Virus record (IMG/VR): IMGVR_UViG_3300025889_000482
Coordinates: 1 to 33,698 of that record
Direction: 5' to 3' (one strand)
DNA length: 33,698 nucleotides
Source of the DNA: a virus
Shown here: positions 1 to 33,698 of the stretch, piece by piece
Position numbering within the stretch: position 1 is the first letter of the stretch
Layout of the letters: every line of letters starts with the position of its first letter
Made by a program: the position numbers and the translations under genes
The notes under the pieces: model-generated
Seen by the model: only the letters and a program-made list of their open reading frames with translations
Told to the model about the DNA's origin: nothing
The model's database searches: none

Positions 1-604
1 ACGGTCTAGCTACCAATGTCATTTTACACACGGCAGGTGTATTAGATGTCGTACCGTTAGAAACATCGTATTGCATCAGATAAGCCGTATAGCCTGCGGG
101 TACAGTCCACAACGCCATTAAAGTCTGGTTTGTACCGTCACCGTTAATCGTAGCGTAAATATTTGCAGGAACACCTGCGGTAACAGTGCCCGTTCCTGCA
201 TATATTATACCAGCGTTAGAACCGCCAGAACCTGCGGATCGCACAATCATCCGATTTATACGAAGATAAGACTGTGTGCTATTTACCGCCGTTTGTCCGT
301 TTAAGGTAACTACCTCATTGATTTCATTGTAGTCACCATCCAAGCCAAACAATTCAACAGTTCTGGCCCCTGTACCTGCCGATGTATCATTGGCAGAACT
401 ACTTGAAACCTTTAAAACAGAGGCCGCAGATAAGTATGAGTATAAACCGCCTTGTTGCCATATAGTTTCTGTTACATTTGCAACTGCCGCATTGTTACCA
501 AACTTGTAAACTGCCTCGTGATAAGCAACCTGCCCACGAGCAACTTGAAGCTCAAACGGCTCGCTAGTACCGACTCTGGATATAGAACTTACTTCACGAG
601 CCAT
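1..604 (-). CDS. Virion structural protein, cut by the window edge
   Basis: An open frame starts at ATG 604 behind a strong AGGGGG ribosome site and runs off the left edge, giving 201 residues without a stop. The protein is rich in Ser, Thr, Gly, Ala and Asn with short alternating beta-type stretches, as in phage head-fibre, tail or decoration proteins. It opens with MAREVSSISRV and contains GTGARTVELFGLDGDYNEIN. It resembles a structural protein often seen in marine phage genomes, but I know no precise function. It is the last visible gene of the leftward head cluster, 10 bp after the preceding gene. Coding status is secure; the role is inferred from composition and position. Confidence 0.88.
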   Translation of the reverse strand, partial: MAREVSSISRVGTSEPFELQVARGQVAYHEAVYKFGNNAAVANVTETIWQQGGLYSYLSAASVLKVSSSSANDTSAGTGARTVELFGLDGDYNEINEVVTLNGQTAVNSTQSYLRINRMIVRSAGSGGSNAGIIYAGTGTVTAGVPANIYATINGDGTNQTLMALWTVPAGYTAYLMQYDVSNGTTSNTPAVCKMTLVARP

Positions 605-614
605 AATTTACCCC

Positions 615-890
615 CTAACTATAGAAAATAGTCATAGCCGTGACGTTTGTCGCAACAGAAACATACAGATCATTGGTAAACAAAACACCCTCGTCCGGAA
701 TGTTCACAGAGTGTGAATCCGATGCTAAAAAGTCGATGTCGAGAACAGTTGCGCCCCCGTTACCGTCTGTCAAAGTCAAACGACCCGCGCCAGCGCCTGT
801 CAAAACCTGCACCTGACGAAGACGGTTGCGACCAATACTAGCCGCTCCTGTCCCAGTCAGACGTTTTGTTTTTACGTCTGAATTAGCCAT
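615..890 (-). CDS. Small virion structural protein
   Basis: A 91-residue protein, MANSDVKTKRL at the start, rich in Gly and Thr with the pattern LTLTDGNGGATVLDIDF followed by a SHSVNIPDEGVLF segment. This beta-rich type is common in head clusters of marine phages and is probably a minor capsid or decoration component. The ATG shares one base with the stop of the upstream gene (TAATG), which indicates translational coupling. No catalytic motif, signal peptide or membrane segment is visible. Function is inferred from the neighbourhood only. Confidence 0.82.
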   Translation of the reverse strand: MANSDVKTKRLTGTGAASIGRNRLRQVQVLTGAGAGRLTLTDGNGGATVLDIDFLASDSHSVNIPDEGVLFTNDLYVSVATNVTAMTIFYS

Positions 891-1102
891 TATTTGCTCT
901 CCGCTTTCTTCGTTGTTTTCTTAGCAACTTTTTTGGGAGCAGCTTTTTTTACAGGTTTTTCCACCCACGCCTCGTTGACGTCTGGCGTCGAAGGATCATC
1001 AGCCTTCAAAGTGCCGTCGTCATTACGTGCGCGAACTTTTTCGACCTTAATGCCGCGAGCTGCTAGTTCTTCATCAGAAGGTGGACGAAACCGATTACTC
1101 AT
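890..1102 (-). CDS. Small lysine-tailed protein in head cluster
   Basis: A 70-residue protein with ribosome site AGGGGG before ATG 1102. The first half is hydrophilic (MSNRFRPPSDEELAARGI), and the last 20 residues are a Lys/Ala tail (KKAAPKKVAKKTTKKAESK) like the nucleic-acid-binding tails of histone-like proteins. It could bind packaged DNA or act as a head accessory protein; I do not recognise a family. It sits between two small structural genes and is coupled to the downstream gene through TAATG. Confidence 0.78.
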   Translation of the reverse strand: MSNRFRPPSDEELAARGIKVEKVRARNDDGTLKADDPSTPDVNEAWVEKPVKKAAPKKVAKKTTKKAESK

Positions 1103-1113
1103 GTTTCACCCCC

Positions 1114-1356
1114 TTACGCTGAAGCGGTAGCGCCAGTATCTACACGAATCCAGTTGGAACCGTCAGAAAACACTAAGTTGCCAGTGCCGTTACCGGTTGT
1201 TTCAGAAGCTTTTAACGCGTCAGAAGCATAAAGAACGGTGCCCGCACCCGCTGAAGCAGCGGCAGGAAGTGTAGCAACAGTGTATGATGGAACTTTGATG
1301 TCGCCGACAAAACCATTTGTGGATGTCACTGGACCATTAAAGGTAGTTGATGCCAT
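1114..1356 (-). CDS. Small structural protein, fibre-like composition
   Basis: An 80-residue Gly/Ala/Ser/Thr-rich protein (MASTTFNGPVTSTNGFVGD) behind ribosome site AGGGG. The ending LVFSDGSNWIRVDTGA resembles a short motif common in phage tail-fibre and head-fibre proteins, where a DGSNW turn closes a beta repeat. It is the first gene after the strong terminator that follows the major capsid gene, so it probably begins a separate transcript. Fibre or decoration function is inferred. Confidence 0.8.
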   Translation of the reverse strand: MASTTFNGPVTSTNGFVGDIKVPSYTVATLPAAASAGAGTVLYASDALKASETTGNGTGNLVFSDGSNWIRVDTGATASA

Positions 1357-1470
1357 GGTATATTACCCCTTGCACAAGGTTTCGCCTCGTAGTCTGTGCA
1401 ACGTCAGGAGGGCAGATACCTGTCTACGAAGCTAATATGTTACGCCCTGCCAAAACTATAGCCCAGCTTT
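1357..1470 (-). promoter_or_regulatory. Leader region after the capsid terminator
   Basis: No gene is visible between the terminator and the gene at 1356. On the leftward strand a weak -10-like TATAGT lies near 1460 without a good -35. The leader contains inverted repeats: TTGCACA near 1410 against TGTGCAA near 1368, and TCGTAG/CTACGA arms around 1387-1433. A structured leader is likely, but I recognise no known RNA family. Confidence 0.35.
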
Positions 1471-1503
1471 AAACAAAAAGAAAGGGGCCACATAAGTGGC
1501 CCC
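1471..1503 (-). terminator. Intrinsic terminator after the major capsid gene
   Basis: On the leftward strand a perfect 8-bp stem (GGGGCCAC/GTGGCCCC, 1484-1491 with 1496-1503) with loop TTAT is followed by the T-rich run TTTCTTTTTGTTT. It lies about 60 bases after the capsid stop and is among the strongest terminators in the window. It probably keeps high-level head-gene transcription apart from the genes to its left. Confidence 0.9.
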
Positions 1504-1561
1504 TAGTTTGTATTCAGGGAGGTGGTTTATGAAAAAAAAACCAATTCCCTTATAACACAAA

Positions 1562-2470
1562 TTACGCTGCGCCGGGAGTCCCGAATACACAACGCCAGTC
1601 AGAAACGCCGAAGCTGTAACGCTCACGCGCTTTAAAGCGCATGTTACCGGTGTCAAAATCACCTTCCATTGCCGTTTTAATTGGCGAACGGTTGAAATAT
1701 TTGAAGCCGTTTGGAGCGTCAGTCTTAATGAAGAATGCGTCTGTGTCTGTTAGGAAGTGGTTAACCACTGCACCTTCAGGCAACATACCCATTGCTTTCA
1801 TCGCGTTCAGATCGTTGTCCGCTGTACCAGAGCGCAGGTTCGAGTTGATAACTCGCTCTGCGATGAACTGAAGCTCTTTCGGGATGATTAGCTTCATACC
1901 GCGAACCGCAATCTTTAGACCACGTTCGTCTGTCAAACCTGCGATATCAATCAACATCTGCTCAAGCGAAGTTTCGTTCAAGTCAGCCGCTGTTGTTAGC
2001 AGGTTGCGCTGGTTACCCGATAGAGATGGGTGTGCGCTTGAGCAAAGTGCTGCACCGTCGCCGACTGGGCTGCTTGTGCTGAACGCGTTGTTCAGGATAG
2101 ACGCAGCTTTAATCTGCTTGGTCTGCGCCATAGAGCGAGCCAATGCTTTGGTGTAGCGTGATGCAAGACGATCATAAAGGTTATCTTCGATAGCCTCCTC
2201 AGTGATCGAAAACGCCAACGCGATGGTTTCGTGTGTGTAACGAGCTGTGTAGGTTTCCTGCGCCTCGTCAAAACTGATGGCTCCGCCTTCAGATTTTGTC
2301 GGTGCTGTAGAAAAGCCCCCAAGCATAACTTCTTCTTCGAATGCACGGTCAGATGACTCTTCTTCGAAAACTTCAGAATGCTCATTCTCGTAACGGTTAT
2401 ATTCAAGGCCGAACAAGGCATTAAGGCCGGGTTCCAGCTCTTTCGCTAATTGTGCGCGAGAGATAGCCAT
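1562..2470 (-). CDS. Major capsid protein
   Basis: A 302-residue protein behind AAGGAGG, the best ribosome site of the cluster, consistent with very high expression. It follows scaffold and decoration-like genes and precedes a strong terminator, the usual place for the major head subunit. The segment around residues 78-130 (THETIALAFSITEEAIEDN, then YDRLASRYTKALARSM) and the later LIIPKELQFIAERVI strand resemble HK97-fold capsid proteins of the Mu gpT-like type common in marine phages. Residues 8-23 (LAKELEPGLNALFGLE) are nearly identical to a stretch of the AlpA-like regulator at 19783-20259. Identification rests on family resemblance and gene order. Confidence 0.9.
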   Translation of the reverse strand: MAISRAQLAKELEPGLNALFGLEYNRYENEHSEVFEEESSDRAFEEEVMLGGFSTAPTKSEGGAISFDEAQETYTARYTHETIALAFSITEEAIEDNLYDRLASRYTKALARSMAQTKQIKAASILNNAFSTSSPVGDGAALCSSAHPSLSGNQRNLLTTAADLNETSLEQMLIDIAGLTDERGLKIAVRGMKLIIPKELQFIAERVINSNLRSGTADNDLNAMKAMGMLPEGAVVNHFLTDTDAFFIKTDAPNGFKYFNRSPIKTAMEGDFDTGNMRFKARERYSFGVSDWRCVFGTPGAA

Positions 2471-2484
2471 TGATTAAGCCCTCC

Positions 2485-3135
2485 TTACAAGCCTGTGGAA
2501 TCCGCGGTGGTTTGAGAATCAAACCGGCGAGTTCCAGCGTTAAAGTGTGCGTTCAGACGAACGATAAGCGGAATACCAGCGGCTGTATAGTCGCTGTTTG
2601 CTTCGTCATCCATGATGCCAACGATACGAAGAGGCAATGTTGCCGTCACCGCAATTGACGAAACACTCAATGCAGAGTTTGACGAACCCGTATTGGTAGA
2701 ACCAGTACGAGCTGACGTACCTAGAGACGCGTTAGCGAATACACCTGCCAAAGCAGTTGCGCGGTCAGTCAGAGAAGCGTCAGACGCTACTTTAAAGAGT
2801 TGGTTAGGGTTGTCAGCTACAAACGCCTTGACAGGGTAGTTTGTGTCTACGCTGACTGAACCTGAACCGGGCCAGTAGTTTAGCCATACAGGTTTTTTCT
2901 GTACGGAATCATGATACTCCACACCCATCAGGACACCAAGCGCCTGCGTAGTACCACCGTTTGTGGCACCAGCATAGTCGATAACGCCGCTCGCAGTTGG
3001 AACAACGATACCGTACTGGTAAATCGCATTGGTGTTGTTAGAAGCGATCTCATACTGGGTTACACCAGTTGAGTTTGCACCGCTGCCAACAAGCCCGATA
3101 GGACGAAGACCGTAGGCTGTCGATTGGTTAGCCAT
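2485..3135 (-). CDS. Putative head decoration/cement protein
   Basis: A 216-residue protein, Gly/Ser/Thr/Ala-rich, beginning MANQSTAYGLRPIGLVGSG, with ribosome site AGGAG. It lies 14 bp upstream of the major capsid gene, where many phages encode a decoration or capsid-stabilising protein. A central segment has hydrophobic beta-type patterns (AYGIVVPTASGVIDYAG-like, VWLNYWPGSGSVSV); a Ser/Thr-rich linker follows at about residues 140-160. No catalytic residues or membrane segment are seen. Minor capsid or head-fibre protein is the alternative. Confidence 0.8.
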   Translation of the reverse strand: MANQSTAYGLRPIGLVGSGANSTGVTQYEIASNNTNAIYQYGIVVPTASGVIDYAGATNGGTTQALGVLMGVEYHDSVQKKPVWLNYWPGSGSVSVDTNYPVKAFVADNPNQLFKVASDASLTDRATALAGVFANASLGTSARTGSTNTGSSNSALSVSSIAVTATLPLRIVGIMDDEANSDYTAAGIPLIVRLNAHFNAGTRRFDSQTTADSTGL

Positions 3136-3161
3136 TGTTTCTTTCTCCTATTGGGGTAGCC

Positions 3162-3629
3162 CTATCTTTTGGGGCCACCGAAGGTTACACGAGATTGACG
3201 GTCAGGCTTGCTGATCGTCATGGTTGAATGTGCATTCTCGCGCATCATGTCAGAATCAACAGCTTGCATTTGGTCCTGATTGCGTTGTGCAAAATATTCA
3301 GAACGCTCTGCTACAGTTTCCTCTGGAATACGAGCGAGAAGCAGTCCGCCTACTCCAAACACACCTTGGTATTTACCTGAATCGACAACTGGCGCTTCAA
3401 AATCAGGATACTCGTCCTTACGAACCAGTTCCCAACCTTCGCGCATTTTCGCACTAATGTTCTTCGTGTCATCAAAACCACGCGTTTCCGCGCGAATCCA
3501 ACGATGCTTGAAGCCATCAGGGGCAGGCGGTGCATCTAACATTGACGGGGGAGCCCAAGGCTTACGAACGGCCTGTTTCTCCCGGGTTTGGTTAGCGCGA
3601 GAAGTTCGATTTATACTTTGTTCAGTCAT
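3162..3629 (-). CDS. Head-cluster protein of unknown function
   Basis: A 155-residue hydrophilic protein behind AAGGAG. Its basic, Pro-rich N-terminus (RKPWAPPSMLDAPPAPDGF) is followed by a Trp- and Arg-containing region (HRWIRAETRGFDDTKN, REGWELVRKDEYPDFE) and a short GVGGLLLARIPEE hydrophobic turn. Proteins of this type recur between scaffold and capsid genes in marine phages. A role in head assembly is inferred from position; no catalytic motif is visible. Confidence 0.78.
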   Translation of the reverse strand: MTEQSINRTSRANQTREKQAVRKPWAPPSMLDAPPAPDGFKHRWIRAETRGFDDTKNISAKMREGWELVRKDEYPDFEAPVVDSGKYQGVFGVGGLLLARIPEETVAERSEYFAQRNQDQMQAVDSDMMRENAHSTMTISKPDRQSRVTFGGPKR

Positions 3630-3633
3630 GCTC

Positions 3634-4500
3634 TTACTCCTTCACGTATTTCGCATATTCTTCTAGCGGCACACCCAATTTCTTCGCAATAGCGACTTGG
3701 CTCGGGGTGAGTCGAACCTTTTTCCCACTGCGCCCAGTATTTGAAGTTCTCGAAGCACCAACAACCGTCTGAGCGGCACGTTTATTGGCACTTTTCCCAC
3801 CATTTCCGAACTTGTCGGATATACGGCGGTCGAGTTCAGTATAGTAGTCATCGCTCTGTGGGTCAAATCCTTCGTCTTCGACGAGCTTTTTGTGTATCCC
3901 AAAAGCGGCATAGGTCATGGCTTCGTCTTGACCAAACCATGAGTTTTTCAACGCCCACTGTTCCGCCTTTGGATCAGGCCGACGCGGTTGTTGTGCAGGC
4001 ATTGGTTGTTGCGCGGGCTGTCGCGCCGCAGCTTGCTGTTGCTGCGCATAACGCTCTTGCTGTACTTTAGCTTGCTGCGCACGGTCTGCTTGAATAGCCA
4101 AATTTGTCAGCTTACGCTGCGCTTCTACCGTTTTCTTAGAATCTCCAACCTCAATAGCACGAGCCAACTCGTTTTCAGCTTGCTGGATTTCAGTATTAAC
4201 GCGGTTGGTGTACTCATTAACATAGTTTGTATCCATGCTGCTCATGCGCTGCTTGAGCGTTTGAGCCTCAGTCTGTACAGCTTGCGCGTATTTAAGGGCT
4301 TCCTGCTCACGGCGTTCAGCTTCGCGCATTTTTTTTGTCAAACGGTCAATACGCTTTTGCGTAGCATTTTCCGCCCGACGGAAATTCTCATCGGAGCCAC
4401 CATCGTCTTCAGCTTCAGCGCCTTGCGCCTCTACCTCAACTTCGGTTTCCTCTCCTTCAAAATCAAGTTCTACCTGATCTTCGTCTCTTACTTCGTTCAT
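3634..4500 (-). CDS. Putative capsid scaffolding protein
   Basis: A 288-residue protein with the three-part build typical of phage scaffolds: a very acidic N-terminus (residues 1-40, EVRDEDQVELDFEGEETEVE), a long charged coiled coil (about 45-165), then a Gln/Ala/Pro-rich linker (QQQQAAARQPAQQPMPAQQP) and a basic C-terminus with AQTVVGASR and GKKVRLTPSQVAIAKKLGV. Scaffolds fill the procapsid and bind the capsid subunit through such a basic tail. Placement between portal and capsid genes agrees. Sequence identity to a named scaffold was not established. Confidence 0.82.
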   Translation of the reverse strand: MNEVRDEDQVELDFEGEETEVEVEAQGAEAEDDGGSDENFRRAENATQKRIDRLTKKMREAERREQEALKYAQAVQTEAQTLKQRMSSMDTNYVNEYTNRVNTEIQQAENELARAIEVGDSKKTVEAQRKLTNLAIQADRAQQAKVQQERYAQQQQAAARQPAQQPMPAQQPRRPDPKAEQWALKNSWFGQDEAMTYAAFGIHKKLVEDEGFDPQSDDYYTELDRRISDKFGNGGKSANKRAAQTVVGASRTSNTGRSGKKVRLTPSQVAIAKKLGVPLEEYAKYVKE

Positions 4501-4509
4501 GATGCACCT

Positions 4510-4995
4510 TTATAAATGATGGATGTCTTCTGGGTCCAGAATTTGAGCCAATATCTCGTCATCGTTGAGAATACGGACTTCTCCGCCATCGATCTGAAAG
4601 CGCGAACCAGCATAGCGAGCAAACATTACCCACTGCTTTTCTTCACACCACGGACCGGACGGAAACTTTTCGGTGTCTTTGTATGCCAAAGGACCGACTT
4701 TTAGGACATATCCTACCTGCGTGGAAATGTTGCTTTTCTCCTGCACTTCGCTTGGAATGTAAATTCCGCCCGCAGTTTTAGCTTTTCCTTGGTAGGGGAG
4801 GATCAAGATACGCCAACCAGTCGGGTTGGGCATACGATCCAGAAGACTTGCGCCAATCGCATCAGGATTAAGACGAGGTTTTTCGACGTAAGCGTCGGCG
4901 ATACTGAGCTTTTCTGGCTCGTTATCGGTGGTTTTTGCCATTGCAGCTACGCCTTCGGCGGCAGCCTTTAAGTCAATTTTTGCTGACTCAGTCAT
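4510..4995 (-). CDS. GroES-like co-chaperonin
   Basis: A 161-residue protein with a co-chaperonin (Cpn10) domain at about residues 57-152. PTGWRILILPYQG matches the first beta strand. KTAGGIYIPSEVQEK (73-87) matches the mobile loop with its GGI-hydrophobic GroEL contact. VGYVLKVGP, WVMFARYAGSRF and EVRILNDDEILAQI match the later strands and the C-terminal signature. A 56-residue polar N-terminal extension is absent from bacterial GroES, and the region between the loop and the roof is longer. Phages such as T4 (gp31) use such a partner to fold the capsid protein in host GroEL, and its location directly upstream of scaffold and capsid genes fits. Confidence 0.9.
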   Translation of the reverse strand: MTESAKIDLKAAAEGVAAMAKTTDNEPEKLSIADAYVEKPRLNPDAIGASLLDRMPNPTGWRILILPYQGKAKTAGGIYIPSEVQEKSNISTQVGYVLKVGPLAYKDTEKFPSGPWCEEKQWVMFARYAGSRFQIDGGEVRILNDDEILAQILDPEDIHHL

Positions 4996-5185
4996 CAGAT
5001 AGCTCCTGTTTATCTAGCAGGCCCTTGAGTTCCTGTTCCACGTGATTTAGGCATTCAAGGTTGCCCATAAGCTCACGATAATGCTCCATAGACTTTACGT
5101 TTCCATTAATCATAAAGTCCTGACAGCCTTGGCGGCGTTCACGGATAATCCGAAACACCGCCTCGGCTATATATATTTCATTCAT
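4988..5185 (-). CDS. Small protein at the start of the head transcript
   Basis: A 65-residue mostly helical, charged protein (MNEIYIAEAVFRIIRERRQGC). The stop overlaps the GroES-like start by eight bases, so it is coupled to the head operon. A possible promoter with a TATGCGAG site lies directly upstream. Similar short proteins are frequent in marine phage head clusters, but I know no function. Confidence 0.78.
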   Translation of the reverse strand: MNEIYIAEAVFRIIRERRQGCQDFMINGNVKSMEHYRELMGNLECLNHVEQELKGLLDKQELSDD

Positions 5186-5192
5186 CCAGCCC

Positions 5193-5220
5193 TCGCATAT
5201 TATCGAACATTATTCGATAA
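5193..5220 (-). promoter_or_regulatory. Putative promoter/operator with inverted repeat before head genes
   Basis: On the leftward strand a perfect 8-bp inverted repeat TTATCGAA/TTCGATAA with a 5-base spacer (5200-5220) runs straight into GATAATATGCGAG. GATAAT can serve as a -10 box, and it is followed at once by the ATGCGA sequence seen after -10 boxes at 14990 and 15747. No good -35 is visible, so an activator or a purely operator role is possible. It would control the co-chaperonin, scaffold and capsid genes. Confidence 0.5.
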
Positions 5221-5242
5221 CATCCTAGCATCTCTTATATGC

Positions 5243-5881
5243 TTACATCAACCACTTATAAATTTTTTTGGTTTTGTCCAAGCGATCATCAAGGCCGTGA
5301 GTGCCGCCGTTCACACGACGTGTGATTTCAGTAATGACGTCGTCGTTTACCCCTTTGTCTGCGATCTTAAACAAGCCGTTACGCTGAAAAAACCAAAAGG
5401 CGCTTTCAAAAGCATATTCTGTAGCCACCAAATCAGGGTCTTTCATAACGTCTGGTAAGCGCATTTCCGCCGCAAACTTACGGTAATTTGTCCGACCGGT
5501 GCATTGTAAAAATCCACGGCCTCGCCAGCGCCAGCCATCGCCATCTTCGGTATTACCAAGAGCGCCACCTTTTGATCTGTTTTTATCCATATAAACGTAA
5601 TTGGCGATCTTCTCTGGATTACGTGCGTAATCTGCGGCATTTTCTTTGCCTTCGCCAAAGTAACGACGGAACACACGGTTTAAAGCGTCTTCCGAATAGT
5701 TAAGGTTTTCTTCGGTTAGTTTGAAAAAACCGCTTTCGTGAGCAGACTGTCCAAGTAAGTGCGCTGCGCGTTCCGGCGACAATTCGTACTGTTTTGCAAT
5801 AGCTTTCGCCGTGTTTGGGCCAAAAGCACCGTCCGGTGTCGCCCCACAACGAGCTTGCAAAGCTTTCATTGCTGCGCTCAT
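5243..5881 (-). CDS. Endolysin, glycoside hydrolase family 19
   Basis: A 212-residue lysozyme-like enzyme expected to cleave the glycan of host peptidoglycan at lysis. Residues 4-32 (MKALQARCGATPDGAFGPNT) form a short peptidoglycan-binding-type motif. The GH19 catalytic domain follows: HLLGQSAHESGFF holds the likely acid Glu49 with Glu58 nearby, and GWRWRGRGFLQCTGRTNY (116-133) is the family's substrate-cleft signature. There is no signal peptide, so export would depend on the holin encoded just upstream. It overlaps the spanin-like gene by ATGA, making a compact lysis cassette. Confidence 0.92.
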   Translation of the reverse strand: MSAAMKALQARCGATPDGAFGPNTAKAIAKQYELSPERAAHLLGQSAHESGFFKLTEENLNYSEDALNRVFRRYFGEGKENAADYARNPEKIANYVYMDKNRSKGGALGNTEDGDGWRWRGRGFLQCTGRTNYRKFAAEMRLPDVMKDPDLVATEYAFESAFWFFQRNGLFKIADKGVNDDVITEITRRVNGGTHGLDDRLDKTKKIYKWLM

Positions 5882-6243
5882 TTCATATCTCCCTTCATAT
5901 CAAGCATTCCCTCGTGGTCACGATTGATGTATTTGAGTTCGTTTTCTAGTAGCGCGACGCGTTGTTGAAGTGTAGTAATTGCTTTTATCGTAGAAGCAAG
6001 CTGTTCATGGTCTTCCCAAATTTCTTCGGTTTCATTCCACAGATACTCAATCTCCATAAACGCGTCTTTGACGTCACGCTTCAAATTGACGTTATCTTCA
6101 ATAGCCATCTTAGACCCAAGTTGGCTAACAGTTTCTTCTAAACTTGCAACAGTTGCGGCCTGTTGTGATACCCACCAGACACCGCCAGCAAGTTGCACAG
6201 CCATCGCCGCCACAAGAGCTATAGGTACTTTAAGGTTATCCAT
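5878..6243 (-). CDS. Putative inner-membrane spanin (Rz-like)
   Basis: A 121-residue protein with one N-terminal membrane segment (residues 6-26, VPIALVAAMAVQLAGGVWWV) and a long charged coiled coil in the rest. This signal-anchor-plus-coiled-coil plan is that of i-spanins, which help fuse inner and outer membranes at the last step of lysis. It lies between holin and endolysin and is coupled to both (TAATG and ATGA). No o-spanin lipobox gene was found nested or downstream, so the spanin role is inferred from topology and location. Confidence 0.68.
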   Translation of the reverse strand: MDNLKVPIALVAAMAVQLAGGVWWVSQQAATVASLEETVSQLGSKMAIEDNVNLKRDVKDAFMEIEYLWNETEEIWEDHEQLASTIKAITTLQQRVALLENELKYINRDHEGMLDMKGDMK

Positions 6244-6632
6244 TATTTTTTACCGCCAAAGAATTTGGTAGCTGACCTTACGGCAAAGCTACTAGCTACG
6301 ATTACACCCAACGTATATTGATACCACTCCGGCATCTGCTCCAAAGCTGCAAAGCCTTCTGCTACCGTGGTGCGGCCCCAATCTCCTGTAAAACAGAGAA
6401 TTAACGGGATCGAAAAGAGTAGAACGAGGTATTCGTCTTTCCACGAGTTCATGGTGCCCTGCGCCATGATCTTTTCCCACTCCGCCTCAGACGTAGCGGC
6501 AGACTTCATTATGGTCGCTTTCGCTTCCGCCTCCACGAGCTTTAGGTTAGCCGCCGCTGCTTGTGCGTCTGCTTTACCCTTGAGCCAGCCCCCCGCCAGC
6601 TCAGTTAGAGGTCCGATTAGAGCCTGTAGCAT
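6243..6632 (-). CDS. Holin, 3TM gene-transfer-agent type
   Basis: The chosen ATG at 6632 has GGAGG six bases upstream and gives 129 residues; an in-frame codon at 6659 lacks such a site. N-terminal MLQALIGPLTELAGGWLKGK and an Ala-rich helix are followed by hydrophobic segments (YLVLLFSIPLILCF; then MPEWYQYTLGVIVASSFAVR) and a basic tail. This arrangement, with WKDEY before the first strong segment and PEWYQYTLG later, matches the 3TM holin family described for gene-transfer agents and many alphaproteobacterial phages. It forms lesions in the inner membrane that release the endolysin. Confidence 0.85.
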   Translation of the reverse strand: MLQALIGPLTELAGGWLKGKADAQAAAANLKLVEAEAKATIMKSAATSEAEWEKIMAQGTMNSWKDEYLVLLFSIPLILCFTGDWGRTTVAEGFAALEQMPEWYQYTLGVIVASSFAVRSATKFFGGKK

Positions 6633-6933
6633 TCTTAGCCTCCATTGCGTTAAATCCAAAATATGCTGCGGTTACACCCGAAACAGACACCACATAAACC
6701 GCCGCAATGTCCGCAATCAAAGTCGCTGCGTCATTCAAGCCCATCAAAGAGGAAAATAAAATTACGAGGGGATATAAAACCATGCCCGATAGGGCAAACC
6801 AAGTCATGTTTCGTTGCGCATCACGCTTTGCGTCCGCGTCTTCCATTCTACGACGACGGTCTTCCAGCATGATCTCCCGTTCATCTGGATCGATTTTACC
6901 GTTGCCGTTTAAGTCATAGTCTTCCTTAGTCAT
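6601..6933 (-). CDS. EF-hand membrane protein in lysis cassette
   Basis: A 110-residue protein. Residues 7-18 (DLNGNGKIDPDE) form a complete canonical EF-hand calcium loop with ligands at D7, N9, N11, D15 and E18, plus Gly12 and Ile14. A charged helix (REIMLEDRRRRMEDADAKRD) precedes two membrane segments (about 44-62 and 69-93). It precedes the holin and overlaps it by 32 bases, so a role in lysis timing or membrane association is plausible but unproven. Calcium binding follows from the motif alone. Ribosome site AAAGG supports the start. Confidence 0.8.
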   Translation of the reverse strand: MTKEDYDLNGNGKIDPDEREIMLEDRRRRMEDADAKRDAQRNMTWFALSGMVLYPLVILFSSLMGLNDAATLIADIAAVYVVSVSGVTAAYFGFNAMEAKNATGSNRTSN

Positions 6934-7096
6934 CCAAGTACCTTTCGGCTATACGCTTATGCGTGGTCAGTATAATGATTTTTCCGTTTTTGTCATATAC
7001 AACATATTGACCCAGCTTATTCGAGCGTAACTTGGAGGCAGAAAAGCCCGGAGTTTTGGTGTTTTCTGAGGACTTTTGCTTCTGCTTTTTGGTCAT
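6926..7096 (-). CDS. Small basic protein
   Basis: A 56-residue reading frame, Lys-rich at the N-terminus (MTKKQKQKSSENTK) and ending KIIILTTHKRIAERYLDD. Its stop lies within the first codons of the EF-hand gene, the tight overlap typical of this genome. It shares 80 bases with the neighbouring 54-residue gene in another frame, so one start may really lie further in. No family is recognised. Confidence 0.55.
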   Translation of the reverse strand: MTKKQKQKSSENTKTPGFSASKLRSNKLGQYVVYDKNGKIIILTTHKRIAERYLDD

Positions 7097-7181
7097 AACA
7101 TGCGTCTTCAGTAGGAAATGTACCTAATTGATAATACTCCATGTTGCCGTTTAAAAGATGTATCCAGACCAAAACCCACAT
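7017..7181 (-). CDS. Small secreted-type protein with two cysteines
   Basis: A 54-residue protein. A short hydrophobic N-terminus (MWVLVWIHLL) is followed by a small exported-type domain with two Cys, at positions 28 and 48 (TEDACYDQ and GLFCLQV). Phage lysis regions often encode such short signal-anchored Cys-pair proteins of unknown function. The ATG shares a base with the upstream stop (TAATG at 7181), strong support for translation. Periplasmic or membrane-associated location is inferred. Confidence 0.65.
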   Translation of the reverse strand: MWVLVWIHLLNGNMEYYQLGTFPTEDACYDQKAEAKVLRKHQNSGLFCLQVTLE

Positions 7182-7654
7182 TACCAACGACCTTGATTTT
7201 TACCAATCACCCAAATGACGAAACTCATAATGACGATGCCTATCGCTGCGGCTAAAATACCCACGATCCACTCAATAATTTTGCGTTTCAACTCTTCTTT
7301 ACGATAAAGCTCTTCTTTGCGCTGCTTACGCATTTTAGCCTCAATAGACAGCACTTCTTCCCAAGCAGACGGCCCATAGTGCCAGCTAATATAGCTTTTT
7401 ATCTCCTTGCGCATATTTTCCATTTTCTTTTTCTGCGCAAATATCTCTAAAGCAGTCTCCTCATCCGAACCTTTAAAGGAATACCACGGAGGATTCTTAC
7501 TTTTCTCTTCTGCGTAGTTAAAATCGGAAAACGCCTTACCCCATTGGGAAAGCTGACCTGTCATGTCTTGGAGGTCGCGGCCCACAGATATGCCATGCTT
7601 AATCGCGTTAAACGCGCTCGTGGCAATTCCTGCCGCTGTAATGGGATCAATCAT
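7181..7654 (-). CDS. Membrane-anchored protein upstream of lysis genes
   Basis: A 157-residue protein with ribosome site GGGAG. The N-terminal half (MIDPITAAGIATSAFNAIKHG) resembles the start of a protein family frequent in marine phages; the middle is charged and helical, and residues about 126-149 form one strong C-terminal membrane segment (IIEWIVGILAAAIGIVIMSF). Tail-anchored topology is likely. Its function is not known to me; location between portal-linked small genes and the lysis cassette fits either a virion entry protein or a lysis accessory. Confidence 0.75.
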   Translation of the reverse strand: MIDPITAAGIATSAFNAIKHGISVGRDLQDMTGQLSQWGKAFSDFNYAEEKSKNPPWYSFKGSDEETALEIFAQKKKMENMRKEIKSYISWHYGPSAWEEVLSIEAKMRKQRKEELYRKEELKRKIIEWIVGILAAAIGIVIMSFVIWVIGKNQGRW

Positions 7655-7704
7655 AAAAAGCTACTCCCGTAAGACAGGAATAACTTATCACAAAATTACA
7701 TAAC

Positions 7705-7908
7705 TTAGAACACGCCTTGAAACCGCTGCGGTCGGGCAATCGGGCTAAAACCCTTCACCACGCCACCTCGCGCCATACGCGTTGCCTTGTCTTCGCCAGC
7801 TTTAGACAGAGCAATCGCCACCGCTTGGTTCTGCGGATAGCCCTCATCCTTTAGCTTAGAGATGTTGCTGCTTATCGTTTTCTGGCTTTTACCCTTTTTC
7901 AAAGGCAT
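7705..7908 (-). CDS. Small conserved phage protein, [15 protein letters not shown] type
   Basis: The reading frame opens upstream, but the recognisable protein starts at ATG 7908 (67 residues). The opening [16 protein letters not shown] and the segment [17 protein letters not shown] form a very common short phage protein placed near portal and tail genes; its function is unknown. A Gly-Val turn ([11 protein letters not shown]) closes the protein. The start is one base after the stop of the previous small gene, so translation is probably coupled. Confidence 0.75.
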
Positions 7909-7909
7909 C

Positions 7910-8077
7910 TTAGCAACCCATGTGCATGGTGCCTTTAATTGCAGCACCCGTACCACGCGTTTTTACCTTGCGCATCTTGTCGCCAGCCATCGGAGCAGGC
8001 TTTTGCTTGCCAACCATCTCTGGCTTTGGAGCATCCTTCGGCGCAGAGCCGTTCACTTTTACTTTACGATTTTTCAT
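7910..8077 (-). CDS. Small basic protein linked to portal
   Basis: A 55-residue protein ([20 protein letters not shown]) with the C-terminal motif [17 protein letters not shown], seen in many short phage proteins encoded next to portal genes. Its ATG overlaps the portal stop as ATGA (8077-8074). Highly basic and without membrane segments. The function is unknown; the overlap and the conserved ending make it a credible gene. Confidence 0.72.
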
Positions 8078-10536
8078 TGTGGAGTTCCTCTGTTGTTACG
8101 TTGTTTAAGCAGCTCGCGCTCCATAGCCGACTGAATACGAGCTTGCGTCTGACGCTCCTGAGAAGACAACCGCTGTTGGAACTGATTCGCCCGCATCTGC
8201 TGGTTCTGTGCATCCAACTGCAACTTCGCCTGATCGATCTGATCGTCCGCCTGCGCCTCTTGTGCGCGTTGCTGCAATTCCGCTTCCTTGAGCTGTACCA
8301 AAGGATCGGGGGCCCCGGCTCCTGACAACTCGGCAGACATCTGCTTGACCTGCTGCAAGCCCTCCGCAACAAACTGAGCCGTAAGCTGCTCCAATTGTAA
8401 CATTTGTTCGTCCGCAGCCATCGGACCGCCTTGTTGCTGCATCATCTGCATCATTTGCTGTTGAGCCTGCTCCTTCGCAGCAATCTGCACATGCTCCATA
8501 ACGTGTTTCTGCAAATTAATCGCCAAAGGCGGCATCTGAGAAACCATCGGTGTCGAACCAAATACCAAGTGTGCCGTAATGTGCGCCTGATGGTTCTGAC
8601 CCTCAAACGCCGTCAACGGCAACTGATCCAACGCATTGATGTTTTCCTGCGCCGGATCAAGAGGCTCCGGTATCTCCGCAGGCGTCGCCTTCATCAAACG
8701 ATCAATATCGCTAACACCCAAAGCCTCATACATGTCACGGAATACCTCGTGCATGTTGTGTATCTCAGGGGCTTGGGCCGCGAGCTGTAATTTGGTCTGC
8801 GCGAGCATAATACGCTGCGACTGACTAAATACATTCGGATTGCTAACCGGTATTACATCCACACGATCATCAAAATCCTGCGCCATAATCGTCTGATCGC
8901 CACCCGCAATCGAATACGGATACTCCTGCGGCAAACTCTCCGACATCACACGAGCTAGTATCTTAAACTCCTGACGCATCGCATAGTGCAATCTCTTATG
9001 CACTGCGCTCATGACCCGCGAGCCTTGTTCCATCATCGCAATGGTCGTGCCAACAGGTGCCTGTTGATTGCCGTCACCAACCTTCAAATCAGTGATCGTC
9101 GCAAATCTCTGCCCAGCCTGAACCACAAAACCCAACAAATTAAACAGTGTCTGGTCCGGACCCTTAAATGGCAGCGGCATTAGGCTGTCACGAATAGCCC
9201 CTCCGGGTGCGTCCACGTCTCTGAACTCACCGGGCTGCAACGGATCATCGTCATCCCTGATCCGTAGTCCACGGGCCTTGAAACCCGCTGGGAGATTGGA
9301 CAACGTACCAGCATCGATCAACTGTCGCAGTGCCGCCGTGGCAGTTCGTGACAAACCGCCAATGGTATGGATAAGACCCAAGCCGTAAAAGCCAAAACCG
9401 GGCAAGAATTTAAAGTGCGTAAAGTACGCAATCTTCTTCTTTAACTCGTCCTCTTCGCGGTAATTCCGACGAATAGACAAAATCTGACCATTATCCAGCG
9501 ACATTGTGACAATGTAAGGGACCCGAATACCTGTTGGTTCGCCCTCATCGTCAAGCTCTTCATACCCCTCAAGGTCCAAATCAACGTGGCACTCAAGGAT
9601 TGTACAGTCATAATCAATCTGAGAAGGCTCAATACCGTCAATCCGGTCAATAGCATCCTCAACTTCATTCAATTCCCGCTGCGCAGGAATAACTTCAACG
9701 TCCAAATAAACGCCCGCCAACTGACGCTTGCGCAAATCATTCAACGGCATACGCACAACTTGCGTAATATTAGGACATGTTTCGAGGTCCGCGGTTTCAT
9801 ATGGAACAACCAAGTTCTCCGCAGGGACAAACTTGGATACCGCACGACCTAGCGTCTCGTCATAATAAGTCTTCTTAAACGTCGAACCAGCAAGCGGCAG
9901 ATAGAACAACATTTGGTCCATATCTGGCGTGTATTCCTCCATCACATTCGTGATGTAGTAGTTCATAAACGTTCTTACGCGCTGCGACTGAGCAACCTTG
10001 GCGCTCGTCTCGTCGCCCATAACAACAGTACGGACAGGACCCGCAGGAGGTAACAATTCATTAAACGCCTGCGCCTGAAACTGCGTCGCAGCTTCCGCCA
10101 ATAACGGATGAGTCACACCAGAGGCTCCACGGAATGGCTGCGTCCGCTCCTCATAGTTAAAGCCCAAAAGCTCCAAACCATCCTTATACGCGTCTTCCCA
10201 ATCCTGACGGCTTGCCTTGTTAGCGTCGTACTCGTCCAACAACTCACCAGCAATCCTTGCCAGCTCACGGTCCGGCATCTCTTCCGCCAAGTTAGCATAA
10301 AAATCGTCATTCACGCCGCGCTGATCCTGCGGCTCAAAGTCAATCTCTACCCCACCGTCCTCAGTCGGGTTAATTCCAATCTCACCGACGTTCTCAGCCT
10401 GAATCATCGCCATAACGTCATTCTGTGCCTGCGGCAGCTCAATCTCCAGCTCCGCCCGCAACTCATCTTCGTTGAGCTGAGTAGGAACCGCAGTCTCCAT
10501 CAAACTGCTCTGGTATCCATTACGTGGTTCAGCCAT
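8074..10536 (-). CDS. Portal (head-to-tail connector) protein
   Basis: An 820-residue protein from ATG 10536, which has AAAGG six to seven bases upstream; an upstream TTG is less likely. The long size, the order terminase-portal, and segments such as DWEDAYKDGLELLGFNYE, RGASGVTHPLLAEAATQFQA and AGPVRTVVMGDE identify a large portal of the type found in marine podovirus-like and P22-like genomes. The C-terminal 150 residues are Gln-rich and helical (QQQMMQMMQQQGG, then a long charged coil), as expected for a barrel extension. It forms the dodecameric DNA channel at one capsid vertex. Confidence 0.92.
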   Translation of the reverse strand: MAEPRNGYQSSLMETAVPTQLNEDELRAELEIELPQAQNDVMAMIQAENVGEIGINPTEDGGVEIDFEPQDQRGVNDDFYANLAEEMPDRELARIAGELLDEYDANKASRQDWEDAYKDGLELLGFNYEERTQPFRGASGVTHPLLAEAATQFQAQAFNELLPPAGPVRTVVMGDETSAKVAQSQRVRTFMNYYITNVMEEYTPDMDQMLFYLPLAGSTFKKTYYDETLGRAVSKFVPAENLVVPYETADLETCPNITQVVRMPLNDLRKRQLAGVYLDVEVIPAQRELNEVEDAIDRIDGIEPSQIDYDCTILECHVDLDLEGYEELDDEGEPTGIRVPYIVTMSLDNGQILSIRRNYREEDELKKKIAYFTHFKFLPGFGFYGLGLIHTIGGLSRTATAALRQLIDAGTLSNLPAGFKARGLRIRDDDDPLQPGEFRDVDAPGGAIRDSLMPLPFKGPDQTLFNLLGFVVQAGQRFATITDLKVGDGNQQAPVGTTIAMMEQGSRVMSAVHKRLHYAMRQEFKILARVMSESLPQEYPYSIAGGDQTIMAQDFDDRVDVIPVSNPNVFSQSQRIMLAQTKLQLAAQAPEIHNMHEVFRDMYEALGVSDIDRLMKATPAEIPEPLDPAQENINALDQLPLTAFEGQNHQAHITAHLVFGSTPMVSQMPPLAINLQKHVMEHVQIAAKEQAQQQMMQMMQQQGGPMAADEQMLQLEQLTAQFVAEGLQQVKQMSAELSGAGAPDPLVQLKEAELQQRAQEAQADDQIDQAKLQLDAQNQQMRANQFQQRLSSQERQTQARIQSAMERELLKQRNNRGTPQ

Positions 10537-10553
10537 CCGCCGCCTTTCCAAAA

Positions 10554-12017
10554 CTAATAATACATCCGCACTCTAGCAGAGTTTTGCTCATCTTCCCAGT
10601 CATCTGTTGGTAACTGCACAAAATTTCCTTGCCTATATCGCATAAGTGCCTGCGTCATGCTGTCAACCAAGTCGTCATGCTCACCATTCGGAAATGCAGC
10701 AACCTCCTCAACCAACTCATCCGCCCAAGTCTCGTCGGGGACCCAAACCATCCCCGCCTCAAACAAGGGCGACACACTGTGAACCCGCGTCACCTTGTCA
10801 TTACCTCGACTCGGCGTGAAATTCACAACCGGTATACCCATGTTCCGCAATTCATGCGTCAAAGGCATACCACTCGCCTTCGCTTCAATTATCACAGTAT
10901 CCGGTTCCCAAAAATTGTAAAGGTCCAAGGCGCACTGCTTCAATTCCGGGAAATCCCATCTTCCCTTCTTACTGTCCAAAAGTATCAAGTTAGGACCCGA
11001 ACCACCTTCATTCGGATAGAATACCCCCCACGTTGTGATAGCCGAGTAGTCGCTCGTCTCCCGCTTGCTAAACGCCGTATCGTAACTCTGGATAACATAC
11101 TCCAACTGAGGGACCGTATCCCGCTCCCAAGTCCGCCACCACTCACGCTTAATGATCGCGTTCTCCTCACCAGTAGGATTTTGCTGATACTGCGCGTTCC
11201 ACTTACTCGGAGGAATAGATGCGCGGACCGCGGTCAAATCCTCAAGGCTCCAAAACTCAGGCCAACACGGAGTCCCATCATCAAAAATTGCCGGTAACTC
11301 AACAACCTCCCACTGATCCGCCAACGGGTCCTTTGCCATCGCCCTCAATAACTGCCCCGTCATGTCCTTCTCAGACCACCTAGTCTGAACCAAAACAATG
11401 CTCCCACCCGGCTGCAAACGCTGACGAGGTCCACCCGTGTACCAATCCCAAGCATCATCAAAACCACTATTGCTCATAGCAGTCTGCTCCGAATGTGGGT
11501 CGTCAATAATCACCAAGTCACCACCACGACCAGCCAAGTTACTCCCAACACCAACAGCGTAATACATACCACCCTTGTTCGTGTCCCATCGACCACTCGC
11601 CTTACTGTCCGCAGCCAGCTTAACCTCCGGGAATATCTCACGATACTCGTCGCTCTCAATCAAATTCTTCGTCTTACGACCAAAATTTACCGCCAGCTCA
11701 GTCGTGTGCGTCGCCTGAATGATCTTCTTGTTCGGCATACGGCCCATGAACCACGCAGGAAACAAATAACTCGCAAACTCACTCTTCGTGTGCCGCGGTG
11801 CCATGTTAATAATAAGTCGTTTTAGGTCGCCTTTTGCGACTCTATCCAACTTTTCAGCAATGATCCGATGATGACGGCCCGCGATGAAGTCAGGCCAAAC
11901 TGTTTTCACGAAAGTTAAAAAATCATCTTGGCACTTCTCGTTCTTCTCAAGCTGCGCCAACCGCAGCTCAAGCTTCAATTTCTTCTCTTCTAAAGCAGGA
12001 TTACTAGCTATATTCAT
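10554..12017 (-). CDS. terL: Terminase large subunit
   Basis: A 487-residue packaging motor. The ATPase half has the deviant Walker A APRHTKS (residues 73-79), Walker B LVIIDD (168-173) followed by PHSE, and the coupling motif QTRW (211-214). The nuclease half has the RNase-H-fold acidic residues in SYDTAF (Asp313), IIEAKASG (Glu378) and HDDLVD (Asp448/449). All key residues are present, so it should be active. Its small-subunit partner lies 5.2 kb away (17244-17882), with an accessory block between. The parS sequence and a TATGCGAT site lie directly upstream. Confidence 0.96.
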   Translation of the reverse strand: MNIASNPALEEKKLKLELRLAQLEKNEKCQDDFLTFVKTVWPDFIAGRHHRIIAEKLDRVAKGDLKRLIINMAPRHTKSEFASYLFPAWFMGRMPNKKIIQATHTTELAVNFGRKTKNLIESDEYREIFPEVKLAADSKASGRWDTNKGGMYYAVGVGSNLAGRGGDLVIIDDPHSEQTAMSNSGFDDAWDWYTGGPRQRLQPGGSIVLVQTRWSEKDMTGQLLRAMAKDPLADQWEVVELPAIFDDGTPCWPEFWSLEDLTAVRASIPPSKWNAQYQQNPTGEENAIIKREWWRTWERDTVPQLEYVIQSYDTAFSKRETSDYSAITTWGVFYPNEGGSGPNLILLDSKKGRWDFPELKQCALDLYNFWEPDTVIIEAKASGMPLTHELRNMGIPVVNFTPSRGNDKVTRVHSVSPLFEAGMVWVPDETWADELVEEVAAFPNGEHDDLVDSMTQALMRYRQGNFVQLPTDDWEDEQNSARVRMYY

Positions 12018-12058
12018 AGGGGTCCCTAGCTAACTTTTCATACGCAGTTTTTCACGAA

Positions 12059-12074
12059 TGTTTCACGTGAAACA
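12059..12074. promoter_or_regulatory. Perfect bacterial parS site
   Basis: The 16-bp palindrome TGTTTCACGTGAAACA is identical to the chromosomal parS consensus bound by host ParB (Spo0J) in a wide range of bacteria. It lies 42 bp upstream of the terL start codon in a non-coding stretch. At uniform base composition one exact match in a window this size is expected about 8 times in a million. No parA or parB gene is present in the window, so host ParB would be the likely binder. Confidence 0.85.
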
Positions 12075-12513
12075 TAGCACGTAATGTATGCGATTTTAAC
12101 CGCAAATATACAACAGTTAAACCTCGTTCAAAAAATCACGTAATTATTTGCGAGAAACATGGCCCTAGCCACCGTGACACGACCGCGGGGGCGGGTGCCG
12201 TGCGGCGCGGATTTTGGCGCGTTTTCTGCGCTTTTTGACCCGATATGCGGGGGACCCTGAACGTAAATAATGACCCGGCGTTTGCGGTGCTGGGAACATC
12301 CGCCGCGGGGATTGATGACCGATCCGCTGCCCGATCCGTTGGCCCTCGGCCCGCTGCCCTCGGCCATTGCCCGCGGTTAATTTTCACGGGCTGGGCTGCC
12401 CGATCCGCTGCCCGATAACTGCCGCCAACTGGCCCACGATCCGCGGCGCGGTAGGTTTCGCCCACGGTGCAAGGGGCGCGGCCCGCCTTATTTAACTGTC
12501 AAACACTGGGCAT
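12075..12513. other. Non-coding, GC-rich intergenic stretch with direct repeats
   Basis: No convincing gene is seen. Bases 12087-12094 are a TATGCGAT motif, 75 bp before terL. From about 12170 to 12490 the sequence is much richer in GC than its surroundings and contains a perfect 17-bp direct repeat (12319-12335 and 12400-12416, CCGATCCGCTGCCCGAT) plus several partial copies of GATCCG and GCCCGAT. Frames on the leftward strand are open for up to 109 codons but use non-ATG starts and read as repeats of RAADR, so they look non-coding. It may serve as a packaging site, replication site or structured RNA. Confidence 0.55.
12319..12416. repeat. 17-bp perfect direct repeat pair
   Basis: CCGATCCGCTGCCCGAT occurs at 12319-12335 and again at 12400-12416, 81 bp apart, within the GC-rich stretch upstream of terL. 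Partial copies lie between and beside them. Confidence 0.85.
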
Positions 12514-12539
12514 AAAAAAGGCCCGCACAATGGCGGGCC
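12514..12539 (-). terminator. Intrinsic terminator, copy 1
   Basis: Leftward: 7-bp stem GGCCCGC/GCGGGCC (12520-12526 with 12533-12539), 6-base loop, then six T. It lies just after the gene at 12563. An identical 26-base copy ends the DUF932 gene at 13666-13691. Confidence 0.9.
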
Positions 12540-12562
12540 GTGTCGTCGTTTGGGGTTCTGGT

Positions 12563-13009
12563 TTATTCTAGCGTTATTTTGAATTTGGCCTCATATTGCA
12601 TAAATTCGCGCACTGCGTCGTTGATGTCGTCTTCGCTTGGGATATCGTCAACGCGGTCTTTCATGTCTTCAATGTCGCCTTGCATGTCTTCAAGGCGTTC
12701 ATCCATCAAACGATTAACCATGCCCTCCAGTTCGGGCCGAATGATTGACAACAATGCGGCGGCGGCGGCGTCGCGTTGTTCGCAAACGGCGTTGTAATTT
12801 GCTTCCCGCGCTTCCGCTCTGGTTTCCATTTCCGCGGCGCGGTCTTTCCATTTTTGAACGTCCGCGCTTGTTTCGTTGATTGTCTTTTCTAGTGTCCAAC
12901 CATAATCACGCAAGTTTTTAATATCGTGCGCGGCCATGCGAACATCCTTTTCCGTAGCGTTGTCAGATAGATTTATAAGTTGATCGGGGTTTGTGTGTAG
13001 TTCGATCAT
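12563..13009 (-). CDS. Coiled-coil protein of the accessory block
   Basis: A 148-residue charged, mostly helical protein (MIELHTNPDQLINLSDNATE at the start). Residues 25-95 are a probable coiled coil with Ala-rich heptads (AREANYNAVCEQRDAAAAAL), and 95-135 are acidic with repeated DMQGDIEDMKDRVDD. No enzyme motif or membrane segment is visible and I recognise no family. It has its own promoter/operator, leader hairpin, TACGGAG ribosome site and terminator, so it is expressed as a single-gene unit. Confidence 0.8.
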   Translation of the reverse strand: MIELHTNPDQLINLSDNATEKDVRMAAHDIKNLRDYGWTLEKTINETSADVQKWKDRAAEMETRAEAREANYNAVCEQRDAAAAALLSIIRPELEGMVNRLMDERLEDMQGDIEDMKDRVDDIPSEDDINDAVREFMQYEAKFKITLE

Positions 13010-13040
13010 GTCGATTTTCTCCGTAGTTAAAGATTAAGGG

Positions 13041-13056
13041 CTTGCCCGCCCTGCTG
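13041..13056 (-). promoter_or_regulatory. Leader hairpin with GGGCAA loop (copy 1)
   Basis: The leftward mRNA leader holds a small stem AGGGC/GCCCT closed by the hexaloop GGGCAA, followed by ACTTTAAC-like sequence and the TACGGAG ribosome site. The same loop, with a compensated stem GAGGC/GCCTC, is found in the leader of the gene at 13147-13575. Conserved loop with changed stem pairs argues for RNA-level function. Confidence 0.5.
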
Positions 13057-13088
13057 CGATAATATGCGATAACTTTATAAAAAGTAAA
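13053..13088 (-). promoter_or_regulatory. Promoter with tandem TATGCGA operator
   Basis: Leftward -35 TTTACT (13088-13083), 18-bp spacer, -10 TATTAT (13064-13059). Two ATCGCA half-sites 10 bp apart flank and overlap the -10 box (on the plus strand TGCGAT 13055-13060 and TATGCGAT 13063-13070). About 36 bp here are nearly identical to the promoter at 13624-13657. The geometry fits a repressor that blocks polymerase. Confidence 0.72.
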
Positions 13089-13096
13089 GTAGGAAC

Positions 13097-13121
13097 AAAA
13101 AAGGCGGCCAATGCGGCCGCC
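13097..13121 (-). terminator. Intrinsic terminator after gene 13147-13575
   Basis: Leftward: 7-bp stem GGCGGCC/GGCCGCC (13103-13109 with 13115-13121), 5-base loop, six T. It separates two single-gene units. Confidence 0.9.
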
Positions 13122-13146
13122 CTCGGTTGTCGTTTGGTGGTCTGGA

Positions 13147-13575
13147 TCAATCGAACCGCGCGACCTTAAAACGCCCTGTTTTTGTCTCGACTACCGCGGC
13201 AACGCCGTAATCGTAAACATAACAGAAAAACTTGCCCTCAAAACCGAACCGCGCAAGCGGTTCCATGTCTGGGTCGTCGTCGTTGGTGGCCTGATAAACG
13301 CCGCTATCTGTCACGTGTCCAGACCATGCATATTTAAAACCGCCAAACCCGTAGGCCTCATCCATTGCCTCGCAAACGTTCTCTAACGTCTGGGGGATTT
13401 CGGTGTTGTTGGTTTCGATACATGCCGCGCAAAAGAAATCGGGAATAATCCCGCACGCCTCAATAATATCGGCGGGCACTGCCGCGCCAATGTCAGGGTT
13501 GCGGGTGGGATTTAAAACGCGATCAAGCAAAATGTCGCTTGGGCGGAAATGTGTTTGAATAATATTGGTTGCCAT
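13147..13575 (-). CDS. Accessory protein of unknown function
   Basis: A 142-residue protein with GGAGG eight bases before ATG 13575. The first third is MATNIIQTHFRPSDILLDRVLN; the middle has two close Cys in FFCAACIETNN; the last part, GKFFCYVYDYGVAAVVETKTGRFKV, looks like antiparallel strands. A small globular cytoplasmic protein is expected. I recognise no family. It is a single-gene unit with promoter, hairpin leader and terminator much like those of the gene to its left. Confidence 0.8.
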   Translation of the reverse strand: MATNIIQTHFRPSDILLDRVLNPTRNPDIGAAVPADIIEACGIIPDFFCAACIETNNTEIPQTLENVCEAMDEAYGFGGFKYAWSGHVTDSGVYQATNDDDPDMEPLARFGFEGKFFCYVYDYGVAAVVETKTGRFKVARFD

Positions 13576-13600
13576 TGTGTGGCCCTCCGTAGGTTAAAGT

Positions 13601-13623
13601 TAACGAGGCTTGCCCGCCTCATC
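13601..13623 (-). promoter_or_regulatory. Leader hairpin with GGGCAA loop (copy 2)
   Basis: Leftward leader stem GAGGC/GCCTC with hexaloop GGGCAA, followed by a TTAACTTTAAC segment and the CTACGGAGG ribosome site. It corresponds to the leader at 13041-13056 with a different but still paired stem. Confidence 0.5.
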
Positions 13624-13657
13624 TGCGACTATATGCGATAACTTTATAAAAAGTAAA
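13624..13657 (-). promoter_or_regulatory. Promoter with tandem TATGCGA operator
   Basis: Leftward -35 TTTACT (13657-13652), 18-bp spacer, -10 TATAGT (13633-13628), with half-sites 10 bp apart (plus strand TGCGAC 13624-13629 and TATGCGAT 13632-13639). Arrangement and most bases match the promoter at 13053-13088. Confidence 0.72.
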
Positions 13658-13665
13658 GCCCCAAC

Positions 13666-13691
13666 AAAAAAGGCCCGCACAATGGCGGGCC
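13666..13691 (-). terminator. Intrinsic terminator, copy 2, after DUF932 gene
   Basis: Leftward: stem GGCCCGC/GCGGGCC (13672-13678 with 13685-13691) and six T, identical over 26 bases to the terminator at 12514-12539. Confidence 0.9.
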
Positions 13692-13714
13692 AGTCTATAA
13701 GGCGGGGCGGGTGT

Positions 13715-14908
13715 TTATGCTGTGACCTTGTCCAACAATGCGCCCGCCTTGCGTTCAACTTCTATCCGCGCGTCCTGATGCGGAACATCGCGGGCAATCG
13801 CTGTTATCGCTTGCGCTGCATCCCAAACGGTTTCAACGGGGCGGCCTTCCTCTTGCAAGTGGCGGGCATTTGCTGCCTTAGCCATGCGACCAGATAGGCC
13901 CGCGCGTTTGGTCAAGAAATCCAAACGTTCGTCATCATCCGCCGCAATCTTGGCCGCCTTCGCTGCCTCGACCCCTTCGACAAAAGTTGCGGTCGAACCA
14001 TGTGCGAAACTTTCAAGGGCGGGGCGGGCCTCATATGCAAAGCGATCTGGCGCAAATTTTGTGTGACGAATTTTAATTTCTTGGAAATTTTCAACGCCCC
14101 ATAAATTGCGGTTCATGCAAACGCCACGCAAATACATCGCCGCAATGCCCGCGGTTTTGCTGCCTGTTTCGCTGTTCCATGCATAGAACCCGCGGAACAT
14201 TAAATCAGGTTCGCCGTTCGCAAGCTTGCCGACTTCGATAGGGTTGCGATCATCCACCAAGAAAACAAAAACATCACGATCCGACGCAAACAAGGTTGTT
14301 GTTTCCATGCTCACGGGGATTTCTGGATCATAAACGGCCAAGCCATTGCGCGACCCAGTCATCATGCCCGGCACTTTCCAACGGCCGCCGCTTTCCTCAA
14401 CTAGATTTTTGATCGGTTCCAAAATTTCCCAATCGTAAATCCGCCCATAATCTGGACCAGTAGCGGCCCGCAATTCGCCGCCGCCAATATTCTGCGACCC
14501 GTATACCTTAATCAATTCTTTGCCGCGGTTGTGACGCAATCCCCACTGGATGCAATCCGCCGCAATAGGTGCGGGCAAGTCTTTAAGGTATCCCGCGGGT
14601 GCCCCTGCCAGTTGTGAGATTTGACCAAACGACCAATTGGTGGGCGTATGTAAATGCTCACGGCGGTTGTCATCAGTGTATTCAATAAAGATATTCCCGC
14701 GACTGGGGTTGTCGTGATCGACGTCGCCAACAATTTTCATTCGATGCGTATCGACCACGGTCGATTGCATTTGGCGGGCATCCTGTTTTTTGAACGTCAA
14801 CATGTCATCCAGTGACAAAAATTTCTGATCGTCTGGACGTGAAAACCACTGTGAAGAAACTGCGCTGTTCCCGATTCCATGCGCAAAAGCGTTAGTTGTG
14901 TAAGTCAT
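13715..14908 (-). CDS. DUF932 / phage-plasmid-like (TIGR03299) protein
   Basis: ATG 14908 has GGAG eight bases upstream and gives 397 residues; an earlier in-frame codon at 14932 overlaps the ribosome site. The protein matches the DUF932 family in size and in segments such as TNWSFGQISQLAGAPAGYL, VVDTHRMKIVGDVDHD and FRGFYAWNSETGSKTAGIAA. The family is widespread on phages and plasmids and has no established biochemical role. A LRGVCMNRNLWGVENFQEIK segment with HTKFAPDRF follows in the C-terminal half, then a charged helical end. It is a single-gene unit with a hairpin in its leader. Confidence 0.85.
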   Translation of the reverse strand: MTYTTNAFAHGIGNSAVSSQWFSRPDDQKFLSLDDMLTFKKQDARQMQSTVVDTHRMKIVGDVDHDNPSRGNIFIEYTDDNRREHLHTPTNWSFGQISQLAGAPAGYLKDLPAPIAADCIQWGLRHNRGKELIKVYGSQNIGGGELRAATGPDYGRIYDWEILEPIKNLVEESGGRWKVPGMMTGSRNGLAVYDPEIPVSMETTTLFASDRDVFVFLVDDRNPIEVGKLANGEPDLMFRGFYAWNSETGSKTAGIAAMYLRGVCMNRNLWGVENFQEIKIRHTKFAPDRFAYEARPALESFAHGSTATFVEGVEAAKAAKIAADDDERLDFLTKRAGLSGRMAKAANARHLQEEGRPVETVWDAAQAITAIARDVPHQDARIEVERKAGALLDKVTA

Positions 14909-14930
14909 GTCATTAACTCCGTAGTAAGAC

Positions 14931-14962
14931 AAAATAAAACGGGGCAGGATTACCCCGCCCCG
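14931..14962 (-). terminator. Terminator-like hairpin in the DUF932 leader
   Basis: Leftward: stem CGGGGC/GCCCCG (14962-14957 with 14945-14940), 11-base loop, then TTTTATTTT. It lies between the -10/operator at 14968-14990 and the DUF932 ribosome site, so it may end the preceding transcript and also act as an attenuator for DUF932. Confidence 0.65.
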
Positions 14963-14967
14963 ATGTT

Positions 14968-14990
14968 ATCGCATAAACTCGCATATAATA
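14968..14990 (-). promoter_or_regulatory. Putative -10 with tandem TATGCGA operator, DUF932 gene
   Basis: Leftward TATTAT (14990-14985) runs directly into ATGCGAG, and a second TATGCGAT copy follows 10 bp on (plus-strand TCGCATA at 14969-14975 and 14979-14985). The -35 region is poor. The operator orientation is opposite to that at 13053 and 13624. Confidence 0.55.
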
Positions 14991-15011
14991 GCAAGCTAAT
15001 TTTTACAAAAG

Positions 15012-15707
15012 TTATTCCGCGCCAATGTCGCCCGCAACATGGTGGCGGATGATCGACCGCGGCGGCAATGATTTTGCAAACCGCAAAAGCTTTTCGCCGT
15101 CGGTTTCCTCTTGTTCCCCGTTCGCGGTTTCGTTCCACCAAATACGACAGTTGCCCGCATCCGCATAGCATCCGCCGCGGGTTTCTAAATCGGCGGCCTT
15201 TTTCTTGCTAGGACCATGCGCAGTAAAGCCAATAATATAATTACGATCTCGACGCGCACATAATGGATCGCCGTTACCACACTGGGCGCAAGATATATCG
15301 CGATATTCTGCGGGGCATCTTACAATGGTTTTCCCGTGGGGTGCTGCTGTTTTGCGACCGTGCCAAAATGTTTCGGGCACGACAACCACCGTCGGAACAT
15401 ATTCGGCCGCAATGTTGGCGTTTTCTAAATATTCCGTCGAATAGTTTACAACCGTCTTGCCCTCCCAGTGATTTCGAAACCACTGGTTCCAGTGAAAATG
15501 CGTGTAGGTAAACGAGACGCCCTTGGGGGGTACAGCATCCAACAACGCGTCAAAATATTTCCAATCTATTTCGGCCGCGCCTTTACCACTGCAATTCATT
15601 TTGCAATCGCTTGGGCAAGTTGCGTATTTCTCGCCACTGCCCGCCCGATAAGTTACCGCGATGCCCGCGGTTTTTTTGGCCCGACTAATTTCTACAGTCT
15701 TTAACAT
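15012..15707 (-). CDS. Cys-rich phage protein with TCPSDC and HVAGDI motifs
   Basis: ATG 15707 lies nine bases after GGAGG (231 residues). Cys cluster in three groups: TCPSDCKMNC (about 35-44), RCPAEYRDISCAQCGNGDPLC (about 150-170) and GGCYADAGNC (about 196-205), suggesting bound metal. The C-terminal LPPRSIIRHHVAGDIG recalls the RxHvsGD signature of GP88/DUF7227-like phage proteins, which also carry a TCP-C motif; those families are uncharacterised. The assignment is by eye. It has a strong promoter of its own, and the DUF932 leader hairpin probably ends its transcript. Confidence 0.78.
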   Translation of the reverse strand: MLKTVEISRAKKTAGIAVTYRAGSGEKYATCPSDCKMNCSGKGAAEIDWKYFDALLDAVPPKGVSFTYTHFHWNQWFRNHWEGKTVVNYSTEYLENANIAAEYVPTVVVVPETFWHGRKTAAPHGKTIVRCPAEYRDISCAQCGNGDPLCARRDRNYIIGFTAHGPSKKKAADLETRGGCYADAGNCRIWWNETANGEQEETDGEKLLRFAKSLPPRSIIRHHVAGDIGAE

Positions 15708-15735
15708 GGTTTGCCCTCCGTAGGTATAAGACATG

Positions 15736-15771
15736 TCGCATATTATAGAACAAAGAAAAGCCCGCGGTCAA
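15736..15771 (-). promoter_or_regulatory. Promoter with single TATGCGA site
   Basis: Leftward -35 TTGACC (15771-15766), 18-bp spacer, -10 TATAAT (15747-15742), directly followed by ATGCGAC (TCGCATA on plus at 15736-15742). The -35 lies in the loop of the adjacent terminator hairpin. Confidence 0.7.
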
Positions 15772-15790
15772 GCGGGCTAATTTTTTATTT
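15752..15790. terminator. Bidirectional intrinsic terminator
   Basis: Stem AGCCCGC/GCGGGCT (15759-15765 with 15772-15778) with loop GGTCAA. Leftward it is followed by TTTTCTTT, rightward by AATTTTTTATTT. It ends the early transcript from the right and separates it from the accessory block. Confidence 0.85.
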
Positions 15791-15923
15791 ATTTACGACG
15801 TCTGCGGATGCGCTGTTTCGGTCGTTTCATCGGTCGGGCGCGGCGTTGTTTCTGTTCAAACTCCTGCACTTTGTCGGGGCCGTGTTTTAGATATGCCCAC
15901 AATTTTGCAAACAATACCATCAT
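15789..15923 (-). CDS. Small highly basic protein
   Basis: A 44-residue reading frame MMVLFAKLWAYLKHGPDK followed by an Arg/Lys-rich half ending in RIRRRRK. Its ATG overlaps the stop of the preceding gene as ATGA, with a GGGGGG run just before. Such an amphipathic start plus arginine tail could bind nucleic acid or membranes, but nothing specific is recognised. It is the last gene of the early run before the bidirectional terminator. Confidence 0.6.
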   Translation of the reverse strand: MMVLFAKLWAYLKHGPDKVQEFEQKQRRARPMKRPKQRIRRRRK

Positions 15924-16135
15924 TCCCCCCAGTCTTTTTGGTCGCCATTGTTTCGCGCTCTAATATACCCCGCTTTATATGCGTTGACTTCCGCCAAGGT
16001 CATATCCGCCTTTCCTACGCGGTCGGTCGTATACGTCGCGCCTTTGTAATAGTGGGGATCAAAATCCCGACCATACCAATAGTCTGCTCCGCCTCGGTCG
16101 AACGGTCCGCCGTGTCTATCGTCGTAGGTTCTCAT
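15920..16135 (-). CDS. Small early protein, Tyr/Asp-rich
   Basis: A 71-residue hydrophilic protein. The N-terminal half is rich in Tyr, Asp and Gly (GGPFDRGGADYWYGRDFDPH) and the second half is a short helix (LAEVNAYKAGYIRARNNG). Start and stop both sit in ATGA overlaps with neighbours, which supports translation. No family is recognised. Confidence 0.68.
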   Translation of the reverse strand: MRTYDDRHGGPFDRGGADYWYGRDFDPHYYKGATYTTDRVGKADMTLAEVNAYKAGYIRARNNGDQKDWGE

Positions 16136-16356
16136 GCGCCCGCCCTCTCAAATTTTGGCAAAACTTCTTTTCTAAATTTGTCTGCCAAATCGATATAAAA
16201 CGAACCAAATTCCTGATCCATTACTTCTGCCAAAGGTGGGATTGCATCGTTGGTCTTTCCTCCGTTCTGGTCAACATATTCCTGCGACCATACATGAATG
16301 TGATGTAGGATAAAATTCTCCAACTGTTCTTGGTTCAACGGTAACTGCTTATGCAT
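16132..16356 (-). CDS. Small early protein, helical
   Basis: A 74-residue protein (MHKQLPLNQEQLENFILHHI) with an AAGGAG ribosome site inside the end of the upstream gene. It looks fully helical, with a His/Trp-containing first helix and an acidic middle. It overlaps both neighbours. Function is unknown. Confidence 0.7.
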   Translation of the reverse strand: MHKQLPLNQEQLENFILHHIHVWSQEYVDQNGGKTNDAIPPLAEVMDQEFGSFYIDLADKFRKEVLPKFERAGA

Positions 16357-16543
16357 CTTTCATCTCCTTCAGCACTGCCTTCACCACCACTCGGTACGCG
16401 TTCACATCTGCAAGATCATCAAACTCGCAACCCCCAGTCACAGAGTTCACATCGTCAACAGTGTACGCAGCGCACCAATAATCCAAATCCGCAAGGTGAT
16501 TGCTCAAGATCGCAATCGCCTCCTGTCTCAGTTGATCACGCAT
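16349..16543 (-). CDS. Small early protein
   Basis: ATG 16543 with GGAG eight bases upstream gives 64 residues; the longer frame to 16657 runs inside the upstream gene and is not needed. The sequence MRDQLRQEAIAILSNHLADL forms a helix, followed by a C-terminal segment with two Cys (WCAAYTV and GGCEFDDLADV). No family is recognised. Confidence 0.7.
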   Translation of the reverse strand: MRDQLRQEAIAILSNHLADLDYWCAAYTVDDVNSVTGGCEFDDLADVNAYRVVVKAVLKEMKDA

Positions 16544-16871
16544 TTTGTTTCTCCACCAAAATTTCCATGACTTCGTAACTATCGTCTTCTGACAGGGCAT
16601 AAGTTTTGCGGTGGCCTTCGCCCTCACAGGCAAGTTTGTACGCGTGGTCTTCGTCATAGGCTTCGACTTCGTAAACCGCTGAAGACGTGTAATGACGGAT
16701 CACCTCAAACTTTTTCTTTTGCGGTTCGGGTGCGTCCGCTGACATTTTTTCCAAGTGGTCTAACAACGGTCCCAACACTGTTGAGTCGGCGACCTGAAGA
16801 ATGTGCTTCAAAGCTCTCGCTTCGTCCGCGTCCACAAAGAAACAAAGTTTATCCATCTGTAAATTGTCCAT
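16536..16871 (-). CDS. Early protein of unknown function
   Basis: A 111-residue acidic protein with GGAGG seven bases before ATG 16871. The second half (KKFEVIRHYTSSAVYEVEAY then EDHAYKLACEGEG) resembles a small alpha/beta fold seen in many short phage proteins. It is the first gene after the operator pair at 16899-16916, so it starts a transcript that continues through the small genes to its left. Confidence 0.75.
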   Translation of the reverse strand: MDNLQMDKLCFFVDADEARALKHILQVADSTVLGPLLDHLEKMSADAPEPQKKKFEVIRHYTSSAVYEVEAYDEDHAYKLACEGEGHRKTYALSEDDSYEVMEILVEKQNA

Positions 16872-16897
16872 CTCATTTCCTCCGTAATTTAAAGAGA

Positions 16898-17377
16898 CTA
16901 TGCGATGTTATGCGATCCTATGGGACTAATCAAGTCAAAAATTACATTCCAGTCTGGATCACCCTCACACTCGAATAAAGGCTCAACGTCTAAACCCTCC
17001 AGCTTCAAATCCATTGCTGCGTTTGCAGGATACAAAAATACTTTTTGCGGCATCTTTTTGGTTTTCTTTTTCAGGACCAAAACCCACGCACTGGCATGAG
17101 CATGGTTAGAAAGCCACGCGACTTGGTGCGGACGCAGATCGACTGCACGACCACCTGTCGCTTTCAATTCTACAAAGTGAAAGTCGCCTTCTTCGTCACA
17201 CAACAAAACATCAGGAACCCCGGGCATCGCCCACGTTTCAAGCCTAGTTGGGATGATCTTCCTCGTAGTCTTCTCCAGCCCCGTCTTCATCATTCGCCAG
17301 AAGTCTGACTCTCGCTTTGTCGCGGTTGCTGGAATTTGTCTGTCCTTCGGGAGTAACGTCGATAGTGATCGGGGCAT
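16898..17377 (-). CDS. PD-(D/E)XK nuclease, VRR-NUC/resolvase-like
   Basis: Up to 159 residues. ESDFWRMMKTGL and the catalytic core GVPDVLLCDEEGDFHFVELKAT (PD about residue 54, ExK about 69-71) match small phage nucleases of the VRR-NUC or Holliday-junction resolvase type, with a following HQVAWLSNHA helix. Likely tasks are resolving branched replication intermediates before packaging or processing DNA. The only ATG that keeps ESDFW is 17377, which overlaps the terminase small subunit by 134 bases; a start at 17293 would lose part of the core helix. Expression is probably coupled to that gene. Confidence 0.8.
   Translation of the reverse strand: MPRSLSTLLPKDRQIPATATKRESDFWRMMKTGLEKTTRKIIPTRLETWAMPGVPDVLLCDEEGDFHFVELKATGGRAVDLRPHQVAWLSNHAHASAWVLVLKKKTKKMPQKVFLYPANAAMDLKLEGLDVEPLFECEGDPDWNVIFDLISPIGSHNIA
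16899..16933 (-). promoter_or_regulatory. Promoter with tandem TATGCGAT operator
   Basis: Two perfect TATGCGAT copies 10 bp apart (16899-16906 and 16909-16916). On the leftward strand -35 TTGATT (16933-16928), 17-bp spacer and -10 TAACAT (16910-16905) overlap the operator. The promoter lies in the last codons of the nuclease gene. Confidence 0.65.
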
Positions 17378-17882
17378 AGCTCTGCTTTATTTCCTCAAGC
17401 GCCTTTAGCACGTCATCTTTGCTCATGCTGTCGATACTGCCGTGGCGGATTTCTGACTTACTTACATAGATGTCGCCCTGCGCTTGCCCCCGTCGATACT
17501 CAGCTTGGACGGCTGCTGAGTATGCGCCGTTTTGCAATGCCATATCACGGATGGTTTGCAAATCTCTTAAATGGCGTTGGTACGTCACGCCAAACTTTTC
17601 ATCCAGCTCTGCTCTGTACGCTTGGATTGCGTTCACAACATGCGGACTAATGTGTGGGTTGGTTAGCTCATACGCCCGAGTGTGAGCAGATGAGGCAGGA
17701 TAACCAGCGTTGATTGCTGCTTCCCGCATTGTAATCTGTCCGTCCTTAGAAACCAATTCTTTTACAAACAGTTCCTGCTTTCGGGTCAGTGGTTGTGCCT
17801 TCGTTGCTCTGGGTCGCCCTGCTTTTCTTTTCTGTACAACAGGTGTGGATTTGGCGACATCCCCTTGTTTTCTTCGAGCCAC
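17244..17882 (-). CDS. terS: Terminase small subunit
   Basis: A 212-residue protein starting at GTG 17882 behind GGAG. An N-terminal basic AT-hook-like stretch (KRKAGRPRATK) precedes a helix-turn-helix domain (LTRKQELFVKELVSKDGQIT, then REAAINAGYPASSAHTRAYE) matching the Terminase_2 group. A central helical oligomerisation part and a C-terminal acidic tail (LANDEDGAGEDYEEDHPN) follow. It recognises the phage DNA and hands it to the large subunit. Separation from terL by about 5 kb is unusual. The preceding 344-bp AT-rich intergenic stretch could contain its binding site. Confidence 0.88.
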   Translation of the reverse strand: MARRKQGDVAKSTPVVQKRKAGRPRATKAQPLTRKQELFVKELVSKDGQITMREAAINAGYPASSAHTRAYELTNPHISPHVVNAIQAYRAELDEKFGVTYQRHLRDLQTIRDMALQNGAYSAAVQAEYRRGQAQGDIYVSKSEIRHGSIDSMSKDDVLKALEEIKQSYAPITIDVTPEGQTNSSNRDKARVRLLANDEDGAGEDYEEDHPN

Positions 17883-18226
17883 TTTATTCTCCAGTTAATA
17901 AGCGGTAGTTTCCTTAAATTAACCCTTCTTTATATATATAGCCAGAAATATTTTTTTTATTTTTTTTTCGTCAGACCCCCCTTAACGCACTTCTGCCCTT
18001 TCTTGGTTACATAAATTTTGGTTACGTTACACTTTTGTTTTTCTATTTATGAAACTTGTAAGTCTATATATATAAAAGACTTTTTGCTGAAAGTTACACG
18101 GTTACACCGGTTACGGGCATTTTCACTTTAAAATATTTTTTCTATTTTCAGCTCTATATATAAAGGGAGACGTTTAATTTGTTCCCCGAGCCGCGGTCCG
18201 TGGGTCGTGATCCGCGATACATCCAC
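17883..18226. other. AT-rich intergenic region with GTTAC iterons, candidate origin
   Basis: No convincing gene is present. Six GTTAC motifs in the same orientation lie in about 110 bp (18006, 18021, 18026, 18093, 18101, 18110). Three copies of CTATATATA(TA)AAAG occur, one leftward near 17944-17931 and two rightward near 18064 and 18164. The middle copy forms a hairpin, AGTCT against AGACT, followed by five T. AT-rich spans with T runs lie at 17950-17968. The right edge becomes GC-rich with CCGCGG motifs. Iterons, an AT-rich segment and location beside terS suit a replication or packaging origin; this is inference. Confidence 0.5.
18006..18114 (+). repeat. GTTAC direct repeats (six copies)
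   Basis: Copies of GTTAC start at 18006, 18021, 18026, 18093, 18101 and 18110, all in the same orientation. The last three sit 8-9 bp apart within GTTACACGGTTACACC and the following GGTTAC. Confidence 0.7.
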
Positions 18227-18364
18227 CTAGAACGGCGGCTCTTGCCCATCGTACTGTGGGGTCCACGGCACGTGGTCCGCGGGCTTTGAGGGGGGGATGG
18301 GGTTTTGTGGTTTACGGACCCCGATCTTGTCGAGGTCCGCTTCTATGTGTGGAGGGAGGGTCAA
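18227..18364 (-). CDS. Small Pro-rich protein ending in EPPF
   Basis: A 45-residue frame with TTG start overlapping the preceding stop as TTGA. Sequence TLPPHIEADLDKIGVRKPQN, then PADHVPWTPQYDGQEPPF. The regular, polar Pro-rich composition and tight overlap look like a real short phage gene. The aromatic end after an acidic/Pro stretch recalls interaction peptides of single-stranded DNA-binding proteins, but this is only a resemblance. The ribosome site is weak, so translation would depend on the upstream gene. Confidence 0.6.
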   Translation of the reverse strand: MTLPPHIEADLDKIGVRKPQNPIPPSKPADHVPWTPQYDGQEPPF

Positions 18365-18732
18365 TTCATTTTCTTTCTTTTACGACGTTGTATTCCGCCG
18401 TCGTCATCGAAGAAACCATCATCAATCTTATTTAGCATATCGCGGGCTACGTCTCTAAGTTCGTCTCCTGTTTCTGCCATTTCGATGTTTTCTTGCCAAA
18501 TAGCTTTGGTTTGTAATTCTTTGAGCAGATCGCCCATTGAAGCATGAATTTGCTCGACCATGGAATGTTGGAACTCGTATGAGTTACTTTCGAACTCTGG
18601 GTCGAAGTCGAACCTGACAGTTAGGAAAGGTTCTCCGTCTTCCATGTTTATTGACGTGTGGATTTTCATTGTTTCCCGAAAAGGTTTTGTGATGTTTGTT
18701 GCTTCGGGGAATAGGGTGGTTTGTTCAGTCAT
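18361..18732 (-). CDS. Early protein of unknown function
   Basis: ATG 18732 with GGAG eight bases upstream gives 123 residues. After MTEQTTLFPEATNITKPF comes a likely beta strand pair (MKIHTSINMEDGEPFLTVRF), then helices, then an acidic patch (DDGFFDDDGG) with a basic end (RRKRKKMN). It is preceded by a promoter with a perfect TATAAT. No family is recognised. Confidence 0.75.
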   Translation of the reverse strand: MTEQTTLFPEATNITKPFRETMKIHTSINMEDGEPFLTVRFDFDPEFESNSYEFQHSMVEQIHASMGDLLKELQTKAIWQENIEMAETGDELRDVARDMLNKIDDGFFDDDGGIQRRKRKKMN

Positions 18733-18758
18733 TTTATTACTCCATTGTTTAGACATTT

Positions 18759-18786
18759 ATTATACGGATCGTCTCACCTTCACCAA
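18759..18786 (-). promoter_or_regulatory. Sigma70-type promoter
   Basis: Leftward -35 TTGGTG (18786-18781), 16-bp spacer, -10 TATAAT (18764-18759), 27 bp before the gene start at 18732. No TATGCGA motif here. Confidence 0.6.
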
Positions 18787-18790
18787 GAGT

Positions 18791-19042
18791 TTATTCTTCG
18801 TCGTCATCGTCTATGTCCCATAGCTCGGCCTGTTCTGGTTCGAGGGCCGGTTTTTCTGTGACGGCAAGGATGTACGTTGTATTGAAGAGGACGGCGACAT
18901 CGTCTTCGAGTTGGATTCGTAGTCCGTGCATTTGGTCCCATTCCCAGTGTACGACGTTATTGTAGAGTACGGTTGGGTTTGGTGATTGTGCTGACGGAGC
19001 GAAGGTGACGGTTATGTCGAGCAGTTTATCTTCAGTCATCAC
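18791..19042 (-). CDS. Early protein with acidic tail
   Basis: An 83-residue protein that begins inside the upstream XRE-like gene with GGAGG seven bases upstream. It has probable beta strands (LLDITVTFAPSAQ, HGLRIQLEDDVAVLF) and ends in a very acidic run (WDIDDDDEE). No family is recognised. Confidence 0.74.
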   Translation of the reverse strand: MMTEDKLLDITVTFAPSAQSPNPTVLYNNVVHWEWDQMHGLRIQLEDDVAVLFNTTYILAVTEKPALEPEQAELWDIDDDDEE

Positions 19043-19439
19043 TCAACCTCCAACTGTCTATGTCAACCAGACCCTTTGTTGCATCACGAATAGATTTAGC
19101 GTGTAAGACGTTTGGTATGGTTTCCCCTTTCATGTAACGGCTGATTGTGGGCTGCGATATTTTAGTCAATTCGCTCATTTTTCTTTGAGTAATCTTATGC
19201 GCTTTCATGTATGCATCTAAAGTCCATTTAGCGTTTATGTCTTCAGGCAGTGCAAATGGGTTTTTAAAGGTCGCTGGGGTTTTCTTAACGATATACTCCT
19301 GCTTTCTCGGCACACTTATTTTTCCTGTCTTTGGTTTTGCTGTCAGCATTTGTTGTTGCAACGATATCATTTGACGTTGCGCTTCCATCACATTCTTCTG
19401 ACATTCGATCACATACCTTAAATCATTTTCTGTCGTCAT
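19032..19439 (-). CDS. XRE-family DNA-binding regulator
   Basis: A 135-residue protein. The N-terminal 35 residues are a helical, Gln-rich coil (VMEAQRQMISLQQQML), followed by a basic linker. Residues 75-130 form a Cro/C1-type helix-turn-helix: DAYMKAHKITQRKMSELTKI, then SQPTISRYMKGETIPN as recognition helix and turn. A regulator of phage transcription is expected; it is one candidate for the TATGCGA operators. It is coupled by ATGA to the gene upstream and overlaps the one downstream. Confidence 0.85.
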   Translation of the reverse strand: MTTENDLRYVIECQKNVMEAQRQMISLQQQMLTAKPKTGKISVPRKQEYIVKKTPATFKNPFALPEDINAKWTLDAYMKAHKITQRKMSELTKISQPTISRYMKGETIPNVLHAKSIRDATKGLVDIDSWRLSDD

Positions 19440-19786
19440 TTGTTTTCCTCATATTGTTCCGCGAGGCTTTCGCCTATGTTTTTTGCGGTTTCTTCATCGA
19501 CGAAGGTTGCTCTGGTCATTGGCTTGGTGCGGAAGAACCCTTTGTACTGCGGGTTGTAGTGCATGAATAGCCGAGCGTAGAGCGCGATGAAGTCGTTAGA
19601 AATTTTGTAGTCGTCTCCGGTGGTGACGATCATTGTCTCCCACCGGATGCGATTTACGATTAGCCAAGCTGACAAGCGTGTATGTCCACGTTCGATAGCT
19701 TGGAAGGTGAAGCGTTCGAAGAGTTTGTAGAACTCTGGATTTTGTTTATGCCACGCCCACCATCTTTCTTTCAGGTCTTGCTTCAT
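19436..19786 (-). CDS. Conserved phage protein, WWAWHKQNPEFY type
   Basis: A 116-residue protein with the features KERWWAWHKQNPEFYKLFER, AWLIVNRIRWETMIVTTGDD and KISNDFIALYARLFM, a combination I know from many unrelated phages and prophages without an assigned function. Aromatic residues in the first helix and the IVNRIRW-DFIA pattern suggest a compact alpha domain. It sits between two regulators with ATGA overlaps on both sides. Confidence 0.82.
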   Translation of the reverse strand: MKQDLKERWWAWHKQNPEFYKLFERFTFQAIERGHTRLSAWLIVNRIRWETMIVTTGDDYKISNDFIALYARLFMHYNPQYKGFFRTKPMTRATFVDEETAKNIGESLAEQYEENK

Positions 19787-20259
19787 GTGAATAGCATGAC
19801 AGCTATACCAGCTAACAAGGCTCCTACTATGGCTTGAGCTATATAGCGTTTTGTTTTGGAAGGCTCCTCGACAGGCTCGAAATCATAAAGGTCGTTAGCA
19901 CCTTCGTTATAACGTGCGGCATCATCTGGCTGCAAAGCTTCTTTGCCAAACAAGGCATTGAGCCCCGGTTCGAGTTCCGTGGCGAGTTCTTTTGCGGTAA
20001 CGGGCGCTTGTTTTAGCTTCTTGGTGCTTTCCTTCAAATCCTTGACGGGCTGCTTGAGCCATTCGGGGTCGTTGCCTTTGAGGAGCCAACCCATGACTTC
20101 GCCACGTTCCCAACGGTTAACCTTGTTTGGTCCCTGCTTGTTGGTCGATTTGACTTTCTTGGGTTTTGGAAAGGTGCCGTTCTTTACGCGACGGTAAACT
20201 GTCGGTTTAGATATTTTAGCTATTTTGCATACTTCGTTGATGTCGATTAAATCTTTCAT
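19783..20259 (-). CDS. AlpA-like HTH regulator with C-terminal membrane anchor
   Basis: ATG 20259 lies six bases after GGAG (158 residues); an ATG at 20271 contains that ribosome site and is rejected. Residues 1-60 are an AlpA/excisionase-type winged HTH: DINEVCKIAKISKPTVYRRV, KNGTFPKPKKV and NRWERGEVMGWL. Residues 89-107 carry AKELATELEPGLNALFGKE, nearly identical to the major capsid N-terminus. The last 16-18 residues (YIAQAIVGALLAGIAVML) form a membrane helix. A membrane-tethered DNA-binding protein is implied. It has a TTGACA promoter with a tandem TATGCGA operator. Confidence 0.83.
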   Translation of the reverse strand: MKDLIDINEVCKIAKISKPTVYRRVKNGTFPKPKKVKSTNKQGPNKVNRWERGEVMGWLLKGNDPEWLKQPVKDLKESTKKLKQAPVTAKELATELEPGLNALFGKEALQPDDAARYNEGANDLYDFEPVEEPSKTKRYIAQAIVGALLAGIAVMLFT

Positions 20260-20288
20260 GTGTATCTCCATAGTTGTAACACTATGAG

Positions 20289-20318
20289 ATCATATGCGAG
20301 GCTATGCGATGTTGTCAA
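20289..20318 (-). promoter_or_regulatory. Strong promoter with tandem TATGCGA operator
   Basis: Leftward -35 TTGACA (20318-20313), 18-bp spacer, -10 TATGAT (20294-20289). The spacer holds TATGCGAT (20303-20310) and TATGCGAG (20293-20300), 10 bp apart. It drives the AlpA-like and XRE-like regulators, so the regulon may include its own controllers. Confidence 0.78.
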
Positions 20319-20602
20319 TGGATTTCGTCATTGCCCGGATGGGAGACGACTGTCGTATCGATACTGAATGCAGCGTTAGTGATGCAAGATGAGAGCATAC
20401 CCATTGCGGTTGGTGTATCGGGAGATATGGCAATGAGGTGCGTTATGATTGTTGTGAGTGCCCCGCCGAGGGCGGGAGCTGTCTGCAATCCCATAGCTTC
20501 AAACTCTTGCAGCAGTTCTGTGGTGCAGTCTACTGCGCAGACGAAATCTTCTTTAGCTTGTTCAGCCTGTAAGGATGCGCTGCCACGCTTTTTCGAGTTC
20601 AT
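20315..20602 (-). CDS. Early protein of unknown function
   Basis: A 95-residue protein (MNSKKRGSASLQAEQAKEDF) with a moderately hydrophobic middle (GGALTTIITHLIAISPDTPT) and several Cys and Thr. The ribosome site is weak (GAAAG) and the start lies in the upstream gene, so coupled translation is likely. Its last codons overlap the -35 of the next promoter. No family recognised. Confidence 0.65.
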   Translation of the reverse strand: MNSKKRGSASLQAEQAKEDFVCAVDCTTELLQEFEAMGLQTAPALGGALTTIITHLIAISPDTPTAMGMLSSCITNAAFSIDTTVVSHPGNDEIH

Positions 20603-20738
20603 ATACTTTCAACTTTTTTACCTCTGGTTCCAAGGTAGCATCTTTTTCTACAGCCGTCATTTGTTCATTAACGGCGGCGTTTACTTGACGCACTGCCCAG
20701 CCCCAGTCAATTTCGTTCACTCGCTTTTCGGCTTCCAT
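20562..20738 (-). CDS. Small early protein, helical
   Basis: ATG 20738 has GGAGG seven bases upstream (58 residues): MEAEKRVNEIDWGWAVRQVN followed by a charged helix EVKKLKVYELEKAWQRI. A helical bundle or coil is likely. It overlaps both neighbours. No family recognised. Confidence 0.7.
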   Translation of the reverse strand: MEAEKRVNEIDWGWAVRQVNAAVNEQMTAVEKDATLEPEVKKLKVYELEKAWQRILTG

Positions 20739-20932
20739 GTATCTACCTCCGCATACCATTTGCCGTTACGGCTTTCACAAACTTGTACGTTAATCCACTC
20801 GTCTGTCTGACCCGTGAGCCACGAGGCGAGGTCTTCTCTTTTAATACTGAGATTACATTTTATCCAGTCGGGAGCGTTGTCGCGTGGTTTTTTAGCCATG
20901 AGGCCATCGACGAAGACTTTTTGATTTTCCAT
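20717..20932 (-). CDS. Small conserved phage protein behind structured leader
   Basis: A 71-residue protein with AAAGGAG seven bases before ATG 20932: KVFVDGLMAKKPRDNAPDWI, KCNLSIKREDLASWL and NVQVCESRNGKWYAEVD. This beta-rich short protein type (VDG..KKP..NAP.W...LSI) is common near phage replication genes; the role is unknown. It is preceded by a promoter with a TATGCGAT site and a leader that folds into competing hairpins. Confidence 0.78.
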   Translation of the reverse strand: MENQKVFVDGLMAKKPRDNAPDWIKCNLSIKREDLASWLTGQTDEWINVQVCESRNGKWYAEVDTWKPKSE

Positions 20933-20937
20933 GATTT

Positions 20938-21037
20938 ACTCCTTTGGAAAGAAATGCCCCCAGCCGGGGGCAACCGAACTGGGGGCGATGTCTCTACTAC
21001 GGAGCGTGGCTTCAAGACCCGAGCCACGAGAGAGACT
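20938..21037 (-). ncRNA. Candidate attenuator or riboswitch-like leader
   Basis: The leftward leader begins near 21030. A nested hairpin has an outer stem GTCTCT/AGAGAC (21036-21031 with 20995-20990) and an inner stem CGTGGCT/AGCCACG (21028-21022 with 21011-21005). After it, CTGGGGGC (ending at 20956) can pair either with the near GCCCCC (6 bp, loop GGCT, followed by ATTTCTTT) or with the distant GCCCCCAG (8 bp; 20986-20979). The two folds exclude each other, directly before the AAAGGAG ribosome site. I recognise no known family. Confidence 0.5.
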
Positions 21038-21063
21038 TTACCCCACATATATGCGATAATCAA
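21035..21063 (-). promoter_or_regulatory. Promoter with TATGCGAT site for the structured leader
   Basis: Leftward -35 TTGATT (21063-21058), 17-bp spacer, -10 TAAAGT (21040-21035). TATGCGAT (21050-21057) lies in the spacer, and an inverted TCGCATA follows at 21071-21077. Confidence 0.55.
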
Positions 21064-21066
21064 CAC

Positions 21067-21258
21067 TTATTCGCATAGATCGGGTGGAATTTCTGCATTT
21101 TCCGCAGAATCTTGGATCACGAGCTTACATGTATTGCACTGCCGTGTAATCCTTTCTTTATTCATTTCAATGACTTGCAAGTATTGGTCGCATTTCGGGC
21201 AATGATTTTTCATCAGACGCTTGTGGACTTCACCCGCGTCGCTGTTCCAATCGCTCAT
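21067..21258 (-). CDS. Small zinc-ribbon protein
   Basis: A 63-residue protein with two CxxC pairs, CPKC (residues 20-23) and CNTC (41-44), spaced as in zinc ribbons, with a beta hairpin between them (YLQVIEMNKERITRQ). Small zinc ribbons often bind nucleic acids or serve as adaptors to transcription or replication proteins. It overlaps the ribbon-helix-helix gene by 29 bases and may be co-regulated with it. Confidence 0.82.
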   Translation of the reverse strand: MSDWNSDAGEVHKRLMKNHCPKCDQYLQVIEMNKERITRQCNTCKLVIQDSAENAEIPPDLCE

Positions 21259-21409
21259 CGGTTACTGCCATGTTGTTGTTAGCTTTGTACTCATCGAAGA
21301 CAAGGCGAAGCTGCCCACCGATGGTACGCCCTTCAGCTTTAGATAGTTCTTTGATCTCTTCATACACTTCTCGCGGTACGAGGATACTTTTCCAACGTGT
21401 TGTGTCCAT
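21230..21409 (-). CDS. Ribbon-helix-helix DNA-binding protein (CopG/Arc-like)
   Basis: A 59-residue protein, MDTTRWKSILVPREVYEEIK, then ELSKAEGRTIGGQLRLVFDE. The polar-hydrophobic strand WKSILV followed by two helices with a G-RT turn is the ribbon-helix-helix pattern. Such dimers bind tandem or inverted short repeats about one helical turn apart, so this is the best candidate reader of the 10-bp-phased TATGCGA sites. GGAG lies nine bases before the ATG, and a TATAAT promoter precedes it. No tracked longer form is needed. Confidence 0.82.
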   Translation of the reverse strand: MDTTRWKSILVPREVYEEIKELSKAEGRTIGGQLRLVFDEYKANNNMAVTDERLEQRRG

Positions 21410-21444
21410 AAACTCTTTCTCCAGTTGCCCGGCATGTCTACGAT

Positions 21445-21471
21445 ATTATAAGATGATATACAAGATTGCAA
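21445..21471 (-). promoter_or_regulatory. Promoter of the ribbon-helix-helix gene
   Basis: Leftward -35 TTGCAA (21471-21466), 15-bp spacer, perfect -10 TATAAT (21450-21445). It lies 36 bp before the RHH start. No exact TATGCGA motif is seen here. Confidence 0.65.
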
Positions 21472-21611
21472 GAAAAACGGGTGTTTCAATGAGCTATGTA
21501 CTCTTCGGACAGATGTCTGATCCAAACATTGCCGCGGTCCGCGAATACTTTGATCGTATTGTTGAGGGTGCGATTGGTCGTGCGATTCGGGACAAGTTAG
21601 CGCCACCCTAG
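21453..21611 (+). CDS. Possible truncated XRE-like protein on the plus strand
   Basis: A 52-residue frame, MIYKIARKTGVSMSYVLFGQ, then DPNIAAVREYFDRIVEGAIG. GVSMSYVLFG matches the end of an XRE helix-turn-helix (GVS-x-x-Y-LLFG), but the preceding helices are missing and no ribosome site or promoter at a suitable distance is visible. It may be the remnant of a repressor gene once divergent from the RHH gene, or a chance frame. The leftward strand here has no credible gene. Confidence 0.3.
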   Translation: MIYKIARKTGVSMSYVLFGQMSDPNIAAVREYFDRIVEGAIGRAIRDKLAPP

Positions 21612-21688
21612 CGCCACCCGTAAGTCATTGGAAATAAAATCGGAATAGTTCTTAGCCGATATAAATGAGGGCAAGTTAGCGCCACCCT
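21593..21688. repeat. Direct repeats with core TAGCGCCACCC
   Basis: The 11-mer TAGCGCCACCC occurs at 21598-21608, 21609-21619 (tandem) and 21677-21687. The first and third are part of a 17-bp repeat CAAGTTAGCGCCACCCT (21593-21609 and 21672-21688). They lie between the polymerase terminator and the RHH gene. Confidence 0.8.
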
Positions 21689-21697
21689 CATTTTCCC

Positions 21698-21723
21698 AAA
21701 GAAAAGCCCCGCCGAAGCGGGGC
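21698..21723 (-). terminator. Intrinsic terminator after DNA polymerase
   Basis: Leftward: 7-bp stem GCCCCGC/GCGGGGC (21723-21717 with 21712-21706) closed by the very stable TTCG tetraloop, then TTTTCTTT. It ends the replication operon about 50 bp past the polA-like stop. Confidence 0.92.
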
Positions 21724-21773
21724 CAGTTGTTGAGGTCAGGCCACAGGCGTAGCCGACGAGCAGTATGGAGTTG

Positions 21774-23654
21774 CTATTTCGCTTCGCCCCATGAGGGACC
21801 GATTTCCACGTCACACTTTGACGGTACTTCAAGCGGAACAGCGTTAACCATAATTTGCGCTATTTCGTTTGCTTCGTCAACATTTTTAACCGACATAGCA
21901 ATTTCGTCGTGGATTTGGATCATGGGTAAACGCCCAGTCTTGTAGATATCCACCATTGCTTTCTTGGTCATGTCGGCTGCGGATGCTTGGATCAAGCGGT
22001 TTAGAGCCTTGTAAGTGTAGGCCCGCTTTAATCGCGTGGTCGCGCCGTAGGTATCGATAGCTTCTTTGTAAGGCAAGGCTTTGTTCATCTCAAACGTGTC
22101 CGGCTCCCACAGGTCAAAGCGGCACTTACGCCCAAGGATAGAGCGCAGCGATCCGCCAGACGATTTGTCGTTTAGCCTGTTGGTTACGCCGTTCATCAGA
22201 CCTTTCACAAACGGAACGCGTGTGTGGTACTGCTTAACAATCGCTTTGGCTTCTTCGACGCTGATGTCTAGCTGGTCGGACAGCTTGTTTACGCCCATGC
22301 CGTACATCATGCCAAGGTTAATTGTCTTGGCCTGCTTACGCGGGATGTTCGCCATCTCTGCAACCATGGTATGGAAATCCGTACTCGGGTCGTTGTTGTA
22401 TGCTTCTACAAACTCTGCCGCGCCCTCCAATGGTAGGTTGCGCATTTTGCCATAGACGTGTGCGTAGTGGGTCAGGATGCGTGGTTCCTGTTGCGAGAAG
22501 TCAATGGCTGCCCACTGGTCGCCCTCTTCTGGCAGGAACAAACTGCGGATCAAGGGACCAAGCTCTGGGTCGCGGGCCGGGATTTGTTGCAGGTTGGGGT
22601 TGGACATTGAGAACCGCCCACTGACCGTGCCGCCATCATCTGACCTGATTTGGTTGATGTGTGCGTGGATGCGCCCGTCACTGTGGCAATGCTTCATGAT
22701 GCTGTTGATGAACGTGCCTGACGTTTTATTCAGGTTCCGCGCTTCGACAACCAGCTTTGCGAGCGGGTGTTCGTTCTCTTGTAAGAACGCTTTAGTGAAT
22801 GACGGTGCGCCTTTCTCTGTCTTTGGATAGACTATGCCGACACTGTCGAATGCTTTGGCAAGCGATTGCGCTGCCCAGATTTCTACGTCACTACCTGCAA
22901 TGTGTTTGATCTGCGCGTGTGCTTCTTTCTCGCGCTTGAGCAGACCGTCACGGACGCGCTCTACTTTGTCCAAGTCTACGCGAACGCCACGCATGGTCAT
23001 GTCTACCAGACAAGGCAGTAGGTCCAGTTCGAGGTTTGCGATAGGCCACAGCTCTTCCTTGCCAAGCTGCACAGAAAAGTACGACCAAAGCTCAAGGGTT
23101 AACTCTGCATCAGCCTGTGCGTAAGGGCCGACATACATGGCGGGCATCTTCCACATCTCGGCCTTTGGGTCGATTCCAAACTCACGCGCGGCTTCGACAA
23201 GGGCTTTCTCTGATTTGGTTTTGTTTAGGTGGTCATAACAAAGCGCATTCAGGCTGTAGCTGAAACGGTTTTCGTCCAGCAACGAGGCGACGACCATTGT
23301 ATCGATGATGCGTCCGTTAACCTCAAACCCTTCTGCTTTGATCCAGCCCAAGTCATACTGGGCGTTGTGCATGATCTTGTCTGCGGGACACTCGAATACT
23401 TTCTTCAGCCACCGCCGCACAATCTTTTCGTCTAGGTTACCACCGCCGAGGTGTTTGACAGGCAGGTAGCCTGCCCAGTCATCCACGGCGATAGCATAGC
23501 CCACGATGTATCCATCTTTGGTGGGCCAGCCCGGTCCGTTCTGCTTTAGGTTTGGGTCCTTGGTTTCTACGTCAATTGCAATGCGCTTGGCTGACGTTAT
23601 ATCAGGTAGTTCTAATGGAGGCACCCATTCACTTTTTGGAGCGAACATTGCCAT
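21774..23654 (-). CDS. polA: DNA polymerase I, phage type with proofreading
   Basis: ATG 23654 with GAGG seven bases upstream gives 626 residues; two earlier ATGs are possible. The N-terminal 3'-5' exonuclease has Exo I IDVET (Asp28, Glu30), Exo II HNAQYD (Asp101) and Exo III YAQAD (Tyr178, Asp182). The polymerase has motif A DFSQQEP (Asp385), motif B RKQAKTINLGMMYG and motif C IHDE (Asp583). The 5'-3' exonuclease domain is absent, as usual in phages. The motif B position equal to E. coli Phe762 is Leu447, a variant tied in virioplankton studies to slower replication or temperate lifestyles. It replicates the phage genome and ends the operon. Confidence 0.96.
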   Translation of the reverse strand: MAMFAPKSEWVPPLELPDITSAKRIAIDVETKDPNLKQNGPGWPTKDGYIVGYAIAVDDWAGYLPVKHLGGGNLDEKIVRRWLKKVFECPADKIMHNAQYDLGWIKAEGFEVNGRIIDTMVVASLLDENRFSYSLNALCYDHLNKTKSEKALVEAAREFGIDPKAEMWKMPAMYVGPYAQADAELTLELWSYFSVQLGKEELWPIANLELDLLPCLVDMTMRGVRVDLDKVERVRDGLLKREKEAHAQIKHIAGSDVEIWAAQSLAKAFDSVGIVYPKTEKGAPSFTKAFLQENEHPLAKLVVEARNLNKTSGTFINSIMKHCHSDGRIHAHINQIRSDDGGTVSGRFSMSNPNLQQIPARDPELGPLIRSLFLPEEGDQWAAIDFSQQEPRILTHYAHVYGKMRNLPLEGAAEFVEAYNNDPSTDFHTMVAEMANIPRKQAKTINLGMMYGMGVNKLSDQLDISVEEAKAIVKQYHTRVPFVKGLMNGVTNRLNDKSSGGSLRSILGRKCRFDLWEPDTFEMNKALPYKEAIDTYGATTRLKRAYTYKALNRLIQASAADMTKKAMVDIYKTGRLPMIQIHDEIAMSVKNVDEANEIAQIMVNAVPLEVPSKCDVEIGPSWGEAK

Positions 23655-23991
23655 TTGTAGTCCTCGTGCCATTCCGAGCATCCTCTATGATTTGTTCGGT
23701 ACTACGGTTTTGTAATGCTACAAATTCTGCTCCGAGTGCCGTGTATCCTGCCTTATCAACCCATGAGTCTTCATGGTTGATTGTTTCTAGCAGACGACTT
23801 GTCTTTACCCAATCCATCATTAGGGCCACGTGGGCCGGGGTTAGGTAGCCGGGGTCGTTGAGTGCCCCGCGTAGGATGATGTTCCAGCCTTCTGCTATGC
23901 GACCATGGTTGTCGTATGCGTCACCATAGTCTTTTGCGCGGTCGCCGCTGATGAGATTACCTGCGGCGTCCAACAGTTCTTGTCTATTCAT
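23629..23991 (-). CDS. DUF6378 family protein
   Basis: A 120-residue protein, MNRQELLDAAGNLISGDRAK then DYGDAYDNHGRIAEGW, YLTPAHVALMMDWVKTSRL and EDSWVDKAGYTALGAEF, which is the DUF6378 pattern found in many phages. The all-helical arrangement with a conserved D-W-D and E recalls nucleotide-metabolism proteins of the MazG type, but the biochemistry is not established. It is coupled to the small gene upstream (TAATG) and overlaps the polymerase start. Confidence 0.85.
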   Translation of the reverse strand: MNRQELLDAAGNLISGDRAKDYGDAYDNHGRIAEGWNIILRGALNDPGYLTPAHVALMMDWVKTSRLLETINHEDSWVDKAGYTALGAEFVALQNRSTEQIIEDARNGTRTTNGNVRSKK

Positions 23992-24164
23992 TAGTGTACC
24001 TTCCCTTCATATCCAGTCAGAACGAACTTCTGAAGCTCATGGTCCCACGTAAAGTGAACAGCGGGGATGTCTTCATCCTTTGTGTTTGGATGTACCTGTT
24101 GTTTGATTTCGTCCTGCGTCATTAATTTGTATTCATCGTAGGTGATCTTCTTCATCTTCGTCAT
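23991..24164 (-). CDS. Small replication-operon protein
   Basis: A 57-residue frame, MTKMKKITYDEYKLMTQDEI, ending FTWDHELQKFVLTGYEGKVH. The stop forms TAATG with the DUF6378 start, good evidence for translation. It overlaps the zinc-ribbon gene by 32 bases; ATG 24155 with AAAGG nine bases upstream is an alternative start. Function is unknown. Confidence 0.65.
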   Translation of the reverse strand: MTKMKKITYDEYKLMTQDEIKQQVHPNTKDEDIPAVHFTWDHELQKFVLTGYEGKVH

Positions 24165-24312
24165 CCTTTGGGTAATAAACTTCTACGTGGCTTCGGCAAT
24201 TAGGACAGTGGAAATAGGTCACCATTGCATATTTATCTGCTCCGGGTTCCCACTCCTCTAAGTCACTATCGCTGTTCCAGATCAACGGAGTTTGGCAGTG
24301 CCAACAATTCAT
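24133..24312 (-). CDS. Small zinc-ribbon protein in replication operon
   Basis: A 59-residue protein: MNCWHCQTPLIWNSDSDLEE, then YFHCPNCRSHVEVYYPKD and an acidic tail (DDEDEEDHLR). Two CxxC pairs (Cys3/6 and Cys36/39) mark a zinc ribbon. The ATG overlaps the UvrD-like stop as ATGA. It could be an adaptor in replication or repair; this is inferred from location. Confidence 0.78.
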   Translation of the reverse strand: MNCWHCQTPLIWNSDSDLEEWEPGADKYAMVTYFHCPNCRSHVEVYYPKDDEDEEDHLR

Positions 24313-25826
24313 AGGTCATAGCTCCTTGAGACATCTTCAGCATCGACGATAAACAGGTTTTGCTTGGTCCGTGTGACGCCGACATAAAACACACGGTGCA
24401 TATCATCTGGGTTAATCCGCATTTCTTCGTCTGCGGCTGGACTGAGGTCCGTGAACAACACAACGTTGTCCGCTTCACCGCCCTTTGACCCGTGGATCGT
24501 GGACGCCGTGATGCGAGGGATGCCATTGAACTTTTCGCCACGGCGCAACAAGGCTGTTATGTAGGCCCGATCTGTTTCAGGTAGCTTGTCCATGGCTTCG
24601 GACCAGATCATTGAGTTATCGATTAGCAAACCGTAGTTGGCGCGTAACTCGTCCAGTTTTATTAGATCGTCATCATCCAGATTAGGCAGCTTTTTGAAGC
24701 CTCGTTTGACGCGATCACCTACCGACATGAAGCTGTAAATCTTACGAGCGGTCGCACCGGAAACTTCGTTTCCTTTACGCAACTGCTCCCAACCATTTAC
24801 GGCATCAGAAATTTTTTCACTGATGCTACGATGTCCGCGGTACGTGAACAGATAACCGTTTGATTTCAAGTCGTTAGCTACTGGCGTTAGCTGGTATCCT
24901 GCCTGCGACAAAATAAGCCAAGACCCTTGCGTCATGTCCAAAGAGTTAATAGTGTTGATCCGCGTCACGTTGCCCGGTTCCTCACGGGGTTCGTATTTTT
25001 TCGGAAACCTTCGGGCAATGCGACGCACGACACCCTCTGCAATTTTATGTACACGGCTTGGCACCCTGTAAGATTGGGACAGGATTTCTGATCCGCCGGG
25101 TAGATTGATGAACTGGTCCACGTCTGCGCCAGCCCAACGGTAGATGGCTTGGTCATCGTCGCCTGCGGCATACATGCGGTTGGAGTTGGTATCCAGTATG
25201 TGAGCAATGTCCCACTGCAAGGGGCTTAAATCCTGCGCTTCGTCAAGAAAGCAAAGGTCAAACTCAGGACAGAATTTGCCAGACTGATCGACAAAGGCTT
25301 GTAGCATGTCGGTGAAGTCGTAGAGGTTGAGCTTGTTCTTGTAATCCCGCAGGCAGGTATCGACGTAGTTAACTGTGTTCCAGTCTGGTTCGATATTGCT
25401 ACGATTGTATTGGTCCCGCAGCGACACCTTTCGGAGCCGCGCGAGGTTAATAAGCCCAAGGATTGGATCGTTAGATGATACCATTGTTGGGATGTCATCG
25501 TCAAAGTTTCCAGCCTTTGCGCCACCAAGCGATACACCGATGGCCTGACCCAGCTCTTTGTAGTTTTGCTCCTGCATAACCTGCTCTGGACGAATGTCCG
25601 TCATGGTCAGCGCCAGCGAATGCAGGGTGCGGAAGTAAATCAGGTCTTTCTTTGGGTCCAGACCAAACCTTGCTGCGGCGCGTTCCTTGGCTTCGTTAGC
25701 GGCTTTGCGAGTAAAGGCTAGGAAAGCAATCCTATGAGGATGCGTCCCCTTCTCCAGTGCATCGTCTACCATGTTTAGCAGGGTTGTAGTTTTGCCCGTG
25801 CCCGGCGGTCCAAAGATTCGAAACAT
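24309..25826 (-). CDS. UvrD/Rep-like superfamily 1 helicase
   Basis: A 505-residue SF1 helicase: Walker A GPPGTGKTT (residues 6-14), motif Ia AFTRKAANEA, Walker B DEAQD (195-199), motif III GDDDQAIYRWAGA (222-234), motif IV SYRVPSRV, motif V STIHGSKGGEADNVVLF and motif VI FYVGVTRTKQNL. All catalytic motifs are present. It is shorter than E. coli UvrD, with a small 2B region. It unwinds DNA in replication or recombination. GGAGG before ATG 25826 fixes the start, so its first 95 bases overlap the end of the upstream gene. Confidence 0.94.
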   Translation of the reverse strand: MFRIFGPPGTGKTTTLLNMVDDALEKGTHPHRIAFLAFTRKAANEAKERAAARFGLDPKKDLIYFRTLHSLALTMTDIRPEQVMQEQNYKELGQAIGVSLGGAKAGNFDDDIPTMVSSNDPILGLINLARLRKVSLRDQYNRSNIEPDWNTVNYVDTCLRDYKNKLNLYDFTDMLQAFVDQSGKFCPEFDLCFLDEAQDLSPLQWDIAHILDTNSNRMYAAGDDDQAIYRWAGADVDQFINLPGGSEILSQSYRVPSRVHKIAEGVVRRIARRFPKKYEPREEPGNVTRINTINSLDMTQGSWLILSQAGYQLTPVANDLKSNGYLFTYRGHRSISEKISDAVNGWEQLRKGNEVSGATARKIYSFMSVGDRVKRGFKKLPNLDDDDLIKLDELRANYGLLIDNSMIWSEAMDKLPETDRAYITALLRRGEKFNGIPRITASTIHGSKGGEADNVVLFTDLSPAADEEMRINPDDMHRVFYVGVTRTKQNLFIVDAEDVSRSYDL

Positions 25827-26235
25827 GTGGGTCTACCTCCTCAATTGCTGCAATCAGCTCTTTCAAGCTGCGCCGACCAAAATTTGGTTCTTTCATTACT
25901 TCTTCAGGCGAAACGGTGTCGATGAACAAAAGCAAGTTCAAATCTGCGACACCCATATTCAACAAGGCGTTTCTAACGCGTATCGAAATATCCAGTGCGC
26001 CAACCGGCATCTTGCCGTTTGTCTTCCTACTGGCTTCCGCCCAGCGTCTGTGCTTCATCAGGTTTTGTGCTTTGAAAACAATCTGACGAACACGCTCTCG
26101 GGAAATGTTATACTTTGCCCCGATGCTATCCAGCGTTCGCTTTTCAACAACGCGCATACGGTAGATAGCCCAATTCCGCTCTCGGTACGGTTCCGTAAAG
26201 TCATAGCGGTTTGTTCGAAATACATTCTCCGTCAA
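25732..26235 (-). CDS. Sigma-region-4 plus RNA polymerase alpha-CTD-like fusion protein
   Basis: TTG start at 26235 overlapping the primase stop, with AGGGGAGG seven bases upstream (167 residues). Residues 31-60 (EKRTLDSIGAKYNISRERVR QIVFKAQ) match sigma70 region 4.2. Residues 81-133 (LDISIRVRNALLNMGVADLN, later EPNFGRRSLKELIAAIEE) match the RNA polymerase alpha C-terminal domain, including the equivalents of the DNA-contact residues Arg265 and Asn268 (Arg86, Asn89) and Gly296, Lys298, Ser299 (Gly120, Arg122, Ser123). It may redirect host polymerase. The last 30 residues overlap the UvrD-like gene and look unstructured. Confidence 0.82.
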   Translation of the reverse strand: MTENVFRTNRYDFTEPYRERNWAIYRMRVVEKRTLDSIGAKYNISRERVRQIVFKAQNLMKHRRWAEASRKTNGKMPVGALDISIRVRNALLNMGVADLNLLLFIDTVSPEEVMKEPNFGRRSLKELIAAIEEVDPHVSNLWTAGHGQNYNPAKHGRRCTGEGDASS

Positions 26236-27767
26236 AACGGTGCCTCCCCTTGGTTCCCAAACTGTGGTGGGTCGATTTCAATATCTACGCTGTCAAATGC
26301 AGGTATTTTCCACACACGTACTGCGCGGCCTTTGATCTTCAGAACAACGCTTTCACCGTTGATGTCACGCAAACGCTGGGCAATCTTGTGGGATTTGTAT
26401 TCAAAGAACTTGTTCTTACGCAGGAACGCTTCGAAGTCTTTCAGGCGGAAGTATGTAATCTCTTCCTCTTCGTCGGTCCAAGGGCGGCGGAGCAAGATTT
26501 CTTCTTTGTCTTGCGCTTGCTGTAAGTGACGGCAGAACTCTTCGAGGTAATCATAGAACTGACCACTGATGCTGGCATCCTGCGCCACTTCTATAATCGC
26601 GCTCTCGTTATCGCGCATTTCAGAAAGCAGTGTGCTGATGCGGCTTTCCCATTGCTGGTTGGCAACGGACCGCGGCATGAAGTTAAGTTGCTCCATGCAG
26701 ATATACTGGAACCGCTTCTGGTTCATCATCGCTTCTGTGTCTAACTCCAGAGGCTCCCCGTTGACGTCCATAAACCACACTGGGGGAGTAGAGTTATACT
26801 TTCGCAGGTTCGCGATTGTAGCCCCTGCTACAGCGGCTCCTATGCCATTCTTTCTGGTGCGGCATAGCTCCTTGTTGCAGTAGGCGTTGATTGGAGCGTC
26901 GTTGCATTTGTAAGCATAGTCTTTGCGCTGGACCTGCTTGGCAACTATGTTGACCTCCGGCAGTGGAAGCGGCGGAGATAGGTACTCCATATTGTATTTA
27001 AGGATTTCGGATTCCCAACTATCTGGATAGGCTTTTCGTAAATAAACCCCGATGTTGAATAACCCATTATTGCGGCCTCCTTCGCTGATTCCCATCTTAC
27101 AAAGTATCTGTAGACAGGGCGGGCCATCCTTCAGTAGTTCAGTCTCGCCGCTACCTACTACTTGCAGCTTAACAACTTCTTCAGGGGTTTGGACAAATTT
27201 ATCGTACAATCCGAAAAATTCTTCTATTGACGCGCTGGTTCCGTCATCCAGAAACGCGTAACGCAAACCCTCTTCGTGGTTATAATATGGCAGGTTCAGA
27301 AAGTTACCGACATCACCACGGTCCAAGTGTAACTTTACCTGCTTTGGGAATATCTCGCTCTCCCCATAGCCAAGGGCCGCGGACATATGTTGCAGAGCCT
27401 TCTGCATGTCCCGGGCTTCTATCCAATCCTTGGTGAAGAGGAAGCAGTGTGCCCCGCCAGACTTTGAGCGGCACACGACGAGCGGCAAATTCAGCCGACG
27501 TATTTTTTCTATTAGAAGTTTGTGGTCGAGCGGATACTGATCGATGTCGATGCAGCCCCACTTGCACATGTTATCTTCGTTAATTGGAATGATGCCTAGA
27601 CCATTCCCCTTGCCCGACAGGTGGTTTTCCCACAGCTTCGCGGTCCGCGGTTCCCGTAGTACGCCCGCTTTACCTTTGGCTTTGCCGTTGGTTCCTGTTT
27701 TTTCTATTTTGAAGTAGCCGTAGGCTTCTTTCAGTCCATCAAATATGGACGCAAATTTCTCTAGCAT
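26232..27767 (-). CDS. Archaeo-eukaryotic-type primase (primase-polymerase-like)
   Basis: ATG 27767 with GGGGG five bases upstream gives 511 residues; longer starts run into the terminator hairpin. The N-terminal AEP core has motif I CIDIDQYP (Asp74, Asp76), motif II RSKSGGAHCFLF (His107) and motif III around KLHLDRGD, with EIFPKQ between. The middle (about 225-320) is a PriCT-like helical domain ending in KDYAYKCN and CNKELCRTRKNGIG, which may bind metal. It is close to TOTE-type and phage AEP primases and would lay primers for the PolA-like enzyme. It follows the terminator, so readthrough or a weak promoter must express it. Confidence 0.88.
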   Translation of the reverse strand: MLEKFASIFDGLKEAYGYFKIEKTGTNGKAKGKAGVLREPRTAKLWENHLSGKGNGLGIIPINEDNMCKWGCIDIDQYPLDHKLLIEKIRRLNLPLVVCRSKSGGAHCFLFTKDWIEARDMQKALQHMSAALGYGESEIFPKQVKLHLDRGDVGNFLNLPYYNHEEGLRYAFLDDGTSASIEEFFGLYDKFVQTPEEVVKLQVVGSGETELLKDGPPCLQILCKMGISEGGRNNGLFNIGVYLRKAYPDSWESEILKYNMEYLSPPLPLPEVNIVAKQVQRKDYAYKCNDAPINAYCNKELCRTRKNGIGAAVAGATIANLRKYNSTPPVWFMDVNGEPLELDTEAMMNQKRFQYICMEQLNFMPRSVANQQWESRISTLLSEMRDNESAIIEVAQDASISGQFYDYLEEFCRHLQQAQDKEEILLRRPWTDEEEEITYFRLKDFEAFLRKNKFFEYKSHKIAQRLRDINGESVVLKIKGRAVRVWKIPAFDSVDIEIDPPQFGNQGEAPF

Positions 27768-27782
27768 TGGTGCCCCCATACG

Positions 27783-27820
27783 AAAAAAAAGTGGGGTATA
27801 CACAAGCGTATATACCCCAC
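27783..27820 (-). terminator. Intrinsic terminator inside the replication operon
   Basis: Leftward: perfect 10-bp stem GTGGGGTATA/TATACCCCAC (27820-27811 with 27800-27791), 10-base loop, then eight T (27790-27783). It lies 7 bp after the ssDNA-binding candidate and just before the primase, which suggests that the two upstream proteins are made in greater amounts. Confidence 0.93.
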
Positions 27821-27827
27821 GTGACAG

Positions 27828-28601
27828 TTAGAACGGTGTTGAACCGCCTTCATCGTCCTTCGTATGTTTCACTTCAACATCGCCAGCCAAGATGCTCTCT
27901 GCAAATTCCTTTGCACGTGTGTACATACCCGCGTCTTGGATTGGACCATCAAGGCTCATCTCCCAGCCATGCCAAGAACCTTTGGAGTTTTCTTCACCAA
28001 TGGTCTTGAGGTGGTAAATGTGTGAGAAGCGGGGCGGCGTGAACGGCCCGTTCTTACCTTGCATCTGACGAGACATCATCATGCTATTCCACTTACGCGA
28101 CTTTTTAAGCTGCGTAGATTTCATTGCAATCAGGGCTGTCTCCGCAGAACCATCCTCCTTCAATACAATCACGAAGTGTTGGTGTGTCTCTTCGATGTAG
28201 TCTCCGTCACCGCCAACAACGTAGTCTTTGTTGTCGTCTGACGAACGCTCCGTCTTTGGACGCTCCTCATTAGGTTCGTAAATTGCCACGGGCGCACCGC
28301 TACCACTGCCACGTGGTGCCCACTGGATAAAACGTCGCTGGTAAGCACACGGGATTACGCGGATACCCACCTTACCTTTGACGCATTCACCAGTCACGGT
28401 GTTGTAAATGTCGCCCTTACGAGCCTCTTCGTTCTCATCCAATACAGGGTCATTACCTGACAGAACTTTAAGGAAGGGAAGAGCCATGTCCTCCTGCCCT
28501 AAGTTCTCCATGCCACGGCCTGCGTCGGCTTCAAACATTGATGGATCAAAGGCCGCTACTGCGGTCTGTTCTTTTTTAGCTACTGCTTTTGCTTCGGTCA
28601 T
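27828..28601 (-). CDS. Putative single-stranded DNA-binding protein
   Basis: A 257-residue protein: MTEAKAVAKKEQTAVAAFDP, then a middle with GIRVIPCAYQRRFIQWAPRG, FVIVLKEDGSAETALIAMKS and SKGSWHGWEMSLDGP. The C-terminus is flexible and acidic and ends KDDEGGSTPF, like the terminal Phe tail by which single-stranded DNA-binding proteins recruit partners. Position at the head of the replication operon before a strong terminator (high expression) fits. Family membership is inferred from build, not from a clear OB-fold match. Confidence 0.65.
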   Translation of the reverse strand: MTEAKAVAKKEQTAVAAFDPSMFEADAGRGMENLGQEDMALPFLKVLSGNDPVLDENEEARKGDIYNTVTGECVKGKVGIRVIPCAYQRRFIQWAPRGSGSGAPVAIYEPNEERPKTERSSDDNKDYVVGGDGDYIEETHQHFVIVLKEDGSAETALIAMKSTQLKKSRKWNSMMMSRQMQGKNGPFTPPRFSHIYHLKTIGEENSKGSWHGWEMSLDGPIQDAGMYTRAKEFAESILAGDVEVKHTKDDEGGSTPF

Positions 28602-29185
28602 TATTTTCTACCTTTCTTGATAACTGCGCGTTGACCAACCCATGCTCCGAAAAGCTCCATGGGAAATGCATCCCCTTCTTCCACACGTTCCTTTACGAAA
28701 GCGCGTAGCGTCTGCGGGTGTATTTCTGTCTTTTGCTCTGGAACATACCCTTGTTTCTGCGCGAACGCAGCGAAGGCGCTTGCTTGATCGTCCTCTCCAC
28801 GTCCAAACTGGCACAAGACAGTATTCTTGATAATGTCGTCATACCCGTTGTCACGCAGCCATTCGTAGGCTTTTGGACGATTGTCTACGAGGATTGATGC
28901 CCCGTAGGTTTGTTTAACTTCGACTTGTGATCCGTCGTCGAGGCTAAACGAAGAGATGCCAATCTCTGCAAGCATGGCTGGCATATCTTCATCCGTGAGC
29001 TTCAGAAGAGCCTTCTTCTCAGCCTTGAGGTCATCCTCTAAGCTTTTGATGCGGTCCTCTTTGTCTCGGATTTGGCGGGCCAAAGCGGCTATTGAGGTAA
29101 GCCCCTCTTGGTCTACTTTTTCGACCGATGTCGCAAGCGTATCTTCAAAGTCTTGCTCCATCATCTTCATGATGTCGTCACTCAT
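28601..29185 (-). CDS. Replication-operon protein, coiled coil plus C-terminal domain
   Basis: A 194-residue protein with AGGAG eight bases before ATG 29185. Residues 25-65 form a charged coiled coil (RQIRDKEDRIKSLEDDLKAE). Then come EIGISSFSLDDGSQVEVKQT and a helical domain with KAYEWLRDNGYDDIIKNTVL and LRAFVKERVEEGD. This architecture is common beside phage single-stranded DNA-binding genes; the function is unknown to me. It is the first gene of the leftward operon and is coupled to the next by TAATG. Confidence 0.82.
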   Translation of the reverse strand: MSDDIMKMMEQDFEDTLATSVEKVDQEGLTSIAALARQIRDKEDRIKSLEDDLKAEKKALLKLTDEDMPAMLAEIGISSFSLDDGSQVEVKQTYGASILVDNRPKAYEWLRDNGYDDIIKNTVLCQFGRGEDDQASAFAAFAQKQGYVPEQKTEIHPQTLRAFVKERVEEGDAFPMELFGAWVGQRAVIKKGRK

Positions 29186-29224
29186 CGTTTTTCTCCTATC
29201 GTGGTTAAAGGCACCGTTCGGGCC

Positions 29225-29252
29225 TTGACAAAAACAGATAATATCTTATACT
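29225..29252 (+). promoter_or_regulatory. Rightward promoter for the SNF2-type helicase
   Basis: Perfect -35 TTGACA (29225-29230), 16-bp spacer, -10 TATACT (29247-29252). Transcription should begin near 29259, giving a 30-base leader with GGAG before the ATG at 29289. Confidence 0.85.
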
Positions 29253-29265
29253 CGGCTCTTGTCAA
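29238..29265 (-). promoter_or_regulatory. Leftward promoter for the replication operon
   Basis: Perfect -35 TTGACA (29265-29260), 16-bp spacer, -10 TATTAT (29243-29238). It faces and overlaps the rightward promoter; the two together span 41 bp. Confidence 0.8.
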
Positions 29266-29288
29266 GCAGTAAATTACGGAGAATAAAA

Positions 29289-30737
29289 ATGGGAGGTTTT
29301 GAGTTTAAAACCCAGCCTTATCAGCACCAAAGAAATGCACTGAATGATTCGTGGGCCGCGGAGTATTATGCGCTTCTGATGGAGATGGGTACAGGCAAAT
29401 CCAAAGTAGCCGTAGACAACATGGCTATACTATATGAGCGCGGAGATATAACCGCTGCATTAGTTATTGCACCAAAAGGCGTGTACGACAACTGGGTAAA
29501 AGGAGAAATTCCTACCCACCTACCGGACCGCATTAAGCGCAACGTCATGCGCTGGACCCCAAAGAAGACACAACGGTACGAGCAAGAGCTGCGGGACTTT
29601 ATCTTGAGCAAAGAACCAGAGCTGAAGGTGTTTGTGATGAACGTCGAGGCGTTCTCTTCGCCCCGTGGCGTGGAAGCAGCGCAGGCTTTTCTGTACCAGA
29701 ACAAGAAAAACATGGTGATTGTGGACGAAAGCACGACCATCAAGAACCGCAAGGCGCAGCGCACAAAGAATATTGTAAAGCTGCGTGAGCTGTCGAAGTA
29801 TCGTCGCATCCTGACAGGATCACCCATTACAAAGTCGCCAATGGACTTGTTTAGCCAGTGTGATTTTTTGGAAGAGAAGTGCCTTGGCTTTAACAGCTAC
29901 TTTGCTTTCCAAGCCCGGTACGCGAACGTACAAAAGCGCACCATGGGACACCGCAGTTTCCAACAGATTGTAGGCTACCGTCGGTTAGACGAGCTATCTG
30001 ACAAGCTGGACCGCTTCAGCAACCGTGTTTTGAAAGAAGACTGTCTGGACCTGCCAGACAAGGTGTATATACGCCGTGAAGTTCCGTTGACCACGGAGCA
30101 GGAGCGTCTGTACGTGCAGATGAAAAAGCTTGCTCTGGCAAAGATGGAAAGCGGCGAGTTAGCCACGACCGCCAGCGTTTTGACGCAGATCATGCGCTTG
30201 CAACAAATCTGTTGTGGTCATTTGGCACCAGATGACGAGGAAATTAAGCCCATCAAGAATAATCGCTTGGACGACCTGCTTAGTCTGGTTGAGGAAGTGC
30301 AAGGCAAGGCGATTATATGGGCTACTTACTCGTATGACATTGAGCTAATCCGCAAAGAAATTGCCAAGATGTACGGCGAGGACAGTGTGGCGACGTATTA
30401 TGGGGCGACGCCGCAAGATGAGCGACAAGAGATAGTTCAAAATTTTCAAAATAAGAACCATCCCTTGCGCTTCTTCATTGGTCAGCCGAAGACGGGCGGA
30501 TATGGGATTACACTTACTGAGGCCAACACAGTCATATACTACAGCAATAGTTATGATTTGGAAATACGTTTGCAGTCCGAAGACCGCGCTCACCGCATTG
30601 GTCAGACCAACAAAGTTACCTACATCGATCTGGTGTCCCCAGACACCGTAGACGAGAAGGTTCTAGCTGCGCTGCGTCAAAAGATTGATATCGCAGGTCA
30701 GGTTTTAGGCGAAGACGCTAAAGATTGGCTTCGTTAA
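29289..30737 (+). CDS. SNF2-type superfamily 2 helicase
   Basis: ATG 29289 with CGGAG seven bases upstream gives 482 residues; an upstream TTG lies at the transcript start and is rejected. Motifs: Q-like YQHQRNAL, Walker A MEMGTGKS (31-38), DEST box (146-149), motif III TGSP (176-179), and the SNF2 signature QSEDRAHRIGQT near residue 435. Unlike chromatin remodelers it has no extra domains. Phage relatives are thought to act at forks or in recombination. It is the only clear plus-strand gene and has its own strong promoter; its stop overlaps the convergent small gene by 20 bases. Confidence 0.93.
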   Translation: MGGFEFKTQPYQHQRNALNDSWAAEYYALLMEMGTGKSKVAVDNMAILYERGDITAALVIAPKGVYDNWVKGEIPTHLPDRIKRNVMRWTPKKTQRYEQELRDFILSKEPELKVFVMNVEAFSSPRGVEAAQAFLYQNKKNMVIVDESTTIKNRKAQRTKNIVKLRELSKYRRILTGSPITKSPMDLFSQCDFLEEKCLGFNSYFAFQARYANVQKRTMGHRSFQQIVGYRRLDELSDKLDRFSNRVLKEDCLDLPDKVYIRREVPLTTEQERLYVQMKKLALAKMESGELATTASVLTQIMRLQQICCGHLAPDDEEIKPIKNNRLDDLLSLVEEVQGKAIIWATYSYDIELIRKEIAKMYGEDSVATYYGATPQDERQEIVQNFQNKNHPLRFFIGQPKTGGYGITLTEANTVIYYSNSYDLEIRLQSEDRAHRIGQTNKVTYIDLVSPDTVDEKVLAALRQKIDIAGQVLGEDAKDWLR

Positions 30738-30894
30738 GCGTTATCTGTGACGGACAGTAAGCATCGGGGTGTACCACAAAGCGTCTTGGGCGCGGTGCAT
30801 CCTCTGACACATAAGTACAGACTTTGACAAATGTGTTTTCTCCGTCAATCCAATAGTGGGCATAGCCCACCATTATCAAGACGTAGAGCGTCAC
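30718..30894 (-). CDS. Small signal-anchored protein, convergent with the helicase
   Basis: GTG start overlapping the upstream stop as GTGA; 58 residues. TLYVLIMVGYAHYWIDGENT forms a hydrophobic N-terminus running into a small domain with two Cys (VKVCTYV and AYCPSQ). The build resembles the Cys-pair protein at 7017-7181. Its last 20 bases overlap the helicase end on the other strand. Membrane or periplasmic location is inferred. Confidence 0.62.
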   Translation of the reverse strand: MTLYVLIMVGYAHYWIDGENTFVKVCTYVSEDAPRPRRFVVHPDAYCPSQITLNEANL

Positions 30895-33407
30895 CCCGGC
30901 ATCTCGTAAGCGGCGTATTGTTTGTAAAACTCTATGCCGCGGGCTTCTTCCTCTTCAGGCGGGCGCTGCATGATGTTGGGAATAAACGGACGTTCTTGCT
31001 TTTCTTGCTTTGGCTCCTGCATTCCAGAGAAGACGCCGCCAATGCCTGACATCAAATATTCGCTTTGTACAGGTTGCGGTGGAACATATGATTCGGTGCC
31101 AAACCCTTCTGGACGCAATCTTGGCTTCGGAGACGGCTCCTGACCTTCTTCGCGAATGTAGAAATCGTTCATGCTGGGCAGAATTTCGGCGGTATCTACG
31201 CCGTGGATCATAGCAACATAATTACGTGTTTCCTCAAAAGGAGGCACACCGTTATATTTACGCACATTACCGGGGCCAGCATTATAAGCAGCAAGGGCCA
31301 AGGGCACTGATTGGAACGTATCGAGCTGTTGACGCAGGTAACGTGCGCCGCCACGGGCGTTTTCGATTGGAACGTTCGGGTCTACACCCAGCTCCGCTGC
31401 CGTTTGGGGCATAAGCTGCGTTAGACCGATTGCGCCAGCTTCACTGACAGGTCCTTGGCGACCGCGGTTTTCGGTATACATGAGGCGTAGGAAAAGCTCG
31501 GGATCAACGCCTTCTTCCATAGCAATATCTACAGGATCAAAGCCGTAGTCTTCCATGACCTTGGTACGCATGTCGGTCAAGTCTTGTGGCGTAATGACGC
31601 CTACTGCTCCACCTTCAGCAAAGAAATCGTCCATGTCAGACGGTAAGCCTTGCGCCTCGTTTATCCGTGCCTGCTCCGAGGTCCGATAAGCTTCAATCTC
31701 GGCTTCTGTTCTACCCATGTCACGCATTTTCAGGATTTCGTCTTCCATGGTGCGGTACATGTTTCTGATCCGCATGGCGTCGATTTCTTGTGTAAGATCG
31801 GACGGTGTTTCGCGGACCATGTTTAAGTTGCCGGGGTTATCAATCATCTCGTTTCGGTAATTTAATAATGATTCCCTAGCAGAGACGGGGTCCTCGAAAT
31901 CTTCAAAATATGCTCTCGCATTTGGAAATCTATCAATGCCGTTTGCATCTTTCGCAAGGTGCATCCCACGACGTTGTACTTCCTGTGCTAATCGTACAGA
32001 ATTTTCTCCATCGTCTACAAGCCGTTGATTGCCCATGATGCTTTCGTACTGAGGTTCAATAAGAGTTTCCAAAGCGTCATCCGGTATGTTCTTAACCGCT
32101 TCTGAAAACTCTTCGGGGTCCAACCCAATGATCGCATCAAATACTTCGTCGATAATTTCATATTCTGCGGTTTGTATGGCTTTATTAGCCTCATCCACAG
32201 CGGCTTTTTCATCGGGTAACATTCCACTGCTACGAGGGTTGTCTAAAACCTCGTTTACAACTGCATAACCTTCATCTATTTGACGACGAAGCTCTTTGAT
32301 GTTCGCCACCGCCATATCAAGCGGGTTAATACGTGCTTTTGCCGCCGCTTTCGTTGCTTTGCCCACGGCTTCTGATGCTTCCATGACAATGTCTGGAGCA
32401 ATGGCTGCAACGCCTGCCGTAGCTGCGGCACCCTTCAAGAAGGCACGACGGCTTGGATCACCAAGTGTATCTTCAGCGACATCCTTGGTTGCACCCGTCG
32501 GTGTCAGAATGTCCATCAAAACGGCTTTTGCAGGCTGCTTGGCTGCTGCACCCATGCCAATCATGCCCACTGGCGCAAGGGTTTCTAAGGCCGCTTCAAT
32601 ACCTGCTTCTCTGCGTTGTTCTGGCGTAAGGCTTTCGTCAAACGCACGACCACTGGCTGCCATACCGCGCATGATGCCTTGTGCCGGGTCTAGCGCAGAG
32701 GCCAAGTTTATAAACTGACGCCCTTTTTCCTGTAACTCAGGCGGAATGTAGTAGCCTATACCACGACTTGTGTCTTCTACCGCTGCGGCGCGAGCTAAAT
32801 CTTCTTCTGTTGGAACAGGTGGAGGAACAATACCGCCCTCATCAAAGCCCATGGCAGACGATCCAAATCCTGACATACCTGCCAAACTTACTTCTGGGTT
32901 AGACCCAAAGTTTTCACGACCCGCAGTGTAGAATTGACCGGGCGAGGACATAACAGCTTGTGCCGTCGCGCCAGCATTACCACGCCGTACAGCGCGGGCT
33001 TCAGCTTCTTTGATAAACGCATCCACGTCGCCTTGGCTAAAACCGGGGTCTTCTGGAGCAACTGGGGCTGATCCGCCTTCAAAGACAGGCGCAGTCCCTA
33101 CCCACTCGCCGGGAGATGGGGCATATCCTGAATATTGATCGTAGGGCGTCGTGCGGTCAGTCTGGTTCCAAGCAGCAATGGCGTCGTTGTACGCATTAGC
33201 TTTCTCGCGCCACGCTTCCAAATCAGCGTTATATTGGTTTACCAAAGCGTTATGGGCGTCCACCTTTGCTTGATATTCGCCCGCTTGCGTTTGATACTGT
33301 CCCAACGCCTCGTTGTAGAGATTAATCCGGTTATCATAATCTTCCATGATATTCCGGTCGTATTTGTAATACCGGGCTTCGGGTGATGCGTACTGTAAAA
33401 TAGACAT
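30891..33407 (-). CDS. Large virion protein with lytic transglycosylase domain
   Basis: An 838-residue protein with GAGGGG before ATG 33407. Residues 20-80 are a Tyr/Asn/Ala-rich coil; 80-200 are Pro/Gly-rich with FDEGGIVPPP. Residues 319-339 (SRRAFLKGAAATAGVAAIAP) match a twin-arginine signal but sit internally. A soluble-lytic-transglycosylase domain lies at about 620-735: MYTENRGRQGPVSEAGAIGL with catalytic Glu646, TQLMPQTAAELGV, and AAYNAGPGNV. Such internal virion enzymes open peptidoglycan during DNA entry. It likely belongs to the ejection apparatus or tail; the family cannot be named more closely. Confidence 0.88.
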   Translation of the reverse strand: MSILQYASPEARYYKYDRNIMEDYDNRINLYNEALGQYQTQAGEYQAKVDAHNALVNQYNADLEAWREKANAYNDAIAAWNQTDRTTPYDQYSGYAPSPGEWVGTAPVFEGGSAPVAPEDPGFSQGDVDAFIKEAEARAVRRGNAGATAQAVMSSPGQFYTAGRENFGSNPEVSLAGMSGFGSSAMGFDEGGIVPPPVPTEEDLARAAAVEDTSRGIGYYIPPELQEKGRQFINLASALDPAQGIMRGMAASGRAFDESLTPEQRREAGIEAALETLAPVGMIGMGAAAKQPAKAVLMDILTPTGATKDVAEDTLGDPSRRAFLKGAAATAGVAAIAPDIVMEASEAVGKATKAAAKARINPLDMAVANIKELRRQIDEGYAVVNEVLDNPRSSGMLPDEKAAVDEANKAIQTAEYEIIDEVFDAIIGLDPEEFSEAVKNIPDDALETLIEPQYESIMGNQRLVDDGENSVRLAQEVQRRGMHLAKDANGIDRFPNARAYFEDFEDPVSARESLLNYRNEMIDNPGNLNMVRETPSDLTQEIDAMRIRNMYRTMEDEILKMRDMGRTEAEIEAYRTSEQARINEAQGLPSDMDDFFAEGGAVGVITPQDLTDMRTKVMEDYGFDPVDIAMEEGVDPELFLRLMYTENRGRQGPVSEAGAIGLTQLMPQTAAELGVDPNVPIENARGGARYLRQQLDTFQSVPLALAAYNAGPGNVRKYNGVPPFEETRNYVAMIHGVDTAEILPSMNDFYIREEGQEPSPKPRLRPEGFGTESYVPPQPVQSEYLMSGIGGVFSGMQEPKQEKQERPFIPNIMQRPPEEEEARGIEFYKQYAAYEMPG

Positions 33408-33698
33408 TTAACCCCTCATTAAGCTGCCGATACCAAGGAGTTCTCTGTCCTCCGGAAATAAAGCCGCGAACCGAGCCCTATCCACTGGCCCTGAAGACTG
33501 TATGGGTGGCCTTTGTGGGGCCGCAGAAGCCTGTTGGACGGGACTGGTTGCAGCTCCACCGCCCTGAGTGGGAAGTCGGGCTGGTGGAAGTAGTGACCCT
33601 TGCTGGGAACTATCGGGTAAAGCAGGAACCGTGGGCGCTGGTTCGGGAACCGGTAGCCTTTCGGGAGGCGCACCGCTACCGGGCACCTCTTGCTCCAT
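33408..33698 (-). CDS. Proline-rich virion-cluster protein, possibly cut at the window edge
   Basis: Ninety-six residues from an ATG lying exactly at the right edge, so the true start may be outside. Sequence is Pro/Gln/Ala-rich and disordered (VPEPAPTVPALPDSSQQG, ATSPVQQASAAPQRPP), ending in RFAALFPEDRELLGIGSLMR. The stop directly abuts the transglycosylase start. A flexible structural or accessory role is likely; no family recognised. Confidence 0.7.
   Translation of the reverse strand: MEQEVPGSGAPPERLPVPEPAPTVPALPDSSQQGSLLPPARLPTQGGGAATSPVQQASAAPQRPPIQSSGPVDRARFAALFPEDRELLGIGSLMRG

Follow-up and report, generated by a model that had tools for sequence, protein, structure and literature searches.

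Orphan chromosomal-type parS sites beside the terminase genes of uncultivated aquatic phages

We analysed a linear IMG/VR fragment of 33.7 kb (33,698 bp; the window) from a marine-type tailed phage. It encodes the large and small terminase subunits (TerL and TerS), a portal, a capsid protein, a family A DNA polymerase, a primase, UvrD-type and SNF2-type helicases, and GroES, together with Cro/CI-type and excisionase-like HTH proteins. A sigma70 region 4 domain and an RNA polymerase alpha C-terminal domain are combined in a small protein encoded at 25732-26235. Since a megablast of the window against isolated phages returned zero matches, relatives were gathered by TerL search; the closest isolate TerL is that of Pelagibacter phage HTVC027P (63%). 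MAGs with a related TerL pointed to inconsistent hosts (Verrucomicrobia, Rhodobacteraceae, Maricaulis, and others) and were left out of host assignment. The Rhodobacteraceae and Maricaulis MAGs co-binned with related phages contain paired perfect TGTTTCACGTGAAACA sites ~2 kb apart.

Adjoining the start of terL is an exact copy of the chromosomal-type parS site TGTTTCACGTGAAACA, identified by direct reading (Table 1). It is the only match within ≤3 mismatches in the window and the only one within ≤2 mismatches in the whole record, and an exact 16-mer is expected by chance 7.8e-6 times in 33,698 bp. By its 16-bp sequence (TGTTTCACGTGAAACA or tolerated variants) the site belongs to the chromosomal-type parS class, and it sits inside an 18-bp perfect palindrome, ATGTTTCACGTGAAACAT. 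It overlaps no ORF of ≥50 aa in the window ORF scan. A first-pass annotation made from the sequence had reported a perfect, intergenic parS site with a neighboring TATGCGAT site and a GC-rich repeat region, and all of these were recovered: the neighboring site is present at 12087 to 12094, and the stretch from 12141 to 12500 has 64% GC with short, imperfect repeats. The same annotation placed parS 42 bp before terL; the adjacency to the terL start holds, but the spacing to the minus-strand start codon is 41 bp.

Toward terL, the order is a terminator-like hairpin, the GC-rich noncoding stretch, which holds two conserved motifs, a promoter-like pair, the ATCGCATA motif, parS, and terL. Because the upstream operon ends at the terminator-like hairpin, terL probably has a promoter of its own. 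The parS site is placed just 3' of the promoter-like block, in what is presumed to be a late-operon leader. The two conserved noncoding elements, shared by most relatives whether or not these carry parS, are candidates for a packaging site or origin. GC skew was inspected at parS for signs of a replication origin, and none was seen.

Table 1. Features of the parS-terL region and of terS in the window
Feature	Position	Strand	Basis or remark
Orphan parS TGTTTCACGTGAAACA	12059..12074	.	Exact match; conserved 5' of terL in relatives
18-bp perfect palindrome around parS	12058..12075	.	Direct reading; outer A/T pair partly conserved, IC 0.68 and 0.87 bits (two lineages)
Promoter-like block TTAACT-16-TAAAAT 5' of terL	12093..12120	-	Consensus scan, weak (3 found versus 1.1 expected); kept in relatives with and without parS
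ATCGCATA motif (the TATGCGAT of the first-pass annotation) between promoter and parS	12087..12094	-	Recurrent in the window
terL, terminase large subunit, first gene past parS	10554..12017	-	PHROG 38, E 6e-114
Conserved noncoding element GGCTAGGGCCATGTTTCTCGCAAATAATTACGTG	12137..12170	-	GGCCATGTTT-like core in 53/55 relatives
Conserved noncoding motif GGGTCCCCCGCATATCGGGTCA	12236..12257	-	ATCGGGTCA ≤450 bp upstream in 41/55 relatives
Terminator-like hairpin closing the upstream operon	12520..12539	-	Consensus scan
terS, terminase small subunit	17244..17882	-	PHROG 51, E 1.5e-12; Pfam Terminase_2

A total of 80 related viral loci were fetched via TerL, and the addition of MAG and isolate loci brought the sample of the window's own lineage to 90 informative loci. 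A parS site (≤3 mismatches) lies ≤400 bp upstream of terL in 44 of the 80 relatives and ~1 kb upstream in two more; over the full set, 49 of 90 loci have one within 1.2 kb upstream of terL. The search of related phages proposed at first pass thus found the site in about half of relatives, so it is not absent from all close relatives. Related whole contigs, up to 58 kb in length, each have one or two parS sites confined to the region upstream of terL, while two related contigs of >50 kb are entirely without parS. Considering that roughly half of relatives also lack it near terL, parS is dispensable in some phage-host pairs. The parS-negative loci show no decayed remnant; sites are perfect, near-perfect, or absent, and CACGTG hexamers split into two classes, with 0 to 2 versus ≥4 (mostly ≥6) mismatches to parS. 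Alignment shows parS as a module inserted between conserved blocks; one subgroup has it 3' of the promoter block, another 5' of it. The presence or absence of parS changes at least eight times on a quick TerL tree. The GC content of parS-positive loci was higher than that of parS-negative loci (0.508 versus 0.453; P = 5e-6, with phylogenetically nonindependent loci), which is perhaps a host effect. Contig ends cluster near terL-upstream regions but at differing positions, so no physical genome end can be read from them.

Where the 16-mer departs from TGTTTCACGTGAAACA, it mostly does so along known lines. The commonest variant, TGTTCCACGTGGAACA (14 copies), is changed symmetrically in both arms and is the parS of P. 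aeruginosa and P. putida (PMC7022226). Variants CGTTCCACGTGAAACA and CGTTTCACGTGGAACA are inside, or one symmetric substitution away from, the Caulobacter consensus (PMC7022226), whereas the single-copy variants TGTTTCATGTGAAACA and TGTTTCACGTGAAACT are outside that pattern. In several loci, a TGTTTCACGTGAAACA site is paired with a TGTTCCACGTGGAACA site at a spacing of 23 to 24 bp, and either may come first. These paired loci, all upstream of terL, are L123, L124, L128 to L132, L134, L137, and L141, with the order swapped between sublineages.

A second lineage, whose TerL shares only ~29% identity with the window's TerL, has many members with one to five parS sites in the terS-terL interval. 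All but one of its 112 sites are upstream of the TerL match, the lone exception being 25 bases into the matched frame, and some are up to ~2 kb or more from terL. Across 74 nonredundant sites from this lineage whose flanks are <70% alike, the 16-mer is essentially invariant (one single-base exception), and there is almost no information beyond ±10. The 27 nonredundant sites of the window's own lineage likewise retain the 16-mer while their flanks change. As judged from this pattern in both lineages, parS is under selection. Such conservation refutes chance or sequence artefact as the origin of the site, an explanation that also has the very low chance expectation against it and that we consider negligible. 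It is also highly improbable that the palindrome just resembles parS and in fact serves as a phage regulator's operator or as a piece of the packaging site: its location within a conserved noncoding region adjoining terL would fit such a role, but parS shifts relative to the conserved noncoding elements, its symmetric variants are known parS variants, and the same 16-mer occurs in phages with ~29%-identical TerL and also in inovirus, phi29-like, and siphovirus genomes that are unrelated.

The association extends across IMG/VR, in an uncurated scan with a single scrambled palindrome of the same composition as the control. Each parS variant was present in at least 120 contigs, compared to 11 for the control. 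Among the matches listed, 61 of 120 parS sites were intergenic versus 1 of 11 control sites, as assigned by a crude ORF caller. TerL was by far the commonest gene family 3' of the intergenic parS sites among the matches listed (n = 48), with 11 members of PHROG 38 and one or two genes from other TerL families. Genomes with parS beside the terminase genes also have other noncoding gaps.

No partner protein was recognized. In the window, ParB_N (PF02195) and ParA-type (PF13614) domains were absent at E values up to 1 and the ParB HTH domain at E values up to 0.001, in agreement with the first-pass statement that no parB is visible there. Within the window's lineage, ParB_N was found in 0 of 25 records (21 related contigs and 4 complete isolate genomes), HTH_ParB (PF17762) in none of 19 records, and neither the ParA-type ATPase nor phage integrase (PF00589) in 16 related records, while control genomes matched as expected. 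The second lineage likewise yielded ParB_N in 0 of 20 longer contigs. These searches cover recognizable ParB_N and HTH_ParB, and a ParB-like protein with neither domain is possible. More broadly, ParB_N was present in 4 of 50 parS-bearing viral records and in 1 of 12 isolated parS phages checked (absent from 11).

One suggestion made at first pass was that parS serves the segregation of an extrachromosomal prophage, as in a phage-plasmid. A parS site is a centromere, and the HTH proteins of Cro/CI and excisionase-like type in the window would suit a temperate phage, yet the near-complete relatives, where parA and parB beyond the window were to be looked for, encode neither of them and no integrase; no lysogeny module was recognized in the window and no plasmid replication gene was recognized; and the related isolates are Pelagibacter phages without annotated lysogeny genes. 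We therefore regard this function as very unlikely.

A short-query search of isolated phages recovered parS in several cultured viruses. Two sites are present in Glutamicibacter phage Voltaire (8742 and 8761), two perfect and five near-perfect sites in Arthrobacter phage Emotion, and three, all between genes, in Butyrivibrio virus Arian (3256, 7380, and 24825); none of these three phages has ParB_N, and their multiple sites are mostly in intergenic gaps. Bacillus phages B103 and Chedec 11 have two to three sites, also without ParB_N, and phi29 has four near-perfect sites, TGTTTCACGTGGAACA, at 10445, 15903, 17243, and 18760. Bajarodino virus 6 lacks ParB_N as well, and nearly all of its sites are between genes. 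The presence of perfect parS in several unrelated viruses that make no ParB indicates that the host protein is very probably used on phage DNA.

Three further observations concern individual cultured genomes. The 5.9-kb inovirus bajarodino virus 6 (PQ006135) carries six perfect parS sites, at 635, 662, 1414, 2857, 4096, and 5628. Pseudomonas phage phiPsa374 has a one-mismatch parS, TGTTCCACGTGAAACA, at 2503 to 2518 within its direct terminal repeat (DTR), with similar matches in the DTR of related phages. A one-mismatch site in HTVC027P (15834 to 15849) was rejected as a cultured homologue; it is inside an apparently unannotated nuclease-like reading frame (..SPHQYAFHVKHPNN..) and was for that reason treated as a probable coincidence. 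The HTVC027P transcriptome paper (PMC12753301) does not discuss ParB.

Taken as a whole, the site is likely a selected parS acting in trans with host chromosomal ParB, possibly positioning phage DNA. Since parS is selected and the near-complete genomes checked have no ParB, ParA, or integrase, it most likely loads host ParB, and we hold with high confidence that binding and spreading would both occur, given the sequence identity, the selection, and established ParB biology. Host ParB recruitment, proposed at first pass, is strongly supported at the sequence level by the conservation, the pattern of tolerated substitutions, the lack of a phage ParB, and the recurrence in unrelated phages. On infection, host ParB would bind the 16-bp palindrome and close as a CTP-dependent clamp, and clamps would spread over the adjacent kilobases, comprising terL and the first part of the late operon. 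Spreading ParB would form a partition-type complex on phage DNA that could be used by host ParA and perhaps SMC. The most likely outcome is that the phage genome would be anchored to, or positioned on, the nucleoid of the host during replication and packaging, as is reported for phi29 and Spo0J.

The purpose of loading is less certain than loading itself. Positioning or anchoring of phage DNA has the best precedent, and we put it forward tentatively; alone, it does not explain the constant adjacency to terminase genes, given the other noncoding gaps. That tie would be best explained by control of late genes or packaging. One possible, if somewhat unlikely, form of such control, close to the terL silencing raised at first pass, is that spreading ParB would keep the terL promoter silent or hold it back until the limited pool of host ParB is diluted, by phage replication, over many parS copies, as a copy-number-sensing late switch. 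This would fit the location of parS in the two lineages, next to terL or in the terS-terL interval, its distance of ~20 to 35 bp 3' of the predicted -10 in the window, and its abutment to the ATCGCAT motif in other loci, and one report on P. aeruginosa (PMC5521831) describes repression by excess ParB of promoters beside parS3 and parS4. However, promoter geometry is not constant: one subgroup has parS 5' of the promoter block, and in the second lineage the distance to terL can reach ~2 kb or more. A broader proposal, which we consider speculative and rather unlikely, is that unrelated lytic phages of nonsporulating bacteria repeatedly gained host-ParB loading sites beside terminase genes and that ParB clamps time late transcription or packaging through phage copy number relative to a fixed ParB pool. 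Alternatively, as a form of the interference with host chromosome partition raised at first pass, many phage parS copies might pull ParB (and SMC or ParA) off the host origin and disturb segregation or division to the benefit of the phage. The perfect consensus of the sites, their multiplicity in the second lineage, and the destabilization of the IncC helper plasmid by SGI1 parS mimics (PMC10954446) are in line with titration, but it does not require a terminase-linked position and its benefit to a lytic cycle is not evident, making it quite unlikely.

The closest known system is phi29, a virulent Bacillus phage with several parS sites. Host Spo0J (ParB) reportedly takes part in the entrapment of phi29 DNA in the spore. 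As in phi29, parS here is on the genome of a phage that lacks its own ParB, the window being a fragment with which near-complete relatives agree. In contrast, the phi29 sites are scattered and mostly intragenic and the host is a spore-former, whereas the sites described here are found in noncoding DNA, linked to terL or to the interval between terS and terL, and belong to aquatic phages not known to infect spore-formers. The integrative element SGI1 is also a mobile element without ParB that carries parS copies; its parS-like sites hijack the ParABS of another replicon, the IncC plasmid, with ParB binding and stabilization demonstrated (PMC10954446). SGI1 mimics plasmid parS, however, while these are lytic-type phages whose presumed target is chromosomal ParB. 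Phage-plasmids P1 and N15 share a parS-type centromere on phage DNA but encode their own ParA and ParB with a dedicated parS, none of which was found here. Chromosomal parS (Livny et al. 2007; PMC7022226) has the identical 16 bp and mostly the same tolerated substitutions, differing in that the sites here are on a phage genome, adjoin terL, and lack parAB. Phage parS without ParB is thus already known from phi29, while the link to DNA-packaging genes appears to be new; we found no report in the open-licence literature of phages of non-spore-formers using chromosomal ParB. These results suggest that exploitation of host ParB is a recurrent phage strategy, including in uncultivated aquatic phages, rather than a peculiarity of phi29 and spore-formers, and the tie between a chromosome-segregation site and packaging genes raises the question of what a lytic phage gains from a host centromere.

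Separately, the motif TCGCATA recurs 5' of many genes in the window (5193, 12087, 13063, 13632, 14969/14979, 15736, 16899/16909, 20303, and 21050/21071). Its copies are often paired in tandem at a 10-bp spacing, within or close to sigma70-like promoters, as in TTGACAacaTCGCATAgccTCGCATATGAT before the gene at 19783-20271. The motif resembles an operator or a promoter element belonging to a phage regulon.

Follow-up and report, generated by a model that had tools for sequence, protein, structure and literature searches.

The locus

The window analysed here, the whole 33,698-nucleotide stretch of the virus record IMGVR_UViG_3300025889_000482 in IMG/VR, carries a gene for a 167-residue protein that joins a sigma-70 region 4-like helix-turn-helix (sigma4) to a domain resembling the C-terminal domain of the RNA polymerase alpha subunit (alpha-CTD). 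On promoters these two domains normally lie side by side, in different subunits of the polymerase. The fusion gene belongs to a minus-strand operon, where it stands between genes for a primase and a helicase:

26232-27803, minus strand: AEP-type primase gene (PHROG 21866), upstream of the fusion gene in the operon
26243-26251, minus strand: Shine-Dalgarno-like AAGGGGAGG, 7 nt ahead of the TTG start
25732-26235, minus strand: sigma4-alphaCTD fusion gene, 167 aa, whose TTG start overlaps the primase stop (TTGA)
26050-26184, minus strand: sigma-70 region 4-like domain, residues 18-62 (Pfam Sigma70_r4), with the recognition helix SRERVRQIV
25834-26025, minus strand: RNA polymerase alpha C-terminal-like domain, residues 71-134 (Pfam RNA_pol_A_CTD and fold)
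25735-25827, minus strand: C-terminal tail of the fusion, residues 137-167, lying over the helicase gene start and evolving in the helicase frame
24309-25826, minus strand: UvrD/Rep-type helicase gene (PHROG 1967), downstream, with a 95-nt overlap with the fusion gene

The 167-residue reading frame had been reported in an earlier note made from the sequence alone, and its coordinates and strand proved correct. Comparison of the fusion with its relative L002 gave dN 0.03 versus dS 1.15 for the sigma4 part and dN 0.07 versus dS 0.45 for the alpha-CTD part; with dN far below dS, both domains are under purifying selection. Together with a TTG start that has a Shine-Dalgarno-like motif and with coupling to the primase stop, this establishes that the fusion gene is real. 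A one-off or chance reading frame is ruled out by the IMG/VR relatives and the dN/dS values, and a frame artefact of the helicase overlap is ruled out because the helicase frame is followed by the tail alone. In the fusion frame, all 7 codon changes within residues 137-167 are non-synonymous (window versus L002; window versus L005). As changes there occur only in the helicase frame, the tail is probably without function, and the codon pattern suggests that the working fusion protein probably ends near residue 135. Across the 95-nt gene overlap (25732-25826), the tail of the upstream frame resembles a passenger of the helicase frame.

Identity of the two domains

The earlier note read the protein as a sigma-4.2-type helix-turn-helix (HTH) followed by an alpha-CTD that retains its DNA-contact residues, which is borne out by profile HMMs for both domains and by fold for the alpha-CTD. 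In hmmscan against Pfam, both models score above their curated cut-offs: Sigma70_r4 (PF04545) at E 4.6e-9 over residues 19-57 (36.1 bits, cut-off 24.1) and RNA_pol_A_CTD (PF03118) at E 1.3e-7 over residues 71-133 (31.7 bits, cut-off 23.8). The rpoA and sigma models of NCBIfam match the same halves, under their whole-protein cut-offs, and phmmer against PDB sequences matched the sigma4 chain 7kuf (E 4.6e-4, residues 20-68) and the alpha-CTD 3gfk (E 4.4e-4, residues 74-134). Pfam detected neither sigma region 2, which serves -10 reading and binding to core, nor the alpha N-terminal assembly domain in the 167-residue protein, which leaves region 4 as its sole sigma part.

For the second half, the DNA-contact residues of the alpha-CTD (the 265 determinant) are given in E. 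coli numbering. When mapped through an alignment to B. subtilis alpha, R265, N268, G296, S299 and E302 have identical counterparts in the window protein (R86, N89, G120, S123 and E126, respectively), K298 is conservatively replaced by R122, C269 is changed to A90, and the D259 equivalent is Ala. In the sigma recognition helix, R46, E47, R48, R50 and Q51 preserve the equivalents of R584, E585, R586, R588 and Q589. An H2-like stretch is also kept, which aligns with the 'RMR' region of sigma70 in a family-profile alignment.

Structure prediction agrees with this reading in that an alpha-CTD fold and an HTH are both present in the AlphaFold2 model (mean pLDDT 70.6, pTM 0.48), a moderate confidence at which the domain folds are readable and the mutual orientation of the domains, also on DNA, is not. 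Helices span residues 18-29, 35-42 and 46-71 in the sigma4 half, and four lie within 85-134 in the alpha-CTD half. Foldseek ranked alpha-CTDs at the top and sigma4 chains further down, with no E-value under 0.001, while the best 21 rows in VIA-align are alpha chains throughout (Z up to 8.7 over 65 residues, rmsd 1.9), with 1lb2_E at Z 8.3 on the alpha-CTD half. The first half matched the sigma chains 1rp3_A (Z 6.9, 51 residues), 6kqg_F (Z 6.8) and 1ku7_D (Z 6.6, 62 residues), which is no better than unrelated HTH chains (6.9-7.5); thus, both sequence and fold speak for the alpha-CTD, and mainly sequence for the sigma4 half. In a model of the distant fusion L131, sigma4 reached Z 6.9 and the alpha-CTD Z 6.4 over 64-66 residues, values equalled by unrelated HTHs.

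A slot of variable content

The slot occupied by the fusion, flanked by primase and UvrD helicase, is common to a large family of uncultured phages and is variable in content. An IMG/VR scan with the window primase found a relative encoded in at least 595 of at least 599 matched stretches, of which the nearest 80 were used, and a further scan that used the L114 primase supplied the best 80 of at least 595. The 144 loci in which both the primase and the helicase gene are complete reduce to 67 representatives after removal of near-duplicates. The slot holds a lone sigma4-like HTH in 35 representatives, a sigma4-alphaCTD fusion in 17, nothing in 10 and other content in 5 (including outgroups), counts that describe the neighbourhood of the two query phages (nearest 80 loci per primase scan) and not the whole family. 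On a tree that requires 10 Fitch changes, the fusions are scattered over some five positions, interspersed with lone-HTH and empty relatives, indicating that the alpha-CTD half has been repeatedly gained or lost, or that whole slot alleles have been exchanged.

The widest of three IMG/VR scans with the fusion protein or alignments returned 14 loci, including L092, which was rejected as a helicase-overlap match without a slot gene. No relative of the fusion was found among cultured phages at E 0.01, and at E 10 there were partial matches only, none over 80% of the query. A search of bacterial genome contigs with the fusion protein gave no relative either. Among 149 Planctomycetota genomes, a match occurred only in the source genome of the L114 contig, which bears the same phage genes and whose planctomycete label is not used as a host assignment.

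In L186 (3584-3835) and in L139-L144, the slot contains a different protein of 80-103 aa that starts MLKADGF, either alone or before the fusion gene; its length is similar to that of the slot protein labelled sigma-G in phage DSL-LC04. That 'Sigma-G factor' and the 'DNA-directed RNA polymerase' of MW202510, both near the same slot, were rejected as candidates on inspection by eye, which revealed no sigma4 motif.

All 27 distinct fusions match the window-group profile over both domains, in one piece in 25 cases and in two in L149 and L152; seven of these fusions, or twins of them, contributed to the profile. The -35-reading residues RER.RQ are present in 22 of the 27, as is the R265 equivalent (R86), and the N268 equivalent (N89) is found in 15. 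The sigma signature is lost in five SRQ/TRQ-type fusions and the R265 equivalent in L034 and L091. These counts place the window protein nearer to the full DNA-reading pattern than the family overall. PF03118 scores above its cut-off of 23.8 bits in L009 (24.3) and L149 (23.9), falls below it in L010, L034, L139 and L140, and gives no Pfam match in L114, L115, L118, L127 and L131, although L114 matches the window-group profile over positions 19-156 (E 1.2e-25, genome search). Searched against the PDB, the mixed family profile A4 recovered sigma4 chains (best E 1.5e-6) and alpha-CTD chains (best E 1.7e-5).

Lone HTHs are of two types, RERIRQI (17) and QRVQQI (39), in 74 loci of which the remainder are 7 fusions and 11 unclassed. 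Those of L014, L012, L030, L069 and L050 score above the Pfam Sigma70_r4 cut-off and that of L061 below it. The KQRV.Q forms carry Q in place of E585 and Q, W or S in place of R588; according to PMC2613000, reading at -33 becomes less strict with E585Q and R588H. Lone versions stop directly after the recognition helix, and the short ones (for example L014, 50 aa) consist of the H2-H4 equivalent only, with helices assigned by eye.

A face-to-face pair of promoter-like sites

Two opposed promoter-like sites share the DNA at 29225-29265, between the replication operon and a gene for an SNF2-type helicase:

29238-29265, minus strand: promoter-like TTGACA-16-TATTAT on the operon side, a possible target of the fusion
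29225-29252, plus strand: opposed promoter-like TTGACA-16-TATACT on the SNF2-helicase side, likewise a possible target

Both are among the three best promoter-scan matches of the window (11 of 12 positions), in a scan whose overall yield, 18 found versus 15.4 expected, is not above chance. Alignment revealed that the pair is conserved in relatives. The left box reads TTGAC plus a variable base in almost all of them. Across 57 non-redundant regions, a perfect TTGACA stands at the right box in 33/33 with a lone HTH, 6/13 with a fusion, 0/6 with no slot gene, 0/3 with 'other' content and 1/2 unclassed. The fusion phages L114, L115, L118, L130 and L131 lack a second perfect box, and L140 and L144 read TTTACA. 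Host sigma70 would in any case call for TTGACA boxes. Because the tree groups the box-less phages together and the box is missing from several fusion phages, the correlation of right box with slot type is a lead and not proof.

A hairpin, AAGGC..GCCTT, occupies 29208-29226 (minus strand), where the mRNA of the replication operon is predicted to begin. Each of its five pairs is canonical in 53-55 of 55 aligned relatives, with changes on both sides, and one pair varies among GC, GT, AT, TA and CG; a folding energy of -4 kcal/mol or lower is reached by 54 of the 55 leaders.

Proposed function and alternatives

According to PMC2988021, sigma touches the beta flap through parts within and close to helices H1, H2 and H5. 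The lone HTHs end after the recognition helix and the alpha-CTD occupies the H5 position in the fusion, which makes polymerase holding doubtful, while the H2-like residues kept in the fusion leave a beta-flap contact possible. The polymerase-holding parts, namely sigma helix 5 and the alpha N-terminal domain, thus appear to be absent or replaced. The domain reading of the earlier note stands. Its suggestion that the protein could hold or redirect host polymerase is doubtful, and for its other suggestion, that the protein may bind DNA at the origin, the place of the gene in a replication operon is the one point in favour.

A mechanism is proposed in which the fusion would be a DNA-binding regulator made from the two promoter-reading heads of host RNA polymerase without the parts that join the polymerase, sigma4 serving the -35 box and the alpha-CTD the AT-rich UP region. 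It would presumably be made together with the replication proteins and would bind host-type promoters, that is, TTGACA with AT-rich DNA upstream. PMC2613000 assigns the reading of -31 and -33 to R584 and E585 and places the proximal UP site (-45 to -37) beside the -35 box. The targets could include the two opposed promoters at its own operon, which would amount to autoregulation. With the host holoenzyme shut out by competition, early or host transcription might be lowered or switched. The lone HTH of sister phages would then represent the minimal form, to which the alpha-CTD may add a second DNA contact. We put forward tentatively, at somewhat less than an even chance, this polymerase-free promoter reader, a protein that would sit on -35/UP DNA and block or switch promoters of the host type. 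In its favour, besides the domains, the DNA-reading residues, the purifying selection and the promoter pair, the slot gene is the sole sigma4 match in each of 7 records and sigma region 2 (PF04542) is absent in 9/9 phage records. Against it, phages with an empty slot manage without the protein, the promoter correlation is confounded by ancestry, the D259 equivalent is Ala in the window, L034 and L091 have lost the R265 equivalent, and the H2-like residues of the fusion make a beta-flap contact possible. The broader proposal that the phage slot keeps the promoter-reading heads of host polymerase (sigma4 with or without alpha-CTD) as one-piece competitors, the polymerase's own repressor, is conceivable, and we hold it with still less confidence.

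If instead the sigma4 half docked on the host beta flap, in the manner described for minimal HTH sigma factors and jumbo-phage gp33, while the alpha-CTD gripped upstream DNA, the fusion could act as a minimal sigma factor or co-activator that recruits polymerase to phage promoters. Stand-alone phage HTH sigma factors are so interpreted in PMC7824862, and the H2-like stretch that aligns with the 'RMR' region fits such a role. This is nevertheless unlikely, given that a region-2 partner (PF04542) is absent in 9/9 phage records, that the short HTHs seem to be without H1 and H5, part of the flap contact as described in PMC2988021, and that the observed promoters are of plain host type. No single-subunit RNA polymerase was detected in 8/8 phage records, a weak result since the positive control was likewise without a match.

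The fixed place and translational coupling of the gene, with primase on one side and UvrD helicase on the other, could point to a replication factor. At the phage origin, it would attach to DNA that is AT-rich or promoter-like and bring the products of its two neighbour genes into position. An empty slot in 10/67 representatives and the fact that both domains are promoter readers by family make this a rather poor prospect. A decoy or counter-defence role, in which copied promoter-reading heads lure away proteins by which the host or a rival phage attacks sigma4 or alpha-CTD, would be in keeping with the variable slot content (10 Fitch changes) and with slot proteins that diverge more than their neighbours (L034: slot 61%, primase 90%, helicase 87%). 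The DNA-reading residues, dispensable for a decoy, are conserved, however, and we consider this role improbable.

Relation to known systems

With sigma-70 region 4 (PF04545; T. aquaticus sigmaA on -35 DNA, 1ku7) the fusion shares the HTH and the equivalents of R584, E585, R586, R588 and Q589, but unlike sigma-70 factors it lacks regions 2 and 3, has no clear H5 and carries an attached alpha-CTD. Similarly, it has the fold of the alpha-CTD (PF03118; 3gfk, 1lb2) and the equivalents of R265, N268, G296, S299 and E302, but differs from RNA polymerase alpha in lacking the alpha N-terminal domain, in having Ala at the D259 equivalent and in the attached sigma4. The same two domains lie side by side on -35/UP DNA in 3n97, chains of which are among the fold matches; there they belong to two separate subunits of one polymerase, whereas here they form a single phage polypeptide.

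Among phage proteins, the minimal single-HTH sigma factors and gp33 of jumbo phages are also stand-alone sigma4-type HTHs, in phages that rely on host polymerase, but they come from other phages and no alpha-CTD is mentioned in the available part of the report (PMC7824862). Stand-alone sigma4-like phage HTHs have already been described there. T4 AsiA and Alt/ModA act on the same contacts, sigma4/-35 and alphaCTD/UP; T4, however, remodels or modifies the host subunits with unrelated proteins, while the fusion consists of copies of the reading heads (PMC2988021 for T4).

The Caulobacter phage CcrColossus protein gp133 matches the alpha-CTD at E 3.1e-6, like the fusion, but its alpha-CTD is N-terminal and without sigma4, and it was rejected as a relative. 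In this jumbo phage (L113, 2474-3328) the alpha-CTD fronts a 284-aa protein encoded directly upstream of the endolysin gene. Also rejected were the 'RNA polymerase' of Papperlapapp (L112, 2168-3133), a repeated HTH array with no alpha-CTD, and the plasmid-encoded H110, an 816-aa protein with a sigma factor-like annotation, which matches Pfam Sigma70_r4 only, at E 0.1. Two BFVD entries named alpha C-terminal, A0A6J7WD60 and A0A6J5QDR9, align over 115-126 columns with rmsd above 12 and are possibly further fusions. A literature search by titles and abstract openings, with most subscription journals outside its coverage, found no paper on a sigma4-alphaCTD fusion.

A natural single-chain version, together with sister phages that have the first domain only or nothing, offers a ready comparison of the contribution of each domain to promoter recognition. 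With the fusion, host transcription might be controlled by a single protein, a route that is accessible to testing on one short promoter of known position. If the proposed mechanism is true, one small protein would do what T4 does with AsiA plus Alt/ModA.
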